Shown: piece by piece, positions 1 through 64,000 of the stretch
How positions within the stretch are numbered: position 1 is the first letter of the stretch
Layout: every line of letters begins with the position of its first letter
Notes under the pieces: model-generated
Told to the model about the DNA's origin: nothing
What the model saw: the letters and a program-made list of their open reading frames with translations, nothing else
The model's database searches: none
DNA from: Terriglobales bacterium
GTDB taxonomy: Bacteria > Acidobacteriota > Terriglobia > Terriglobales > Acidobacteriaceae
Assembly: GCA_030038475.1 (NCBI GenBank)
Contig: JASHOU010000131.1
Coordinates: forward strand, 1-64,000
Reading direction: 5' to 3'
DNA: 64,000 bases
Translations under genes and position numbers: made by a program

Positions 1-271
1 GCAGGTTCCGCGTGATCGTGGTTACCCAGGTCATGAACGCTGCTTTACCGGAGTCGTAGGTATTCAGCGTGCGGTAAACCTTGATGAAGACCTCCTGGGT
101 GAGGTCCTGTGCATTCTCGGCATCCCCGGCAAATCGATAGCAGACGTTGTAAATCCGCCGGTGATAACGCTGAACGATCTCCTCCCAGGCCGCGGCATCG
201 CCCGCAACGCAGCGACGGACCAGCAATCCGACAACCTGGGTTTCATCCAAGCCAGACTCCGTGAGCAGCAC
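1..271 (-). CDS. ECF RNA polymerase sigma factor, N-terminal part (C-terminus outside window)
   Basis: The minus strand from a GTG at 271 encodes sigma-70 region 2: after an acidic start (DETQVVGLLVRRCVAGD) come AAWEEIVQRYHRRIYNVCYR, then AENAQDLTQEVFIKVYRTL and TWVTTITRNL. The DLTQEVFIKVY segment is the core-binding and -10 recognition helix typical of ECF sigma factors. Region 4 lies beyond base 1, so the group cannot be assigned. The GTG is preferred because the frame has a TGA a short way upstream and no ATG; a TTG eight codons in is an alternative. No anti-sigma gene is visible on this side. The family call is firm, the start is not. Confidence 0.85.
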   Translation of the reverse strand, partial: MLLTESGLDETQVVGLLVRRCVAGDAAAWEEIVQRYHRRIYNVCYRFAGDAENAQDLTQEVFIKVYRTLNTYDSGKAAFMTWVTTITRNL

Positions 272-356
272 ACCGAACGAGAAATTACGCTTTCGCCATA
301 ATCATGCAGGGATCAAAAATACGTTTTTCACCGAGGTTAGTGTCATCGAAATTGGG

Positions 357-427
357 TTGTCATCCTGAGCGACCGGGGTCCCCGGCAAGCCGCTTTTGCT
401 AGCTGGGGTGCGGAAGCGAAGGACCTA
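357..427. repeat. Interspersed intergenic element of GTCATCCTGAGCGA type
   Basis: The spacer between the sigma gene and the next minus-strand reading frame holds GTCATCCTGAGCGA at the left and GCGAAGGACCTATGC at the right, about 70 bases apart. A related start, GTCATCCCGAGCAAG, sits at 36308-36322. Sequences of this kind are common between genes in Acidobacteriota genomes, from general knowledge; copy number was not counted here. The rest of 272-600 shows no gene or clear site. Confidence 0.4.
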
Positions 428-600
428 TGCAACTCCCGTTCCCGGAACAGCTCTCAACAGCACACCACATCTACGTTTCTGTCGAAGCAGAAGTTCCCTT
501 GAATCATGGAGCTAGCGATTGTAGGGGAAAGCAGGGTCCAGTTGCCAGCGCAGAGTTCCAGACAGGGGGCAATCGTGTGCACAGCCGCCGAATGCAGGCC

Positions 601-861
601 TCAGGCCGTAAGTTTCCAGTGGTCCTTAGAGTCGGTTTTGTGAGCGATTCCCTTCGTCTCCAGCAGGTAGAGCGATTGGCGCACGTTGCGTAGCCGCTCT
701 CGGAACCGATGTGCGATGTCGGGCACCTCGATGATGAATTCGCCGGGGGAGGGCGCATTCATGCGGCCATATTCGACAATCTCATGCGCGAGCTCTTCAG
801 CTTTTTTCTGTGGCAGGCGGCGACGGAGAACTATTTCAAGCAGTTCTTCTCTTAAAAGCCT
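601..861 (-). pseudogene. Small conserved-looking reading frame without a start codon
   Basis: This frame is open from a TAA at 862-864 to a TGA at 601 and translates to a protein-like helical sequence: EELLEIVLRRRLPQKKAEEL, then AHEIVEYGRMNAPSPGEFII, ending LYLLETKGIAHKTDSKDHW. It looks like real protein, not a shadow: no competing frame here is better. No ATG, GTG or TTG precedes the first helix; only CTG at 843 (with AAGAGAAG close upstream) or the internal ATG at 762 could start it. It may be a remnant, or a gene with a CTG start. Function not recognised. Confidence 0.4.
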
Positions 862-980
862 TTAGCCGTTCCCACATCTTTCGGGGAGTCTATCTCGCTT
901 GTGCGTAATTGTAGCCGAGGGTTTGGCTTGGAGAGTCGACGAGGTCTGGTTTGTTCGGCTTTCGTAACAGGCCTGCCGCC

Positions 981-2018
981 CTACGCAAATCGCACTTTAA
1001 CATCCGGGCCCTTATCGAGGTGAATGCTCTCAATGAACCGCACCCGTCCGGTCTTCAACGTCAGAATCACCGACGACGTTCGCGTCCCCTCGCCGAAGAA
1101 GCGGACACCTTTCAGCAGCGCGCCTTCGGTCACGCCGGTGGCAGCAAAAATCATCTGTTTGCCGGGAGCAAGATCCTCGGCTTCGTAGATTCTTTTGCCG
1201 TCCTTGATTCCCATCTTGGCAATGCGCTCTTCGAGCTCGGGCTTGTCGATCACCAGGCGTCCCTGCATGTATCCGTTGAGGCATCGAATGGCTGCGGCGG
1301 TGATGACGCCTTCGGGCGCGCCGCCCGATCCCATCACCGCGTGTACACCGGTTCCAATCACCGCCGCGGCAATGCCGGCCGAAAGATCGCCGTCGCCGAT
1401 CAGCCGGATGCGCGCACCAGCTTTGCGAATGTCGGCAATCAACTTCTCGTGCCGCGGGCGGTCGAGCACGATCACCACCAGATCCTCGACGCCGCGATGC
1501 AAGCGACGAGCGATGTTTTTCAGGTTGACCGCCACAGGCGCATCGAGCTCGACCGCGTTTTTACATGACGGGCCGACTACGATCTTTTCCATGTAGCAGT
1601 CGGGAGCGTGCAGCAGCCCGCCTTTTTCCGACGCCGCCAGCACGGTGATGGCTCCGGGCGCACCCGTGGCGCAGAGGTTGGTGCCTTCGAGCGGATCGAC
1701 GGCAATATCGACCTGCGGCACCTCGCGTCCATCCGGGTAACTGCCGCCGACATGCTCGCCGATATAAAGCATGGGTGCTTCATCGCGTTCCCCCTCGCCG
1801 ATCACAATGGTGCCGCGCATGGGCACGGTGTCCATGGTTTTGCGCATGGCCTCGGTCGCCACCTCGTCGCTCAACGGACGGTTGCCCTGGCCCATGGTGC
1901 GCGCCGATTCGATGGCGGCGTTTTCCACCACGCGCAGAAATTCGAGCGCCAGATCGCTTTCGAGGTTTTCTCCAAAATTCTTGGTGTGTGGCTCCGGACG
2001 CGAGGTTTGCATCGCCAT
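981..2018 (-). CDS. glpX: Class II fructose-1,6-bisphosphatase GlpX
   Basis: A 345-residue cytoplasmic enzyme that hydrolyses fructose 1,6-bisphosphate to fructose 6-phosphate in gluconeogenesis. It carries the class II metal-binding and catalytic signatures: [20 protein letters not shown] near residues 70-90, [17 protein letters not shown] near 105-120, and [14 protein letters not shown] near 200. Length matches the family. The reading frame is open further upstream, but the ATG at 2018 ([13 protein letters not shown]) is chosen because GGAGAAG lies just before it and the homology begins there. It is a single gene, divergent from the CMD-family gene at 2151. Confidence 0.95.
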
Positions 2019-2150
2019 CAAGCTTCTCCAATAAGTATAGAAATGCGACAAGGAAATATAGTCTCTTCGGGGCGCGGAGGGAAGGGCAGGAATCACAAGG
2101 CAAAGGTACGAAAGAAGGACGTTCGCGGGTCGTCTGCTAATCTCTTCTTC

Positions 2151-2549
2151 ATGCCAAGCGATCGGAAGGAACCAGTCTTTATCTATTCGGAGAAACAGGT
2201 GGCGGAAAAAAGTACGCTGGCGCGGCATTTTCTCGAGAATCGCGCTCGCCTGAATGAAAACGTAGACCAGGCGGATAACTTCCTCGTCAAACGCTTCTAC
2301 AACCTGGACCACAATACCTACCTCGAAGGCGCTCTGCCGGCCAAATACAAAGAGCTGATGGGACTGGCCGCCTCGGCTTGCCTGCGTTGCGACGATTGCG
2401 TTACGTATCACATCATTCAGTCTTATCGCCTTGGTGTGACACGCGCTGAGCAGGAAGAAGCGATCAACGTAGCGCTGATCATCGGCGGAAGCATCGTCAT
2501 CCCCGAGCTGCGCCGCGCCTACGAATTGCTGACTGAACTTTACGGATAG
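2151..2549 (+). CDS. Carboxymuconolactone decarboxylase / AhpD-like protein
   Basis: A 132-residue all-helical protein with the AhpD-like redox motif C80-D-D-C83-VTY-H87, preceded by C77, inside [13 protein letters not shown]. In this family the CxxC and following His reduce disulfides or peroxiredoxin partners; others are decarboxylases, so the substrate is not settled. The ATG at 2151 has no Shine-Dalgarno sequence, but TGCTAAT about 15 bases upstream resembles an extended -10, so a leaderless transcript is possible. It converges with the lipoprotein gene at 2654 across a large nested hairpin. Confidence 0.85.
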
Positions 2550-2573
2550 GAACACCGAGTTACGGGTAATAAC

Positions 2574-2650
2574 GCGCGGCCAACCGGCCCTTTGGGGCGT
2601 CGTCAGTGGAGGAGGGTACTACGTTTGCGACGCCCCAACCATGGCCGCGC
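2574..2650. terminator. Nested double-stem hairpin between convergent genes
   Basis: Two perfect inverted repeats are nested. The outer 9-bp stem is GCGCGGCCA (2574-2582) with TGGCCGCGC (2642-2650). The inner 11-bp stem is TTGGGGCGTCG (2592-2602) with CGACGCCCCAA (2628-2638), leaving a 25-base loop containing GGAGGAGGG. It lies between the ends of two convergent genes, so a bidirectional terminator is the simplest reading. No strong U-run follows on the plus strand. Confidence 0.6.
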
Positions 2651-2653
2651 GGC

Positions 2654-3763
2654 TCATTTTAGCCCGACTCCATAGACGTACTGATAACCCGAGCCGCTTT
2701 GCGATACCGGCGAAAACGATCCGAAAAGCAGGGTGTTCTCGAGGAAGGTGACAAAGACATCCTGCGGTTGATTGCCGTGCATGATGCGGAAGGTGAAGAG
2801 TCCATAGCAGGGATCAGCCAGCTCGCTCGCTGAACCGTTGTAAAGATAAGAAGTGCTCGCAACCGGCGATAACGCGCCCATGAACAGCACGTTCGACTGC
2901 GAGTCGGTTACCGTGACGTTGCCGGCCGCGTCAACCGTGATGGAAGCGTGGCCGAGCGAAGGCGTTCCTGACTCCTGATTATTCTGGCCCACGCTGGCGT
3001 TGGTTTTCTGGTAATAGATGGCTTTGTAAGCGCCGGCGAAAGAGGGATCAAAATTCAGGCTGGCCGCTTTCTTCAGGCCAAGAATGGCTCCGTTCGGTGA
3101 GTCGACCACAAACACTCCGCTGGGCGTTCCGAAAACGTAATCGACCCCCTGGCCCGGTTCTGTCAGGCTCATAAAAGTGCCGGAAGGATCCTCCTGAAAA
3201 TCGCTAGCGGCAAACGAACTGGAATTGAATGGGTCGGGCGACCCGCCGTTGCCGAGCGCGCCGTACGGCCAATAGCTGCTGGTGGTGACGTTGCCGCTGC
3301 CATCAATCACGACCGAGCCGGCGTCGATTCCACCGCTCGAGGTACGAAATTGCAGGTAGTTGAATTGCTTGTTTTCCATGGCAGCGAGCGAAATCGGACT
3401 GGCTTCAACCGCCGTAACCAGCGCCAGCGTGTTGTGGTTAGGGCCGGCTTTGTCGGCTTCGATCAGCAGCGCATAATTCGGCACTTCGTAAGCCGATACC
3501 AGATTGCCGGTCGGATCGTTCAGCGTGTACGAGCCATCCGAGTTGACTGTATAAGGAATGACACCCGTATCGCCGTTGGAATAATTCGAATAAGAAAGAG
3601 TTTGCGCCACCGAATTGAGGCTGATCGTCAGGAAATCTCCGACCGAAGCTGTGCCGCTGTAAGCGCGCACCGCCTGCGAACCGGAGTTGCTACCGCTGCA
3701 CGCGATCAGGATCGATAATGCAGCGATGGCAATTAATGCAGCAATGGCAATGCGAAGTTTCAT
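2654..3763 (-). CDS. Secreted lipoprotein, beta-rich, function unknown
   Basis: A 369-residue protein starting MKLRIAIAALIAIAALSILI and followed by a lipobox (LIAC, Cys at about residue 22), so it is predicted to be lipid-anchored outside the inner membrane. The rest is Gly/Ser/Thr-rich with repeated short beta motifs such as GSVVIDGSGNVTTSSYWPYG and ASITVDAAGNVTVTDSQSN, a style common in acidobacterial surface proteins. The frame extends upstream, but the ATG at 3763 is preceded by GAGGGGG and starts the signal peptide. No enzymatic motif seen. Neighbours give no functional hint. Confidence 0.8.
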   Translation of the reverse strand: MKLRIAIAALIAIAALSILIACSGSNSGSQAVRAYSGTASVGDFLTISLNSVAQTLSYSNYSNGDTGVIPYTVNSDGSYTLNDPTGNLVSAYEVPNYALLIEADKAGPNHNTLALVTAVEASPISLAAMENKQFNYLQFRTSSGGIDAGSVVIDGSGNVTTSSYWPYGALGNGGSPDPFNSSSFAASDFQEDPSGTFMSLTEPGQGVDYVFGTPSGVFVVDSPNGAILGLKKAASLNFDPSFAGAYKAIYYQKTNASVGQNNQESGTPSLGHASITVDAAGNVTVTDSQSNVLFMGALSPVASTSYLYNGSASELADPCYGLFTFRIMHGNQPQDVFVTFLENTLLFGSFSPVSQSGSGYQYVYGVGLK

Positions 3764-3885
3764 CGAGACGCCCCCTCTTGCGGAGTAAATCGGCAGCAAA
3801 GGCACCGCACTTTACCGTTGGGGCCGGACTTCGGAGAGGTTACTTTGGAATGAGAAGCTTTGACCGGAGTGGCTAACCGTTTGGC

Positions 3886-5067
3886 CTAAAATGCGTCCAC
3901 TCCCGTCACGCTCGCCCCGATAATCAGTGTGTGGATATCGTGCGTGCCCTCGTAGGTCTTCACCGATTCCAAGTTCATGAGGTGCCGCATGATCGGATAA
4001 TCGTCGGCCACGCCGTTGGCCCCGAGGATATCTCGCGCCATGCGCGCGCACTCCAGCGCCATCCAGACATTGTTTCTCTTTGCCATCGAGATATGCTGGT
4101 GCTCGACTTTGCCGGCGTCCTTCAAGCGGCCGACCTGCAACACGAGTAACTGCGCCTTCGTGATCTCGCTGATCATCCAGGTCAGTTTCTCCTGCACCAA
4201 CTGGTGCGAGGCAATCGGCTGGTCGCGGAATTGTTTGCGCAGCAGCGAATATTGCAACGCGCAGTCGTAACACGCCATCGCCGCTCCAACCGCTCCCCAC
4301 GCGATTCCATAACGCGCCTGGTTCAGGCACATCAGGGGAGACTTCAACCCTCCCGATCCCGGCAACAGATTCGACTCCGGAATGCGCACGTCCTGCAACG
4401 ACAGGCCCGATGTCACCGACGCCCGCAGCGACCACTTGCCATGAATGTCATCCGCCTTGAAGCCGGGTCGGTCGGTCTCGACCAGAAACCCGCGGATTTT
4501 GTCATTTTCGTTTTCGACTTTGGCCCAGATCACGGCCACATCGGCGATCGACCCGGAGGTGATCCACATCTTCTCGCCGTTCAGCACGTACTCTTTTCCC
4601 ACTTTGTGGGCGCGCGTTCTCATGCCGCCGGGATTCGATCCGAAATCCGGTTCCGTCAGTCCGAAGCATCCCAGCTTTTCGCCTTTTTGCATCGCCGGCA
4701 GCCAGGTGTTTTTCTGCTCGTCCGAGCCGAAGGTATAGATCGGATACATGACCAGTGCCGACTGCACGCTGACAAACGAGCGCACGCCGGAGTCCCCGCG
4801 TTCCAGTTCCTGCGTGACCAGACCGTATTCCACGTTCGACATGCCTGCGCAGCCGTAGCCGCTGAGCGACGCGCCGAAAAATCCCAGTTCAGCCATCGGC
4901 TTGACCAGTTCGCGCGGAAATCTCCCCGCCCGGTTGCACTCCTCGATGATGGGAATGAGATTGTCTTCGATGAATTTGCGCGCCGTGTCTCGCACCAGGC
5001 GTTCGTCGTCGTTGAGCAGCGTGTCGAATCCGATAAAATCTACACCGCGGAATTTAATGGCTGGCAT
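3886..5067 (-). CDS. gcdH: Acyl-CoA dehydrogenase, glutaryl-CoA dehydrogenase type
   Basis: A 393-residue flavoprotein of the acyl-CoA dehydrogenase family. FAD and substrate signatures are present: GCFGLTEPDFGSNPGGMRTR, KMWITSGSIADVAVIWAK, then RKQFRDQPIASHQLVQEKL and the C-terminal VKTYEGTHDIHTLIIGASVT, in which the Glu of YEG is the catalytic base of glutaryl-CoA dehydrogenases. These enzymes oxidise and decarboxylate glutaryl-CoA to crotonyl-CoA in lysine and aromatic degradation. The usual Arg after the final Gly is Ala here (GAS for GRA), a small departure. The ATG at 5067 follows AGGAGT. No other pathway genes adjoin, so substrate remains inference. Confidence 0.88.
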   Translation of the reverse strand: MPAIKFRGVDFIGFDTLLNDDERLVRDTARKFIEDNLIPIIEECNRAGRFPRELVKPMAELGFFGASLSGYGCAGMSNVEYGLVTQELERGDSGVRSFVSVQSALVMYPIYTFGSDEQKNTWLPAMQKGEKLGCFGLTEPDFGSNPGGMRTRAHKVGKEYVLNGEKMWITSGSIADVAVIWAKVENENDKIRGFLVETDRPGFKADDIHGKWSLRASVTSGLSLQDVRIPESNLLPGSGGLKSPLMCLNQARYGIAWGAVGAAMACYDCALQYSLLRKQFRDQPIASHQLVQEKLTWMISEITKAQLLVLQVGRLKDAGKVEHQHISMAKRNNVWMALECARMARDILGANGVADDYPIMRHLMNLESVKTYEGTHDIHTLIIGASVTGVDAF

Positions 5068-5177
5068 TTGCGGTTACTCCTAGGCTTACTCCCAAAGCTT
5101 GAGTCGAGAGCGAATAGGAAACCATTCAAAGTAGCAGAGCGGCGGGAAGTGGGCAACGCCTAGGCAGATGCGTAGTG

Positions 5178-5238
5178 ACAGCTGCCCCCGGCTGTCTAGC
5201 GGAGCGCAGCTCCGCCGCCCGCAGCGCGGTACGCCGCG
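5178..5238. repeat. Cluster of three short palindromes in a 273-base spacer
   Basis: Three small hairpins stand side by side: ACAGC/GCTGT (5178-5182, 5191-5195), GCGGAGC/GCTCCGC with a 3-base loop (5199-5215), and CGCGG/CCGCG (5225-5238). The element lies between divergent gene starts at 5067 and 5341. It resembles a REP-type intergenic palindrome; no T-run supports a terminator. Confidence 0.4.
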
Positions 5239-5340
5239 TTCCCGATTCGCATCTCCACGTGGCAAGAACACGCGCGTCGATCAGAATAATGTGGCGTAAA
5301 ATCAAACGGCAAATCAAACACCAAGAAGAGGACTGCACTC

Positions 5341-5814
5341 ATGAGTGATTCTCGACAGCTTTTACGGCACAGCTTAGCCACCATCGCTTATCGCGGGGGA
5401 AAGGCGATCCGCGATGCCGGGCCGAATTTTGCCGATTACGGCTCGCCCGAGAGTTCGCGCACTCCCGCGAAAATTCTCGCCCATATCGGCGATCTGATGG
5501 ATTGGGGCCTCTCGATGGCCGATGGCAGCAGGAAGTGGAACGATTCCAAGCCGCTCGCGTGGAACGAAGAATGCTCCCGCTTTTTCGCATCGCTCAAGAA
5601 CTTCGATGACTTCCTGGCATCGGACAAACCGCTGCAGGCGCCCGCGGAAAAGTTGTTGCAGGGGCCGATCGCCGACGTGCTCACGCACGTTGGGCAACTG
5701 GCCATGATGCGACGTTTGGCGGGAGTGCCGATCCAAGGCGAGAACTATTACGCCGCCGAAATTACCACCGGCCGAGTCGGCGTCGACCAAGCCGCTCCGC
5801 GCAAGCCGTTTTGA
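5341..5814 (+). CDS. DinB-like four-helix protein
   Basis: A 157-residue protein beginning MSDSRQLLRHSLATIAYRGG. Helices with a His in ILAHIGDLMDW and another in DVLTHVGQLAMMRRLAG match the spacing of metal ligands in the DinB/YfiT superfamily, whose members are thiol-dependent transferases or stress proteins of mostly unknown substrate. GAGGAC lies upstream of the ATG. It is followed by the PPOX-family gene at 5955 after about 140 bases. Superfamily placement is by helix pattern only. Confidence 0.6.
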   Translation: MSDSRQLLRHSLATIAYRGGKAIRDAGPNFADYGSPESSRTPAKILAHIGDLMDWGLSMADGSRKWNDSKPLAWNEECSRFFASLKNFDDFLASDKPLQAPAEKLLQGPIADVLTHVGQLAMMRRLAGVPIQGENYYAAEITTGRVGVDQAAPRKPF

Positions 5815-5954
5815 TTGGACCGGGTCAGATTTTGCTACTTTGTTTGAGATTCCAGAGCGGGATCTGAAACAAAGGATGCGTCGTCATTTTGCATGCTGCA
5901 TCTATAATCGAGGCGGTAAATCAGCCGGCTGAAATTTGGATAGGAGAGAAAGCG

Positions 5955-6353
5955 ATGTCCGCCGCCATTCCCGAAAAATACGTTGATCTTTTCCGCAAGA
6001 AAGCATTTGCCAGTCTGGCCACGCTCATGCCTGACGGAAGGCCGCAAGTCACGCCGGTATGGTGCGACTTCGATGGCCAGCACGTAATTTTCAACTCGGC
6101 GCGCGGACGCCAGAAGGACAAAAACGTGCGTCGCGATCCGCATGTTGCCCTGGCCATTATTGACCCCGACAATCCCTATCGTTATCTGGAGATTCGCGGC
6201 ACGGTCGTGGAGATTACCGAAGACGGCGCAGCGCAGCATATCGACAAGATGGCGAAGAAGTATCTGGGAGTCGATAAATACCCTTATGCGCGGCCGGGCG
6301 AAGTTCGCGTCATCTACAAGATTCGACCGGAACACACGAATGTGATGGGATAA
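5955..6353 (+). CDS. PPOX-class F420/FMN-dependent oxidoreductase
   Basis: A 132-residue split-barrel flavin-binding protein: FRKKAFASLATLMPDGRPQV then TPVWCDFDGQHVIFNSARGR, RDPHVALAIIDPDNPYRYLE and IRGTVVEI. This is the pyridoxamine 5'-phosphate oxidase-like fold of the F420-dependent reductases. Whether F420 or FMN is used cannot be told here. The ATG at 5955 has AGGAGAG upstream and is preferred to an upstream in-frame ATG at 5889 that lacks one. The following spacer to 6647 holds no gene that can be supported. Confidence 0.85.
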   Translation: MSAAIPEKYVDLFRKKAFASLATLMPDGRPQVTPVWCDFDGQHVIFNSARGRQKDKNVRRDPHVALAIIDPDNPYRYLEIRGTVVEITEDGAAQHIDKMAKKYLGVDKYPYARPGEVRVIYKIRPEHTNVMG

Positions 6354-6647
6354 ATGGCGATGTGGCGCAGATACTCCTGTCCGCGAACCTCGCAATATCA
6401 TCCGGCGTGTTCGTCGACCGTGTTCTAACGGTCTCAGTGTCCGCTCCCGGACAGTCCTTCCCGCGATTGATGACTCATCGCGATCCCGTGCTCCCGGCAG
6501 TCCACGAAGCTCACTTTCTTCGATAACCTTTCCGCACCTCACGAGTCAAATGTCTAGTTAAGCTTCGCCGGAACTTTGCCGGCTAATTTTCCGTAATAAC
6601 AGATCAGAAGGATTGTCGTCATCGTCTGCTCGCTCAGAGGAGGGTTT

Positions 6648-7163
6648 ATGGAGGTAGCAAAAATTGGCCGCGACGGTTTGCACGGGATCGATGCCGAAGT
6701 GAACAGCGTGTCGGCGCAACAGGTGGTGAAGGCGGCCCACGATGAACTCCTCCAATTATTGCGCCAGCGCGCCGAAGTCATGAAGCGCATTGGCACGGTG
6801 AAGCAGACGATTGCTGGGCTGGCGAATATTTTTGGCGATCAACTGCTGGGCGACGACTTGCTGGAACTGATCGACCGCAAGCCCAATGGGCGTCAGCCCG
6901 GTTTCACCAAAGCTTGCCGAAGAGTGCTGATGGAAGTGCGGCGTCCGCTCGGCGCGCGCGAGGTTTGCGTGGAACTGGAACGATATGCTCCGACCATCCT
7001 GGCGCGTCACAAGGATCCGCTGGCCTCCGTGACGACGGTTTTGAATCGGCTGGTCGATTACGGCGAGGCGCGCAGTCTGAACAACGACCGTGGCCGTCGA
7101 GTCTGGGAGTGGATTAGCGAGACCGAATCATCGAACGTCCTGCCTTCACGGAGAACAGCCTGA
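6648..7163 (+). CDS. Hypothetical protein with C-terminal winged-helix-like region
   Basis: A 171-residue protein. The N-terminal half is a long amphipathic helix region (HDELLQLLRQRAEVMKRIGT) and the C-terminal half reads like a winged helix: RRVLMEVRRPLGAREVCVEL, then DPLASVTTVLNRLVDYGEAR and GRRVWEWI. A DNA-binding role is therefore likely but no regulated target is evident. The start has GAGGAGG immediately upstream. It converges with the large secreted-protein gene ending at 7287. Confidence 0.65.
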   Translation: MEVAKIGRDGLHGIDAEVNSVSAQQVVKAAHDELLQLLRQRAEVMKRIGTVKQTIAGLANIFGDQLLGDDLLELIDRKPNGRQPGFTKACRRVLMEVRRPLGAREVCVELERYAPTILARHKDPLASVTTVLNRLVDYGEARSLNNDRGRRVWEWISETESSNVLPSRRTA

Positions 7164-7286
7164 TCTCGCTGGTCTTTCGCTCTTACGTCGGTCGAACCCA
7201 AGCCGGCCGATCTCTTAAGCGGGCCAGGGCAGCTGGTTTCCACGACTTTCCTTCGTCGAGTAGATGGAAAAGTCAGCAGTGTCCTG

Positions 7287-10200
7287 CTACCGAAAAATCC
7301 AACCACTTAGAAAGATCGGTCCATCCTCGGCGAAGGCGCGGCAGCTTCGCTTGTCTTCAGGAAACCAGATGCTCGACACTGCGTTCGCCGCTGGATTGGT
7401 CGTCGCATCTGGATCGGGAGTTTGTGCCGGGACAACTTTCTTCTCCCCTTGATTTTCGCCTTGCGTGCCATTCTTAGGCGACTGTTGCGACTCCATTTTC
7501 GTGGAATCTGTTTTGCCCTTATCCATCCCTTCCTGGGTGTTTGGCGGCTGAGATGCACACTGCGGTGCGACCGTGCCTTCGCTGGTTGGGGTACTCGTTA
7601 GGGATAACCCCTGCTGGTTGCCGGATGCATCGTCCCTGGATACGCGGTCTACCGACGAATCTGAGCAGGCGCTGGCGGGCAGGTTCGGCGCTGGCTGACT
7701 GGTTGGTGCGATTTCTGGAATCGCCAAGAACGGTGCAGCAATGGTTGAGGCAATTTCAGCCGGCGCGCCAAAATGTGGCCTGGATCGCGGCACGACCGGA
7801 GCTGGAACCGGGGCGTGGCCAGTTGCTGGTTGGCCCCCGGTTATCGCCGCTACGACCTGCATTTCCAGCTGGGCGGTCGATGCGCCGGCTGTCACCATGA
7901 TGAACACGTCGCAGGGGCCGACGCTTCCAGCGGAGGGAACAATAGAAGCGAGTCCATTCTGATCGGTTGCGGATTGCGCCTGCGCGGAACCGAGGATGAT
8001 CGGAACTCCGCCCTGGCCGCCGAGACCCTCGCCGGGCGGCCCTCCTTGGCCGGTGCTGACACGCGCCAACATGGTCGCGAAGCCGACGTTGACTCCCATG
8101 ACCGGATCGTCGTTAGTGCTGCCGTCGGTGACGCGCATGACCAGCGGTTGAAACGCCTGCCCCACCGGCACGATTTGCGACGACCCGCTCACCGGCTCGA
8201 GCGTCCAAAACGACGGCGGCGTGGAGAACAAAGCAAAAGGCTGACTGCTACAGATCGTAGTGCCCTGGAAAACTGTGCACGCGCTCACCTGCACGTTGAA
8301 GGCTAGATTCGTAAGATTGGCGGTCACAGTGGCAAATCCCAAAGAGTTGGTGACGGCGCTGGATGCAGAGAGGGAAGCTGTGCCCTGAGTGACGGTGTAA
8401 TTGACCGTGATATTGGGCTGAGGCACGCCGTTTTGGTTGAGCGCCTCGATCGTGAGCGGAACGGAAAGCGTCGCACCCTGGGCAATCCACTGGGTTGGGG
8501 CAACGGCGGCGAGGTTGAGCGCGGAGGAACTGGCCAGAACCGTATCAAATTGTGTCTGTGGCGGCGAATAGGATTCCGGCGCCAGTGCAATTGTGATTGT
8601 GCTCTGACCTCCCGCCGTAGGCGTGACCCAGCTGGAGGATTCTCCTGCTTCATCGCTCAGCACCGAACAGGAATTCGCTCCCCCGCACACCGAGAACTGC
8701 AAGCCGTTGCTTGCGCTCCAGGCAATGGTTGCGCCGTTTACCGGCGTGACCCCGTCGTCGGCAACGGCGCGCACGCGAATGGGGCTGGGAGCCTGCGCTC
8801 CTATTGGCGTCGACGGCTCCGCGCCTTCCAGCAAAAGCAAAAGATCGCTGACGGAAGCGCCATAGGTGAGCGCGTCGATCATTTGGGAAAAAGCGCCGGT
8901 TACGGGATTGGTAACCTGGATGGTAGCCAATCCATCTTGCGTACCGGGCGGGATCGAGGCCTGGATCTGAGTGGACATCGCAGAAAGCAGGGTGCCGTTG
9001 CTGGCATTAGACGTAACCTGCAATCCCGGAGAGAAGCCGATGCCGTTGAGCGTGGTGACGCCGCCGTTGAGAATCAGCCGCGGAGGCATGAGGGAATCGG
9101 AATACAGCAGACTTCCCTGATAAGAATAGTCGGGGCGGCCGTCGCCCCGGAAGTCGCCAACGGCCACACGGTAGGCTTCGGTGTCATTGAATTGAGCATC
9201 GAGACGGGTCATTCCATAGGTCAGGGTGTTGAATGCCGAGGGTGTGGAAGCCGGCGCAGGGTCGCCGCTCTGATCACTCAATTCCCAAATGCCAATTACG
9301 GGCTGCAATTTGTTTTCCGTGGGCTGACCTGCTTCGTCGAGCGCGAAGACTGAGACTGAAGCAGTGCGATTGGCCTGCGCGGTGAACTGGAAGTAATCGA
9401 CGCTACCGTAAGGAGAGTTCCACGATCCCCATGCGCCACTTTGGGGAAGCGGAGCTGGATTGGTATAGGTCGAGCCGGTGCCGGGATCCTGCTGGGCGAC
9501 TTCATCCTGCAACATCAGGATGTCTTGTTCAGCATTGGATCCGTTCGTCACCGTGACGACGATCGGCGCGAACGAACCCGACGGTGTGACCTGATAGGGA
9601 GCGTAGGGTTCGACTCCGAGCGACCAGACCGGATCGAGCGGCGTCACGGTCAACTGGTACTGGGCGATCGTTTGCCCGGTTGGAATCATCAGCTCACCGA
9701 GATCGAAAAAGCCTTCAAGCGTCTGGTCGCTCGACCCCCATTGGCTGTAGGGAAGGCCGTTCGGGGCGATGTATCCATTGATGATGTTACCTGCGTTGCC
9801 GCAAAACAGGAATCCGGAGACGGACGTGACTGTGTATTGCGTCGAGGGCTGACCCAGAACCATCAGTTCGGCGACCACGTTGACGCCCTGCATCGGTTGC
9901 ACAGCATTTCCGGATGCGTCAGTGAAATAGACACTGCCGTAAATTCTGCCCGAGGCTTGCGGGTTATTGGCGGGTGGATAGAGCTTGGTGAGCGAATCCA
10001 TGTCATCCATCTTGGGAATGGCAGGGTTGGGATAGCACAAGTTTATGGGCACGCAGGAAATCGGATCGATATAGTGCATCACCGGAAAGCCCGCAAAATC
10101 GGCTTGCGTCGGAGGAGGGTTGCCTGTGATCACATTCAGATTCGCCTGCGACCATCCCAAACCAATGGTGCTCCCGAGAACACGCACCAAACGGTATTGA

Positions 10201-10763
10201 ACATCCGGCAGTTGCGAGCTGGTGGCGGCGCAGACTCCGTTGATGACCACCAGCGAGTGCACGATGTTGCCCGCAGCGGAGAAGTTGTTGGGCCCGCCAT
10301 AGACGGCGTTGGTAAAACAGTCGGCGAGATCGCCGGCGCCTTCGCCAAGGATGGCGTCGGTAACGGTTCCATCGTAGTCGTAAACAATTCCGACAGGAGT
10401 GCCAGTAGCTTCAGGGGTGATGTCGGCGGGGGCGGTGACGACTCCGAAGCCGTTGGTTTGAATGTTGCTGCCGTTGACGTCTTCGGCGAGTTGCCCACCC
10501 CACGATACGGCGAGGGTGGTGCCGGAGATACTGGTCCAGGCGCTGAAAGCAGTGGCCACGAAGCTGTTGGCTTGCGCATTGTCCAGGATGGGGCTCAGAT
10601 CTCCCTGGTCGGTGAAGTACTCGACTGAGCCGTTGGCCCAAACTAGCGGCTGGCCTTCGACGCCAGGGTTGTAGCCGGAGCCAGCCACGAATGCAGGATT
10701 GGCTGCATTAGCGGCAAAACAACCAACCAGGAATGCGGCAACGATCAGGATTCGCCGGGGCAT
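7287..10763 (-). CDS. Large secreted matrixin-like protein with lost zinc site and Ig-like domains
   Basis: About 1158 residues with signal peptide MPRRILIVAAFLVGCFAANA. Residues 22-215 resemble the acidobacterial matrixin-like secreted family (VEYFTDQGDLSPILDNAQAN). At about 194-205 RVLGSTIGLGWS aligns with HEIGHxLGLGHS, so all zinc ligands and the catalytic Glu are replaced: a probable pseudo-protease. A TIG/IPT-like stretch (ILNGGVTTLNGIGFSPGLQV) and at least two Big_1-like Ig repeats (SLGFATVTANLTNLAFNVQV) follow. The last 130 residues are Pro/Lys/Gln-rich and low complexity. ATG at 10763 follows AGGAGGA; a GTG two codons earlier is too close to it. Second gene of a pair with 10776-11414. 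Confidence 0.75.
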   Translation of the reverse strand: MPRRILIVAAFLVGCFAANAANPAFVAGSGYNPGVEGQPLVWANGSVEYFTDQGDLSPILDNAQANSFVATAFSAWTSISGTTLAVSWGGQLAEDVNGSNIQTNGFGVVTAPADITPEATGTPVGIVYDYDGTVTDAILGEGAGDLADCFTNAVYGGPNNFSAAGNIVHSLVVINGVCAATSSQLPDVQYRLVRVLGSTIGLGWSQANLNVITGNPPPTQADFAGFPVMHYIDPISCVPINLCYPNPAIPKMDDMDSLTKLYPPANNPQASGRIYGSVYFTDASGNAVQPMQGVNVVAELMVLGQPSTQYTVTSVSGFLFCGNAGNIINGYIAPNGLPYSQWGSSDQTLEGFFDLGELMIPTGQTIAQYQLTVTPLDPVWSLGVEPYAPYQVTPSGSFAPIVVTVTNGSNAEQDILMLQDEVAQQDPGTGSTYTNPAPLPQSGAWGSWNSPYGSVDYFQFTAQANRTASVSVFALDEAGQPTENKLQPVIGIWELSDQSGDPAPASTPSAFNTLTYGMTRLDAQFNDTEAYRVAVGDFRGDGRPDYSYQGSLLYSDSLMPPRLILNGGVTTLNGIGFSPGLQVTSNASNGTLLSAMSTQIQASIPPGTQDGLATIQVTNPVTGAFSQMIDALTYGASVSDLLLLLEGAEPSTPIGAQAPSPIRVRAVADDGVTPVNGATIAWSASNGLQFSVCGGANSCSVLSDEAGESSSWVTPTAGGQSTITIALAPESYSPPQTQFDTVLASSSALNLAAVAPTQWIAQGATLSVPLTIEALNQNGVPQPNITVNYTVTQGTASLSASSAVTNSLGFATVTANLTNLAFNVQVSACTVFQGTTICSSQPFALFSTPPSFWTLEPVSGSSQIVPVGQAFQPLVMRVTDGSTNDDPVMGVNVGFATMLARVSTGQGGPPGEGLGGQGGVPIILGSAQAQSATDQNGLASIVPSAGSVGPCDVFIMVTAGASTAQLEMQVVAAITGGQPATGHAPVPAPVVPRSRPHFGAPAEIASTIAAPFLAIPEIAPTSQPAPNLPASACSDSSVDRVSRDDASGNQQGLSLTSTPTSEGTVAPQCASQPPNTQEGMDKGKTDSTKMESQQSPKNGTQGENQGEKKVVPAQTPDPDATTNPAANAVSSIWFPEDKRSCRAFAEDGPIFLSGWIFR

Positions 10764-10775
10764 GATCACTCCTCC

Positions 10776-11414
10776 TCACTCATTTCTGGCGCTGCGAATG
10801 GCGCGCTCCAGTTGACGAACGCTAACGGTTTCGTTATCGACGGTCGCACGCGTGCGGCCGGATGAAGAGACCCCTGACGTAACGACTGCGGATGACGCCA
10901 GAGAGCGTTGCGACACGTTATTGCCTGTCTGATCGAGAAAGACCTGGCCCAGCGATCCGCCTACGGGGCTGGTAAGGCCCAAGCGGCTGAGCGGATATAA
11001 GAAGAGCAAAACGTGCTGGCCCGCGCTCATTGGGCGATGCATGGACCATGCGCCTGCCCACTCGTGGATGGTGAGAACTTGCCCGGGCTCGACACCAGCG
11101 ATCGGCTCATCAATGCGGAAACGCAGCTCGATCGAGGGAGTTGGGCCGGAAGTGGGTCGAGCGGTTGCCGCGGCCAGGGACGGCACGGTTTCGAGGGTCG
11201 GCATTTGGGCTGCCGTGGCGCCTTGTGGTGCATTCGCGAGGACGGTTCCGGCGAAAATCATTCCGGCGCGGCGCGAGAGCTGCTTCCATCTCGGACCAAG
11301 TATGCGCTCAGCAACGATCTGATCCGATTGCTGGGCAGCAGCTGGGCACAGTAATAGGTTCGACAGGCACAAGAACAGGCAAGCTGCGGCTAACAGAAGT
11401 GCCGACGCACGCAT
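10776..11414 (-). CDS. Secreted hypothetical protein, partner of the pseudo-matrixin
   Basis: A 212-residue protein with a long Leu/Ala-rich signal peptide (ASALLLAAACLFLCLSNLLL) ending near AAAQQ. The mature part has RAGMIFAGTVLANAPQG, ELRFRIDEPIAGVEPGQVLT, IHEWAGAWSMHRPMSAGQHV and LLFLYPLSRLGL, a beta-rich domain seen with acidobacterial matrixin-like genes. Its stop lies only 12 bases before the start of the large secreted protein, with the Shine-Dalgarno of that gene in the gap, so the two are almost certainly co-transcribed and secreted together. No catalytic motif is recognised. Confidence 0.7.
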   Translation of the reverse strand: MRASALLLAAACLFLCLSNLLLCPAAAQQSDQIVAERILGPRWKQLSRRAGMIFAGTVLANAPQGATAAQMPTLETVPSLAAATARPTSGPTPSIELRFRIDEPIAGVEPGQVLTIHEWAGAWSMHRPMSAGQHVLLFLYPLSRLGLTSPVGGSLGQVFLDQTGNNVSQRSLASSAVVTSGVSSSGRTRATVDNETVSVRQLERAIRSARNE

Positions 11415-11606
11415 AGCAATTCTCTTTCTGGAGGAAAACGGGACCGGGAGAGATCCTGGGAGTGATGTGAGATTAGCGGATGAGGCGTCGGGTGGATGTG
11501 CTGGCGATCACTGTGGATTTGTGACGAATCGCCATGATTGGGCTCGCGCGGTACCGGTTCTAGCAAACCGGTTGAAGAAGTCGGATGCTGGTCCCGGCGC
11601 GAGAGA

Positions 11607-11846
11607 CTACTTCTTCTTGAACCGGCGGTTCGCTTTCCTGTTCGCTTTCATCTGCGCCTTCTGGGCTTTCTTCATAGCCTTCCGTTGTTGCTTGGCGGCC
11701 TTTCTCATCGCCTTTTGCTGGTGTTTCATCTCTTTGCGGGATCTGCGCGCATATTGCTCGCGCGTCATGGTTTGCCCTTGAATCGGGAGCGCGCCAGCCA
11801 CACACAGAGCAACCAGCAACAGCATGAAAGTTGCGATTCGCTTCAT
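11607..11846 (-). CDS. Very basic small secreted protein
   Basis: A 79-residue protein with a clean signal peptide (MKRIATFMLLLVALCVAGAL, cleavage near IQGQ) followed by a mature part made almost only of Lys, Arg, Gln, Ala and Met, for example MKHQQKAMRKAAKQQRKAMK and ending NRRFKKK. The estimated charge is extreme. Such proteins could bind nucleic acid, anionic polysaccharide or lipid outside the cell, but no family is recognised. It stands alone between the secreted pair and the VWA operon. A coding origin is supported by the signal peptide and by the lack of a better frame. Confidence 0.65.
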   Translation of the reverse strand: MKRIATFMLLLVALCVAGALPIQGQTMTREQYARRSRKEMKHQQKAMRKAAKQQRKAMKKAQKAQMKANRKANRRFKKK

Positions 11847-12015
11847 AACCTCTCCGAACGGAAACTCTGCACCGATCTTACACCGAAGCTGCGACCGGGT
11901 CGGCCCCTGAACGTTACTTTTGTAATCCGACCCCTCGCGGAAACCCGCCGCTCATTTTCAGAACGCGATTGAATTTCATGCTTGCATGTTTCCCATCGTC
12001 CATGACCGCTTTGCC

Positions 12016-13275
12016 TCAGTGAATGGTCTTTGTCTTCCGCGACATGTAATCCATCAGCAAATACTGGCCGAGCGTGTAGGGTGTGGTGAAGTAAGCCTTG
12101 CCGCGGCACATCTGCGTTACTTTCTGCACGAACTGGACCAGGCCGTAATCCGACGCCAGCATGAATGTGTTGATGAGCACGCCAGCGCGTTTGCACTTGG
12201 ACACTTCTTCGAGCGTCTGGCTCACCACTAGTGGGTCAAGTCCAAAAGCGTTCTTGTAGATGCGCGAGTCGTCGAGCGTCAGCGCCGAGGGTTTGCCATC
12301 GGTGATCATGACGATCTGCTTCATATCTTTTCTCTGTCGTTGCAATATCCTCTGCGCCAGGCGTAGCCCTTCGCGCGTGTTGGTGTAATACGGACCGACC
12401 TTCACGCGCGCCAGTTGCGAGAGCGGGACTTCTTCGGCCGAGTCGTGAAAGAGCACCAGCGACAGCGAATCTCCGGGATATTGCGTGCGAATCAGCTGCG
12501 AGAGCGCCATGGCAACTTTCTTTGCCGGAGTGAAGCGGTCTTCGCCATACAGAATCATGGAATGCGAACAGTCAAGCATCAGCACCGTCGCGCAAGAAGA
12601 TTGATACTCGCACTGGTGCACCTGCAAGTCGCTGTATTCGAGATTCAGAGGTAATCCCAGGCCTTCGCGATGGATGGCCGACGAGAGCGTAGCCGTGATG
12701 TCAAGGTTCAGCGTGTCGCCAAATTCATACGGTTTTGCCGCGCCGCTCGACTCAATGCCGGTTGCCATGTCGCGCGTATCGTGGCGTCCGAAACTCGATT
12801 TGCCAAGCGAGCCGAGCAGGTCGCGCAGGGCTTTGAAGCCCAAAAAATCGAGGCTTTTGTCGGTGATCTCGAACCTTGCTTGCTGCTGCGCGTCGCCAAC
12901 CTGCCCGCCAATACTCGACTGCTTTGACAGATCGTGCGGCTGGGCTTGCCAAGGACGATCAATCGAGATGTAATCTTCCTGCTGCATGCGTTCAATCAGC
13001 TTTTCGATCAGTTCTTCGAGTTGACCTTCCATCTGCATCTGCTGCAGCCGGTCGCGCATTTCTTCGTCGAACATTTCGCCATTGAGCAGCGCCTGTTCGA
13101 GCGCGCGGCGCAATTCGTCGAGCGTTTGCTCGCCGTCGCTATTCTGCATCTCATACCAGAAGTTGTCGTTGAATCCGCTCTGAAGGAAATAATCGGAGAG
13201 TGCGCTGAGCAGGCCTTCCATGCTCATTTCGCCGGCAGGGTCGGGAACGTATTTGCTATAGCGGATTCTCTTCAT
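12016..13275 (-). CDS. VWA-domain protein, partner of a MoxR/chelatase-type AAA+ ATPase
   Basis: A 419-residue protein. An acidic Gln/Glu-rich helical N-terminus (ERMQQEDY and preceding residues) leads to a von Willebrand A domain from about residue 228 with the MIDAS motif D235-C-S-H-S, a conserved Thr region ([16 protein letters not shown]) and [17 protein letters not shown]+ pairs act as chelatases or protein-complex remodelling machines. The AAA+ partner is the first gene of this minus-strand unit (14077-15576) and a peroxiredoxin lies between them. The VWA start is only 29 bases after the peroxiredoxin stop. No clear Shine-Dalgarno precedes the ATG at 13275. Confidence 0.85.
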
Positions 13276-13304
13276 AAATCGTCGCTAGTTCTGAACGAAT
13301 GCTC

Positions 13305-13973
13305 TCAACGGGCAAGTTCCCGCAACTTCGCAACCGTCTCCGCCGGATCGGTTCGAATCGTATAATCCGCATTCACATCGGCCGCGCGAATAGTCCCTTC
13401 CTTGTCGATCACGTACCGTGCGGGCATCGGCAACCGAAATTCGGGCTCATCGTTAAATCTGTCCAATGTGACGCCGAACGATATGTAAAGCTCGCGCAAA
13501 TAGTCCGGCAGGGTAAACACCAGCCGGAACTGCTCGGCAACCTTCAGGTGAAGATCGGTCAGAATGTCATAAGTCAGGTTCAGTTTCTTGTGCATTGCCC
13601 GCGTGTAACGGTCGAACTCGGGCGTGAGCACCACGATCTGCGCTCCCAAGGCTCTCACCTCTGCATAAACCTGCTGTAGAGCCTCCAGCTCCATGTTGCA
13701 ATAAGGTCACCAGTGTCCTCGGAAGAAGCTGACGACAAGCGGCCCATCGCGCAGCAGATCGCTCGATTTCACCTCCACATGATCCTGATTGAACAATGTG
13801 AAGCTGGGAGCGTGATCCCCAACCTTCAGCGCTCGTCCCTCAATCCCGGTAGCCTTGAGCTCCGCGGTCGCGCGGTGCATCTTCTCGATCGCCTCAGGCG
13901 AGGCAGCCCGCGGACCAGCGCCCGACTCAAACTCTTTCCTGTATGCATCCAGCCGTTCCTGAAGAGTTGCCAT
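13305..13973 (-). CDS. Peroxiredoxin-like selenoprotein candidate (UGA at the peroxidatic cysteine)
   Basis: Read through one TGA, this is a 222-residue peroxiredoxin-like (PRX_like2-type) protein. Residues 50-88 (VGDHAPSFTLFNQDH, then PLVVSFFRGHW) and the part after the TGA (PYCNMELEALQQVYAEVR, then ALGAQIVVLTPE and ARYVIDKEGTIRAADVN) are in the same frame and together form one thioredoxin fold. The family motif is F-Y-R-G-x-W-C-P-Y-C; here the first Cys codon is TGA (13707-13709, residue 89), giving U-P-Y-C. This is the position occupied by Sec in known bacterial selenoproteins. AAGGAGG precedes the ATG at 13973. A mutation or sequencing error to TGA is the alternative. Confidence 0.8.
13649..13693 (-). 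promoter_or_regulatory. Candidate bacterial SECIS element
   Basis: Downstream of the UGA in the mRNA two alternative hairpins are possible. One pairs AGGCUCU (23-29 bases after UGA) with AGAGCCU (52-58), with an upper GCA/UGC stem closing a GGUUUA loop at 36-41. The other pairs UGGAGC (14-19) with GCUCUA (25-30) around a UGGAG loop at 20-24. Both place a G-containing apical loop near the 16-37 base window known for bacterial SECIS elements. The structure lies inside coding sequence, as bacterial SECIS elements do. Folding was done by eye. Confidence 0.5.
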
Positions 13974-14076
13974 TGTCCTCCTTGCTAGAAGAAAGCGTAT
14001 TTACTCTGCGTACCTGGCTCGCATCGGCGAGTCTGCGGAATCGATCCGCAACCCCGTTCGCCGACCAACTCAAAAC

Positions 14077-15576
14077 TCAATTAAAACTTCTCTTCCTTCC
14101 AAACTCCGAGTCATCCGGTTCGAATACTCGCTCTTGTTTTTTTACAGGTTTCTCGCCTGCGGTGAACACGCGCTCCTCGTTGCGGCCGATTTTTTTGTGC
14201 GCGTGCAGACCCTCAAGAATGAACTCGGCCGCCGATACCTGCAACTCCGCGGCGTCTTTCGCGGTCACGCTCAGCTTGCTGAGTTTTTCCAGCAGACCCT
14301 GAATCTGAGTCAAGCCCTCGAGAACTTCCTCGGCTCCGGCATTATCGCTGAGTTGAATTTCGCCACCGAGGTCGAACCACTGCACCACCTGGCTCAGGTT
14401 CACGCCGTGAAGGTAGGAATCGAAGGTCTTAGCGATCGCGGTGCGGATCAATTCACGGCTCACGTGATCCGCGCCTTTCATTTCGCCTTCGTATTCGAGT
14501 TCGAGCTTGCCAGTGATGGCGGGGAGTGCGGCATAGATATCGCTGATGCGCGGCACGATCAATTTTTCGTGATGCGTCAGGGCGCGGCGCTCGGCATTCG
14601 ATACGACATTCTCGATGGCGGAGATCGGCAGGCGCTGGCTCACACCAGAGCGCTTGTCGATCTTCTTGTCGTCGCGCGCGGCAAAGGCGATGCGCTCGAT
14701 CACCTCCTGCACATACTTCGGAATTTGAATCTGGGAGCCGTTGCGGCGAGCGTTTCGATCAAGCCAGGCTTCCTGCGCGGTAATAGCGATGCCTTCTTCG
14801 ACGGTTGCCGGGTAATGAGTGCGAATTTCCGAGCCGATGCGATCCTTCAGCGGGGTGATGATTTTGCCGCGCGCGGTATAGTCCTCGGGATTCGCGCTGA
14901 AGACAATGGCGACATCGAGCGACAGGCGAATCGGGTATCCCTTAATTTGTACGTCGCCTTCCTGCATGATGTTAAAAAGTCCGACCTGAATCTTGCCCGC
15001 GAGATCGGGCAATTCGTTGATGGCAAAAATTCCGCGGTTCGCGCGGGGCAGCAAACCGTAATGCACCGTGAGTTCGCTCGAGAGTTCGTGTCCACCGCGC
15101 GCCGCTTTAATGGGATCGATATCGCCGATCAGGTCGGCGATGGTGACGTCGGGCGTCGCGAGTTTTTCGACGTAGCGATGGTCGGGCGTAAGCCAGGCGA
15201 CCGGCGTGGCATCAGCTTCTTTCACGACCAGCTCGCGGCAGCGGTGGCAGATGGGGGCGTAGGGATTGTCGTGAATTTCGCAGCCTGCGATATACGGCAT
15301 CTGCGGATCAAGCAACGCGGTGAGGGCGCGCAGAATGCGGCTTTTTGCCTGCCCGCGCAAGCCGAGAAGAATGAAATTATGGCGGGAGAGAATGGCGTTT
15401 ACGATCTGTGGCACAACGGTGTCGTCGTAACCTACGATGCCGGGAAAAATCGGGCCGCCGTCGCTGAGCCGCGACATCAAGTTCTCGCGCAGTTCATCTT
15501 TGACGCGGCGTGATGCGAGACGCTCGGCAGTGAAAGGACTTTGGCGCAATTCGCCAAGAGTCCGGGCGAAACTCAT
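14077..15576 (-). CDS. MoxR/magnesium-chelatase-like AAA+ ATPase
   Basis: A 499-residue ATPase. The P-loop is G72-LRGQAKS79, which has Ala where the Gly before Lys is usual. The Walker B region is GIFAINELPDL, with Asn before Glu where Asp is expected, and a sensor-like VAIVFSANPEDYTARGKIIT follows. A C99...H102...C110-HR-C113 cluster between the P-loop and Walker B could bind zinc. RSGVSQRLPISAIENVVSNA resembles the chelatase sensor-2 Arg. The gene is followed by the peroxiredoxin (103-base gap) and the VWA gene, so it probably remodels a metal centre or protein with its VWA partner. GGAGG precedes the ATG. Confidence 0.85.
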   Translation of the reverse strand: MSFARTLGELRQSPFTAERLASRRVKDELRENLMSRLSDGGPIFPGIVGYDDTVVPQIVNAILSRHNFILLGLRGQAKSRILRALTALLDPQMPYIAGCEIHDNPYAPICHRCRELVVKEADATPVAWLTPDHRYVEKLATPDVTIADLIGDIDPIKAARGGHELSSELTVHYGLLPRANRGIFAINELPDLAGKIQVGLFNIMQEGDVQIKGYPIRLSLDVAIVFSANPEDYTARGKIITPLKDRIGSEIRTHYPATVEEGIAITAQEAWLDRNARRNGSQIQIPKYVQEVIERIAFAARDDKKIDKRSGVSQRLPISAIENVVSNAERRALTHHEKLIVPRISDIYAALPAITGKLELEYEGEMKGADHVSRELIRTAIAKTFDSYLHGVNLSQVVQWFDLGGEIQLSDNAGAEEVLEGLTQIQGLLEKLSKLSVTAKDAAELQVSAAEFILEGLHAHKKIGRNEERVFTAGEKPVKKQERVFEPDDSEFGRKRSFN

Positions 15577-15745
15577 GGTGGGAAACCTCCGAAGAAACGG
15601 CCTTATGCGGATTATACCGCCCAGGAGGGTTGGCGTTCCCAGCCGTCGATTGTCGAATAGCGTGGTCAGTCCTACTGGATGCTCGTTTGAATGGTCTACG
15701 CCGAAACCCTGCTACTATCTGGTTTTGCACTAGAAGGGAGCGACC

Positions 15746-16060
15746 ATGCGTTGGTACCACTATGTAGCGTACTTCTTCGGAGGCATGTTCCTCGCGAACG
15801 CCCTACCCCATCTCGGCAATGGAATTTCGGGACAGGCGTTCCAAAGCCCCTTCGCATCGCCACCCGGTGTGGGCTTGTCTTCCTCGACAGTCAACGTCCT
15901 GTGGGGCCTTTTCAACCTGGCCATCGGCTACCTGCTGGTCTGCCGTGTCGGCAGCTTCAATCTGCGTAAGACCCCGCACGTGCTCGTACTCGGGGCGGGC
16001 ATCCTCGTCATGTCGCTAAATCTCGCCCATTGGTTCGGGCGATTCCACGGCGGGCTGTGA
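15746..16060 (+). CDS. Small integral membrane protein
   Basis: A 104-residue protein with three hydrophobic segments: YVAYFFGGMFLANALPHL, NVLWGLFNLAIGYLLV and VLVLGAGILVMSLNLAHWFG. GGGAGCG precedes the ATG. Similar short proteins occur in many soil bacteria without an assigned function. It stands alone between divergent and convergent neighbours. Confidence 0.7.
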   Translation: MRWYHYVAYFFGGMFLANALPHLGNGISGQAFQSPFASPPGVGLSSSTVNVLWGLFNLAIGYLLVCRVGSFNLRKTPHVLVLGAGILVMSLNLAHWFGRFHGGL

Positions 16061-16123
16061 ACCTGACTCTTGTCGACTAGCTTTTACGGACCGACGTCGC
16101 TAATAAATTAAGAGAACTGGCAA

Positions 16124-16714
16124 CTAATTCCACCGGGCTTTCGCCGCACGCCGCAGACCAGGAAGGATTGCTTCCAGATAGCCGACGACGGCCTCCAGGC
16201 GTTTTGCTTCCGAGAGCGTTGCCAGCAGCTTCTGCTTGAAGTCGAGATCGAGCGGAAGTGATCCCGCTAACAGGAAGGAAAGATTGCCGGCGGTTTCATC
16301 TGGGCCGGAAGGTTCGGTGCCGGCGAGTTTTACGATCTCGGCATGCAGACGCACGGCCTGCGTTACGATTTGAGCGGCCGGCTGATCGCATTCATCGTCA
16401 TCCTGCACCACCGAAATTTCGGCCCGCAAGAAGGCGCGCTCCTGGTTCACGTGAATCACCTCGAAGCGCTCGACGCCGCGAGTAAGAATATCCATGCGAC
16501 CGTCGTCATACTTTTTTGTAACCGACATGATCTCGGCCGTGCATCCAATGTCGGCGACGCCATCCGAAGATGCGCGCACCACTCCAAAAGGCTTTTTCTG
16601 TTCCAGGCATTCGGCGATCATCTCCTTGTAGCGTGGTTCGAAGATGTGTAGCGGGAGCGGCGTGCCCGGAAGCAACACCAGTTCGAGCGGAAAGATGGGC
16701 AACAGGGAACTCAC
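16124..16714 (-). CDS. LON N-terminal substrate-binding domain protein
   Basis: A 196-residue stand-alone version of the Lon protease N-terminal domain. It starts with the diagnostic LPIFPLELVLLPGTPLPLHI and FEPRYKEMIAECLEQ, followed by FGVVRASSDGVADIGCTAEI and GRMDILTRGVERFEV. It lacks the ATPase and protease parts. Such proteins occur widely but their role is unclear; substrate or partner recognition is the likely one. It is divergent from the SDR gene, with a repeat-armed hairpin in the spacer. Confidence 0.88.
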   Translation of the reverse strand: MSSLLPIFPLELVLLPGTPLPLHIFEPRYKEMIAECLEQKKPFGVVRASSDGVADIGCTAEIMSVTKKYDDGRMDILTRGVERFEVIHVNQERAFLRAEISVVQDDDECDQPAAQIVTQAVRLHAEIVKLAGTEPSGPDETAGNLSFLLAGSLPLDLDFKQKLLATLSEAKRLEAVVGYLEAILPGLRRAAKARWN

Positions 16715-16749
16715 GGCGTCTCCGGTGCAGATGATTTTACGCCATAAGG

Positions 16750-16833
16750 AGTTCTCAGTTCTCGGTTCTCAGTTCTCAGAAAAACCTAAAGCTTTGCTTT
16801 CACTGAGAACCGCGAACTGGAAACTGAGAACTG
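16750..16833. repeat. Inverted arms of a degenerate 7-base tandem repeat (AGTTCTC)
   Basis: The left arm (16750-16779) is four copies of a 7-base unit close to AGTTCTC. The right arm (16803-16833) carries the complementary form (CTGAGAAC, AACTGAGAACTG) with more variation. A unique centre of about 23 bases separates them. The element lies between the divergent LON-N and SDR starts. A related pair occurs at 21403-21451. Confidence 0.7.
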
Positions 16834-16873
16834 CGGTTTGACTTGCCGCTCTTCACGCGATACAAGGGTCGCC

Positions 16874-17707
16874 ATGGGCACAACTGGGAAAGACATGGAT
16901 GGAAAAGTTGTGGTCGTGACCGGGGCTTCGATGGGAATCGGGGAAGCCATCGCCAAGGTTTTCGCCGATGCCGGAGCGAGAGTGGTTTTGTTGTCGCGTG
17001 ATGCGAGCCGTGCCGAAGCCGCCCGCCAACGCGTCGGCCATACGGATCGCACCCTTGCGATGGCCTGCGACGTGCGCAATCGCGAAGAGATCGACCGCGC
17101 GCTCGGCTTAACGCTCCATAATTTTCATCGCGTCGATGTGTGGGTGAATAATGCGGGGGTGGGCATTCGCGACTCGGTCGCGGAAATGGAGCCCTCCGCA
17201 TACCGGGAGTTGTTCGAAACCAATTTTTTCGGTGTGATTGCCTGCATGCAGGCCGTGATTCCCGCCATGCGCCGCGCCGCAGGCGGGAGCATTATCAACG
17301 TTTCGAGTGTTGCCGGGCATATTCCCGTGGCGTTCATGGCTGTTTACTCGGCCAGCAAATTCGCTCTGAACGCGCTCGGCAAAGGCGCCCGGCTTGAGTT
17401 GAAGCGCGACGATATCAATGTGTTAACCGTCTGTCCCGGCTACATCGCAACCGAGTTCGGCAAACACATGGTGGCCAGTCGTCAAGGCGACCTGCGCCCG
17501 CAATCGGTGCGCGGAATTACGGCTGAGCGGGTGGCGCGGGCGGCGTATCGCGGCTATCGCGCCGGAAAGCGCGAGGTCATTGTGCCCTGGACCATGATTC
17601 CCGTCGTCAAGCTGTATCAGTTATTCCCGGGCGTGGTGGAATGGGGAATGAGCAAAGCCATAGGGAGTGCACGCCAAGATGCACAAAAAGGCAATGCGCG
17701 AAGCTAA
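16874..17707 (+). CDS. Short-chain dehydrogenase/reductase
   Basis: A 277-residue classical SDR. The NAD(P)-binding motif is TGASMGIGEAIAKVF, followed by VNNAGVG, the catalytic Ser in IINVSSVAG and the YSASK motif (Tyr and Lys of the active site). An Arg after the first strand (LSRDASRAE) hints at NADPH preference. The C-terminus has a hydrophobic segment (WTMIPVVKLYQLFPGVVEW) suggesting membrane association, as in many lipid-acting SDRs. AAGGG lies before the ATG at 16874. Substrate unknown. Confidence 0.9.
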   Translation: MGTTGKDMDGKVVVVTGASMGIGEAIAKVFADAGARVVLLSRDASRAEAARQRVGHTDRTLAMACDVRNREEIDRALGLTLHNFHRVDVWVNNAGVGIRDSVAEMEPSAYRELFETNFFGVIACMQAVIPAMRRAAGGSIINVSSVAGHIPVAFMAVYSASKFALNALGKGARLELKRDDINVLTVCPGYIATEFGKHMVASRQGDLRPQSVRGITAERVARAAYRGYRAGKREVIVPWTMIPVVKLYQLFPGVVEWGMSKAIGSARQDAQKGNARS

Positions 17708-17923
17708 AGCTGATGCGTAAAGCTAAAGCTAAAAATGAAAAGTAAAAAAGATGAAAGTAAAGAATGGTAAATGGGCCAACTTTCTCGTGCCCGAAGCATC
17801 CAAACAAATAGGCAGAACTGCAGTCTTCCACCCCTCCGAATGGGCCGTATGCACGGCGGCCTTGGGGTGGAGGCTGCTGTTAACAGTTCGGGTCTCTTTT
17901 TCGCTAAACTAACACTGATGGCC

Positions 17924-18976
17924 TCACCCCCCAAGCTTTTCTACTAGCTTGGCGAATAGTTCGTGAAGTTTCCCACCGAATGCGGACGATCCAAGCAAGG
18001 CAAGTCCGACGGCCGTTAGGATTCCGCGACGACCCTTGGTTCCGATCTCTTGCATCCGAAAAACGGAACGAGTGAGTATGGGCCACGTGCAGCGATGTAC
18101 CAAGAGCATCAAACACAACACAATGAACAGCACCGACAGTGCGGCGTCGAATACGTTCGTTAGCGCCGCGACTACGGCGAACATAGCCAAAAGGTCTTCG
18201 GCATCCAGATCTCCCAAAGACCCCAAGCTAAGACTGAAGGTGGCGAAGTCGAGATCGAAATCATAAAGTATTAGCGGGCTCACGAGGATAGTTGCCAAGG
18301 CGACAGTCGCAAGCACGACAGCTATGACTCGGGAAGACGACGTCGCCGTCCCAACCCAACCGAGCAGTCTCCGAGTCAGGGCAATGAAGGCGAAATCGCA
18401 AATGAGACCGCCGAGTGCCGAGGCCCCTAGGAAGATTCCCGCACTTCTACGTAATACGCCAAGCGAGAACAGGTTCACCCAGCAAGCCGTAAATACGAGA
18501 GCTATGATGATGATGATCCGGCGCGTGACCGTCCGTTTTTGTAGAAGCAAACTGGCTAAACCGATAACCGTGGCGCCCACTGTCAAACCTAGAAGCAAAA
18601 GAACGACGATCACGCCCGCTGGTATGACGTCCGCCATCCAGAGCCAGGTTCGGAGAAATACCAAAGAGAAGGTACCAACCGAGAGTGAAAACGAAACAGC
18701 TAGAGCCTTCTCAGACAGCAACTTTGGCCCGAACAGCCAGTCTAAGAACCCGGTTTCCAGCCTCGCCACCTGGGTCAGAAAGGTGGCATGCTTGGACAGC
18801 GCGAACTTTTGGTAGTCGTCAACTCTCACCCAGACGTCTTGTAATGCGGTCTGAATTCGTTCCTCTTCGCCTGGATATAGGAGTATCGCAGTGAGGACGC
18901 AGAATAGGCCTAGGAGTATTTCGAGGGAGCGGACAATCAGATGAACTATCTGCCACATGCTGCCGCGCAGCGGCAT
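17924..18976 (-). CDS. Polytopic membrane protein of unknown function
   Basis: About 350 residues with roughly seven to eight hydrophobic segments, including SLEILLGLFCVLTAILLY, VIVVLLLLGLTVGATVIGLA, IIIIIALVFTACWVNLFSLG, VIAVVLATVALATILVSPLI and AALSVLFIVLCLMLLV. No transporter or enzyme motif is recognised. The start is uncertain: ATG 18976 (MPLRGSMWQ) or ATG 18958 (MWQIVHL) both precede the first membrane segment; neither has a clear ribosome-binding site. Its AT content and Ile/Thr usage are somewhat unlike the neighbours, which may mean a different history. Confidence 0.65.
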   Translation of the reverse strand: MPLRGSMWQIVHLIVRSLEILLGLFCVLTAILLYPGEEERIQTALQDVWVRVDDYQKFALSKHATFLTQVARLETGFLDWLFGPKLLSEKALAVSFSLSVGTFSLVFLRTWLWMADVIPAGVIVVLLLLGLTVGATVIGLASLLLQKRTVTRRIIIIIALVFTACWVNLFSLGVLRRSAGIFLGASALGGLICDFAFIALTRRLLGWVGTATSSSRVIAVVLATVALATILVSPLILYDFDLDFATFSLSLGSLGDLDAEDLLAMFAVVAALTNVFDAALSVLFIVLCLMLLVHRCTWPILTRSVFRMQEIGTKGRRGILTAVGLALLGSSAFGGKLHELFAKLVEKLGG

Positions 18977-19287
18977 TCTAGCACAACCGGGCCCTCGGGG
19001 CGGGCCTCCCACTCGAGCCCAAATGGTCCAAAATTTCGGGCTTTTTGGTATGTTCCGCGAATCAGTGGTGGGGGTCACAGGGATTGCCGTGTGCTTCATT
19101 CAAGCCCGCGTTGGCTTGAGCAGGGAACGGCCCCTTGCGATCCTGAGCGCGACCCGGGACCGCACCGCCCTTGTATTTGTCATCCTGTCGCCGGGCGGGC
19201 ACAATTTAAACCTCGCTTCTAGCCAACCGTCTCACGTCGACCTACGAAACGTGCTGAAATCTACCCGATTTCGCTAGAATAGGGCTT

Positions 19288-20208
19288 ATGAGATTCCCTT
19301 CCCGACCAGCGTTCCCGGCGTTTCCGTCGTTTTCTGAGAGATATTCTGCGGCCGCACTTTTAAGCTTTGTTCTGCAATGCACTGTTCTGTCTCTCATCGT
19401 CACGGTCGTGTTCATGATGCCGCAGCCGGCGAGCGCGCAGGAGGGTCCGCTCGATAAATCCCAGCCCACGGGCATTACCGTCGATGAGATCATCAAACGT
19501 TTCTCGGCGAAGGAAAAAGAGTTCAAAGCGGCGCGCGATCAATACACCTACCGGCAGGACGTAAAGGTCATGACGCTGGACGGCGATACTCCGGACGGCA
19601 TGTACCAGGAGGTCTTCGACGTAACCTTCGACGACCAGGGTCACAAGGTCAAGAACGTGGTCTTTGCGCCGCAGCCCACGCTGACCCGCATCATGATGAC
19701 GGAAGAAGATTTCGATGACATCGAGAACCGGCTACCCTTCGTTCTTACCGAGGACGAAATCGGGGAATACGAAATACTCTACGTCGGGAAGCAAAAGCAG
19801 GACGAATTGAACACCTACGTCTTCGATATCGCGCCCAAGCAGATCGTAGGCAAGAAGCGCTATTTCCAGGGACGCATCTGGGTGGACGACCGCGATTATC
19901 AGATCGTGGAAACTTACGGCAAGACCGTACCCGACATCAAGAAAAAGAAGGGCAACGAGAATCTGTTCCCCAAGTTCACCACCTGGCGCGAGCAGGTCGA
20001 TGGCAAATATTGGTTTCCCACTTACACGCGAGCTGAGGACACACTGCAGTTTTCCATGGGCGGCGTAAGGATTCGCGAGATCGTCAAGTACACCAACTAT
20101 CGGCGCTTCGGATCGAAGTCGAGGATCACCTACGAAGGCCAGGAAGTGCAGAAGGCGGATCCGTCGAAGCCCAATCAGAACCCGCCGGATACGACGAAGC
20201 CGCAATAA
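19288..20208 (+). CDS. Secreted LolA/RseB-like outer membrane lipoprotein-sorting family protein
   Basis: A 306-residue protein with an N-terminal hydrophobic segment (VLQCTVLSLIVTVVFMMPQP) and probable cleavage after ASAQ. The mature part shows the LolA/RseB-like half-barrel pattern: DEIIKRFSAKEKEFKAARDQ, YTYRQDVKVMTLDGD, then RYFQGRIWVDDRDYQIVETY and YWFPTYTRAED with GGVRIREIVKYTNYRRFG. Such proteins bind lipid or lipoprotein signals in the periplasm. The C-terminus is Pro/Lys-rich. It stands alone; the 34-bp repeat at 20211 begins just after its stop. Confidence 0.75.
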   Translation: MRFPSRPAFPAFPSFSERYSAAALLSFVLQCTVLSLIVTVVFMMPQPASAQEGPLDKSQPTGITVDEIIKRFSAKEKEFKAARDQYTYRQDVKVMTLDGDTPDGMYQEVFDVTFDDQGHKVKNVVFAPQPTLTRIMMTEEDFDDIENRLPFVLTEDEIGEYEILYVGKQKQDELNTYVFDIAPKQIVGKKRYFQGRIWVDDRDYQIVETYGKTVPDIKKKKGNENLFPKFTTWREQVDGKYWFPTYTRAEDTLQFSMGGVRIREIVKYTNYRRFGSKSRITYEGQEVQKADPSKPNQNPPDTTKPQ

Positions 20209-20210
20209 GC

Positions 20211-20244
20211 AAAGTTTCAAGGTTTCAGAGTTTCAAAGTTTCAA
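20211..20244. repeat. Left 34-bp inverted repeat flanking the four-helix-bundle gene
   Basis: A run of about four 8-base units of the GTTTCAAA/GTTTCAGA type. It matches the reverse complement of 20756-20789 at 32 of 34 positions by eye. It starts right after the stop of the LolA-like gene. The same core is found again at 36834-36858. Confidence 0.8.
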
Positions 20245-20260
20245 TGGAACAGTGCTTTGC

Positions 20261-20647
20261 CTACGCTGCAAGTCGTTTTGTTGGACGCTTCCTCTCCTGT
20301 AGCGAATCGATCAAACGGTTTACCAACCCGAGAACCTGATAAGATTCGTTCTCCAAGCTGGTGAGCAGTTGTCTTTCTAAGAAGCCGATCTCTGCTGCGA
20401 TTGCTAACTGCGTTTCGGCTTCGAGCAGCGACCCTCGGGCCTGACCAAGGAAATGCTGGAATTCTCCTGCGGTCAGCCTGCCTTGTCCCTCCGCTATATT
20501 CGACGCGACGGATACGGCCGCTCTCCGAATTTGCGAAACTGGCCCGTAGGTCTCAGACCAGGGAAAATCGGACGTAGCTTTATAGATGTGGACGGCGAGC
20601 GACCGAGCCTTTTGCCAGGCCAGCAACTCCCGATATGAGCGAGCCAT
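20261..20647 (-). CDS. Four-helix bundle protein (23S rRNA intervening-sequence type)
   Basis: A 128-residue all-helical protein with the family signature: SYRELLAWQKARSLAVHIYK, then FPWSETYGPVSQIRRAAVSV and ASNIAEGQGRLTAGEFQHFL. Proteins of this family were first seen inside 23S rRNA intervening sequences and are also scattered in genomes; their biochemical role is unknown. The ATG at 20647 has GAGGA upstream. The gene sits between inverted 34-bp repeats (20211-20244 and 20756-20789), so the whole 579-base unit may have moved as a block. Confidence 0.88.
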   Translation of the reverse strand: MARSYRELLAWQKARSLAVHIYKATSDFPWSETYGPVSQIRRAAVSVASNIAEGQGRLTAGEFQHFLGQARGSLLEAETQLAIAAEIGFLERQLLTSLENESYQVLGLVNRLIDSLQERKRPTKRLAA

Positions 20648-20755
20648 AAATATCTTCCTCACAAAGTTGTATGTTTGGCCGAAAGGGATTAGGAACGCAA
20701 GGCCACAAAAGGAGGGTAGAACAAAGAAGTTCTGTCTCAAGGTTTCCGAGTTTCG

Positions 20756-20789
20756 TTGAAACTTTGAAACTCTAAAACCTTGAAACCTT
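20756..20789. repeat. Right 34-bp inverted repeat flanking the four-helix-bundle gene
   Basis: The reverse-complement partner of 20211-20244, with two mismatches by eye. Its last two bases overlap the stop codon of the HNH gene (20788-20790). Just left of it (20739-20755) more GTTTC-type units in the other orientation are present, so the right side is itself a small hairpin. Confidence 0.8.
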
Positions 20790-21390
20790 AGTAAAACAGA
20801 TACTTTCTCCACTTATCGTCCGAGTGCCCCATCAACCGCATGATGTGGCGGCTGGTGTGGAGATTGAAGGAGCGGGGTTCGCGCGCGGGCTTCATGTTGG
20901 CTTCGTGCGGAAGCTGGTTGCCCTTGCGGCGATTGCAGGGATGACAACAAGCGACCAGGTTCTCCCAGGTTGACAGGCCGCCGCGCGAGCGCGGAATTAC
21001 GTGGTCGAGCGTAAGCTCGCCCGAGGGGAGGGTAGTGCTGCAATACTGGCAGGTATTTCGGTCGCGCAGCAGGATATTTTTGCGCGACAAAGCCCGCGAC
21101 TGATGCGGAATGCGGCGATACTCCAGCAGGCGAATCACGGAAGGCACGCGCACGGCAACGCGGGCGGCGTGCAGGAAGTGGCCGTTCTCTTCCTCGGTCA
21201 TCGCCACTCCTTTCAGTACCAGCACGATGGCGCGGCGCGCAGCGCAAACATTGATCGGCTCGTAGGAGGCGTTCAGCACCAGCACCGGCTGGTGCAGAGC
21301 GTGACCATCGCCATCCTGATGCAGGCCCGAGGCAAACGTAGCCGGGGGGTAGTGCGAACGCGTGCCGAAATTGTGCAGTCGCAATGACAT
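20788..21390 (-). CDS. HNH endonuclease
   Basis: A 200-residue protein with a complete HNH nuclease centre: [40 protein letters not shown] and RRKGNQ. The two CxxC pairs bind structural zinc, and the DH plus Asn/His residues form the active site. The N-terminal region ([20 protein letters not shown]) is the conserved strand-helix seen in this widespread chromosomal subfamily, which is not part of a known phage or restriction system. Its 5' side adjoins comF (18-base gap), suggesting a shared transcript. No Shine-Dalgarno is clear because repeat sequence fills the gap. Confidence 0.9.
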
Positions 21391-21402
21391 AAAATTAGTT
21401 CA

Positions 21403-21451
21403 AGTTCTCAGCTCCCAGTTCTGAGCACCGCCGGCAGGTCTACTGAGAACT
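21403..21451. repeat. AGTTCTCAG-type inverted repeat at the comF/HNH junction
   Basis: AGTTCTCAG followed by CCAGTTCTGAG (21403-21425) faces ACTGAGAACT (21442-21451). It is the same repeat family as 16750-16833. The right arm lies within the 3' end of comF, so the last comF residues may derive from the repeat. Confidence 0.55.
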
Positions 21452-22324
21452 CTTTTCCGGCGAACGAGATGACATCAAATATCTTCAATGTGCGCGCCAC
21501 CGTCACGACCCATACTCGCGCCGCGCCCGCGCGCAGAAGAACCCGCGCACACTCGGATGCCGTGGTTCCGGTCGTAAAAACATCATCGATCAATAAGATG
21601 TCGCGATTCAATATCCGTGTTGGATCGCTCACCGCAAAAGCGCCACGCAGGTTCTCACGGCGCTGATGACGGGTCAGCCCGATCTGGCTGCCAGTGTCGC
21701 GGCGGCGCAGCAGAACCCCTCTGCACAGTTCAAGCCTTTGCGGCTGCGACAGTTGCTTCAGCGCGGCGCGGGCAACGAGTTCGGCCTGATTGAATCCTCG
21801 CTCTGCCTGCTTGCGCTTGTAGAGAGGAACGGGAATTACAGCTATTGTTCCCGCCGGCATCGCCTGTAGCAGAGTCGCAATCGTCTCTGCTGCCATCCGT
21901 CCCAACAGCGCAGCCGCCGGTCGCACTTGTTCAAACTTGAGCAGGTGAATCAAATCCCGCAGTTCGTTCTCGTAGCTCCCATAGGCGACGGCCCGCTCAA
22001 ATAAAGGCTGCGCCCGCCGGCAGAGCTGACAGCGGGTCTCGGCCGTAGCCAGGTCTGAACGGTCTTCACTCCTGTGATCTTCACTCCTTTGATCGCCGAA
22101 AGTGTAAAGATGCAACCCTTCGCCGCAAACCGAGCAATATGTCCCTTGCAGCGGGCGCAGAGCCTGCAGGCAGGTTTCACAAACGGGAAGCCGGGAAACT
22201 CGGATCAGCGGTGAACCACAGATTCGGCAATCGGCGGGGAAAAAAGTGAAGAATAAACTCGCGGCTGCGCGCTCGGCAAAAGCGGCGAACCCATTTCTGG
22301 CTAACCCATTTTTGACCGAAGCAT
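21408..22324 (-). CDS. comF: ComF-family phosphoribosyltransferase with an N-terminal frameshift
   Basis: The intact part from about 22308 to 21408 has a four-Cys-pair zinc region (CRIC, CETC, CSVC, then CQLC) and a type I PRTase domain with VIPVPLYKRKQAERGFNQAE and the PRPP loop ILLIDDVFTTGTTASEC. ComF proteins take part in DNA uptake for transformation and possibly in DNA metabolism. The in-frame N-terminus has no ATG, GTG or TTG. An ATG at 22324 preceded by AAGGGGG starts MLRSK in another frame and meets a stop at once. One extra A in the A5 run (22309-22313 on the plus strand) would join them. Either a sequencing error, slippage or a real lesion. Confidence 0.8.
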
Positions 22325-22446
22325 GGTTACCCCCTTGGCCATGGGCAGCGCGTATTCGAAAGCCGGTACTGCTGAAGACGACCTCCCGGAGCCGGCAACA
22401 TGGAACGCCGAGCTAGACTGAGCCAGTATAAGCTGCGGCGCAGGGC

Positions 22447-22677
22447 CTACGCAACGCGTTGTACTCGTGCAGTAGATGGGTGACACGTTTGCCGGCTAAT
22501 GCCGAAGTGCCGGCAGGGGTGAGCTACGTTGCCACAACGACCATAGAAATCCATCCAAGCCAACCGAACCCAGGTCCGCGGCTCAGTTCCACTCCGATCC
22601 TGGCCAGCCGGCCCGAACCTGGCGGTTTGCCTCCACGAATTTGCATCTCGACACTCTATTCGAGTGTCACTAATCAT
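22447..22677 (-). pseudogene. Remnant of a DDE integrase-type transposase (N-terminal HTH)
   Basis: This frame contains RLAWMDFYGRCGNVAHPCRH followed by FGISRQT, the N-terminal helix-turn-helix of IS481/IS3-like integrase-family transposases, and then loses the match and stops. The upstream part (MISDTRIECRDANSW) is not typical. No catalytic DDE region is present nearby. The 400-base gap between comF and the next gene is therefore explained in part by a decayed insertion sequence; no terminal inverted repeats were identified. Confidence 0.55.
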
Positions 22678-22724
22678 TCTGAATGAGAACAGGGCAGGCT
22701 GAGACCTGCGCGATTGTGGTTGAG

Positions 22725-23366
22725 TCACACGTGAGGGTTGCGCGGCGCGAGTAAGAACGACGCCAGGGCGCCGCCGGCGGAAGAAAGGATCAAGGCAACG
22801 ATGAAGAATGCGGCCAGCCCTGACGGGGTGAAGAGGCTGTGGATGCTGGCCTGGAATTGCGGTGTGTCGGTGTTGAGGCCATACTTGTGCGCGATTTCGA
22901 TGATGCTATCGATGCACTCCTGTTGCGCGTGAAAAACAATGATGGGGATGGTGAACAGCGCGTTGATGGCGAAAACGACGATGCCAGCGGCTCCGCCGAG
23001 GCGCGCGCCAAGAGCGGTGGGCAGAGCGAATTTGCTGGCGCGGCGGTAGAAATAAACGGCCAGGGCGCCGGTCAGCATAATACCTACGAATGGAATGATG
23101 CCGATGAAAACGCCGAGCACTCCCGCCTTGAGGGCGGAACGAACGGCAATACTTCGGTTCATCATGCCCAAGCGATCGCCGGCGCGATCGAAATGCCTTT
23201 CCTGGGGCGCGGCGTGAGAAAGCTCGTCAGGCGGGGAGTTCAGGCTGGCGGCAGAAGCGCCGTCGGGTGCGGCCAGCTGCACGTGGATTTGCGGAGCGCG
23301 GCATTGTGGACAAAACGGGCGGCCATCTTCAACCGGGATACCACAGTGCTGGCAGGGATGCTCCAC
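22725..23366 (-). CDS. Zinc-ribbon membrane protein
   Basis: A 213-residue protein. The N-terminus is a zinc ribbon (CQHCGIPVEDGRPFCPQCRA, two CxxC pairs) followed by a flexible linker and then three or four membrane segments: AGVLGVFIGIIPFVGIMLTG, AGIVVFAINALFTIPIIVF and GLAAFFIVALILSSAGGALA. This arrangement is common in proteins of unknown role in Acidobacteriota. It faces the transposase remnant on its 3' side. Start ATG 23366 reads straight into the ribbon. Confidence 0.75.
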   Translation of the reverse strand: MEHPCQHCGIPVEDGRPFCPQCRAPQIHVQLAAPDGASAASLNSPPDELSHAAPQERHFDRAGDRLGMMNRSIAVRSALKAGVLGVFIGIIPFVGIMLTGALAVYFYRRASKFALPTALGARLGGAAGIVVFAINALFTIPIIVFHAQQECIDSIIEIAHKYGLNTDTPQFQASIHSLFTPSGLAAFFIVALILSSAGGALASFLLAPRNPHV

Positions 23367-23523
23367 TTCAATGAAGCTAGCGCAGAATGAAGCTGAAGGG
23401 CAAGGCGAGGCAAGGCCTGGTGTAGTTCCCGCTCAGCGTCAAGACAAAGAGCTTGAACCGCCGAGGAGACAGGGGCACGGAGGGCCAGCGCGTCCTTCGC
23501 TCGAGGGTAGTTAGATTGTGGCA

Positions 23524-24177
23524 TCAGATCGTGTCGTCTTTGCCGGTATGGATGCGCACGTAAACCAGGGCAAAGCGGGAACCGTGCCCGCTGTGCTTGA
23601 CCGAGACGATGTGCTGGTTGCCTTCGGTTCCGACCTTGAGCTCCACAGATTCTGAGCCGACGTCATCGTGGCAGGAAACCGGCTTATCGAGTTCGCCATT
23701 GCCATCGTAGTTTACGTGACCGCCATTCCAGCCGCTGTGACATTGGATGGGCTTGCCATATTTCGGCAGCTCTTTGTTGTAGTAGGCGAGGATTTTGTCG
23801 GGCGGGTCGTCGGAGATGAACTCGGCGGCGATGACCTTCAACGAGAATCCGGCCACGGAAAGGTTGACGTTGGCGCTCTTCTTATCGTCGCCGTCATCCT
23901 TCGGAGCCGGACGAGCGCCGGGATAGACGGTAAGGCCAGCGTCGCGGATATCGGCTTGTTCGCTGACGTGCAGATCGCCGACGGGAGATTTGATGTCCAC
24001 CTGCTTCTCGCCGTTCTCGCCGTTTCTGTTGGCGTTGATGCTACAGGCGGGAAGAACGGACAGGGATACGAAGAGAGCGCCCAGGGCTAGCTTTGCGGTG
24101 GCGCGGCGACCGAACATCTTAGGGTTGGAAATTTCATTGTTGAACGTTTCAGGGTTGAACATTTTAAGGTTGAACAT
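23524..24177 (-). CDS. Putative lipoprotein of unknown function
   Basis: About 217 residues. A signal peptide with lipobox is visible (FGRRATAKLALGALFVSLSV then LPAC), predicted to anchor the protein to a membrane. The mature part has NVNLSVAGFSLKVIAAEFIS, ILAYYNKELPKYGKPIQCHS and a C-terminal beta region. Two starts are possible. ATG 24177 has GGAGGG upstream but its first 20 residues are encoded by degenerate tandem repeats (TTGAACATTT type). ATG 24117 begins the signal peptide directly but lacks a ribosome-binding site. It overlaps the 3' end of nagZ by 14 bases if the upper start is used. Confidence 0.65.
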   Translation of the reverse strand: MFNLKMFNPETFNNEISNPKMFGRRATAKLALGALFVSLSVLPACSINANRNGENGEKQVDIKSPVGDLHVSEQADIRDAGLTVYPGARPAPKDDGDDKKSANVNLSVAGFSLKVIAAEFISDDPPDKILAYYNKELPKYGKPIQCHSGWNGGHVNYDGNGELDKPVSCHDDVGSESVELKVGTEGNQHIVSVKHSGHGSRFALVYVRIHTGKDDTI

Positions 24178-26092
24178 GGGAGAACCCTCCGGAGGTTGGT
24201 TGCGCGGCCACCTGCCGCGCAGTGCGTTCGAGACCATCGCCGCGGGAGGCAATTCCTGGAATCGCGACCGGCAGATGGCCGTCGATCGGAATCTCGCCAA
24301 AGAGCGCCTTTACGGCGGCGGTTTCCGACACGGTTGCATTCGAGAAAGCGCAGAGATAATTCTGGATCGCGGGAAAATCCTGCACGAGATAGGGATTCCC
24401 CATGGCAAGCACGACGGTGCGATCTGCGGCACGATCAAGAATCGCAGTAAGTAAAGAGCCGGTAGCGGCATCCATAGAAACGCTGTTCATCAAGCCTCCG
24501 CCGGCGGCTCGCGTGGCTTTGCCGGCAGTGGGAATCACATAGACGGCGGCGACGACGCACTCCGCCTGGCTGACCGCTTCGAGCACGGAACGAGTCATGC
24601 CCGCAGCCGAGCGCGCATCAACATAAGTGATGCGAGCGTCGGGAGCGCGCTCCAGAATCTGGCGTTCGAGCATTCGTCCGGAGTCGGTGCGCAGGTCGTC
24701 GGAAAAAATCACCAATACAAGACGGTTGCTCACATCCCGCAGTGATTGATACGGAAGAGCTGGTTCGGAAGTTCCGGAAGAACTCGCAAAAGGATGCAGC
24801 GGAATCACCTTGCCGTTGTCGCGGATAAGGGTGATCGACTCGTCGGCGATGCGCTGGCCGGCGGCCAGATTTTCGGGTTTCGCAACCTCGGTCGCAAGTT
24901 GACTAAGGTCGACCAGGCGCGCTCGGTTCAAGCCGAGAGATGCTTTGAGTTCCAGAATTTTGCGCACCGATTCATCGAGCCGCGCCCGGCTGATTTCGCC
25001 GCTGCGCACGGCCTGCAGCATGGCGCGGTAACTCGCATCGAGATCGGCGGGAATGATGAGCACATCGTTGCCAGCTTTAAACGATTCGACGGCGGCGCGG
25101 CCAACATCTTTGCCGTAGAGGCGAGTCAATCCCGCCATGTCGAGCGCATCGGTCACCACGATGCCTTTGAATCCCATATCTTCGCGGAGGAGGCCGGTCA
25201 CAATTGCCTTCGAAGTTGTGGCCACGCGATTCGGCTCGGTATCGAGCGCGGGAACGGTGACATGCGCCACCATCACGGCGTCCACGCCCGCATCGATGGC
25301 GTGGCGAAACGGTGGTAGTTCGACTGCATCGAGCCGTGCGCGGTCGCCGGTAACTTGCGCCAGGCCGAGATGAGAATCCGTGGCGGTATCGCCATGTCCG
25401 GGAAAATGCTTGGCTGTGGTCAACATGCCGCCTTCGTGCGCGCCGTGGATGTAAGCGGCAACGAAATCACCAACCTGGCTGGGATCTCCGCCGAAAGATC
25501 GCGTGTTGATGATGGGATTGGCAGGATTGGAATTCACGTCGGCGACGGGGAAGAAATTCCACTGCACGCCAACCGCTCTGGCTTCGAGCGCGGTGATGCG
25601 GCCAAAGGCCTCGGCATTTTCGGGCTTGCCGGTGGCTCCAAAGGCCATGGCATGGGGAAAAACAGTCGTACCGTTCAGCCGCATCGAGACGCCGCGTTCG
25701 AAATCGGCGGCGACAATCAGTGGCAGGTTCGACGATTTTTGCAAGCGGTTCAGCAACTCGGCGGCAACGTAGGGCTGGCTCCGAAGCAGCACGGGACCGT
25801 CTGTGGGAACGGTCATGACCAGCGCGCCGACGCGATATTTGCGCACGCTGTCGCGCAGTTGAATCCACTTGGGGTCGGCGTCATTGAGGAATTGCGCCAG
25901 AACCTTGATGCCGAAGAGTTGGCCGACCTTGTCTTCGGTCGACATTTTGCGCAAGGTTTTGTCGGCCCACTTGCGTCCGGCTTTATCGAGATGGATGGGA
26001 ACGGGCTGCTGGAAGCGGTCTTTGCTTTTGTCTTTGGCGAACGAGAGCGATGAGGCGAGCAGCAACGCGATCAGGAGCTGGCGACGGAGCAT
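24164..26092 (-). CDS. nagZ: Glycoside hydrolase family 3 beta-N-acetylhexosaminidase (NagZ-like), secreted
   Basis: About 642 residues with a signal peptide (MLRRQLLIALLLASSLSFA). The catalytic domain shows VGQLFGIKVLAQFLNDA, AADFERGVSMRLNGTTVFP, the NagZ loop KHFPGHGDTATDSHLGL with the His/Asp dyad, and the nucleophile region GIVVTDALDMAGL. The C-terminal domain (from about residue 400) is a GH3 C-type alpha/beta domain that classical cytosolic NagZ lacks. It should trim N-acetylglucosamine from peptidoglycan or chitin fragments in the periplasm. ATG 26092 is chosen to match the signal peptide; ATG 26107 is possible. Lies downstream of miaA. Confidence 0.88.
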   Translation of the reverse strand: MLRRQLLIALLLASSLSFAKDKSKDRFQQPVPIHLDKAGRKWADKTLRKMSTEDKVGQLFGIKVLAQFLNDADPKWIQLRDSVRKYRVGALVMTVPTDGPVLLRSQPYVAAELLNRLQKSSNLPLIVAADFERGVSMRLNGTTVFPHAMAFGATGKPENAEAFGRITALEARAVGVQWNFFPVADVNSNPANPIINTRSFGGDPSQVGDFVAAYIHGAHEGGMLTTAKHFPGHGDTATDSHLGLAQVTGDRARLDAVELPPFRHAIDAGVDAVMVAHVTVPALDTEPNRVATTSKAIVTGLLREDMGFKGIVVTDALDMAGLTRLYGKDVGRAAVESFKAGNDVLIIPADLDASYRAMLQAVRSGEISRARLDESVRKILELKASLGLNRARLVDLSQLATEVAKPENLAAGQRIADESITLIRDNGKVIPLHPFASSSGTSEPALPYQSLRDVSNRLVLVIFSDDLRTDSGRMLERQILERAPDARITYVDARSAAGMTRSVLEAVSQAECVVAAVYVIPTAGKATRAAGGGLMNSVSMDAATGSLLTAILDRAADRTVVLAMGNPYLVQDFPAIQNYLCAFSNATVSETAAVKALFGEIPIDGHLPVAIPGIASRGDGLERTARQVAAQPTSGGFSHVQP

Positions 26093-26105
26093 GGGGTAGC
26101 ACAGC

Positions 26106-26141
26106 ATGGATTGACAATAGCAAATGGATTGACAATAGCAA
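26106..26141. repeat. 18-bp tandem duplication upstream of nagZ
   Basis: ATGGATTGACAATAGCAA is present twice without a gap (26106-26123 and 26124-26141). It lies in the 5' leader of nagZ, between miaA and nagZ. TTGACA within each unit resembles a -35 box on the plus strand, but no plus-strand gene follows. Confidence 0.7.
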
Positions 26142-26196
26142 AAAAGTGGAACGCGACTCATCACATGGTGCTTGGCAATGATACTCGCCGATGGTC

Positions 26197-27384
26197 TCAG
26201 ATTTCCCGGGCGACGGCGGCGATGGCTTCTGCCTGAATAGCCGTGTCGTCGCCGAATCCGGCGAGCCAGAGTACATCGGGCTCGCGGCGAAACCACGTGA
26301 TCTGGCGCTTGGCATAGTTGCGATGGGCCTGCTGCGCTGCGGCCAGCGCGGATTCCCGGTCGAGGTCGCCGCGCAGGAACTGCACTGCCTGTTTGTATCC
26401 TAGAGACGCGAGCGGGCGCGCCCGGTCGCCATATTTGGCGAGAAGTCGTTCGGTCTCGGCGATCAGGCCGGTGTCAATCCTGCCTTCGTCGGCCCGGGCG
26501 TTGTCGAACATCATGGCGGCGCGGTGGTTGATGCGGGCATAGAGGGCTTCGCGCTCGGGATTGAGGCCGAGACGCAGAATGCGGAAGCCGCGCAGAGGTT
26601 CGCGTCCCTGCTGCCAGAGTTCGGTCATACTTCGGCGAGAGGTTGGGCGAGATGTCCGGCGCGATGGCTGGCAAGACGCGCTGCCGGGCGTCTGGCGCGG
26701 CATCCTCTGAGATGCCCGGCGATACGGGTCGCGCGAAGACAGGCAGACTTCGATGGCGCGAATTACCTTGGGGATGTCGTTGGGGTGAATACGCTCCGCT
26801 GCTGGAGGGTCAAGCTTGCGCAGAATGCGGTGCAGGTGCGTGGCGCCGAGTTTTTCGGCGCGAGCGCGGAGTCTGTCGCGCAACGGCTCGGAGCGCTGCG
26901 GTCCGGGAAATAGTCCTTCGAGCAAAGCGCGCAGATAAAGTCCGGTGCCTCCGGTGACGATGGGCAAGGGCGCGCGCGACTCGGTCTCACTTGGGGCGAT
27001 TTCGGGCGAAGCTTTTTCGGGCGCAGTTGTCGCGTGCGAGGCTGTTTCGCGTGAAACAATCTGGCGGAGAACCTCGTGCGCCTGGCGGGCGTATTCCCCG
27101 GCGGTAATGTCGGCGAGCGGATCGACAAAATCCAGCAGGTGGTGCGGGATTTCCGCGCGCTCGGCGGCGGTTGGTTTGGCCGTGCCAATTTCAAAGTCGC
27201 GGTACATTGCAACCGAATCGCAGTTGACGATTTCACCGCGAAAGCGGCGCGCGATGGCGAGCGCCAGAGCCGTCTTTCCGGAGGCGGTCGGACCCAGGAC
27301 CACGACCAGCAGCGGTTCGTGAGGCGGGTTCCCTGCCCTCGCCACTTTGTTTTTAGATCTTGCCAACCTCAGCGCACGCTCCAT
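26197..27384 (-). CDS. miaA: tRNA dimethylallyltransferase MiaA with two insertions
   Basis: A 395-residue version of the enzyme that adds dimethylallyl to A37 of tRNAs. The P-loop VLGPTASGKTALALAIARRF, DSVAMYRDFEIGTAKP, the TGGTGLYLRALLEG motif and the C-terminal RDPYRRASQR, LGYKQAVQFL and RNYAKRQITWFRREP are all present. The usual length is about 310. The extra residues are in two low-complexity insertions: SRETASHATTAPEKASPEIA and following near residue 110, and a Pro/Ser/Arg-rich stretch near 240. Both lie between conserved blocks and look like loop expansions. The 5' end overlaps the small gene at 27369 by 16 bases. Confidence 0.92.
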   Translation of the reverse strand: MERALRLARSKNKVARAGNPPHEPLLVVVLGPTASGKTALALAIARRFRGEIVNCDSVAMYRDFEIGTAKPTAAERAEIPHHLLDFVDPLADITAGEYARQAHEVLRQIVSRETASHATTAPEKASPEIAPSETESRAPLPIVTGGTGLYLRALLEGLFPGPQRSEPLRDRLRARAEKLGATHLHRILRKLDPPAAERIHPNDIPKVIRAIEVCLSSRDPYRRASQRMPRQTPGSASCQPSRRTSRPTSRRSMTELWQQGREPLRGFRILRLGLNPEREALYARINHRAAMMFDNARADEGRIDTGLIAETERLLAKYGDRARPLASLGYKQAVQFLRGDLDRESALAAAQQAHRNYAKRQITWFRREPDVLWLAGFGDDTAIQAEAIAAVAREI

Positions 27385-27530
27385 GGGATCTGACGCCAGT
27401 AGCGGATGAGGATGAGAATGAGCAGCAGAACTGCCATGAGAAGCAATCCAGTGGCCTCAGCGGCGTAGATGGAATGGCGGTGCTGATGCTTATCGGTAAA
27501 TGCCGGCTTTTGCGGCGCGGGCGGGTTCAC
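27369..27530 (-). CDS. Small single-span membrane protein overlapping miaA start
   Basis: A 53-residue frame from GTG 27530: MNPPAPQKPAFTDKHQHRHS, then a hydrophobic span AAEATGLLLMAVLLLILILI and a basic end (RYWRQIPWSVR). The polar N-terminus, clear membrane span and positive C-terminus suggest a real N-out or tail-type membrane protein. It overlaps the first 16 bases of miaA in another frame, so translation could be coupled. AGGAC lies rather far upstream. Not recognised as a family. Confidence 0.5.
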   Translation of the reverse strand: MNPPAPQKPAFTDKHQHRHSIYAAEATGLLLMAVLLLILILIRYWRQIPWSVR

Positions 27531-27608
27531 GTGGTCATTGTAGTCCTTTCGCGGGTCGGTGGAGAATGACGGCTTTCGAGCGGCGATTCCTTTTTCACAT
27601 ATTCCGTT

Positions 27609-27977
27609 TCACAAGGTCTTGCTGCGGGCTTGCGCCCAGGCGGCGGCCGCGGCGAGGTGGTTGCGCGCGGTTTCAAGGCGGGATCGCTCGGCGAGGAGCC
27701 GCACGTGCACATCGGGGAGAAAATGCTTGAGTTTTTCCAGGTTCTGGCGGTATTCGAGCGTCTCCTGCTTGAGTGCCGCGGTTGCGGAGGCCGACGTCCG
27801 CTGCTTCAGACTTCCCGAGGCCAGACATTCCGAGGCACGCAGAAGCTGCGCTAGCAGATCGGAAAAGTCCTGAGGCCTGATGGTCGAACAGTGTTTTCGT
27901 TCCGGACGAAGACGAATCAGCGCGGAGCGCAGGTTGTGATTGACCTGGCGCAAGGTTTCGAGCGCGTCCGGCGACAT
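27609..27977 (-). CDS. Putative flagellar chaperone (FliT/FlgN-like position)
   Basis: A 122-residue all-helical protein (DALETLRQVNHNLRSALIRL, then TAALKQETLEYRQNLEKLKH). It is the third gene of the fliD-fliS unit, 12 bases after the fliS stop with AGGAGCC in the gap. In other bacteria this position often holds fliT, the FliD export chaperone; length and helical content fit, but no FliT signature is clear. It ends the late flagellar unit. Confidence 0.55.
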   Translation of the reverse strand: MSPDALETLRQVNHNLRSALIRLRPERKHCSTIRPQDFSDLLAQLLRASECLASGSLKQRTSASATAALKQETLEYRQNLEKLKHFLPDVHVRLLAERSRLETARNHLAAAAAWAQARSKTL

Positions 27978-27989
27978 GGCTCCTGATTC

Positions 27990-28577
27990 CTATCCCTGCC
28001 AGTCTATGTGCTGGCCATCGTTGTGCGGAGCATCGTCGAGGCGAAGACTGTCGGACTGAAGGTCGTTAGACTGACGATCCGGGGCGGCAGAAGGGGTTCG
28101 GGATGGAGTCGCGAGCGATGGATTCTCAGTTCGCTCGATCTGATTTCGTTCAAGCTGATTTCGCTGAACCTGATTTCTCTCAACCTGACTTCGCTCAACG
28201 TGATTTCGCTCCACCTCATCTCGCTCGACTTGGACCCATGCTTCCCGCACCGCCAGCAGGTCCGTGACCACCTGAGTGGCGGCCCGTGTCGAGGGATGAA
28301 ATTGCACCCACACCACATTCTGGCGCAGCGCGTTGTAAAAATTGTCGAGATCCTGCGCAACCTTGCCTCCCTGGGCAAAGTCCAAGGTCGATTGCAGATG
28401 CGCGATGACCAGAAGGACATGCCGGATACGGTCGGTCCGGCGCGGGATGTCGTTGTGCCCGATGGCGATTGCGACCTGGTGCATATCCGCGATCATCTGT
28501 TCGTAAAGCCGCACCACCAGGGCTACGGGGTTCGCGCCCTGAACCGTGGCTTCGCGATAGGATTGCCGGAAATTCAT
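27990..28577 (-). CDS. fliS: Flagellin export chaperone FliS with pentapeptide-repeat tail
   Basis: A 195-residue FliS. Residues 1-115 hold the usual four-helix chaperone (YREATVQGANPVALVVRLYE, then RHVLLVIAHLQSTLDFAQGG). Normal FliS ends near residue 130. Here residues 117-151 are seven tandem pentapeptides of the form V-E-R-N-Q, followed by a Ser/Asp-rich acidic end. In the cell FliS binds the C-terminus of flagellin and keeps it unfolded until export. It follows fliD by 18 bases with GAGGA upstream. The repeat encodes a long charged helix of unknown role. Confidence 0.9.
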   Translation of the reverse strand: MNFRQSYREATVQGANPVALVVRLYEQMIADMHQVAIAIGHNDIPRRTDRIRHVLLVIAHLQSTLDFAQGGKVAQDLDNFYNALRQNVVWVQFHPSTRAATQVVTDLLAVREAWVQVERDEVERNHVERSQVERNQVQRNQLERNQIERTENPSLATPSRTPSAAPDRQSNDLQSDSLRLDDAPHNDGQHIDWQG

Positions 28578-28595
28578 CGTCCTCTATCCTTTCGA

Positions 28596-30098
28596 TTAGG
28601 TGGTGCTACTGCTGCTACTGCTGGAACTATCCACGCCTTCGCCGGAGGTCGGAGTGGTATCGGTGCTCGTGGTTGTAGTTGTGGAGGACGAGGACGACGA
28701 CGACCCGTCAAGAGTGGAGAGCGTTCCGAGCGCCGCGTTCACTTCTGCCAGCGTGAAGGGATACTCTTCGAGACTGGCATTCACCTGGTCAAACACTGCG
28801 GTCAACTGCGTTGCCTGGGCCGCCAGTTGCGTCTGAAAGTTGGTGATCTCGGTGTTCAGGTCGTTTTGCTGGCTCTGGTTGGAGGCCAGATCCTGGTTGA
28901 GAATGCCATTCGTCGGGTCGGTCAGATTGGTTAGATCGGCGTTCATGTTGTCGGCGAATCCGGTGGAATTGGAATTGGTGAAGAAGTTCTGCACCGCAGC
29001 CGGATTTGAGGTCAGCGCGCTGTTTAGCGTGGAGCTGTCGACGGTCAAGGTTCCGTCGTTGTTCACGGTAATGCCGACCGCTGCCAGATTGCTGAAGCCA
29101 CTGCTGGTCGAAGTAGAATCGGTAGTCGCGTAGCTTATGTCCGATGCCAGGGCCGATTGCAGAATACGCAGATCGGTGTCGGACCCCAGCGGCCCCTCCG
29201 TGTTGCTGGCGGAGTTGACGGTGAACTGGGTGTTGATGTCGCCAATGACCGTGTTGTATTCGGTAACAAAATTGTTGATGGAGTTGGTGATAGACGTCGT
29301 GTCCGGGCCCACCGTGATGGTCACCGGCGTGGCCGAATCGGCGCTGACCAGGTTCAGCGTCACGTCCGGAATCGCCCCGGTCACGGTGTTGGTACTGCTG
29401 GCATAGGGAATGCCATTGATGGTGATGTCGGCGTTGGTTCCGCCGACCGCGGGCTCGAAGGTCAGACTGGTGGTGTTGTTGTTGACCGATAGCGCACCCG
29501 CGCTACCCGTCGCCGTGCTATAGATTGCCAGGCGCGCCCCGTCGGCGTCGGTCACGACATTGGCGGTGATGCCCCAATTGTTGCTGCTACTCAGCGAATT
29601 GATGTTGGCGGCAAGCGTAGTCAGGGTGTCATTGCTGCCTGCGGTAATGGGAATGTCTGCCGTGGTGCCGCCCGACCCTCCAATCTGCAAATTGAGGTCG
29701 CCGCTGGTCTGGCCGCTGGGCAAAATCGAGGTGCTCGCGTTCGCTACTTCGTCGGTATAGAGCGTCCCAGCGGATGCCAGGCTGCTGACGACGACAGTGT
29801 AGTTGGCGGCGGTCGCGCCCGTCTGAGCTGTGGCGTTCACGATGGCCGATTCGGAGGAGGTGCTAGTAACCGCGGTGAATGCTCCATTGGTTCCGGTAAG
29901 CCCCTGTACCGCGCTTGCCAGATTGGATAGATCGCTATTGATGCTTGTGATCGCGCTAGCGGCCGTTTGCAAAGTGGTTAAGTCGCCCTGCCATACCGTC
30001 AGTTGTCCGCTCTGTTCGGCCTGAATCTCCGACACGACCGAACTCACATCGATCCCATTTCCGTTCAACAAAGCCGCGGCGTTGAAGCTGATCCCCAT
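28596..30098 (-). CDS. fliD: Flagellar filament cap protein FliD
   Basis: A 500-residue FliD. The N-terminal ISFNAAALLNGNGIDVSSVV and SEIQAEQSGQLTVWQGDLTT, internal Ser/Thr-rich D2-D3 domains, the late LAAVGITVNNDGTLTVDSST signature and the C-terminal coiled coil (DLNTEITNFQTQLAAQATQL) are all there. FliD caps the growing filament and folds incoming flagellin. The last 40 residues are an unusual Ser/Thr homopolymer-like tail. GGAGG precedes the ATG; a sigma-28-type promoter lies at 30209-30235. First gene of fliD-fliS-27609. Confidence 0.93.
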   Translation of the reverse strand: MGISFNAAALLNGNGIDVSSVVSEIQAEQSGQLTVWQGDLTTLQTAASAITSINSDLSNLASAVQGLTGTNGAFTAVTSTSSESAIVNATAQTGATAANYTVVVSSLASAGTLYTDEVANASTSILPSGQTSGDLNLQIGGSGGTTADIPITAGSNDTLTTLAANINSLSSSNNWGITANVVTDADGARLAIYSTATGSAGALSVNNNTTSLTFEPAVGGTNADITINGIPYASSTNTVTGAIPDVTLNLVSADSATPVTITVGPDTTSITNSINNFVTEYNTVIGDINTQFTVNSASNTEGPLGSDTDLRILQSALASDISYATTDSTSTSSGFSNLAAVGITVNNDGTLTVDSSTLNSALTSNPAAVQNFFTNSNSTGFADNMNADLTNLTDPTNGILNQDLASNQSQQNDLNTEITNFQTQLAAQATQLTAVFDQVNASLEEYPFTLAEVNAALGTLSTLDGSSSSSSSTTTTTSTDTTPTSGEGVDSSSSSSSSTT

Positions 30099-30208
30099 AG
30101 ATTTTTCCTCCTTCGCTTCGGGCGTTTGCTCGTGGTATTCAGTCCCATCTGGCCGCAGTTTCGCCGTTTTTCGATTACCCGATTCTTAATGTCAGGATCG
30201 TATGCACT

Positions 30209-30235
30209 TCATCGGCCACGACTCCCGAAACAGCA
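30209..30235 (-). promoter_or_regulatory. Sigma-28-type promoter for fliD
   Basis: On the minus strand TGCTGTTT (30228-30235), an 11-base spacer and GCCGATGA (30209-30216) match the FliA consensus TAAAGTTT-N11-GCCGATAA at five of eight and seven of eight positions. It lies 110 bases before the fliD start and just after the fliC terminator. Confidence 0.55.
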
Positions 30236-30236
30236 C

Positions 30237-30264
30237 AAAAGGAGGCGGCTGGTTATCCGCCTCC
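30237..30264 (-). terminator. Rho-independent terminator of fliC
   Basis: On the minus strand GGAGGCGG (30257-30264) pairs perfectly with CCGCCTCC (30241-30248) across an 8-base loop, and TTTT follows (30237-30240). It lies 21 bases after the fliC stop, so filament mRNA should end before the fliD promoter. Confidence 0.85.
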
Positions 30265-30285
30265 TCCTGTGCCAAAACCGCTTTA

Positions 30286-32277
30286 CTATTGCAGCAATTT
30301 GAGGACGAGCTGCTGCTGCTGATTAGCCTGGGCGAGAGCGGAAATGCCGGTCTGCTCCAGGATTGAATACTGGGAAAGGTTGGCTACAGCCGTCGGAATG
30401 TCCGCGGCGGTGACGTCGTTTTCCGCCGAAGTCAGGTTCTGCGTCTGGTTGGTGATAACGTTGGAAGCGCTTTGCAACCGGTTGACGGTTGCTCCAATGT
30501 TGCCGCGTAGTGCGGCCACCGTGGCCACGGCGTCGTTGATCAGCGTCAGAGCGGATTGTGCGTCGGATTGTGTCAACAGGTCGTTGATTGAGTCGGCCGC
30601 ACCCCCTGACAGGAACGTTGCGCCACCGAAGGTGTCCGCCCCCGAGCCAGTAGTCGCCAAAGCGACACTGTTGCCGGCGGTACCCTTGGTGATCGCAGTG
30701 AGTGTGACAGTATCCAGCCCGGCTGCGTTTTGCCCAGCCACCGCCGTCGCCGAGGTATTGGCGGTGACGCCACTACCATAGGCATAGTTAAGGCCCGCGC
30801 CGGTCCCGCCGTTGATGGCGTCGGCCAGGTTCTGCAGGCTGTCGGCGTCGGTATTGCCTACCAGTACCTGGACTGCGCCCGCTGATGGAGCCCCGAGGGC
30901 GCTGACAAAACTATAGGTTTGCGTGCCCACCGTGACCGTGTCCCCAGCGGCCGCAGATGGAGCCGTTCCGGCAGCCGTGCCTCCGGTGAAATCCGCGGAA
31001 CTCCAGGTGCCAGTTACTGTGCCGGTTGCCCCGGTGGTGATGAAGTTGCCGCTGGTGCCTGGAGTATCGGCGGTGAACGTCAGGGTTGTGCCGGTCGGTG
31101 TTCCCGCCGTCACTTGCGTATTAGCCTGGGTGTTCGCGCTGTATCCGGAGCCGCCCGAGCCATTCACTGCCGCCGCCAGGTTCGCGAGCCCGGTTGCTTC
31201 GCTGGAAGCGACTACCTCGTTTGCCGTCTCCGTGTTGCTCAGCGCGCTCACGAAGGTGTAGGTCTGGCCGCCAATCGATACGGTAGCGCCATCCACGCCG
31301 CCCGCCAGATCCGCGGCGCCCCAGGCTTCATTTCCCGACCCGCCTGCCACCACCGTCGACCCGATATCGGTTATCGCGCCATTGACGTTGGCCGTGGCCG
31401 TCAGCGTAGTTCCTGTAACCGCCGACGCATAGGCGCTGGTATTGGCGACCGTGCCGGCTCCATAGGCCACTCCGGCGCCGCCAGAGGTGGCGTTGATCGC
31501 GGCCTGCAGGTTCAGAATCGATTGCGCGGTGGTGCCTCCTATAAGCACCTGATTGGCGGCTCCGGTAAGCGAACCAACGAACTCGTAGGTCGTGGACCCC
31601 AGCGTGATCTCGTCGCCAGCTACGGCGTTCGCGCTAAAGGTCAGCGTGCCCGTCGCGGCGGCCCCTTCTGTGAAGTTGGCTCCCGTGAGGGTGTCAGTGG
31701 CCGACGTGGCCGCCGCTCCCGCCGTCTGGGTCAGGGTTCCGGTAGCGGCGACGGCTCCCCCTAGGTTAAGGCTAGTAGAGGATAGCACGCCCGTGGTGAC
31801 ACCAATTTGGCTGCTGCCGCTGGTGCTGCCGTCACTTAAGAAGACGTTCAGAGTGTTCGCGGTAAATACTTGGCCGCCGTTGAAGTTGGTGGTGGAACCG
31901 ATACTGTCGATTTCCGATTTGATCGATTGATATTCGGCGTCCAACGCGGTGCGCTGTGAGTTCGACACCGTGCCCGTGGCTGACTCGGTCGCCAGCGTGA
32001 CGGCGCGGTCGAGCAGCGTGGTGACCTGAGAGAGAGCGCCATCGGCGACCTGCAGTTCGCCCACGCCGTCGGTGGCGTTGCTGGACGATTGGGTGAGCGC
32101 CGCGATGTTGGCTGCCAAGCCGTTGGCAATAGCCAGGCCGGCTGGATCGTCGGCGCCGCTATTGATGCGCGATCCCGATGATAACTGCTCCAGGGTTGAG
32201 TTAAGGTTGTTGCTCGTGATGTTCAGCTGGTTTTCCGCAGCGATAGCAGCAATGTTATTTAAGATGGTAAGTGCCAT
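30286..32277 (-). CDS. fliC: Flagellin with an expanded repeat-containing variable region
   Basis: A 663-residue flagellin. The conserved D0/D1 ends are clear: MALTILNNIAAIAAENQLNI and SSGSRINSGADDPAGLAIAN at the start, and the C-terminal GATVNRLQSASNVITNQTQN with ISALAQANQQQQLVLKLLQ. Residues about 221-550 are three diverged copies of a ~100-residue unit whose core is T-V-T-V-G-x-Q-T-Y-x-F-V-S-A-L, probably surface-exposed D2/D3 domains. Rich in Ala, Gly, Thr with few charged residues. GGAG precedes the ATG, a sigma-28 promoter lies at 32377-32403 and a terminator follows. Confidence 0.95.
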   Translation of the reverse strand: MALTILNNIAAIAAENQLNITSNNLNSTLEQLSSGSRINSGADDPAGLAIANGLAANIAALTQSSSNATDGVGELQVADGALSQVTTLLDRAVTLATESATGTVSNSQRTALDAEYQSIKSEIDSIGSTTNFNGGQVFTANTLNVFLSDGSTSGSSQIGVTTGVLSSTSLNLGGAVAATGTLTQTAGAAATSATDTLTGANFTEGAAATGTLTFSANAVAGDEITLGSTTYEFVGSLTGAANQVLIGGTTAQSILNLQAAINATSGGAGVAYGAGTVANTSAYASAVTGTTLTATANVNGAITDIGSTVVAGGSGNEAWGAADLAGGVDGATVSIGGQTYTFVSALSNTETANEVVASSEATGLANLAAAVNGSGGSGYSANTQANTQVTAGTPTGTTLTFTADTPGTSGNFITTGATGTVTGTWSSADFTGGTAAGTAPSAAAGDTVTVGTQTYSFVSALGAPSAGAVQVLVGNTDADSLQNLADAINGGTGAGLNYAYGSGVTANTSATAVAGQNAAGLDTVTLTAITKGTAGNSVALATTGSGADTFGGATFLSGGAADSINDLLTQSDAQSALTLINDAVATVAALRGNIGATVNRLQSASNVITNQTQNLTSAENDVTAADIPTAVANLSQYSILEQTGISALAQANQQQQLVLKLLQ

Positions 32278-32376
32278 GGATGTGCTCCTTGTGGTTCCGA
32301 TTCTGGGAGCCGTCCCCGAAGCCTTCCCGGAGTTCGTTCCGTTTGTCCTGCGGAACCCATTTATGCTTCACCTGCT

Positions 32377-32403
32377 TCATCGGCGAACCGCGCCCGGCCT
32401 TTA
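32377..32403 (-). promoter_or_regulatory. Sigma-28-type promoter for fliC
   Basis: TAAAGGCC (32396-32403), exactly 11 bases, then GCCGATGA (32377-32384) on the minus strand. Only three positions differ from the FliA consensus in total. It lies about 100 bases before the fliC start, leaving a leader long enough for regulation. Confidence 0.8.
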
Positions 32404-32572
32404 TCTCCACAAGTATCGGAGGGCATAGGTCTGAGGTAACGTAATTGTTTTTTCCTCAGCTGACTGCCCTCGCGTGGTTGCCGATCTTCGCCGATGAAGT
32501 TATGGAAGTGGGCGGGCTCTTCTTCCGTCTGCGAGTAAGGTGGAACCTTTCCTAAACCGCCAGGAGCCAAAC

Positions 32573-32833
32573 ATGATCCAGCTCACGCGCCTCAATAATC
32601 ACCCGCTGGTCGTGAACTCCGACCTCATCAAATTCGTCGAGCAAGCGCCCGACACCGTCATCACCCTGGTGAATGGCGACAAGATCGTGGTGCGCGAGAG
32701 CGCCGAGGATGTGTTGCAGAAAGTGGTTCAGTTCCGGCGTTCGGTGCTGCAAGGCATCATGCTTTGGTGGGACAACCGTTGCGTCACTCCGCCTGTCTTG
32801 AACAACGATAGCCCGCCGGCTGGCGAGAAGTAG
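32573..32833 (+). CDS. flbD: FlbD-family flagellar protein
   Basis: An 86-residue protein whose first 60 residues are the FlbD family (MIQLTRLNNHPLVVNSDLIK then FVEQAPDTVITLVNGDKIVV). FlbD is a small cytoplasmic protein that is encoded with motor genes in many phyla; its function is still unclear. The C-terminal 25 residues (from about WWDNRCVTPP) are extra. AGGAG lies before the ATG. motA begins 8 bases after its stop, so flbD, motA and motB form one transcript. Confidence 0.85.
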   Translation: MIQLTRLNNHPLVVNSDLIKFVEQAPDTVITLVNGDKIVVRESAEDVLQKVVQFRRSVLQGIMLWWDNRCVTPPVLNNDSPPAGEK

Positions 32834-32841
32834 GAGGCGGC

Positions 32842-33615
32842 GTGGATAAGGCAACCCTCGCCGGGCTGGTCCTGGCCATCGGCGGCATTCTTCTCGGCTT
32901 GATGCTGGAGGGTGGAAATCTCGGCCAGGTTCTGCAGCCCACAGCGGCGCTGATCGTCTTTGGCGGCACCATGGGCGCCATCCTCATTCAGTATCCATGG
33001 CGAGTGGCGCTCGGCGCGTTCCGACGGCTGGCGCAGGTGCTGGTCGAACCCGCACAGAATGCGCAATCGATGGTTGAGGTGCTGGTGAAGTATGCAAATA
33101 AGGCGCGGCGCGAAGGCATCATTTCTCTCGACAAGGAACTGGCCAACATCCACGAGCCCTTCCTGCGCCGCGCCCTCATGTTGGCGGTGGATGGAACCGA
33201 ACCCCAGGAACTGCGCAAGATTATGGAATTGGAGCTGGACAACCAGGAAGAACAGGAAGAAAAAATTCCCCAACTGTTCGAATCGGCCGGCGGATTTTCT
33301 CCCACCATCGGCATCATCGGCGCCGTGCTCGGTTTGATCCAGGTCATGCAGCACCTGGACAAAATCGAAGAAGTCGGAAAAGGCATCGCCGTCGCCTTCG
33401 TGGCGACGCTCTACGGAGTCGGCGCGGCGAATCTTATTTTGCTGCCTAGCGCGGGAAAACTGAGAATTCGCATTCGCAACGAGCAGATCATCCGCGAAAT
33501 GACGCTCGAAGGCGTGGTCTCGATTCTCGAAGGGATGAATCCTCACATGCTGGAAGCGAAGCTGCTTGGATTTTTGACCGAGACCCACGAAACAGCTCAG
33601 GAGATAGGCGTATGA
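32842..33615 (+). CDS. motA: Flagellar motor stator protein MotA
   Basis: A 257-residue stator subunit starting from GTG 32842. Four membrane segments are visible: ATLAGLVLAIGGILLGLMLE, PTAALIVFGGTMGAILIQYP, then the C-terminal pair FSPTIGIIGAVLGLIQVMQH and GIAVAFVATLYGVGAANLIL. The cytoplasmic loop holds the charged residues (EGIISLDKELANI) that act on FliG. Together with MotB it conducts ions to turn the motor. It overlaps motB by four bases (ATGA). Confidence 0.95.
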   Translation: MDKATLAGLVLAIGGILLGLMLEGGNLGQVLQPTAALIVFGGTMGAILIQYPWRVALGAFRRLAQVLVEPAQNAQSMVEVLVKYANKARREGIISLDKELANIHEPFLRRALMLAVDGTEPQELRKIMELELDNQEEQEEKIPQLFESAGGFSPTIGIIGAVLGLIQVMQHLDKIEEVGKGIAVAFVATLYGVGAANLILLPSAGKLRIRIRNEQIIREMTLEGVVSILEGMNPHMLEAKLLGFLTETHETAQEIGV

Positions 33616-34595
33616 ATCGCCGCCGGCGACGGCCCAGGCAAGCCAATCACGACCGCTGGCTGGTCTCCTATGCTGACTTCATCACGCTGCTGTTTGCTTT
33701 CTTTGTCGTTCTTTACGCTTCCGCACAGGTCGACAAGAGAAAAGTCGGGAAACTGGCTTTGGCCATTCAGATCGCTTTTCAGGAGATGGGAGTATTTCAG
33801 GCTTCGACCACGCAGGTGCCTGTCGATCTTACCCAGCCCATGCCGTTCAGCAACGCACAAGCCATCGAGAATACGCAACGCACCGCGACCCTGGGCCGAA
33901 TCGCGTCTCATCCCGAGGGCGCGCTCGCCGCCGGCGCGGAAAACGGCGATCTCGTCCAGTTACAGGCCGAATTGGAAACCGCTCTCGGCGGGGAAATCGA
34001 GCGCAAGGAGATTGCCATGCACCGTGAACCCGACGGTCTGGTCATCAGTTTGCGCGAAGTCGGTTTTTTCGAGAGCGGCTCCGCCCAGATGAAGTCCGCC
34101 TCGCAGGGTGCTCTTGATCGCATTGCAACGCTGCTTCACCAGCGCGACTATCGACTGCGCATTGAAGGCCACACCGATAATGTCCCCATTCACAATTCCG
34201 TGTTTCCCTCGAACTGGGAGCTTTCCACGGCGCGGGCAACCGAAATTGTGCGGCTCCTCATCGTCCGCGAGGGTTTCGCCCCCGATCTTCTCAGCGCCGC
34301 CGGATACGCCGAGTATCACCCGGTCGCGACCAATCAGACGCCCGAGGGCCGCGGCATGAACCGCCGTGTGGACATCGTCGTTCTCGGTCACGGCTCCGAA
34401 CCGCAGCCGGATGCGTCGGCCGAAAGCAGGCCCCAGACGCCATCCCGCGCGCGAAGCCGTCTCCAGCGCTCAAGCCGGCGGCAGCGAGCGATGCTGTTGG
34501 CCATCTGCAACGCTGATTCCATCCCGAAACAACTTTCGACGGGCGGTTGCTTCGATCATGCAGGACAATTAACATTCGAGTACTCCCATGTCTGA
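33612..34595 (+). CDS. motB: Flagellar motor stator protein MotB
   Basis: A 327-residue protein. The single membrane span WLVSYADFITLLFAFFVVLY contains the ion-binding Asp (SYAD). Residues 130-260 form the OmpA/MotB peptidoglycan-binding domain (LRIEGHTDNVPIHNSVFPSN, ELSTARATEIV, EGRGMNRRVDIVVLG). The C-terminal 60 residues are Arg/Ser-rich and not conserved, and their end overlaps the thyX start by eight bases. The Lys-rich region that follows the membrane span does not allow H+ or Na+ specificity to be settled. Confidence 0.93.
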   Translation: MNRRRRRPRQANHDRWLVSYADFITLLFAFFVVLYASAQVDKRKVGKLALAIQIAFQEMGVFQASTTQVPVDLTQPMPFSNAQAIENTQRTATLGRIASHPEGALAAGAENGDLVQLQAELETALGGEIERKEIAMHREPDGLVISLREVGFFESGSAQMKSASQGALDRIATLLHQRDYRLRIEGHTDNVPIHNSVFPSNWELSTARATEIVRLLIVREGFAPDLLSAAGYAEYHPVATNQTPEGRGMNRRVDIVVLGHGSEPQPDASAESRPQTPSRARSRLQRSSRRQRAMLLAICNADSIPKQLSTGGCFDHAGQLTFEYSHV

Positions 34596-36228
34596 AGTCA
34601 TTTCCACTGAGCGCACGGCTGTAACCGAAGCTCCTGCCACTTCATCGCCTTCCGTCGAGGTCTTCGCCGTGTATGGTGTTGAGCCTGAAATCCAGGCCTA
34701 CGCCATGGCCAAGTATTCGCGCTCGTCGCTTTCGATGAAAGAGTCGCTGCGCGAAATCACGGCGCAGAAAGCGGAGAAATTTCTCAACACTTTTTATTTT
34801 CAATATGGGCACCGCTCGATCGCCGATCTTGCCCACATCGCACTGGCCATCGAGCGGCTCTCGATTCTCGCCGCGATTGTCGTCGCCGACGAGCAGCGCT
34901 GGGACGGCCAGGAGCGCTCGACTCGCTATCAGAATTTCAGGAAGAGCGGCTATTACACGCCTGCTTTTCAGAATGACGCGGGCAAGAGTGACGGTAAGAA
35001 TGCCGCAGCCGCGCGCACCCTGTATCGGGAAACCGTCGAGTCGTTATTCGCGGCCTACGAAAAAGTTTCCGAGCGCACGTTCGAGTGTCTCGCTGGCATT
35101 ACGCCTCGCCCGGCTGAGATGAAACCGGAAGCTTACGAGCGCACCCTGCGCGCCCGCGCTTTCGATATTTCGCGCTATCTGCTGCCGCTCGCCACCAATA
35201 CCTCGCTCGGCGAGATCGTCAACGCCCGCACCCTCGAAAAACAAATCGCGCATTTGCTGTCGCAGCCGCATAACGAAGTGCGCGAACTTGGTGCGCTGCT
35301 CAAACACGCTGCTGTTTCTCCGGCCTACAACGCCAACGAAGAAAGTTTGCGCGCGCTTGTCGATGAGATTCGCGCCGTGTCACCGGAGATCGCCGACCGT
35401 GCTGAACACGAACTGCTGCGCGAGGTGCGGGTCGCGCCCACGCTGGTCAAATATGCCGATCCGAATCTCTACGAAATCGAAACCCGCCGCGAGCTCACCC
35501 ATGCAGCGAAAGATCTGATGCGCGGAGCCGCCATCGAACCTGCTCCGCTGGTCGATCTGATCGACACTGAGTCATCCGATAAAAATGGGCGCGGTGCCGA
35601 CGCATTCGAGATCGAGCTCGCCACGACGCTCGTCTATGGCTACTGTCATTATTCTTACCGGCAAATTCGCCGCGCGGTTGAGGCCGCGGGCGAGGCGCGT
35701 CGCCGCGAGATCATCGAACTTGGCCTGCGCCATCGCGGCCCGCATGACGAGATGCCGCGTCCCTTCTTTGCCGGCCAGCAGTTCTGCTTTGACATCCTCA
35801 TGGATATCGGCGGCTTCCGCGATATGCACCGGCACCGCCGCTGCGTGCAGATCATGCAGGATTTCACGACCGTGCACGGATTTGAAACGCCGTCCGAAGT
35901 CGAGTTGGCTAGCGTCAGCAACGACTATAACAAGGCGATGAAGCGCGCAGAAGCGGCGGTCGAAAAGTTGGCGGCGTATGGTGGCGAAGAAGCACAACAA
36001 AATTCGCAGTACGCCATTCCGCTCGCGTTTCGCAAGCGCACGCTCTTCAAGATGGATTTCGCCGAAGTTGTGTACATTTCCGAACTGCGGACTACTCCAG
36101 CCGGGCACACTTCGTATCGCAACGTGGCCTACGCTATGTATGAAGCCGTCGCAAAAAAGTATCCGGCGCTGGCCAAATATTTTCGCGTCCACGACGTTCG
36201 CGAACCGGTGGATCTGCTGAAACGTTGA
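34588..36228 (+). CDS. thyX: Double-length ThyX-like FAD-dependent thymidylate synthase
   Basis: A 546-residue protein of two ThyX-like halves. The first half has FYFQYGHRSIADLAHIALAI and ADEQRWDGQERSTRYQNFR, which carries the E-R-S-T-R-Y part of the ThyX signature. The second half has ILMDIGGFRDMHRHRRCVQI, which carries an R-H-R-R part, and LFKMDFAEVVYISELRTTPA. Classical ThyX (about 220-250 residues) has RHRxxSxNExSxRY in one piece. The enzyme methylates dUMP to dTMP using folate and FAD. It begins inside the end of motB, so it may be co-transcribed with the motor genes. Confidence 0.8.
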   Translation: MSEVISTERTAVTEAPATSSPSVEVFAVYGVEPEIQAYAMAKYSRSSLSMKESLREITAQKAEKFLNTFYFQYGHRSIADLAHIALAIERLSILAAIVVADEQRWDGQERSTRYQNFRKSGYYTPAFQNDAGKSDGKNAAAARTLYRETVESLFAAYEKVSERTFECLAGITPRPAEMKPEAYERTLRARAFDISRYLLPLATNTSLGEIVNARTLEKQIAHLLSQPHNEVRELGALLKHAAVSPAYNANEESLRALVDEIRAVSPEIADRAEHELLREVRVAPTLVKYADPNLYEIETRRELTHAAKDLMRGAAIEPAPLVDLIDTESSDKNGRGADAFEIELATTLVYGYCHYSYRQIRRAVEAAGEARRREIIELGLRHRGPHDEMPRPFFAGQQFCFDILMDIGGFRDMHRHRRCVQIMQDFTTVHGFETPSEVELASVSNDYNKAMKRAEAAVEKLAAYGGEEAQQNSQYAIPLAFRKRTLFKMDFAEVVYISELRTTPAGHTSYRNVAYAMYEAVAKKYPALAKYFRVHDVREPVDLLKR

Positions 36229-36374
36229 GCAAGTGTGATGTGGCGCTCTAGCTGCGAAACTCGGCGAATGTAGAAACGGCGTCCGCGTAGTGGTGCAGTT
36301 TGGGTGTCATCCCGAGCAAGCGGCCCCCGCAAAAATTGACGGCGCTCAACCTCAAACTCTAAAATCGCTCACAC

Positions 36375-36752
36375 ATGCCTCTTTACGAATACCTGTGCAA
36401 AAAGTGCGGACACCGCTTCGAAAAAATCCTTAAGTTCTCCGATAAGCATCTGAAGAAATGCCCCGAATGCGGAGGCGCGATCGAGCAGGTAATCTCCGCG
36501 CCAGCCGTGCAGTTTAAGGGCTCAGGCTGGTACGTGACCGACTACGCGAAAAAACCGGCTGGCTCGGTTACAGAGTCCAAAGCGCCCGCCGAAGGCGACA
36601 GCGCAAAATCGGAAACAAAGGAAACAAAGGAAACCAAGGAAACAAAGGAAACAAAGGACTCCGCGTCCAGTTCCGGTTCCAGCTCCAAAGACAGCAAAAA
36701 AGAAGACAAGCCCAAGTCCGATAGCTCGCAGAAGAGACAGAAGAAAGACTAA
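36375..36752 (+). CDS. FmdB-family zinc-ribbon protein with ETK repeats
   Basis: A 125-residue protein whose N-terminal 45 residues are the FmdB zinc ribbon: YEYLCKKCGHRFEKILKFSD, then LKKCPECGGAIEQVISAPAV and FKGSGWYVTDYAK. The two CxxC pairs bind zinc; the family is often seen beside regulatory or nucleic-acid genes but has no fixed role. The second half is a charged low-complexity tail with five E-T-K units encoded by a 9-base tandem repeat (about 36612-36660), then Ser/Lys. Confidence 0.85.
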   Translation: MPLYEYLCKKCGHRFEKILKFSDKHLKKCPECGGAIEQVISAPAVQFKGSGWYVTDYAKKPAGSVTESKAPAEGDSAKSETKETKETKETKETKDSASSSGSSSKDSKKEDKPKSDSSQKRQKKD

Positions 36753-36833
36753 AGACTGAGGATTACGGATTCAGGATCGGCTTGAGGAGGCGATCGAAAC
36801 CGGCATTCCGGAATTCTGAAACTTCATGACTCC

Positions 36834-36858
36834 GAAACTCTGAAACCTTGAAACTTTG
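36834..36858. repeat. Third copy of the GTTTCAAA-type repeat
   Basis: The reverse complement of this stretch (CAAAGTTTCAAGGTTTCAGA and following bases) is identical to the core of 20211-20244. It lies between the convergent ends of the fmdB-like and pgeF genes, with no four-helix-bundle gene nearby. Confidence 0.7.
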
Positions 36859-36863
36859 CAACC

Positions 36864-37757
36864 TTATCCTCTTATTCCCACTGCCGCCATCATCCTCCCG
36901 GTCACACCTCTTTCGGCTCTATAACTGAACAGCAACTCCGTGTTGCACGCAGTACATGGCGCCGCCCAATCGATATTTTTGGCCAGCACACCTGCATCCA
37001 GCAATTGCCGCCGGTTGGCTTCGGCCAGATCGAGAAAAAGTTTCGGCGGCAGTTCGCCGTGTCCCGGAGCGCGCGCGGTTAAAAATAGCAGCGGATATTT
37101 TTCGCGCACCGGGTCCGACTCTTTCACCTCGCAAAACAAACTTTCGGCATACGAAAACTGAGATTCAAACTTGCCCCGCACTTCTTCGCCGACTTCGTAG
37201 CAGCATCCGCGCACGCCGGGCCCGATCGCCGCGACCAGGTTCCGCGGATCGCTTCCGAAGTGTTTCCGCATCTCGCCCACGCCTTTTTCGACGATGCGCT
37301 GCACCGTGCCGCGCCACCCGGCGTGAAACACCCCGATTGCGCGCCGTTTCCGATCCCCCAGAATGATGGGCAGGCAATCGGCAGTGAGGACAGCCAAGAC
37401 CAAGCCCGGCGTGTCGGTGACCATGCCATCCCCGGTCAGCGGCTCTTGCGGCGTTTGAGCGGCGGGCATTTGATCGATTCGATGAATCAAGTCCGAATGA
37501 ATCTGGCGCAGCGTAACCAGCGGCCAGCTCTTGCGGCCGTTGGCGGCGCCGAGCGCGCCGAGAAAAAGCTCGCGATTGCGCTCGACGGCCGTGTGCGAGT
37601 CCTGTGGCGTAAATCCGAGATTGAGCGCGCCGCCGCCGTACGCGCGCGAGACCCCGCCGATACGAGTGGAAAAGGCATGCACCAGCCAGGCCAGTTTGTC
37701 CAGCTTCTGGCTACGCAATAGTTGTAGCTTGTTTCGTGCGATGCCGGCAGTCACCAC
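36864..37757 (-). CDS. pgeF: Peptidoglycan editing factor PgeF (YfiH, multicopper polyphenol oxidase family)
   Basis: A 297-residue protein with the full metal-site signature: VTLRQIHSDLIHRID, VLTADCLPIILGDRKRRAIG, VFHAGWRGTVQRIVEKGVGE and the C-terminal DWAAPCTACNTELLFSYRAE. In this family the His, Cys and His residues bind zinc or copper. PgeF removes misincorporated serine from cell-wall precursors in E. coli; other members have purine or oxidase activities. Start is a GTG at 37757 without a strong ribosome-binding site. Confidence 0.92.
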   Translation of the reverse strand: MVTAGIARNKLQLLRSQKLDKLAWLVHAFSTRIGGVSRAYGGGALNLGFTPQDSHTAVERNRELFLGALGAANGRKSWPLVTLRQIHSDLIHRIDQMPAAQTPQEPLTGDGMVTDTPGLVLAVLTADCLPIILGDRKRRAIGVFHAGWRGTVQRIVEKGVGEMRKHFGSDPRNLVAAIGPGVRGCCYEVGEEVRGKFESQFSYAESLFCEVKESDPVREKYPLLFLTARAPGHGELPPKLFLDLAEANRRQLLDAGVLAKNIDWAAPCTACNTELLFSYRAERGVTGRMMAAVGIRG

Positions 37758-37785
37758 AGGTCTTTACTTCTATTCTTCATCACTT

Positions 37786-37986
37786 CTATTCTTCGACGTC
37801 AAAGTAAATCCTCGTTGTGGCGCGGTATTGCTGAACTTTTTTCCCGTCCAACTGCATATCGAGCGAATCCACATGGGCCCATTTGATGCCGCGCACGGTT
37901 TTCGCCGCTTCTTTTACGGCCGCCTCTGCCGCCTTGGCAAAACTTTCCTTGGAAACTCCCACCACGTCGATAACTTTCTGCGTCAT
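37786..37986 (-). CDS. Dodecin
   Basis: A 66-residue protein (MTQKVIDVVGVSKESFAKAA, then TVRGIKWAHVDSLDMQLDGK and a beta end). Dodecins form 12-subunit shells that store flavin; the W in IKWAHV is the flavin-stacking residue. The frame extends 15 codons upstream, but ATG 37986 is preceded by GAGGAGC and gives the usual dodecin length. The pgeF start lies 28 bases after its stop, so they may share a transcript. Confidence 0.92.
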   Translation of the reverse strand: MTQKVIDVVGVSKESFAKAAEAAVKEAAKTVRGIKWAHVDSLDMQLDGKKVQQYRATTRIYFDVEE

Positions 37987-38162
37987 TCCACGCTCCTCGT
38001 TTCGCTCTTTTCGTTGCGATCTCATTACCATCGGAATTGTAGCCGATTTTGCGAACTTGGCCTTGAGATCAAAATTCGGGTCTTGTCCTTAAATGCGCCG
38101 TTTAGGACACCACCAAAATTCGGGATTTGCAGAAAAAAGATTTGCAGGCGAAAGCGTTTGCC

Positions 38163-38211
38163 AAAAAAAGCTGCGAGCCTCGAAGGTTGTTCGAAGCCCG
38201 CGGCTCGCAGC
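38163..38211 (-). terminator. Rho-independent terminator after the 38249-39190 gene
   Basis: On the minus strand GCTGCGAGCC (38202-38211) pairs perfectly with GGCTCGCAGC (38170-38179), with an inner TCGAA/TTCGA stem, and is followed by seven T (38163-38169). It ends transcription of the membrane-anchored protein before dodecin. Confidence 0.88.
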
Positions 38212-38248
38212 CAGCTAAAGGCGAGTAAACAATCGTTGGAGCGTTGCC

Positions 38249-39190
38249 TTACTCCTTCCCGCCATTCGCGCCGGTAGCTTCCGATTCAACGGCAGGTTTT
38301 TCGTCGACCGGGTTGATCTTCACCGTGGCGAGAATCTTCTCCAGCCTGGCGAAAATCTGGTCGCGGTCGACATGCTTTACGCCGCCTTCGGTCGTAAGGC
38401 CCTCAGTGCCCAGTCCCAGCACATACTCGTAGCAAGCGCCGTTTTCGTAGCTATGGTAGTACTGCGTTTCGGCCTGCGCCGTATCGCTGGCGGAGAAGCT
38501 CGAGGTCATCTCCATATTGGAGTCGCCGATTTTGACATTTTCGGCGTCGACCGGTTCGCCATCGGCATTGCGCGTGTCAACAAAAGCGAAGTGCGAACAC
38601 TCCTGCTCGGAGACATTGTGGTTAACGCTGACATTGAAAAAGGCGGAGGCAAAATCCGTGCCCAGATAGGAATTGGCCGGGACGCCCACGGTTGCGATGG
38701 TGATTCCACCGGGCTGCGCAAAGTTCATCGAGACGTCGCCCAATCCGGCGAGCTGCGGCTGCGCCTTCTCGCCCGAGGCCAGGGCAAACTTTCGTGGGTA
38801 GAGGAACGAAACGCCGGAGTTGGCGTCGCTGTACATCACGTTTGCCGGACGCTTCTTTGGTGTTTTCTTGGCTGTCGCAGTTGGAGCCGCGACAGTCGGG
38901 GTTGAGGCCGCTGTAATTGCGGGCGCGGCTGCGGGTTCTACCGCCGGGCCGGATACGCCGACCAGTGCCGGTTTCGGCTCTTGCTTCGAGCAGGCGCTCA
39001 CCGCGAGCAGGGCTCCGAGGATCGCGAAGCAGGCGATCATGGCAAACTTCTGCTGGCGCGACCAGGACGTAAGAGCCGTCCCGGAGATTGGATTGTCAGT
39101 TGTCGGGTTGGTGAGTTTCTGGTTGGTGCGTTTCTCTTCGTGCTTGTTAACACCGGATTTGTTGTCGTCGGATTTCCAGGTAGTAGTCAT
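38249..39190 (-). CDS. Membrane-anchored protein with Ala/Pro/Thr linker
   Basis: A 313-residue protein. After a polar 45-residue N-terminus comes one hydrophobic segment (FAMIACFAILGALLAVSACS) that ends in a lipobox-like Cys, then an Ala/Pro/Thr linker (ITAASTPTVAAPTATAKKTP) and a globular C-terminal domain (SDANSGVSFLYPRKFALASG, ETQYYHSYENGACYEYVLGL). The long N-terminus before the hydrophobic segment argues for a type II membrane anchor more than for a lipoprotein. The domain resembles PsbP/DUF1795-like surface domains only weakly. ATG 39190 follows GGAGGTG. Confidence 0.7.
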   Translation of the reverse strand: MTTTWKSDDNKSGVNKHEEKRTNQKLTNPTTDNPISGTALTSWSRQQKFAMIACFAILGALLAVSACSKQEPKPALVGVSGPAVEPAAAPAITAASTPTVAAPTATAKKTPKKRPANVMYSDANSGVSFLYPRKFALASGEKAQPQLAGLGDVSMNFAQPGGITIATVGVPANSYLGTDFASAFFNVSVNHNVSEQECSHFAFVDTRNADGEPVDAENVKIGDSNMEMTSSFSASDTAQAETQYYHSYENGACYEYVLGLGTEGLTTEGGVKHVDRDQIFARLEKILATVKINPVDEKPAVESEATGANGGKE

Positions 39191-39365
39191 TGTGTCACCT
39201 CCTCTGCGGCTGGCGCAGTCGGAAGGGATAAGGCAGGCAAGCGGCCAAATTGGCTGCATTGATACGACACGACTTAAATAACCGCAGGGCGCGGCCGGGT
39301 GTGCGCCGCCATATACGGTGTGTGACTCGCTACACGTTCCTTCAGCCGCGTCGGCTGACGCTAGA

Positions 39366-40250
39366 ATGTTCTTCGTGAGCGACGATGTTGTAACGAAATC
39401 CGGCCGCAGATATCGCGGGCGCCTCGCGCCTTCGCCGACCGGCTTGCTTCATATTGGTCATGCGCGAACCTTCTGGATCGCGGCGCAACGCGCAATCGAG
39501 CGCCGGGGAACGCTGATCTTGCGCAATGAGGATCTCGACCCGCAGCGCTCGCGGCCAGAATTTGCGCGCGCCATGATCGAAGACCTGCGCTGGCTCGGAA
39601 TTGACTGGAGCGAGGGCCCGGATTGCGGCGGCCCGTACAGCCCTTATTCGCAAAGCGAGCGTAGGAATCATTATTTGCAGGCGTGGCGGCGGCTGCGCGA
39701 CAGCGGATTCATTTACCCGTGCATCTGTTCGCGCAAGGATCTGGCCCAGTCGGCGAGCGCTCCGAACGATGCCGATGACGAACCCATCTATCCGGGGACT
39801 TGCCGCGAGCGCACCGCAGACCCGTTCCATACGCCCGCCGGTGTGAATTGGCGCTTCCGCGTGCCAGACGGCGAGCCGATTGAGTTTACAGATTTGAATC
39901 TCGGTCGCCAGCGCTTTCTCGCCGGCAAGAATCCCAAAAACGATTTCGGCGATTTCATGGTGTGGCGTCGCGATGACGTCCCCGCCTATCAACTCGCCGT
40001 CGTGGTTGACGACGCAGCCATGCAGATCACAGAAGTTGTACGCGGAGCGGACCTGCTGAAGTCGACTGCGCGGCAACTGCTGTTGCTGCACGCGCTCGGC
40101 TACGGCGCGCCTGGTTACTTTCACTGCGAACTGGTGCGGGACGCCGCCGGGGCGCGGCTCGCGAAACGGCACGATGCCTTGAGCATCCGGTATTTGCGCG
40201 AGCAAGGGATGACGCCAAAAGAGGTTTTAGCTCTGGCCGGTTGGCCGTAA
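39366..40250 (+). CDS. gluQ: Glutamyl-Q tRNA(Asp) synthetase
   Basis: A 294-residue truncated GluRS paralogue. The class I HIGH motif is in GRLAPSPTGLLHIGHARTFW, the zinc ligands are in YPCICSRKDL and YPGTCRE (CxC...YxxxC), and the KMSKS-like motif is GARLAKRHDALSI. It lacks the anticodon-binding domain, which is typical for GluQ-RS. It charges queuosine at position 34 of tRNA(Asp) with glutamate. The genes queE and queD for queuosine synthesis lie 4 kb downstream. ATG 39366 is chosen since the upstream extension has no homology. Confidence 0.92.
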   Translation: MFFVSDDVVTKSGRRYRGRLAPSPTGLLHIGHARTFWIAAQRAIERRGTLILRNEDLDPQRSRPEFARAMIEDLRWLGIDWSEGPDCGGPYSPYSQSERRNHYLQAWRRLRDSGFIYPCICSRKDLAQSASAPNDADDEPIYPGTCRERTADPFHTPAGVNWRFRVPDGEPIEFTDLNLGRQRFLAGKNPKNDFGDFMVWRRDDVPAYQLAVVVDDAAMQITEVVRGADLLKSTARQLLLLHALGYGAPGYFHCELVRDAAGARLAKRHDALSIRYLREQGMTPKEVLALAGWP

Positions 40251-40358
40251 CTCGGTGACACTTTCGTTCTGCAGGCGAGTTACTACTGTAGTTATAGACC
40301 GCAGTCAGGCGAGTTACCATAATAAGAACGGCTCCGCATAGCGAACTGGGAGAGAGTT

Positions 40359-40925
40359 ATGTCGCGAACGTTCTTCAGAGTCTTACTTATTGCAGCCATA
40401 CTTGTTGCCTTGGCGAACTCAACTGCCTATAGCCAATCGCTCGGTGATATCGCCCGCGAAAATCAGGAAGAGAAAGCGGCGCAAGCGGCGAACGCACCCG
40501 CGCCAAAGGTGATCACGAACAAAGATCTGCCTACGGATCCCGACGCCGGCTCAACGTCGTCCGCAACCGCCGCGCCCGTGGCCAACAAGCCTGCGGATCC
40601 TATGGCGAAACAGCGCGCCGAACACCAAGCGGAGCAGCGCTACGCGCAACAACGCCAGGCCGAGCAACGTGCCGCTGAGCAGTGGAAGCGGCAGATCCTG
40701 GCACAAAAGAATAAGGTGGCTGTGCTGCAAGCGCGAATGAACCAGATACATGCTTCCCTTCAGGCTGCAAGTGGGAGCGTTGCAGCCGATGGACCGTATA
40801 CCGGCTATCAGGCAAGGCGTGCCGTGCAAGTCCAGCAGCAACTCAATGAGCAGAGGCGGAAGCTCGACCAGATGCAGGAAGCCGCGCGCCACGCCGGCAT
40901 GCACACGACGGTCTACGACCCGTAG
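40359..40925 (+). CDS. Secreted Gln/Ala-rich coiled-coil protein
   Basis: A 188-residue protein with a signal peptide (FRVLLIAAILVALANSTAYS, cleavage near SQS) and a mature part rich in Gln, Ala, Arg and Glu. Heptad-like stretches (QRAEHQAEQRYAQQRQAEQR, then ILAQKNKVAVLQARMNQIHA) predict a long coiled coil. GGGAGAG precedes the ATG. It resembles other acidobacterial periplasmic coiled-coil proteins in style; no function is assigned. Confidence 0.7.
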   Translation: MSRTFFRVLLIAAILVALANSTAYSQSLGDIARENQEEKAAQAANAPAPKVITNKDLPTDPDAGSTSSATAAPVANKPADPMAKQRAEHQAEQRYAQQRQAEQRAAEQWKRQILAQKNKVAVLQARMNQIHASLQAASGSVAADGPYTGYQARRAVQVQQQLNEQRRKLDQMQEAARHAGMHTTVYDP

Positions 40926-41193
40926 GCCGTTTTGATCCCCCAGCGGTTCTCTTAGCGTCCCACGCAAGCCGCATTTCCTAGGCAATTGGATCACCGGCGG
41001 CGAGCCCCGTTCCCTGCCCGACAGCGCTGTTTTGCCGTTTCGCCGCTGCCAAAGCCTCGTTTTAGGCGGATTTTGAGGCGGTACCTTTCTGAAAACCGCA
41101 TAAAATCTGCATAAAATGCTACTTTTCCACAGCAAGGTGCGTTATTATGCGCTCGATACAGGCAAATTTGTAAAGTTCCTGAAGGAGGAATTC

Positions 41194-41487
41194 ATGGCTT
41201 CTGGCATGACCAAAACTCAGCTCACCCGTCACTTGGCCGAGAAGATCGGCTCCAACAACAAGACTGCCGCCACTTTTCTGGAACACCTCGCCGACACGGC
41301 GATCAAAGAGACTAAGAAGAACGGTGTGTTCGTTGTGCCCGGCCTCGGCCGCCTGGTGAAGGCGCATCGCAAGGCCCGCATGGGGCGCAATCCGCAGACC
41401 GGCGAACCGATTCAGATCAAGGCGAAGACGGTCGTAAAATTCCGCGTGGCGAAAGCCGCAAAGGACGCGATCGCACCCAAAAAGTAA
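41194..41487 (+). CDS. HU-family DNA-binding protein
   Basis: A 97-residue nucleoid protein of the HU/IHF family: MTKTQLTRHLAEKIGSNNKT, the dimerisation region, then FVVPGLGRLVKAHRKARMGR and NPQTGEPIQIKAKTVVKFRV, which includes the DNA-intercalating arm. GAAGGAGG precedes ATG 41194. The upstream region has TAAAAT-type AT-rich stretches (41095-41120) suitable for a strong housekeeping promoter. A perfect 10-bp hairpin follows the gene. Confidence 0.95.
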   Translation: MASGMTKTQLTRHLAEKIGSNNKTAATFLEHLADTAIKETKKNGVFVVPGLGRLVKAHRKARMGRNPQTGEPIQIKAKTVVKFRVAKAAKDAIAPKK

Positions 41488-41532
41488 TTGATGTGTGGCG
41501 CGGCGCCCTTGCCGCGAAAAAGTTGAAGAGAA

Positions 41533-41565
41533 GGAAAAGGCCGGCGTTCGCAGCTGGCCTTTTCC
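41533..41565 (+). terminator. Terminator hairpin after the HU gene
   Basis: GGAAAAGGCC (41533-41542) and GGCCTTTTCC (41556-41565) form a perfect 10-bp stem with a 13-base loop. The A/T run lies inside the stem, so it may work in both directions between HU and the convergent phosphodiesterase gene. Confidence 0.75.
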
Positions 41566-41611
41566 AATGCTGTCGCAACTTTCACGTGAACAGCTAGACT
41601 TCCAATTTTCA

Positions 41612-42085
41612 CTAATTCGGCAATTCCACTAATTCCGCTTCCACTTTCCCGCGCGCGATTCTCAATCTTCCTACGGTTACCGGCAAACGAAAGCGTCGCG
41701 GCCCGGCACTCCCGGGATTGAAATAGAGCACGCCGTTTTTCTCTTCAATCTTCGGCTGATGGCTGTGGCCGTAGATCACTACGCGAAATCCGGCGGCTTC
41801 CGGCTTCAGATCGAGTCGCCCGAAATCGTGCAGCATATAAATGGAGACGCCGCTTACCTCGACAACCTCGGTTTCTGGCAGCGCGCGTCCCCACGCAGAA
41901 GTGTCAACATTCCCGCGGACAGCCGTTACTGGCGCGATCCGCGCCAGCGCTTTCAGAATTTCCGGCGCGCCGACATCGCCGGCGTGCAAAATGCGATACG
42001 ATCCGCGCAGCGGTTCGACGGCCTCATTTCGCAGCAGACCATGCGTATCGGAAATCACGCCGACGATTACCGGTTTCCTAATCAT
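41612..42085 (-). CDS. YfcE/MJ0936-type metallophosphoesterase
   Basis: A 157-residue calcineurin-like phosphoesterase. Metal ligands are in VISDTHG, LHAGDVG, VRGNVD, and IYGHSHQPK followed by NPGSAG. The short form with this motif order matches the YfcE/MJ0936 family of phosphodiesterases. Substrate is unknown. It converges with HU and is divergent from recQ. Confidence 0.92.
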   Translation of the reverse strand: MIRKPVIVGVISDTHGLLRNEAVEPLRGSYRILHAGDVGAPEILKALARIAPVTAVRGNVDTSAWGRALPETEVVEVSGVSIYMLHDFGRLDLKPEAAGFRVVIYGHSHQPKIEEKNGVLYFNPGSAGPRRFRLPVTVGRLRIARGKVEAELVELPN

Positions 42086-42190
42086 CCGACTTCCTAGTTA
42101 CCAAGGCCACTTCGCCAAACTTGAATTCGTCACAAATAGACGGTCGAGCGCTCACAGCAGCGAAAATGCCCCTAACGCTATACTCCGACT

Positions 42191-44119
<1,929 letters not shown>

Positions 44120-44163
44120 CGTGTTCTTCGCATCGAATTCATCTTTTCGTCCAGGAAGGGGCC

Positions 44164-44847
44164 CTACACGCCCTTCGCAGCCGGATCCCAGATCAGTTTG
44201 TGAATTTGCAGGTTGAGCCGTGCCGGAACGTCATCGGCCAGGATCCACTGCGCGAGTTCCTGCGGATCGAGCAGGCAGTGCGAAATATCGCGCGCGCCGG
44301 AAGCGGTTTTCTCAAACGCCGGTGAAAACAAAATGGCATGAACGCGCTCGGCCAAGTCGTGACGTAAGACGAAGTCGCGGGCAAATTCGTAATCGGAGCG
44401 ATCGCTCAGAACGAACTTGAGTTCGTCGTGATTCTCCAGCGCTTGCAGATTCCCGAGCGCGAAGGTATCGGGCGCGCCGGAGTGCGGACACTTCACATCG
44501 ACGATCTTGATGACTTGCTTCGGAACTCGCGCCAGCAACCGTTCGCCGCTAGTCTCGAGCAGAATCTTATAGTCGGCGTCCAGAAGTTGCTCCATCAGCG
44601 GAATAACTTCGCGCTCCTGCAGCATCGGTTCACCGCCGGTGATCTCCACCAGCCCGCCGCGCGGACTCAGCCGGGCAACTTTGCCGAGGACTTCCGGCAG
44701 CGTCATCTTGCGCCCGCCATAGAAACTGAACTCGCTGTCGCACCACGAGCAGCGCAGGTTGCATCCGGTGAGCCGCACGAAAACGCAAGGCAGGCCGGCG
44801 TAGGTCGATTCGCCTTGCAGCGACTTGTAGATTTCGGTTATCTGCAT
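44164..44847 (-). CDS. queE: 7-carboxy-7-deazaguanine synthase QueE
   Basis: A 227-residue radical SAM enzyme. The cluster motif is CNLRCSWCDSEFSFYGG (CxxxCxxC) after MQITEIYKSLQGESTYAGLP, and the SAM-binding ITGGEPMLQ follows. QueE makes CDG from CPH4 on the way to preQ0 and queuosine. The second gene of the queD-queE pair; a 126-base repeat-armed spacer separates them. gluQ upstream uses the end product. Confidence 0.95.
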   Translation of the reverse strand: MQITEIYKSLQGESTYAGLPCVFVRLTGCNLRCSWCDSEFSFYGGRKMTLPEVLGKVARLSPRGGLVEITGGEPMLQEREVIPLMEQLLDADYKILLETSGERLLARVPKQVIKIVDVKCPHSGAPDTFALGNLQALENHDELKFVLSDRSDYEFARDFVLRHDLAERVHAILFSPAFEKTASGARDISHCLLDPQELAQWILADDVPARLNLQIHKLIWDPAAKGV

Positions 44848-44852
44848 GAATG

Positions 44853-44970
44853 CATCGGGTGATCGGGCCGTTGGTTCATCGGGCCATCGGGTAATCGGTT
44901 CATCGGGTCATCGAAGTTCAAAGCTAGAGTCTTAGATTACCGATGGCCCGATCGCACGATGAACCGATCC
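44853..44970. repeat. Inverted arms of an ATCGGTTCATCGGG-type repeat between queD and queE
   Basis: The left arm (44853-44914) is a run of overlapping ATCGGGC, GGTTCATCGGG and CATCGGGTAATCGG units. The right arm (44936-44970) is the reverse complement type (ATTACCGATGGCCCGAT, ATGAACCGATCC). A 21-base unique centre separates them. The whole queD-queE spacer is made of this. Confidence 0.7.
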
Positions 44971-44973
44971 GTC

Positions 44974-45351
44974 TCACTCGCTGTAGCGCGCCGTAGTCGT
45001 GTCGGTTTCAAAAACGGTAACGTCTTTCACCCTCACCCTGCCGTTCGTTACCGACCTTAAGCGTGTGTTGGTTTCATCGTAGAAATATTTGGCAAGGTTC
45101 TCCGCGGAGGGATTGAGCACGGTGAAGGGTTCGATGTCGTTGATCATCTGGTGGTCAAGACGTTCGATGGCGTGCTTCATCACGTCTTTCAGATCTTTGA
45201 AATCGAGCAGCAGTCCGGCTTTATCGAGCTCTGCACCGGCCAGGGTCACACGAATCCTGTAGTTGTGGCCGTGTGGTTTTTCGCACTTGCCCTTGTAGTT
45301 GCGCAGGTAATGTCCTGCGGCAAACGTGTCTTCAACGGTGACTTCGTACAT
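44974..45351 (-). CDS. queD: 6-carboxytetrahydropterin synthase QueD
   Basis: A 125-residue PTPS/QueD enzyme. Zinc ligands are the His of FAAGHYL and the two of KPHGHNY, and the catalytic Cys is in KGKCEKPHG. LLLDFKDLKDVMKHAIERLD and a second His in LDHQMIND complete the signature. QueD converts dihydroneopterin triphosphate to 6-carboxytetrahydropterin, the step before QueE. It is first in the minus-strand queD-queE unit. Confidence 0.95.
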   Translation of the reverse strand: MYEVTVEDTFAAGHYLRNYKGKCEKPHGHNYRIRVTLAGAELDKAGLLLDFKDLKDVMKHAIERLDHQMINDIEPFTVLNPSAENLAKYFYDETNTRLRSVTNGRVRVKDVTVFETDTTTARYSE

Positions 45352-45456
45352 GAATCCAGCCAGCCTCGCCCCTGGCCCACGCTAGTTTATTGTACCTTTT
45401 GAGAGTACGGTAAACACGGCGCCATCATTTCTGCGCTGAATCTCCGTGCTGAATCC

Positions 45457-45948
45457 ATGACGCAACCCAGCATCACCATTCGAGAAGCGTTGCCGAGCGA
45501 GTCGGCCATCATTCTTCATCACCGACGATCGATGTTTCGCGATATGGGCGAGGGCAACGCGGAAGAGCTCGACCGCATGGTCGAAGTGGCAACGCCGTGG
45601 CTAGAGCGCGCTTTGGCCGATGGCTCGTATCTCCACTGGCTGGCGCTCGATAACTCGGTTGGGGGCTCGGGCCAGGTCGCGGGCGGCGGCGGAGTATACC
45701 TGTATCCGTGGCCGGCCAGTGCCAAAGACCCATGCAAGGAGCGCGCAATTATTCTAAATGTCTATACGGAGCCAGAATTCCGCAGGCAAGGCGTCGCGCG
45801 CAAAATTATGCTGACCATCCTCGCCTGGGCCCGAGAGCGGGGCTTGGGTTCCGTCAATCTGCACGCCAGCAACGAGGGTCGTCCGTTATATGAAAGTTTG
45901 GGATTTGTGGCTACGAACGAAATGCGGTTGAGGTTTGACGGGAGATGA
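45457..45948 (+). CDS. GNAT-family N-acetyltransferase
   Basis: A 163-residue acetyltransferase. The acetyl-CoA binding motif A is NVYTEPEFRRQGVARKIMLT (R-x-x-G-x-A), followed by AWARERGLGSVNLHASNEGR and YESLGFVATNEMRL. The substrate is not predictable. GTGCTG-type upstream sequence gives no clear ribosome-binding site. The spacer to 46164 shows no gene that can be supported. Confidence 0.88.
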   Translation: MTQPSITIREALPSESAIILHHRRSMFRDMGEGNAEELDRMVEVATPWLERALADGSYLHWLALDNSVGGSGQVAGGGGVYLYPWPASAKDPCKERAIILNVYTEPEFRRQGVARKIMLTILAWARERGLGSVNLHASNEGRPLYESLGFVATNEMRLRFDGR

Positions 45949-46164
45949 GTCGGCGACTGTTGGCGCTCTGGCGGGCTTCGCTCGGCTTGGACGGGCGAGG
46001 ATGCCGTCCCTCCACGGTTTGGCATTCATACGCAGACAGACTGTCTAGCAAGCCAAGGGCCAACTCCTGATAATCTGCTAACGTTCGGGCTGCTGCCACG
46101 TCTATTTCTCTGCAAGGCAGTAAAAAGTAATGACTGCTTCATTTGTAGAGGACAGAGAGAGACG

Positions 46165-46860
46165 ATGCCGGCCGATTCCTACGCAGTAGCAATTCCGGTT
46201 GGCGAGATTTCCCGCCCCCGGGCGGCACAGGGCAGCAACCAGGACCCCATAGGGATGAGGGGCTCATTGGCAGCGCAGGGCAATCGCATTGACGACACCA
46301 CGCTGATCCGCGAGGCGCAGCAGGGCAACCGTGCCGCCTTCGAGGTGCTCGTGCGCCATTACGATCAGTCGGTTCTGCGTCTGGCGCTGCACTTCACCGG
46401 TTCGGAGTCCGATGCCCAGGACGTTTATCAGGAGGCTTTTCTCAAAGCCTACAAAAACCTGGGCAGTTTTCGCTTTGAGTGCTCTTTCTACACCTGGATC
46501 TACCGCATCGTCACCAACCTCTGCCTCGATCACCTGCGCAAACGCAGTGTGCGTAAAGAAGAAGCTCCGGTGGCGGTGGATGCGTCGGGCGAAGAGTACA
46601 GCCGGTTGGAGCAGTTTGCCGATTTTCGCGCCGGAGCGAATCCCGAGCGCGACCTGATGCGGCGCGAGTTGGGCCGGAAGATTGGAGCAGCGCTATCGGG
46701 ACTGACTCCGCGCGAGCGCATGGTGTTCGAATTGAAGCATTATCATGGGCTGAAGTTGCGCACCGTGGGTGAGATGCTGAACACGACGGAGGAAACGGCC
46801 AAGAATACATTGTTTCGCGCGACGCAGAAACTGCGCGCCGCGCTGGCAGAGATGCGATGA
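46165..46860 (+). CDS. ECF (RpoE-like) sigma factor
   Basis: A 231-residue ECF sigma factor with a 40-residue N-terminal extension. Region 2 is FEVLVRHYDQSVLRLALHFT and DAQDVYQEAFLKAYKNLGSF with RFECSFYTWIYRIVTNLCLD. Region 4 is LSGLTPRERMVFELKHYHGL and LRTVGEMLNTTEETAKNTLF. GAGAGAG precedes the ATG. Its stop is 34 bases before the zinc-finger anti-sigma gene, followed by a DUF4097 and a PDZ gene: an envelope-stress type operon. Confidence 0.93.
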   Translation: MPADSYAVAIPVGEISRPRAAQGSNQDPIGMRGSLAAQGNRIDDTTLIREAQQGNRAAFEVLVRHYDQSVLRLALHFTGSESDAQDVYQEAFLKAYKNLGSFRFECSFYTWIYRIVTNLCLDHLRKRSVRKEEAPVAVDASGEEYSRLEQFADFRAGANPERDLMRRELGRKIGAALSGLTPRERMVFELKHYHGLKLRTVGEMLNTTEETAKNTLFRATQKLRAALAEMR

Positions 46861-46894
46861 ATTTTGGATTTGGTTGTCGTCAAGGAATACGAAA

Positions 46895-47860
46895 ATGAAA
46901 TGTGACTGGGTACGGCAAAATATTCTTTTCTACGTCTACAACGAGCTCGAAGACGATGCTCGGTACGAAATAGAACAGCACTTGGCGCGGTGTCCGGAAT
47001 GCGCCACCGAGTTGAAAGCGACTCGCAAGCTGCACGCGACGCTCTCGGAATTGCCGGTGGCCGAGCCGACTCCAAACCTGCTGGCCGCCTCGCGCATGCG
47101 CCTGCAGGAAGCGCTGGAAACGGCGCAACCGGGAGGCTGGCTGCGGCGGCTGATTCTGGAGCCGGCAATCTGGCTGCGGCAAATTCGTATGGCGCCCGCT
47201 CTGGCGGCCGCGATTTTCATCGTCGGATTTGGCGGCGGCATTGGCGCCACGTATAACTATCTCTCCGCGCGCGGCGGCGAGGCGGTGGGCAGTCCGCTCG
47301 TGTCGAGCAATCCCGGCTCGGGCAATCCGTCCGAGCAACCGCTCGAATCCTCGATTGCAGGCATTCGCTCGGTGACGCAGCAGCCGGGAACGAACCAGGT
47401 GAGCATCAAGTATGACACGGTTTCCACGCAGGAAGAGCAGGGCTCGTTGAACGATCAGCGCATCCAGCAGTTGCTCTTGTTTGCGGCGCGCAACAACTAC
47501 AACTCGGGAGTGCGGATGGATTCGGTCGATGTGCTGACGCAGGCGCCTGATGACTCGCGGGTGCGCGAGGTGCTGATGTATGCGTTGCAGAATGACACCA
47601 ATCCCGGCGTGCGTTTGAAGGCGCTCGATGGATTGAGCGGTTTCGTGCGGCAGGATGGCCAGGTGCGCGATGCGGTTTTGCGCGCCCTGCTCCTCGATAC
47701 GAATTCCGGCGTTCGCATGCAGGCCTTGCGATTGGTAGAACCGATGAAGACCGATGGCAGCGTGCGCTCGGTGTTGTCGAAGCTGGCGCAGTCGGATCAG
47801 AACCTCTCGATTCGCACGCAGGCTCGTACCATGCTGGCGCAGATGCCCGAAATGGACTAG
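46895..47860 (+). CDS. Anti-sigma factor with zinc finger, one membrane span and HEAT-like repeats
   Basis: A 321-residue protein. Residues 1-45 form a ZAS-type anti-sigma zinc finger (H28-LAR-C32-PE-C35). One membrane span lies near residues 103-125 (PALAAAIFIVGFGGGIGATY). The periplasmic part from about residue 190 has four HEAT-like repeats, each about 35 residues with an N-x-G-V-R-M/L-x-A-L core (NYNSGVRMDSVDVLTQAPDD; NPGVRLKALDGLSGF; NSGVRMQALRLVEPM). It should hold the sigma factor at the membrane and sense a signal through the repeats. ATG 46895 has AAGGAA upstream and begins at the zinc finger. Confidence 0.88.
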   Translation: MKCDWVRQNILFYVYNELEDDARYEIEQHLARCPECATELKATRKLHATLSELPVAEPTPNLLAASRMRLQEALETAQPGGWLRRLILEPAIWLRQIRMAPALAAAIFIVGFGGGIGATYNYLSARGGEAVGSPLVSSNPGSGNPSEQPLESSIAGIRSVTQQPGTNQVSIKYDTVSTQEEQGSLNDQRIQQLLLFAARNNYNSGVRMDSVDVLTQAPDDSRVREVLMYALQNDTNPGVRLKALDGLSGFVRQDGQVRDAVLRALLLDTNSGVRMQALRLVEPMKTDGSVRSVLSKLAQSDQNLSIRTQARTMLAQMPEMD

Positions 47861-47863
47861 AAA

Positions 47864-47930
47864 CGTCGTTGGTCGTCAGTCGTTCAGCAGTCGTTGTGGG
47901 CTGGAAGGTTTCGCTAACAACCAACGACTG
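47864..47930. repeat. GTCGTT-type repeat with inverted partner
   Basis: The left part (47864-47896) has GTCGTTGGTCGTCAGTCGTT and another GTCGTT; the right part (47913-47930) is GCTAACAACCAACGACTG. It lies directly after the anti-sigma stop. Related copies are at 49152-49222 and 54549-54752. Confidence 0.65.
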
Positions 47931-47950
47931 CACTTAGGAGAAACATTCAT

Positions 47951-49147
47951 TTGAAGCAAGCAATCAAACCCGCCGGCAGCATCGCGGTACTTATCGTTGC
48001 GTTGGCATCGCTGGCGCTCAGCCAGGAATCCCGCATCTATCGGGACGGCAATAACTGGGTGCAGGAACTCACCGGGAATCTGGTCGGCGTAAAGAATCTG
48101 CGCGTTAAGATCGATTCGGGCTCGGCAACCGTGCAGGGCGGTTCGCAAACAGTGACCACCTACGTGGTTCATCGCCGCGCTTATACATCTTCCGAAGAGC
48201 AGGCCCGGCGCGAATTCGAGTCCGCTCGCATCGTCACATCGACGCGCGGCGACACGGCCTGGATCGTCTCCGAATCGAGCGGCGGCGATCGCCGCTGCTC
48301 CGACGATTTCGTCATTAACGTGCCGCGCAACCTCGAATCGGCCAGGCTCGAAACCGGAGGCGGAAATGTAACCGCAACTGGTATTGGCGGTCATGTCGAC
48401 CTTTCGAGTGGCGGTGGCAATATTCGCGTGGATGACATCGGCGGCGCATTGACGATCGAGACCGGCGGCGGTTCGATCGAAGTCGGCAGCGTACAGAGCA
48501 ATGTAAGCTTGCGGACCGGCGGAGGAAATATTAAAGTTGCCTCCGCCAAAGGCGAGGTCAGGGCCGAAAGTGGCGGCGGAAACGTCGTCGTTCTTTCCGG
48601 CCTGCAAGGCGCTGTGCTATCGACCGGCGGCGGCAGTATTCGCGTACAAAAGTGCAGCGGAATGGTAAAAGCCACTACCGGCGGTGGCGCCGTCGACCTG
48701 GGCGATATTGACGGACCGGCGAAAATCGAAACCGGCGCGGGCAGCATTCATCTGGCTTCGGCCAAAGGGCGGGTGGAAGCGGAAACCGGTGGCGGCAGCA
48801 TTCAACTCGATGGCGCAACCTCGGTGCAGGCGGAAACTTCGGCTGGGGGGATCGTCGTGAAGCTGCTCTCCTCGACTGGCGTTCGCAACAACTCCACGCT
48901 CGAAACTTCCGCTGGCGACATCACCGTCTACCTGGCCAACGACCTTGCCATCTCCATTCGCGCCGAAATCGATGTCGCCAATGGCCATACCATCCGCAGC
49001 GACTTCCCCGACATTCATATTTCGAGCGAGGGCGGATCCTGGGGTCCAAAGACGGTGCGGGCCGAGGGCCAGCTCAATGGCGGCGGACCGACCTTGAAGG
49101 TCGAAACGAATTCTGGCAATGTGAGTTTTCGGCGTATCAGTCAATAG
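47951..49147 (+). CDS. DUF4097-type secreted beta-repeat protein
   Basis: A 398-residue protein from TTG 47951 (AGGAGAA upstream) with a signal peptide (SIAVLIVALASLALSQ). The mature part has about ten short repeats around a T-G-G-G-N/S-I core (LETGGGNVTATGIGG, IETGGGSIEVGSVQSNVSL, AETGGGSIQLDGATS), which predicts a beta-helix or beta-solenoid. DUF4097 proteins are periplasmic or surface proteins often encoded with ECF sigma/anti-sigma pairs. Function unknown; the operon position suggests a sensor or structural role in envelope stress. Confidence 0.85.
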   Translation: MKQAIKPAGSIAVLIVALASLALSQESRIYRDGNNWVQELTGNLVGVKNLRVKIDSGSATVQGGSQTVTTYVVHRRAYTSSEEQARREFESARIVTSTRGDTAWIVSESSGGDRRCSDDFVINVPRNLESARLETGGGNVTATGIGGHVDLSSGGGNIRVDDIGGALTIETGGGSIEVGSVQSNVSLRTGGGNIKVASAKGEVRAESGGGNVVVLSGLQGAVLSTGGGSIRVQKCSGMVKATTGGGAVDLGDIDGPAKIETGAGSIHLASAKGRVEAETGGGSIQLDGATSVQAETSAGGIVVKLLSSTGVRNNSTLETSAGDITVYLANDLAISIRAEIDVANGHTIRSDFPDIHISSEGGSWGPKTVRAEGQLNGGGPTLKVETNSGNVSFRRISQ

Positions 49148-49151
49148 GAAG

Positions 49152-49222
49152 CGGTCGTTGATCGTTAGTCGCTCGGGACTCGCCGCGGAACATAAAATTT
49201 GCTAACGACCAAGGACTGGCGA
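49152..49222. repeat. GTCGTT-type repeat with inverted partner
   Basis: Left arm GGTCGTTGATCGTTAGTCG (about 49152-49174) and right arm GCTAACGACCAAGGACTGGC (49201-49222) are near reverse complements around a 26-base centre. It sits between the DUF4097 and PDZ genes. Confidence 0.65.
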
Positions 49223-49263
49223 CAAAAAACAAACCAACGCCCAAAGACGAACTCGGGGTAACT

Positions 49264-50430
49264 ATGAACTATCGTTCAATGATCTTGCGCTCGGTGAGCT
49301 ACCGCTTCCTGCTTTGTTCGCTTCTTCTTTCGCTGCTCGTTTCCTTCGCCGCAGGCGCGCAGCCAAGGCAACCGAACCACGATCCCTCAGAGGATTCCTG
49401 GGACTGGAGTTTCAGTTCCGACGAAAGCGGCGGTGGATCTTCTTATCTCGGGGTCGACATCGCTGACATTACTACCGATCGCCTCGCGGCACTGAAGCTC
49501 AAAGAAGAACACGGAGCGGAGATCACCATGGTCGACCAGGATGCTCCCGCCGGTAAGGCCGGCGTGCACGTGCACGACGTGATCCTCAGCCTGAACGGCA
49601 CGGCCGTCGACAGCGCTGCTCAGCTGCGCCGCATGATCAAGGAAACGCCACCGGGCCGCATCATCAGTCTCGGCATCAGCCGCGACGGTGAACCGCTAAC
49701 CATCAAGGTGCAACTTGCCGATCGCCATAAATCGATGGGATGGGACCCGAAGAATTTCGAATATAAATACGAAATGCCGAAGATTCCCCCCATCCCTGAC
49801 ATCGACATTCCCGTATCTGTGGTCGTCGTTCACTCCTCCATGCGCAGCGGACTGATGGTCGAAAACATGAGTCAGCAACTGGGCGAGTTCTTTGGTGTCA
49901 AAGACGGCAACGGCGTGCTCGTGCGTTCAGTCGAAAAAGGCAGCCGCGGAGAAAAAGCCGGATTCCGGGCTGGCGACGTCATTGTCAAGGTCAACAATCA
50001 GCGAGTGCACGACGCCTCGGATTTTACCCATGCCCTGCGCTCATCCTCGGGCAACGCATCGGTGACCATCCTGCGCGAGAAGCGTGAGCAAAACCTCACA
50101 CTAACTCTTCCCGAGAGCAAAGATTCCGGCGCTCTGCTCGAAGATAGCTTCGACCTGCCCGAGATCACGGCGGAAACGCAGGAAGCCGTCAATCGTGCCG
50201 GAGACGAAATCGCCCGCCTGGGACCGCTGATGGAGACCGAAAAGCAGGCGATGGAGCAGGCGCAAGAGGCGTGCTGGAAAAACATGGAGAAAACGCTGCA
50301 GGATTCGCAGCGGGCCATGCGAGATTCGCAGCGGGCTATGCGAGACAAGATGCGGGAGCAGCAGCGCAAGCTCGAGGAACGTCAGAAAAAATTGCGCCAC
50401 GAGTTATCGGGTCAGTGGATGGAGATCTGA
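49264..50430 (+). CDS. Secreted protein with two PDZ domains and a coiled-coil end
   Basis: A 388-residue protein with a signal peptide (FLLCSLLLSLLVSFAAGAQ). Two PDZ domains follow: YLGVDIADITTDRLAALKLK to about residue 155 and LGEFFGVKDGNGVLVRSVEK to about 285 (GFRAGDVIVKVNNQRV). There is no trypsin-like protease domain, unlike DegP. The C-terminal 90 residues are a charged coiled coil with repeated DSQRAMRD units. It closes the sigma/anti-sigma/DUF4097/PDZ operon and may act as a periplasmic scaffold or regulator. Confidence 0.85.
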   Translation: MNYRSMILRSVSYRFLLCSLLLSLLVSFAAGAQPRQPNHDPSEDSWDWSFSSDESGGGSSYLGVDIADITTDRLAALKLKEEHGAEITMVDQDAPAGKAGVHVHDVILSLNGTAVDSAAQLRRMIKETPPGRIISLGISRDGEPLTIKVQLADRHKSMGWDPKNFEYKYEMPKIPPIPDIDIPVSVVVVHSSMRSGLMVENMSQQLGEFFGVKDGNGVLVRSVEKGSRGEKAGFRAGDVIVKVNNQRVHDASDFTHALRSSSGNASVTILREKREQNLTLTLPESKDSGALLEDSFDLPEITAETQEAVNRAGDEIARLGPLMETEKQAMEQAQEACWKNMEKTLQDSQRAMRDSQRAMRDKMREQQRKLEERQKKLRHELSGQWMEI

Positions 50431-50463
50431 CGTAATCTGAAGCAGGCGCAAGTTCCAGAACTC

Positions 50464-51348
50464 CTACGTCAAATAATCGAAGAGATTGTTCTGCGCGAAT
50501 TTGGCGATCGCGGCAAGCGCGGCTTGGGCATCGGTCTCGGACTGTGACAGATTGGTGGCCGCCACCGTCAGATCGGCGCCGCCGAGCGCGTCCTGTTCCT
50601 GGCTGATCTGCACCTGGGCGCTGTTGAGATCGTTCGTTTGCGAGGTTGCCTGATCGGAGGCATTGCCGTAGAAGATAGCTTGCGTTGAAAGGTAATTTGC
50701 GGCCGAGCTGAGCGCATTGACCGCCGCGGGAATGCCGGTATTATTTTGCACCACGGAGATGAGGTTATTCAGGGCGAGAAAAACATCGTTGCCGCTGGCG
50801 GAGAAAAGCTGCGATCCGGGGACATTAACGGCGATCTTGTATCCGTTGCCGATGGTGACCTCATTAACATCGGTATTGCCCAGATAGTCGACGCCGTCGG
50901 GACTGGCGGAGTCGAGTATGTAGGGTGCCGTATTGGCGGTGCCCGCGAATAAGTAGATGCCCTCGTACGAAGTGTTGGCCAGAGATACAACCTGGCTCTG
51001 AATTGATGTGAGCTGGTTGGCAATGGAATCTAGGTCGCTCTGCGAGAGTGTGCCATCTCCGGCTTCGACGCCCAGCGTAAGGGCCTGTTGCAGTGCCGAG
51101 TTGATCGAACTGAGGGTCGAATCCGCGGTGGAGAACTGGCCCTGAAGCGAACTGATACTTTGCAGATAGCCGCCGGTGAATGTGGCTTGATCGTTGTTCT
51201 CGACGAGTAGGGCAGCTGCGGTGGGATTATCGGAAGGCACGTTCACACTTTTCCCGGTTGAGATCTGCAACTCGGCCTGTTGTTCTTCCAGTTCAGTCTG
51301 GTTGAGCGCGGCCAGCAAATCGGGCAGCGGGTTGGGATTGACGCGCAT
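50464..51348 (-). CDS. flgL: Flagellar hook-filament junction protein FlgL
   Basis: A 294-residue protein with flagellin-like ends: MRVNPNPLPDLLAALNQTEL and EEQQAELQISTGKSVNVPSD at the start and VAATNLSQSETDAQAALAAI plus KFAQNNLFDYLT at the end. SYEGIYLFAGTANTAPYILD is a FlgL signature. FlgL joins the FlgK ring to flagellin. It is the last gene of the long minus-strand flagellar run, after flgK and a repeat-filled spacer. Confidence 0.9.
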   Translation of the reverse strand: MRVNPNPLPDLLAALNQTELEEQQAELQISTGKSVNVPSDNPTAAALLVENNDQATFTGGYLQSISSLQGQFSTADSTLSSINSALQQALTLGVEAGDGTLSQSDLDSIANQLTSIQSQVVSLANTSYEGIYLFAGTANTAPYILDSASPDGVDYLGNTDVNEVTIGNGYKIAVNVPGSQLFSASGNDVFLALNNLISVVQNNTGIPAAVNALSSAANYLSTQAIFYGNASDQATSQTNDLNSAQVQISQEQDALGGADLTVAATNLSQSETDAQAALAAIAKFAQNNLFDYLT

Positions 51349-51362
51349 AAAAGATGGCCTCC

Positions 51363-51482
51363 GGTCGTTAGTTGGTCATTAGTTGGTCATTAGTCGCTCG
51401 TTCTTCGTCGTTCACCGTTTTTCTTTGCTCCGACTTATTTATTTCTCGTTGTTAGTTACTCACTCTCATTACTAGTTATTCA
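51363..51482. repeat. GGTCATTAGTT-type tandem repeats between flgK and flgL
   Basis: The left block (51363-51415) holds 11-base units close to GGTCATTAGTT followed by GTCGCTCGTT-type units. The right block (51446-51482) has GTTAGTTACTC and ACTAGTTATTC units. Most of the flgK-flgL spacer is made of such repeats; unlike other copies, clear inverted arms are not seen. Confidence 0.6.
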
Positions 51483-52862
51483 TTACTCTTCTGCCTCATC
51501 CATGCCCAGGTTTACAGCATCGAGCAGCAAGAGGTTGATAGTAGATACGACTCTGGCTGCCGATTGATAGGCGGATTGATACTGAATGAGATTCGCCGCT
51601 TCCTCGTTGGTGGAAACGCCGGAGACACTGCCATCCTGGTCCTGCAACTGTTGCAGAATCTGGCTGGAGGCATCGGCATCGGCCGAAGTATTTTCGGTGT
51701 TGCTGCCGATCTGCGATACCAGGCTGGAATAGGAGTCGATCGGCGTCAGCCCGTTGGCTAACGGTGTCGTGCCCACCGCCTGCAGGTTGGCCAGATTTCC
51801 ATTGCTGCCGGCAGTACCGTCGGAACTGGCGGCGATCAGCGAAGGATCGGTAATGGCCACGCTCAAGGTAGCGGCCGTGCCCACGCCATTCGCTGCCGGC
51901 GGTACAAAGATGTTGCCTCCCTGGTTGCCATTCAGATCGTAGCCTTGCGCATTCGCGGCGTTGATGCCATTGGCAAGGCCAGCCGCCAGTTGATCGAGGC
52001 TGCTGCTGATGCTAGGAATTTCCTGGTCGCGAATTTGAATCAGGCTCGCCAGGCTGCCGCCGGCGATCGAGTCGGTGATATCTTGCGAGCCGGAGAAAAC
52101 GTCGTTCACTCCGTTGGTGAGTTGAGTGGTGAGGGCATAACTTTGCGATCCGGAGACGAGCGTGGTTCCGTTGGTGGTCGCGAGGTCGATGGTCTGGCCA
52201 TTCTGAATTTCCTGCACATCGATCAGGCCGGAGAGCTGCTGGATGAGTTCATTGCGCGTGTCGATCAGCGTGCCCGGGTCGGAGTTCACGCTCTGGAGGT
52301 TGGCGATTTGCTGGTTGACGCTGGCGATCTGCGAGGTCAGCGAATTCACCTGGCTCACGGTGAGCACGACATTCTGGTCGACGTTGGACTGCTGGGTTTG
52401 AAGGTTTTGCGCCGCGGTGTTGAAGTCGGTGGCGAGAGTGTCGGCCGCGGTCAGTACGCTTTGCCGCAGGGTCAGGCTCGTGGGATCGGGTGAAAGCTGC
52501 TCGAGACTATTGAAGAAATTGCTGATGTCCGCGCCGATGCCGGAAGTATCGCTCGAGAACTGCGTCTGAATCTGCTGCAATTGTGTCAGGGACGAATTCT
52601 GTGCGCTGTTCTGCTGGGTTGCCTGGTTGATTTGGATAAGCAGCATGGGGTCGCGCAGGCTCTCGATTTTTTGTAGAACCACGCCCGTGCCAAAGCTGAG
52701 CGACCCGATCTCAACTGGATCGCCCGCGGCGACGTCGGAGACCTCGCGAGAATATCCGGGAGTGTTGGCGTTGGCCACGTTGTTGGCGGTGGTCTCCATT
52801 TCCTGCTGGCTCACCGAGAGCCCGGTTAAGGCGACCGAAAGAGTTCCGAATAATCCCGACAT
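51483..52862 (-). CDS. flgK: Flagellar hook-associated protein FlgK
   Basis: A 459-residue FlgK. The rod/hook N-terminus SVALTGLSVSQQEMETTANN-VANANTPGYSREV and C-terminal EEAANLIQYQSAYQSAARVV with STINLLLLDAVNLG are complete. Internal TQIASVNQQIANLQSVNSDP and LIDTRNELIQQLSGLIDVQE are FlgK signatures. It forms the first ring at the hook end. ATG 52862 has GGAGAA upstream; the longer frame lacks one. The flgN stop lies three bases before the start, so flgN and flgK are coupled. Confidence 0.94.
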   Translation of the reverse strand: MSGLFGTLSVALTGLSVSQQEMETTANNVANANTPGYSREVSDVAAGDPVEIGSLSFGTGVVLQKIESLRDPMLLIQINQATQQNSAQNSSLTQLQQIQTQFSSDTSGIGADISNFFNSLEQLSPDPTSLTLRQSVLTAADTLATDFNTAAQNLQTQQSNVDQNVVLTVSQVNSLTSQIASVNQQIANLQSVNSDPGTLIDTRNELIQQLSGLIDVQEIQNGQTIDLATTNGTTLVSGSQSYALTTQLTNGVNDVFSGSQDITDSIAGGSLASLIQIRDQEIPSISSSLDQLAAGLANGINAANAQGYDLNGNQGGNIFVPPAANGVGTAATLSVAITDPSLIAASSDGTAGSNGNLANLQAVGTTPLANGLTPIDSYSSLVSQIGSNTENTSADADASSQILQQLQDQDGSVSGVSTNEEAANLIQYQSAYQSAARVVSTINLLLLDAVNLGMDEAEE

Positions 52863-52864
52863 AA

Positions 52865-53350
52865 TTATTCTCCGGCGCATCCTCCCGCTGTGAACCGCGA
52901 CTCGGTTCGCAGCAGGGCAGGATGGGGCGTGTAGGTGGCGGCGCAACTATCGACTACGCGATTGAGTATGGCCAAGCTGCGCTGCAAGTGGCGCAGCAGC
53001 GACCAGTGAACACGCGTGAGGTAACGAATGCGAGCCGCAAGCGTCTTCCACTCCGCTTCGAGCTGCGCCGAGTGCTGAGCTTCGGGAGAATGGACGAGCG
53101 TGCCGGACGGAGGCCGTTCGGGCAGCCGGGCGGGACGCAGTCTGGTCTGGCGACGAAGCTGGTCTTCGAGAAAACTCCATTGCCGGCAAAGCTCAGCTTG
53201 GTGGGCGGCGCCGCGGGCGATGGCTTCGACGTCGTTGCGGACTAGCGCCGCTCGGCTTGACCCCAAACTTTCTACCAGGCTGCGCACCAGCTCGAGCCGC
53301 TGCTCGATCAGTTTGCTGAGTTCAGGGAGCGAGGTATCGATATCGTTCAT
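52865..53350 (-). CDS. flgN: FlgN-like flagellar export chaperone
   Basis: A 161-residue all-helical protein (LPELSKLIEQRLELVRSLVE, then ARIRYLTRVHWSLLRHLQRS). Length, helical profile and position directly before flgK match FlgN, the chaperone for FlgK and FlgL. ATG 53350 is used; the GTG at 53374 in the same frame is an alternative. FlgN sequences vary widely, so context carries most of the weight. Confidence 0.75.
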   Translation of the reverse strand: MNDIDTSLPELSKLIEQRLELVRSLVESLGSSRAALVRNDVEAIARGAAHQAELCRQWSFLEDQLRRQTRLRPARLPERPPSGTLVHSPEAQHSAQLEAEWKTLAARIRYLTRVHWSLLRHLQRSLAILNRVVDSCAATYTPHPALLRTESRFTAGGCAGE

Positions 53351-53530
53351 AGCAGGGGGCAGCTTGCCGTTCACAGGAGATGGTTCACAAAAATCGAGCA
53401 GAACCGATCGCTAAAACAGATCGCTGGGACCAGTTGCCGTCCATTCGGATTTTTGCCGCGGCTGGCCGCTACCAGCATCGCAAGCGATATCGTCATCGTT
53501 GCGGGTCGTGATCGCGCGAGCGGGCCAGCG

Positions 53531-53740
53531 TCAGGCCAGATCATCCAGCGTGTGCTTCGGAGCGTCCGGATCGGGCTCGACTTTGTTTTTGTCGGCACTG
53601 TCGGCCGCATTGTTCGCTTCGGCCGGGCTCTCGGCTGATGACGATCGCTTGCGCCGGGGCACAGCCTCGCGTTGCTGGCCGCGCCTGTCGACGATGCGCA
53701 GAAGCGCCGGATCGATCCCGTTGGTGATCAACGGATCCAT
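53531..53740 (-). CDS. Small charged protein in the flagellar run
   Basis: A 69-residue hydrophilic protein: MDPLITNGIDPALLRIVDRR, then a Ser/Ala/Glu-rich middle and an acidic end (KVEPDPDAPKHTLDDLA). It starts 12 bases after the flgM stop. It has no recognised family. The arrangement between flgM and flgN suggests a flagellar role, possibly regulatory. No membrane or signal segment. Confidence 0.6.
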   Translation of the reverse strand: MDPLITNGIDPALLRIVDRRGQQREAVPRRKRSSSAESPAEANNAADSADKNKVEPDPDAPKHTLDDLA

Positions 53741-53752
53741 AATCGCTCCGGC

Positions 53753-54088
53753 TTAGCCCGCGGCCCCGCTCAGCTCGCCAGCCATGGCATCGGCCACCAG
53801 GCTGGGCGGAACCGAATACTCGCCATTGCCAATGGATTCCTGCAACGACTGCACCTTGGCCGACCGGATTTCCGGCTGCGCCATGACTTCGGCGGCGAGC
53901 GACTGCACTCGCGCCTGGTCGAAGGAAAAGCTGGTTTGATCCACGCCAGTTGCGTCATTGCTTTGGCCGCTTTGACCGAGTCCCGCGGCGCTGTTTGCCG
54001 CAGTCCCCGAGGCCCCGCTCTGGGCGGTGCGGCCCGTCTTGCTGTTATCTGGAGGATCCACTCCATAGGTTGTAAGGTCGACTCGCAT
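53753..54088 (-). CDS. flgM: Anti-sigma-28 factor FlgM
   Basis: A 111-residue FlgM with the conserved C-terminal half: FSFDQARVQSLAAEVMAQPE, IRSAKVQSLQESIGNGEYSV and PPSLVADAMAGEL. The N-terminal half is disordered and Ser/Gly-rich, as usual. FlgM binds FliA until the hook is finished and is then exported. ATG 54088 has GGAGCAC upstream. Two sigma-28-type promoters precede it (54116-54142 and 54187-54213), so FliA should drive its own inhibitor. Confidence 0.9.
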   Translation of the reverse strand: MRVDLTTYGVDPPDNSKTGRTAQSGASGTAANSAAGLGQSGQSNDATGVDQTSFSFDQARVQSLAAEVMAQPEIRSAKVQSLQESIGNGEYSVPPSLVADAMAGELSGAAG

Positions 54089-54115
54089 AAAGTGCTCCAA
54101 TCCCTGCTGCCCTAT

Positions 54116-54142
54116 ACATCGGCAAAAGCTTAAGAATTCTTA
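54116..54142 (-). promoter_or_regulatory. Second (proximal) sigma-28-type promoter of flgM
   Basis: TAAGAATT (54135-54142), an exact 11-base spacer and GCCGATGT (54116-54123) on the minus strand. The -10 matches six of eight, the -35 five of eight. It is weaker than the distal site. Confidence 0.5.
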
Positions 54143-54186
54143 ATGTCGGGCCAGTTACGTCCGTGACGCACTAGCCGGCAATTCTT

Positions 54187-54213
54187 AGATCGGCAGAGTT
54201 TGGGAAAACTTTA
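54187..54213 (-). promoter_or_regulatory. Distal sigma-28-type promoter of flgM
   Basis: The -35 is a perfect TAAAGTTT (54206-54213), the spacer is 11 bases and the -10 is GCCGATCT (54187-54194) on the minus strand. This is the best FliA site in the window. It lies just after the flgJ stop. Confidence 0.85.
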
Positions 54214-54235
54214 GCGGCCAAATCCAATCTCCCGT

Positions 54236-54538
54236 TCAGGGTCCACCCGATACTTTCGGTGCCTCTAAATGGCGCAAGATGAGCTTCGCGATGCCTATGC
54301 CGCCCCGGTCGGCGATGGCCTGCGCCAGCGCCTGCGTCCCCATCATTCGATAGTCGCTCGCTCCCGGAGTCTTGTCTTCGGGATCGCCGGCAAAGGTTTT
54401 CTGCAATGCGTCGAGCACCGGAGTCAGCAGCACGGCTTCAAAATCCCGCGCCGCCTTTTCGCTCTTGCCGAGCGCTTTCACCGCCAGAGGGTTCGCAGTT
54501 GAGAGTGGCGAGTAAGTCGAAGAGAGCGCGATGTTCAT
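54236..54538 (-). CDS. flgJ: FlgJ-type rod-binding protein (N-terminal domain only)
   Basis: A 100-residue protein equal to the N-terminal rod-binding domain of FlgJ: KALGKSEKAARDFEAVLLTP, VLDALQKTFAGDP and YRMMGTQALAQAIADRGGIG followed by IAKLIL. It lacks the C-terminal muramidase domain found in enteric FlgJ, which is usual outside gamma-proteobacteria. It should help rod assembly in the periplasm. A repeat-filled spacer separates it from flgI. Confidence 0.88.
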   Translation of the reverse strand: MNIALSSTYSPLSTANPLAVKALGKSEKAARDFEAVLLTPVLDALQKTFAGDPEDKTPGASDYRMMGTQALAQAIADRGGIGIAKLILRHLEAPKVSGGP

Positions 54539-54548
54539 GAGAATGCCT

Positions 54549-54752
54549 CGGTCGTTAGTCGCTGGTCGATAGTCGTTCGCGGGTCATTCATGATTCCAAT
54601 AGCTCGGCGACCGCGAAAAGGGATCGTCCCCTTGTAACCGGCGTTTACTCGTCGTAATGGCGTTCTATCCATCTTTCGCCTTTCGCTCTCAGCAACACCG
54701 TTCGCATCGCTGGCAACCCGCGAACGACCATCGACTAACGACCATCGACTAA
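54549..54752. repeat. GTCGTTAGTCG-type repeat arms around the flgI-flgJ spacer
   Basis: The left arm (about 54549-54581, CGGTCGTTAGTCGCTGGTCG and more) and the right arm (54719-54752, CGAACGACCATCGACTAACG and more) are reverse complements in type. The centre of about 140 bases shows no gene. Confidence 0.65.
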
Positions 54753-54754
54753 AC

Positions 54755-55921
54755 TCAGATCACATCCAGATCGGCGTCGAGCGCTCCGGCGGCTTTGATC
54801 GCCTGCAAAATGGAGATCACGTCGCGTGCGGTTGCGCCCATGTTGTGCAATCCGGCGACCAACTGATCGATGCTGGCGCCTTCGCCGATTTCGAAACTTT
54901 TAGCAGGCGCGTCCTTGGCCTGCACCTCGGTCTGCGGAACCACCTCGGTCTTGCCGTTCGAAAGCGGCGCAGGCTGCGAAACCGTATACTCGGTCGAAAT
55001 CTGCACCGAGAATCCGCCATGCAAAATGGATACCGCCCCAAGGCGCACATCTTTCCCCATCACCACCGTGCCCGTGCGTTCGCTGACCACGACACGCGCG
55101 CGGCGGTGCACGGCGACAGTCAGATTCTCGATGCGGGCGAGCACCGCGGTCAGGTTGGCCATGCCGGTTGCGCCGGCGTCGACTTCCACGCGTCCGCCGT
55201 CGCGGGCGCTGGCGATGGCGTGTCCGAAGTCGCGATTGATGGCGCTTGAGATTTCCCCGGCGGTCGAATAATCGGGCTCGCGCAGCACAAGCGAAACCGG
55301 CGACAGCCGGTTGAAGTCGAAGCTCAGGCTGCGTTCGACGCGCCCTCCCGAGGGCACGCGCCCGGTCGTCGGGTGGTTCATTTGCTTGGTCGCGCCCGCG
55401 CCCCCGGCGGCAAACCCTCCGACGGCGATCGGTCCCTGCGCGGCGGCATAGACCTGCCCATCGGCGCCATAGAGCGGCGTGAGCAGCAGCACACCACCTT
55501 CCAGGCTCTTGGCATCGCCGATCGAGCTCACGGTTACGTCGAGTTGCGTTCCCGGCCGCGCGAACGCGGGCAGGCTCGCGGTGACAAACACGGCGGCGAC
55601 ATTCTTGACGATCGCCGTCGCCGGCGGAATCTGCGCTCCCATGCGCTGCATAATGTTGGCGAGGGTCTGGGTGGTAAAAACGGTCTGCTGACTGTCTCCA
55701 GTCTGAGTTAGTCCAACCACCATGCCGTAGCCGATCAGCGGGTTGTCGCGCACCCCTTCGACGCTGGCCAGATCGCGGATTTTGACCTGCGCCGGTTCGC
55801 CCGCGAAGACAAGGCTCGCTTGCGAGAGCGCGAGCGAAAGTGCGAACAGCGGCAAAGCGGCGATGCGGGGGGCTCTCATAACGTTCGCGGACAATCTCGC
55901 AGGTAATAGTGTCCTGACCAT
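54755..55921 (-). CDS. flgI: Flagellar P-ring protein FlgI
   Basis: A 388-residue FlgI with a signal peptide (RIAALPLFALSLALSQASLV). Conserved blocks: VKIRDLASVEGVRDNPLIGY, GMVVGLTQTGDS, NIMQRMGAQIPP, KNVAAVFVTASLPAFARPGT, and the C-terminal EGASIDQLVAGLHNMGATAR. It forms the P ring around the rod in the peptidoglycan layer. The start could be ATG 55921 or ATG 55879. AGGAG at about 55941 is better spaced for an out-of-frame ATG at 55934, so initiation is unclear. Confidence 0.93.
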   Translation of the reverse strand: MVRTLLPARLSANVMRAPRIAALPLFALSLALSQASLVFAGEPAQVKIRDLASVEGVRDNPLIGYGMVVGLTQTGDSQQTVFTTQTLANIMQRMGAQIPPATAIVKNVAAVFVTASLPAFARPGTQLDVTVSSIGDAKSLEGGVLLLTPLYGADGQVYAAAQGPIAVGGFAAGGAGATKQMNHPTTGRVPSGGRVERSLSFDFNRLSPVSLVLREPDYSTAGEISSAINRDFGHAIASARDGGRVEVDAGATGMANLTAVLARIENLTVAVHRRARVVVSERTGTVVMGKDVRLGAVSILHGGFSVQISTEYTVSQPAPLSNGKTEVVPQTEVQAKDAPAKSFEIGEGASIDQLVAGLHNMGATARDVISILQAIKAAGALDADLDVI

Positions 55922-55940
55922 CTCTGCTAATCATGCACTC

Positions 55941-56642
55941 CTAAAAATCGACAATCTTCAGCAGGGCGCGCAGAATCGGATGCGGCGGCCGCACGCTGTC
56001 GGAGATCACGCCCTTGCCCTTGACTTCCAGTTCCAGATCTCCAACCGCGTCCGAGGCGACGGTGTTGCTCGGCGAGATGTCGCCGCGGCGGACCACTCCG
56101 CGCAGCAGGATGGTCTGCTTCTCATGATTCATATTGACGACACGTTCGGCCTGCACGACCAGGTTCCCGCCCGCGAGGACCGCGACCACGCGCCCCGACA
56201 GATTGGTGGTGACGCTGGTCGCAGTCGAGGCCTGGCCCTTGCCCGATAAGGTTTCTGACGAATTCAGCCCCACCAGATTGGTGACTCCCGAGGTCTTCAG
56301 CTTGCCCGGCAGCGCAGTCACGCCCGAGCTGGCGTTGAAAGTGCGCGCCGTGCTCACCGCATTGTTGTTCGAAGAAGTCAGATTCTGGGTGACCACAATT
56401 TCGATGACGTCTCCGACGCTGCGGGCCTTGTAGTCGGAGCCGAGAGCGGCCATCGGTCCAGAATCCACCCAGATGCTGCCCAAAGAGAGCGGAGTTGCGT
56501 CCGGCTGCAGCGTCTGCTCGCGGGCAAGATACTTGGCGAGATTGTTCTGCTCGCGATCCCGCTTCGCGTGCAGCGGGGCGGCCGTCAATAGCAGCAGGCC
56601 CGCGAGAAGCATTTTAAGATGCGATGTCATCTTCATTGCCAT
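55941..56642 (-). CDS. flgH: Flagellar L-ring protein FlgH without a lipobox
   Basis: A 233-residue FlgH. Signatures are SLGSIWVDSGPMAALGSDYK, ARSVGDVIEIVVTQNLTSSN, GKGQASTATSVTTNLSGRVV and NMNHEKQTILLRGVVRRGDI with PSNTVASDAVGDLELEVKGK. It forms the L ring in the outer membrane. Classical FlgH is a lipoprotein, but this signal sequence (MLLAGLLLLTAAPLHAKRD) has no Cys, so lipid anchoring is not expected. flgI begins 20 bases after its stop. Confidence 0.94.
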   Translation of the reverse strand: MAMKMTSHLKMLLAGLLLLTAAPLHAKRDREQNNLAKYLAREQTLQPDATPLSLGSIWVDSGPMAALGSDYKARSVGDVIEIVVTQNLTSSNNNAVSTARTFNASSGVTALPGKLKTSGVTNLVGLNSSETLSGKGQASTATSVTTNLSGRVVAVLAGGNLVVQAERVVNMNHEKQTILLRGVVRRGDISPSNTVASDAVGDLELEVKGKGVISDSVRPPHPILRALLKIVDF

Positions 56643-56732
56643 AACAGCTTCAAGACCGATTCATGAAGCAGGTTGTGACTGTCTATTACTAACTCTGCTC
56701 GCCACCTATAACTACTCGACTTACTAGTCCGT

Positions 56733-57371
56733 TTACTGCTCGACCGCTTCGAGCAGAGACGGACCGGAGATGCGCGCGCGAAAAACCTGTCCATCTTCGT
56801 TGCGCACGCGAATGACGTCGCCGGGACGGCCGCGGTCGAGGCAGGTTACACTTGCGGTGATACGCAACGCGCCGGAAGCGAACACGGTAGTCGCGCGGTC
56901 GCCGGGGCGCACCGTGGGCTGGGCAAGAGATTTCAGCGAAGCTCCCGACGCCGGGCGGGGTTCCGGCGAAAGCCCGCACGAAGAAGCGAATGTCGACGCG
57001 CCGCTGCCGGCTTCTTCGACGCGGATGTTATGGATATAGGCGAGGAAAGGCAGACACTCCCCGGCGTGGCTGCACTCCATGCGAAATTGGCTGCGTTGAG
57101 CCTCCTGGTCCCAGCAAGCAGAGGCTACGCGCAGTTTGCGACCGGCAACGGCTGGAATCTCGACCGGTAGATCGACATCGTCGAGCCGCGGCAACTGCGC
57201 TTCTCGAAACCCGCGCTCGCGGAGCGCGGCAGTGACCGCCTGCCAGACCTCCTGCCGGGTAATAGGCGTTGGCTGCGAGTCGAGCGTTGTCTCGGCACCT
57301 TCGGCCAATAACAGCGAGCCTGTTGCTATGGCCGAAGCGATCAGAAGGCGGACAAGTCTTGATGGTGTCAC
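56733..57371 (-). CDS. flgA: P-ring assembly chaperone FlgA
   Basis: A 212-residue periplasmic protein with a signal peptide (RLLIASAIATGSLLLAEGAE). The C-terminal SAF-like domain has SLAQPTVRPGDRATTVFASG, ALRITASVTCLDRGRPGDVI and RVRNEDGQVFRARISGPSLL. FlgA helps FlgI polymerise. Position between flgG and flgH fits. Four Cys in the middle region could form disulfides. Confidence 0.88.
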   Translation of the reverse strand: MTPSRLVRLLIASAIATGSLLLAEGAETTLDSQPTPITRQEVWQAVTAALRERGFREAQLPRLDDVDLPVEIPAVAGRKLRVASACWDQEAQRSQFRMECSHAGECLPFLAYIHNIRVEEAGSGASTFASSCGLSPEPRPASGASLKSLAQPTVRPGDRATTVFASGALRITASVTCLDRGRPGDVIRVRNEDGQVFRARISGPSLLEAVEQ

Positions 57372-57438
57372 AAATCACGTCCTTTTTGCCTCGAGCTTGC
57401 AGGCCTGGCGTCTTACTCTCTCGAGCCATTCCCCCGAG

Positions 57439-58230
57439 TTACTTGCCCAGGTTATTGACCAGCTGCAACATTTCGTCGGCGGCCTGCACCACGCGCGAGC
57501 TGGCTTCATAGGATCGCTGCGCCACGATCATGTTGATGAACTCATCCACCACGCTCACGTTCGACTGTTCGAGATAGCCTTGTTCGATCTGTCCGAGTCC
57601 AGCGGAGCTGCCCGGTGTGCCGACCACGGGATCGCCGGAAGCGGTGGTTTGCAGATACAGGTTCTGGCCAACGCTGTTCAATCCGCCCGGATTGGGGAAC
57701 AACGCCAGTTGTATCGAGCCCACCTGCTGCGCCGCAGTTTGCCCCGAGAGGGTTACGGAAACGGTGCCATCGGAGGCGATGGTGATTGAAGTTGCGCCCG
57801 CGGGAATGGCGACCGCGGGCTGAATCGGATTGCCGTCAGCGGTGACCACATTGCCCTGCGAATCCTGATGGAATTCGCCGCTGCGCGTGTAAGCGGTCTG
57901 GCCGTTCGGCAGCAGCACCTGGAACAATCCCTGGCCTTCGATGGCGAGATCGAGCGGATTGCCGGTCTGGCTGAGATCGCCCTGCAATTGCAGGATCTCG
58001 GACGCCGTCGAACGCGTGCCCAGGCCGATCTGCAAGCCGGTGGCGACGGTGGTTTGCTGCGACGCGGCCGCCCCGGGCATGACGACGTTCTGGTAGATGA
58101 GATCCTGGAACTGCATGCGCCGGCTCTGAAAGCCGGTGGTGCTTGAGTTCGCCAGATTGTTGGCGATGGTGTCGAGATTATTCTGCTGCGCCTGCATTCC
58201 GGTCGCGGCGGCGTAGAGTGCGCGAAACAT
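57439..58230 (-). CDS. flgG: Distal rod protein FlgG
   Basis: A 263-residue FlgG: MFRALYAAATGMQAQQNNLD-TIANNLANSSTTGFQSRRMQF at the start, GNPLDLAIEGQGLFQVLLPN in the middle and GYLEQSNVSVVDEFINMIVA with QRSYEASSRVVQAADEMLQL at the end. It builds the distal rod. The length equals the usual 260. It follows flgF by 67 bases. Confidence 0.95.
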   Translation of the reverse strand: MFRALYAAATGMQAQQNNLDTIANNLANSSTTGFQSRRMQFQDLIYQNVVMPGAAASQQTTVATGLQIGLGTRSTASEILQLQGDLSQTGNPLDLAIEGQGLFQVLLPNGQTAYTRSGEFHQDSQGNVVTADGNPIQPAVAIPAGATSITIASDGTVSVTLSGQTAAQQVGSIQLALFPNPGGLNSVGQNLYLQTTASGDPVVGTPGSSAGLGQIEQGYLEQSNVSVVDEFINMIVAQRSYEASSRVVQAADEMLQLVNNLGK

Positions 58231-58297
58231 CGTTCCCTCCTTAAGCGCTGTTCGTCATTCGCTCCTCGCTGTTCGCGAGCGGCGAACGGTGTGTTTT

Positions 58298-59107
58298 CTA
58301 GACTTTGGGCAAATCGTTGGCGGCGATGTGGTTGAATTCGGTATCGAACAACGACATGGCACGCTGCATCATCTCCGCCTGGCGCTGCACCTCAATCAAC
58401 GTCACCACCGAACTGATGGCGTTCACGTTCGAAGACTCGAGCGCGCCTTGGCGAAGCGCGGGCTGCGCCATTGGCTGCGCACTGCCGACGGGAGCGTCCA
58501 GCAAAGTTCCGCCTTCGGAGGTGAGCGTGGTTCCGGGCGCGAAATCGACCAACTGGATTTTGCCCGCAACTGCGCCGTTCACCGAGAGCGTCCCATCGGC
58601 GGCGATCGAAACCGGTCCCGGCGGAACCGCGATGGCGCCTTTTTCTTTGAGCTGGATGTTACTCAGTACAAGATCGCCGTCAGCGGTCACCAGCTGCCCG
58701 CTGGTCGAGACCCGGAAGCTGCCATTGCGGGTAAAGCGCGTGCCCCGCGGCGTCTCAATCACAAAAAAACCGCTTCCCTCGATGGCCACATCGAGCGGGT
58801 TGCCGGTGGCTTCCAGATTGCCCGCAGTCATATCCAAGTGGGTGCCTTCGAGAACGCCGAAATTGTTGGTGGCCCGGTTGAGAACGGCGTTGAGCACATT
58901 GCCGGGTCCGTTGTCGGGCACGGTGTCGCTTGCGTAACTGAGCGCACTGGCAGCCCTCGCGCCCGACGACGCTACCAGCGACTGGAAAGTTGCCTGCTGG
59001 CCGCGAAATCCGGCGGTGTTGATATTGGCGAGATTGTGAGCCACTACTTCCAGCGCCTGGCTCTGCGCCCGCAACCCGGCACACGCCGCATAAAGTCCGC
59101 TGTCCAT
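58298..59107 (-). CDS. flgF: Proximal rod protein FlgF
   Basis: A 269-residue FlgF: MDSGLYAACAGLRAQSQALE, VVAHNLANINTAGFRGQQAT, then TGNPLDVAIEGSGFFVIETP and the end LIEVQRQAEMMQRAMSLFDT. FlgF and FlgG are alike; the position before flgG and the shorter C-terminus favour FlgF. ATG 59107 has GGAGCAG upstream. The 244-base region before it (to 59351) shows no gene. Confidence 0.92.
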   Translation of the reverse strand: MDSGLYAACAGLRAQSQALEVVAHNLANINTAGFRGQQATFQSLVASSGARAASALSYASDTVPDNGPGNVLNAVLNRATNNFGVLEGTHLDMTAGNLEATGNPLDVAIEGSGFFVIETPRGTRFTRNGSFRVSTSGQLVTADGDLVLSNIQLKEKGAIAVPPGPVSIAADGTLSVNGAVAGKIQLVDFAPGTTLTSEGGTLLDAPVGSAQPMAQPALRQGALESSNVNAISSVVTLIEVQRQAEMMQRAMSLFDTEFNHIAANDLPKV

Positions 59108-59351
59108 TTCGGCTGCTCCGGAAAATTCCTGATGCACGCCGGTCGCCAAGACGAAAGCGCTGAGCTTTTCGGGAACAACTTTGTTCTCAGCTGCTTAGGA
59201 GCAGCAGCGGACGAGAACGGTGTTGGAAACGTCTAAGCGTGGCCTGACGTGGAAAATTCTGCCGCGCCGGAGTGCGGCAAAGTTTTCATGGCAAGGGATG
59301 GAGACAAGCAGCGGCGATATTCATGTTGCGACAGCGACGGCGAGAAATAAG

Positions 59352-59834
59352 TCATTCTTGCAGTTGCAGGCGGATTGTGACGGGCGCGTCCTTAAACAGC
59401 TGCACCGTTTGCACCGAACGGCCAGCGGCCAGCGAATGCAAACTGTATTGTCCGCCGCTGATCACCGTCGGCACGCTCAGCATGCAACGCTCATCGGTGC
59501 CCGCGAGCTTGTTCTTGAAGTTGCCAGCGACCATGTTGCAGATTTCTCCGAGGGCGTCCGCTACTTGCCTTGGGGAAACAGTCGCCTCTCCCAGCATTCC
59601 CTGCGCCATCTGGTCGGCGGCCTGGACCGGGCAACATACCGTCACCACTCCGCACAAGGCCCCGGCCAGCCCAACGATGGCGGTAAATCCGCCTTTTTGT
59701 TTGTCATCGGACGGCTCGGTTGGCGTCAACTGGCAACCCAGCACGATCTCGAAAACCTCCTGCGTCGCGCGTTCGAGAATTGGTAGCCAGTCAACTTCTT
59801 CTTTTTTTGGGGCGGACGCTGCATTCGTGGTCAT
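59352..59834 (-). CDS. cheX: CheX-like chemotaxis phosphatase, downstream paralogue
   Basis: A 160-residue CheX-family protein. The phosphatase helix is DALGEICNMVAGNFKNKLAG (E-x-x-N active site), followed by CMLSVPTVISGGQYSLHSLA and a last strand TIRLQLQ. CheX removes phosphate from CheY. It is the downstream member of a tandem pair and is very similar to 59914-60396. Several upstream in-frame starts exist; ATG 59834 gives the same length as the paralogue. Confidence 0.85.
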   Translation of the reverse strand: MTTNAASAPKKEEVDWLPILERATQEVFEIVLGCQLTPTEPSDDKQKGGFTAIVGLAGALCGVVTVCCPVQAADQMAQGMLGEATVSPRQVADALGEICNMVAGNFKNKLAGTDERCMLSVPTVISGGQYSLHSLAAGRSVQTVQLFKDAPVTIRLQLQE

Positions 59835-59913
59835 GGTTTTCGTTGCCGTTCTGCGACGCGCCTGATCGGCGGCCCGTTTGATTCCCCACAACATCGCCAG
59901 GCGATGACGGCGA

Positions 59914-60396
59914 TCAGCTTTGCAGCTGTAGCCGGACGGCAACCGCGGTTTCCTCAAACAGCATGATCGTTTCCACCGTATTGCCGTCGGCCATTGCGTG
60001 CAGGCTGTATTCTTCGCCGCAGATGACGGTGGGTACGCTCAACATACACCGTTCATCCGTTCCTGCCAGTTTGTTCTTGAAGTTCCCCGCGATCATGTTG
60101 CAGATCTCACCCAAGGCGTCGGAAACTTCTTCTGGTGAAGTAGCGGTGTCTCCCAACATTTTCTTGGCAATCTGTCCAGCCGCCTTTGTGTCGCAGCGAA
60201 CCGTGAGAATTCCGCACAGCGACCCGGCCAAACCAATCATGGCAGTGAAGTCTCCAGTCGGAGTCTGCTCGGGCTGAGTCACCGGCTTGACCCGCGTACC
60301 CAGCATAATCTCGAAGACTTCCTCGACCGCAAGTTGGAGAACGGGAAGCCAGTTCTCCTCGTGAGAGCGGGTAATGAATGAGGTATCAGTACTCAT
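59914..60396 (-). CDS. cheX: CheX-like chemotaxis phosphatase, upstream paralogue
   Basis: A 160-residue CheX-family protein: ENWLPVLQLAVEEVFEIMLG, GDFTAMIGLAGSLCGILTVR, DALGEICNMIAGNFKNKLAG and CMLSVPTVICGEEYSLHAMA. The E-x-x-N phosphatase residues are intact. It overlaps the cheY stop by four bases (ATGA), so cheY and cheX are translationally coupled and probably form a phosphorylation/dephosphorylation pair. Confidence 0.9.
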   Translation of the reverse strand: MSTDTSFITRSHEENWLPVLQLAVEEVFEIMLGTRVKPVTQPEQTPTGDFTAMIGLAGSLCGILTVRCDTKAAGQIAKKMLGDTATSPEEVSDALGEICNMIAGNFKNKLAGTDERCMLSVPTVICGEEYSLHAMADGNTVETIMLFEETAVAVRLQLQS

Positions 60397-60779
60397 GGCT
60401 TCTTCCCCAGCACGGGCAACACGTGCTCTTTGACCTGGTCGGGAGTGAACGGCTTGCGAATATATCCGCGAGCGCCCGCGGAGAGCGCCTGCACGACGTG
60501 CGTTTCGCTGCCTTCCGTGGTGATCATGACGATAGGAACGCCCTTGCTGTTCTCCGCCGTCGCCGCCTGACGCACAAATTCCAGTCCGTCCATGACCGGC
60601 ATATTGATGTCGCACAGGATGAGATCGACCGGGTTGTCGTGCAAGGCAGTAAGCGCTTCGGCTCCGTTTCCGGCTTCCACGACTTTTTCCAGATCGATGC
60701 CCGCCTGGCGCAGCGAGCGCTCGACGATTTTGCGCATCACCGAGGAATCGTCAACGATGAGCGCTCGGATTTTATCCAT
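60393..60779 (-). CDS. cheY: CheY-type response regulator
   Basis: A 128-residue single-domain receiver: ALIVDDSSVMRKIVERSLRQ (acidic pair DD), phospho-acceptor Asp in LILCDINMPVMDGLEFV, the Thr in IVMITTEGSE and Lys in GYIRKPFTPDQV. It binds the motor switch when phosphorylated. First gene of cheY-cheX-cheX and transcribed from a sigma-28-type promoter at 60852-60878. Confidence 0.92.
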   Translation of the reverse strand: MDKIRALIVDDSSVMRKIVERSLRQAGIDLEKVVEAGNGAEALTALHDNPVDLILCDINMPVMDGLEFVRQAATAENSKGVPIVMITTEGSETHVVQALSAGARGYIRKPFTPDQVKEHVLPVLGKKP

Positions 60780-60851
60780 GGGTCACCACTCTGTGGTTTT
60801 TGGCTGGTCAGCCCGCAAAATCGGACCGCGATTCTCTGGCTGACTTGATGT

Positions 60852-60878
60852 ATATCGGCAGGACGGGCGGGCGCTTTA
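60852..60878 (-). promoter_or_regulatory. Sigma-28-type promoter of cheY
   Basis: TAAAGCGC (60871-60878), 11 bases, GCCGATAT (60852-60859) on the minus strand. The -10 matches seven of eight consensus positions. It lies about 75 bases before the cheY start in a 317-base spacer that holds no gene and also contains the terminator at 60992-61030. Confidence 0.8.
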
Positions 60879-60991
60879 GGAGCAGATGGCCCGCTGAGAT
60901 CCACTCCTTTGGGTTGATTCAAGAATTGTGCAGATTTAAGAATTGGCTAATGCAGGGACTTAGCGAAGCCCCTCGCGTAGACTTTGTGCGC

Positions 60992-61030
60992 AAAAATGGC
61001 CCGGCTTCCTTCCCCGAAGAACCGGGCCAT
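60992..61030 (-). terminator. Terminator of the HAF-repeat gene
   Basis: On the minus strand ATGGCCCGG (61022-61030) pairs with CCGGGCCAT (60996-61004), extended by an inner TTC/GAA, and is followed by five T (60992-60996). It isolates the HAF gene from the cheY promoter. Confidence 0.85.
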
Positions 61031-61096
61031 ATTACAGCATTGAAAAATACAACCGAGCGAGGATCCGCCTCACCGCGAACCCTCGCCCTTTTGTTG

Positions 61097-62794
61097 CTAC
61101 AGCTTCCCTTCCCATCCCTCGGTGTTCGAACTGCCGGTCGGCGTGTAGTGGCCAACGATCTCGCCTGAACTGTTGATCCCGTCCGCATCCGTGCTGGCGC
61201 CGTCAGCCGGCGGCACGTCGAAGACGTAGTACGAACCCTTCTCGAGGATCGCGCCGTGATCGTTTCCGTAAATGTCCTGCCAGAGAAAGACGATGTCGCC
61301 AGCGGAGTTGATGGAGTGAGCTGCGGTCAGATAAGCGCCGGGAACGTCGAGCGTGGTGAAGCTCGATCCGTTGTAGAGTGCGGACTCGATGTCGCCGTAC
61401 TGGTCGCCCCACTGGCAGGTGAGATCGCCGGAGTTGTTGATGCCCCAGCAACCGGTAAACGTTGCGCCCGGCACATCAATGGTGGTGAAGGTCGAGCCGT
61501 TATAGGTGTAGCCGTGACCGTTACCGCTCGAGTCAACCCACTCGCCTGTGATCACGCCCGAGTCGTTGATGCCGGTTGCGTTCGTGTATTGCGAGCCAGC
61601 CGGTGCGATGTCGGTGTAGGTCCCGTTGGAGTAGTAAAAACCGACTTCGACTCCGCCTCCGTTGGTGTAGGCCCCGACGAGATCGCCCGCGGTGTTGATG
61701 CCGAAAGCGGATGTGGTTCCAGCCTGCGCGTTCGGATCGTCGATGTTCGTGACCTTGCTCTTCTCGTACAACAAGCCGTGGGTCACGCCTGACCCGTTGG
61801 TGTAGACGCCCACCATGTCCTTTTTGTCGTTGATTCCGTAGATCGCCGTGCTTTGCGCGCCGGAAATCTCAATGTTGGCATAGCTGCCGAAGGCCTTCGG
61901 CTCGGCGAGGAACCCATACTCATTTCCGTTCGGAGCAACATACTCACCCACCACGCTGCCCGAGTTGCTGATGCCCGCAGCGGTGAAGAACGGCAGCTCC
62001 GTGAAGGCACCCGCATTGTCGAGGAACCCATGCGCTTGGCCGCTGTTGTCGATCCAATATCCAGTGATGGTGCCGTCGTTGTTGATACCCGAACATTCGG
62101 TAAGGGCGGTATTGGGCGCGTTGATCAGCGTGATGGTGCCGCTCGCATCGCGGGAGAAACAATGCGGGTTGCCGCTGGAATCGTAATAATTGCCCACCGC
62201 CACATCGGAATCGTTGATTCCATAGACGAACGTGGATTGGGATGAACCATCGGCATAGAAGGTCGTCACCGTTCCGTCAATAACGACGAATCCCAGATTG
62301 GCTACTCCGGTCTGGCCAGTCGATCCTCCCGTATCCCCGTTGTTGTTGATCGCGAAAAGCGAGGTCGAATAGCCACTTATCCCAACGTCGTACTGTGTGT
62401 ACTTCTTTCCGTTCAAGAAAAAGCCATGAAAGGCATTGTCGCTGTCTTGATAGAAGTCACCGACGATTACCCCGGAGTCGTTGATTCCGTTGGCCCGTGT
62501 AAAGCCGCTGGAACCTGGGAAGACGATTGTCGTGTACGTGCTGCCCTTCAGCTCAAACCCTTGCGTATCACCATTGGCAATGGTGCCGTTGCCGACAACG
62601 GCATTCTTCTCGTTCACGGCCGCGGCGTACGGGTTCGACACTCCCGAAGGAGCGACCGTTATGACTTTGTAGGAGTTAACGCCGGTATTAGCGGCGAACA
62701 TTAAATTGGGCAACAGGATGATCCCGGCCAGAAACAGCAGCGCCGTCAGCCCCGCCACAAAGCAACCCTCATCGAATACCCGCTTGAATCCCAT
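61097..62794 (-). CDS. Secreted HAF-repeat protein
   Basis: A 565-residue protein with an N-terminal hydrophobic segment (GLTALLFLAGIILLPNLMFA, cleavage near AAN). The rest is about ten copies of the extracellular HAF-type repeat, each roughly 45 residues with a G-I-N-D-S-G-x-I-V-G-x-Y core and an H-G-F/Y partner (GINDSGVIVGDFYQDSDNAF, GINNDGTITGYWIDNSGQAH). This predicts a beta-propeller outside the cell. No sorting tail is seen. A terminator follows. Function unknown; the repeats may bind polysaccharide. Confidence 0.85.
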   Translation of the reverse strand: MGFKRVFDEGCFVAGLTALLFLAGIILLPNLMFAANTGVNSYKVITVAPSGVSNPYAAAVNEKNAVVGNGTIANGDTQGFELKGSTYTTIVFPGSSGFTRANGINDSGVIVGDFYQDSDNAFHGFFLNGKKYTQYDVGISGYSTSLFAINNNGDTGGSTGQTGVANLGFVVIDGTVTTFYADGSSQSTFVYGINDSDVAVGNYYDSSGNPHCFSRDASGTITLINAPNTALTECSGINNDGTITGYWIDNSGQAHGFLDNAGAFTELPFFTAAGISNSGSVVGEYVAPNGNEYGFLAEPKAFGSYANIEISGAQSTAIYGINDKKDMVGVYTNGSGVTHGLLYEKSKVTNIDDPNAQAGTTSAFGINTAGDLVGAYTNGGGVEVGFYYSNGTYTDIAPAGSQYTNATGINDSGVITGEWVDSSGNGHGYTYNGSTFTTIDVPGATFTGCWGINNSGDLTCQWGDQYGDIESALYNGSSFTTLDVPGAYLTAAHSINSAGDIVFLWQDIYGNDHGAILEKGSYYVFDVPPADGASTDADGINSSGEIVGHYTPTGSSNTEGWEGKL

Positions 62795-62872
62795 AGAACC
62801 TCCTTTGGAGTGAATTGTGTGTTGTAACTGCTTGCAACCTGGTTTGTTGTGTCCCGAACAGCCAAATCTCGG

Positions 62873-62878
62873 CTATAA
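62873..62878 (+). promoter_or_regulatory. TATAAT box directly before the GTG start at 62882
   Basis: A perfect TATAAT lies only three bases before the GTG of the next gene. No well spaced -35 was found. If used, transcription would begin at or just after the start codon, which would require a leaderless or later start. Confidence 0.4.
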
Positions 62879-62881
62879 TCC

Positions 62882-64000
62882 GTGCAACCCTCCCCTTCTG
62901 CAATCGGCAAGAACGGACACAAGCGGGCTTTACCGGACATTTCTTCGGAAAAGGGAGCTATCTCTACGCTTTCGCAGTCCAATCCTGAAAAACGTCTCAA
63001 CTCCTGGAAGGAGATCGCCGCCTTTTTCGAGCGCGACGAGCGCACCGTGCGCCGCTGGGAGATAGAGCGAGGGCTGCCCGTGCACCGTGTACCGGGTGGC
63101 GCCCGGGGTGCCGTCTTCGCCTTTGCGGACGAGCTTGAAGATTGGCTGCGCCGTCCGCAGGGTCAGGCCGAGCAACCGCAGATTGCAAAAACGGCCGAAA
63201 AGACGTTCGAAAAAACGCTGCTCGAAAAAACAATCGAGCAGACTGGTGGAGAGACGGGTACAGGCCGAACGATGCCGTCAGTGATCCCGATCTCTGCGCC
63301 GGTTTCAACAGCAGAAAGCGCAAGGCAGAACGGCAAATCTTGGCGGCGCCCGGAAGCTCTCCGTCTGCTGCCGTGGATCGTGGTCGGGGCGTTGGCGGCA
63401 GGGGTCTTTGTCGGCGTCTATTCCTACCGGCAGACCACACGTTTCCGGGCCCACGCTTCTGACAAGCAAGTGGGCACGCGCCGTCCGTTCCTTGCGCGCG
63501 ATACGATTGCCGTGCTTCCATTCGCGAATTTGCGTGGAGACGCCAAAACTGACTACCTCAGCGACGGCATCACGGAGTCGTTGATCGGCAATCTCGCCCA
63601 CATCCCCCAGCTTCGGGTCCGATCGCGCGATTCCGTCTTTCGCTATAAGGGCAAAGACCTCGATATGCCGACAATCGGAAGCAATCTCGGAGTCTCGGTT
63701 CTTGTAAGCGGCCGGGTGATGGTGCGGGGGGACTCCATCGAAGTCAGTACCGAGCTTACCGATGTTCAGAACAACACCGAGATTTGGGGCAACCGTTATA
63801 GCGGCAAAAGCGCAGACATCATTCTGTTGCAGGAGCGCATGGCCGGCGACATTGCCGATAAGTTGCGTTCCAAGCTCACCATTTCAGAGGAACAGCAGGT
63901 TACCCGGCAAGGCACGCAGAATCCGGAGGCCTATGACCTTTATTTGAGGGGCCGTTACGCGTGGAACAAGCGATCACGCACGGATCTGGAGGCCGCAATC
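62882..64000 (+). CDS. HTH-transmembrane-TolB/FlgO-like regulator (C-terminus outside window)
   Basis: The frame from GTG 62882 is open to the window end (373 residues). Residues 38-90 form a MerR/excisionase-like HTH (LNSWKEIAAFFERDERTVRR then ADELEDWL). One membrane span (LRLLPWIVVGALAAGVFVGV) lies near residue 160-180. From about 200 a TolB-N/FlgO-like domain follows (DTIAVLPFANLRGDAKTDYL, SVLVSGRVMVRGDSIEVSTE), then the start of TPR-like helices (NPEAYDLYLRGRYAWNKRS). The layout is that of CadC-like membrane regulators common in Acidobacteriota. The preceding TAA leaves GTG as the only usual start. Confidence 0.85.
   Translation, partial: MQPSPSAIGKNGHKRALPDISSEKGAISTLSQSNPEKRLNSWKEIAAFFERDERTVRRWEIERGLPVHRVPGGARGAVFAFADELEDWLRRPQGQAEQPQIAKTAEKTFEKTLLEKTIEQTGGETGTGRTMPSVIPISAPVSTAESARQNGKSWRRPEALRLLPWIVVGALAAGVFVGVYSYRQTTRFRAHASDKQVGTRRPFLARDTIAVLPFANLRGDAKTDYLSDGITESLIGNLAHIPQLRVRSRDSVFRYKGKDLDMPTIGSNLGVSVLVSGRVMVRGDSIEVSTELTDVQNNTEIWGNRYSGKSADIILLQERMAGDIADKLRSKLTISEEQQVTRQGTQNPEAYDLYLRGRYAWNKRSRTDLEAAI

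Follow-up and report, generated by a model that had tools for sequence, protein, structure and literature searches.

This locus raises the question of whether an in-frame UGA within the active-site motif of a peroxiredoxin-like gene is read as selenocysteine (Sec) and, if so, which residue of the active site the Sec replaces. The window, a stretch of 64,000 nucleotides from a Terriglobales bacterium, an acidobacterium of soil, is contig C212 of a draft genome (4.46 Mb, 98% complete, 216 contigs). Reading its open reading frames places the gene on the minus strand, from the ATG at 13973-13971 down to the TGA stop at 13307-13305 (13305..13973), with a product of 222 residues of the Prx-like (AhpC/TSA) type. 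A single in-frame TGA at 13709-13707 (minus strand, 13707..13709) supplies codon 89 in the context VSFFRGHW-U-PYCNMELEA; the plus-strand frame across 13305-13973 is unrelated and carries none of the FFRGHW-TGA-PYCNMEL content. The first-pass annotation had the coordinates, motif and length right and left the strand unstated, and its claim that homologous protein lies in one frame on both sides of the TGA is confirmed by the Pfam match, in which one AhpC-TSA domain (PF00578) spans the codon from residue 51 to 197 (E 1.8e-25). Only AhpC-TSA and Redoxin were matched by the 222-residue protein in Pfam, AhpC-TSA_2 being absent. The partner residue of the UxxC motif, Cys92 (TGC, 13698..13700, minus strand), is invariant in an alignment of 43 sequences and is the sole Cys of the protein. 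The window holds 86 TGA-split frames in which either side spans 60 codons or more, and of these this gene is the one frame examined. No promoter or terminator patterns were found near the gene, and an Rfam scan of the window returned nothing at gathering thresholds.

The conservation of codon 89 was followed through genome collections. The Sec clade comprises 16 distinct orthologues, all from Acidobacteriota; every one carries TGA at precisely codon 89, and none has a further in-frame stop. Thirteen, including the query, are close forms (proteins 68-80% and DNA 65-77% identical to the query), and three come from other families of the phylum at 41-46% protein identity; the named records are metagenome-assembled genomes of Acidobacteriaceae, Ca. 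Sulfotelmatobacter, Ca. Acidiferrales and Terriglobales. A search for homologues with Cys at residue 89, which the first-pass annotation had proposed as a check, yielded 39 further relatives, about 33-45% identical, with TGC or TGT in that column. A maximum-likelihood tree places the Sec forms on one side of a branch with support of 90/83. SelB exceeded its cut-off in each of the 12 Sec-form genomes checked and SelA in 11, the exception being G316, which is 95% complete and has no full SelA. Five genomes in which neither SelA nor SelB exceeded its cut-off (G031, G053, G055, G204 and G676) carry the Cys form only.

The host genome itself contains a complete set of Sec genes, as the first-pass annotation had inferred and had suggested looking for: a tRNA-Sec (68 bits, over its cut-off; called tRNA-SeC with anticodon TCA by ARAGORN), SelA (532.6 bits), SelB (377 bits) and SelD (361 bits). 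The VWA-domain gene downstream of the locus (12016..13275, minus strand) is 91-95% identical in most congeners, and the contig is therefore the genus's own rather than a binning error. As a separate observation, selD (L012, contig C204:62519-63454) has an in-frame TGA of its own, in FRLTESVKAAG-U-ASKLSP, and is probably a selenoprotein gene itself. This TGA stands at the known Sec/Cys place of SelD, in its active site.

A putative bacterial SECIS element lies just downstream of the UGA. Its upper hairpin, UGGAGC-UGGAG-GCUCUA (13677..13693, minus strand), starts 13 nt past the UGA, with the apical loop starting 19 nt past it. Among the 13 close Sec forms an invariant run of 17 nt spans the hairpin, a length reached by none of 2000 codon-column shuffles, and where an invariant residue has a degenerate codon, every sequence uses the same one in four of six cases at +4 to +11 vs one of 77 elsewhere. 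The three distant Sec orthologues retain the hairpin, two of them with a compensatory change of one U-A pair to C-G. It is absent from the Cys forms, in which a mean of 2.7 of the six stem pairs can form vs 5.9 in the Sec forms. In the bSECIS model quoted in PMC13188914, the loop is 3-9 nt long, has a G among its first two nucleotides and follows N1-G-G/U-N-N2, where N1 pairs with N2; the stem is limited to 4-16 bp, the spacing to 16-37 nt and the minimum free energy (MFE) to -7.5 kcal/mol or lower. The hairpin lies within all of these limits, with the loop UGGAG, a stem of 6 bp, a spacing of 19 nt and an MFE of -10.1 to -11.5 kcal/mol, computed over 41-45 nt counted from the UGA; the MFE fold of 60 nt of single sequence, the query's included, often favours other pairings. 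Five of the six stem pairs never vary, which leaves the support from covariation thin, and the case for a SECIS consequently rests on the freezing of codons, the contrast with the Cys forms and the fit to the published model.

Taken together, the complete sel set, the conservation of the UGA, the Cys homologues and the conserved hairpin support the selenoprotein reading of the first-pass annotation, and it is almost certain that UGA 89 is read as Sec by SelB and the hairpin, giving a predicted selenoprotein of peroxiredoxin fold with a U89-P-Y-C92 redox pair. One could imagine an ordinary Cys peroxiredoxin gene that was disabled by mutation or misread in sequencing, given that TGC or TGT, one base away, is found in the homologues closest to the clade but outside it. 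The spread of the same TGA over several genera and families refutes such a pseudogene, which we consider vanishingly improbable; the protein is conserved on both sides of the codon, and the codons of the hairpin are frozen. A lesion or chance is excluded because 15 other distinct orthologues share this TGA, and the earlier judgement that a random lesion was much less likely than Sec is thus borne out. Division into two genes, one for an 88-residue protein that stops at the TGA and one for a 129-residue protein restarting at the ATG at 13694, draws on the fact that both reading frames exist mechanically. This restart was nonetheless rejected as highly improbable: three distant orthologues (L070, L072 and L074) have Leu or Ala in place of its Met, the two halves are jointly predicted to form one confident peroxiredoxin fold, and the Cys homologues read through. 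The open frame past the UGA would also be compatible with insertion of another residue, such as Trp, by code reassignment or suppression. There is next to no chance of this, however, and it too was rejected, since the gene itself terminates at TGA, the genome has the complete Sec machinery, column 89 is Cys rather than Trp in the homologues, and the constraint on the hairpin is limited to the UGA forms.

Which catalytic position the Sec occupies is a different matter. The first-pass annotation placed the UGA exactly at the peroxidatic cysteine, and here the alignments disagree: in profile alignments with PrxQ/BCP (for example the chains 5epf, ...MTPGCTKE, and 2cx3, ...FSPVCTKE), Cys92 aligns with the peroxidatic Cys and U89 with the Thr/Ser of T/SxxC, so that the UGA is not strictly at the peroxidatic position. 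In alignments with ResA, a thioredoxin-like enzyme, U89 matches the leading Cys of CxxC. Arg85, invariant in the family across the 43-sequence alignment, replaces the Pro of PxxxT/SxxC, and the gene shows R85-xxx-U89-xx-C92 in place of the PxxxT/SxxC (TxxU) pattern, in which the peroxidatic residue is Sec or Cys. An AlphaFold2 model (pLDDT 94.6) has the peroxiredoxin fold with U89 directly before a helix, and AhpE and Bcp are its closest structure matches (Z about 21, rmsd 1.4-1.8 over about 150 residues). This likeness is what favours a true peroxiredoxin with Sec as the peroxidatic residue, and U89, which would remain the most reactive nucleophile, might act on peroxides as a reductant. With Pro and Thr/Ser replaced by Arg85 and U89, the peroxidatic column taken by C92, and known Sec peroxiredoxins being TxxU as opposed to the UxxC found here (PMC13188914), we regard that assignment as unlikely. 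The sequence instead argues for a thioredoxin-like active site, U89-P-Y-C92, in a UxxC Prx-like protein. The gene, the conservation of its codons, the constraint on the SECIS, the machinery and the fold were all established computationally.

From these we infer Sec incorporation itself, the attacking atom, the substrate and the reductant, and the UxxC reading could operate as follows. SelB-GTP and Sec-tRNA(Sec) would insert Sec at UGA 89, guided by the hairpin 13 nt past the codon, and U89-P-Y-C92 would then form the active site at the N-terminus of a helix in a thioredoxin/peroxiredoxin fold. The selenolate of U89 would most likely attack a disulfide or a peroxide, with C92 resolving it as an internal selenenyl sulfide, an order of events favoured because the protein has no other Cys. 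Either a protein disulfide or a peroxide may be the oxidant. Thioredoxin or a similar thiol system could subsequently reduce the selenenyl sulfide.

The surroundings of the gene point to how it may have been acquired. Upstream lies a gene for a MoxR/chelatase-type AAA ATPase (14077..15576, minus strand), and downstream the VWA-domain gene; the prx gene interrupts a MoxR-VWA pair whose two genes are neighbours, with no prx between them, in ten congener loci. On the stretch examined, prx was not found beside the VWA gene in eleven congener loci, ten of which have a moxR-type gene within about 150-600 bases of the VWA gene. Where congeners have any form of the gene, it is the Cys form alone, 35-42% identical, and the tree sister of the query is L015, from another group, Ca. 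Acidiferrales (support 99/95). A conserved functional neighbourhood was considered and rejected, since the MoxR and VWA neighbours occur at no other Sec-form locus and the congener pair lacks prx. Because the MoxR- and VWA-type genes adjoin without prx in sister species, the prx gene was probably gained horizontally, and since SelA and SelB are present in the congeners, the simplest reading is that it entered a lineage which already had a Sec system. More tentatively, and with somewhat less than even confidence, we propose an unmodelled, Sec-only subfamily of peroxiredoxin fold that spread in soil Acidobacteriota, in part through horizontal transfer along with its SECIS. In this subfamily Sec would replace the substrate-binding Thr and form an internal selenenyl-sulfide pair with what was once the peroxidatic Cys.

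Several observations concern UGA-containing genes beyond this locus. Two genomes of one related genus have two gene copies each, G322 (L065/L068) and G349 (L062/L069), and all four copies keep both the UGA and the hairpin. The query's own genome encodes a second AhpC/TSA Redoxin protein (L060, contig C86:25011-25229, minus strand) with an in-frame TGA in LEFVRGTW-U-PNC and a perfect TGACTC-AGTTG-GAGTCA hairpin 19 nt past it. L060 is closest to the 'SelL-related redox' model, yet below its cut-off, and is a probable second UxxC Prx-like selenoprotein of this genome. Weaker Prx-like matches with one TGA inside the match occur in many relatives (e.g., G006:C88, G009:C38 and G098:C5), a hint that other Prx-like families containing UGA occur widely across Acidobacteriota.

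The gene is of a kind that annotation pipelines would split at the UGA or label a pseudogene. The clade enlarges the known acidobacterial selenoproteome and supplies Sec and Cys homologues that make a clean set, the SECIS being well bounded. It also presents an instance of a selenoprotein gene apparently gained by a lineage already equipped with Sec machinery.

Among known systems, the closest are the Prx-like thiol:disulfide oxidoreductases (PF00578, UxxC/UxxU; e.g., in Geobacter and Syntrophus), whose UxxC type is listed as a predicted family in a review (PMC13188914). The protein has the AhpC-TSA domain and the UxxC motif of that family, and shares with it Cys homologues, a bSECIS past the UGA and Sec machinery in the genome. 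It differs in that the Acidobacteriota clade has an N-terminal extension of about 45 residues and the motif W-U-P-Y-C, the likeness to the family, whose reference protein is WP_010940744.1, being drawn from family features. PrxU (TxxU; NF040737) has the same fold and Pfam family but carries Sec at another motif position, and the protein scores 25.5 bits against the PrxU model, whose cut-off is 270. The cd02970-type peroxiredoxin-like family (AhpC/TSA family protein) likewise has a UxxC-type Sec position in a Prx-like fold; its reported motif, however, is UxxS, and this motif together with the lack of an AhpC-TSA_2 match in Pfam sets the present protein apart. The ResA/TlpA thiol-disulfide oxidoreductases (CxxC) resemble it in the residue aligned with U89, although at 43 bits vs 170 the protein falls far under the cut-off of that family. 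No NCBIfam model reached its cut-off for the protein, and the subfamily therefore seems to be unmodelled there. It is a new member of the already known UxxC Prx-like selenoproteins and, within them, a distinct subfamily.
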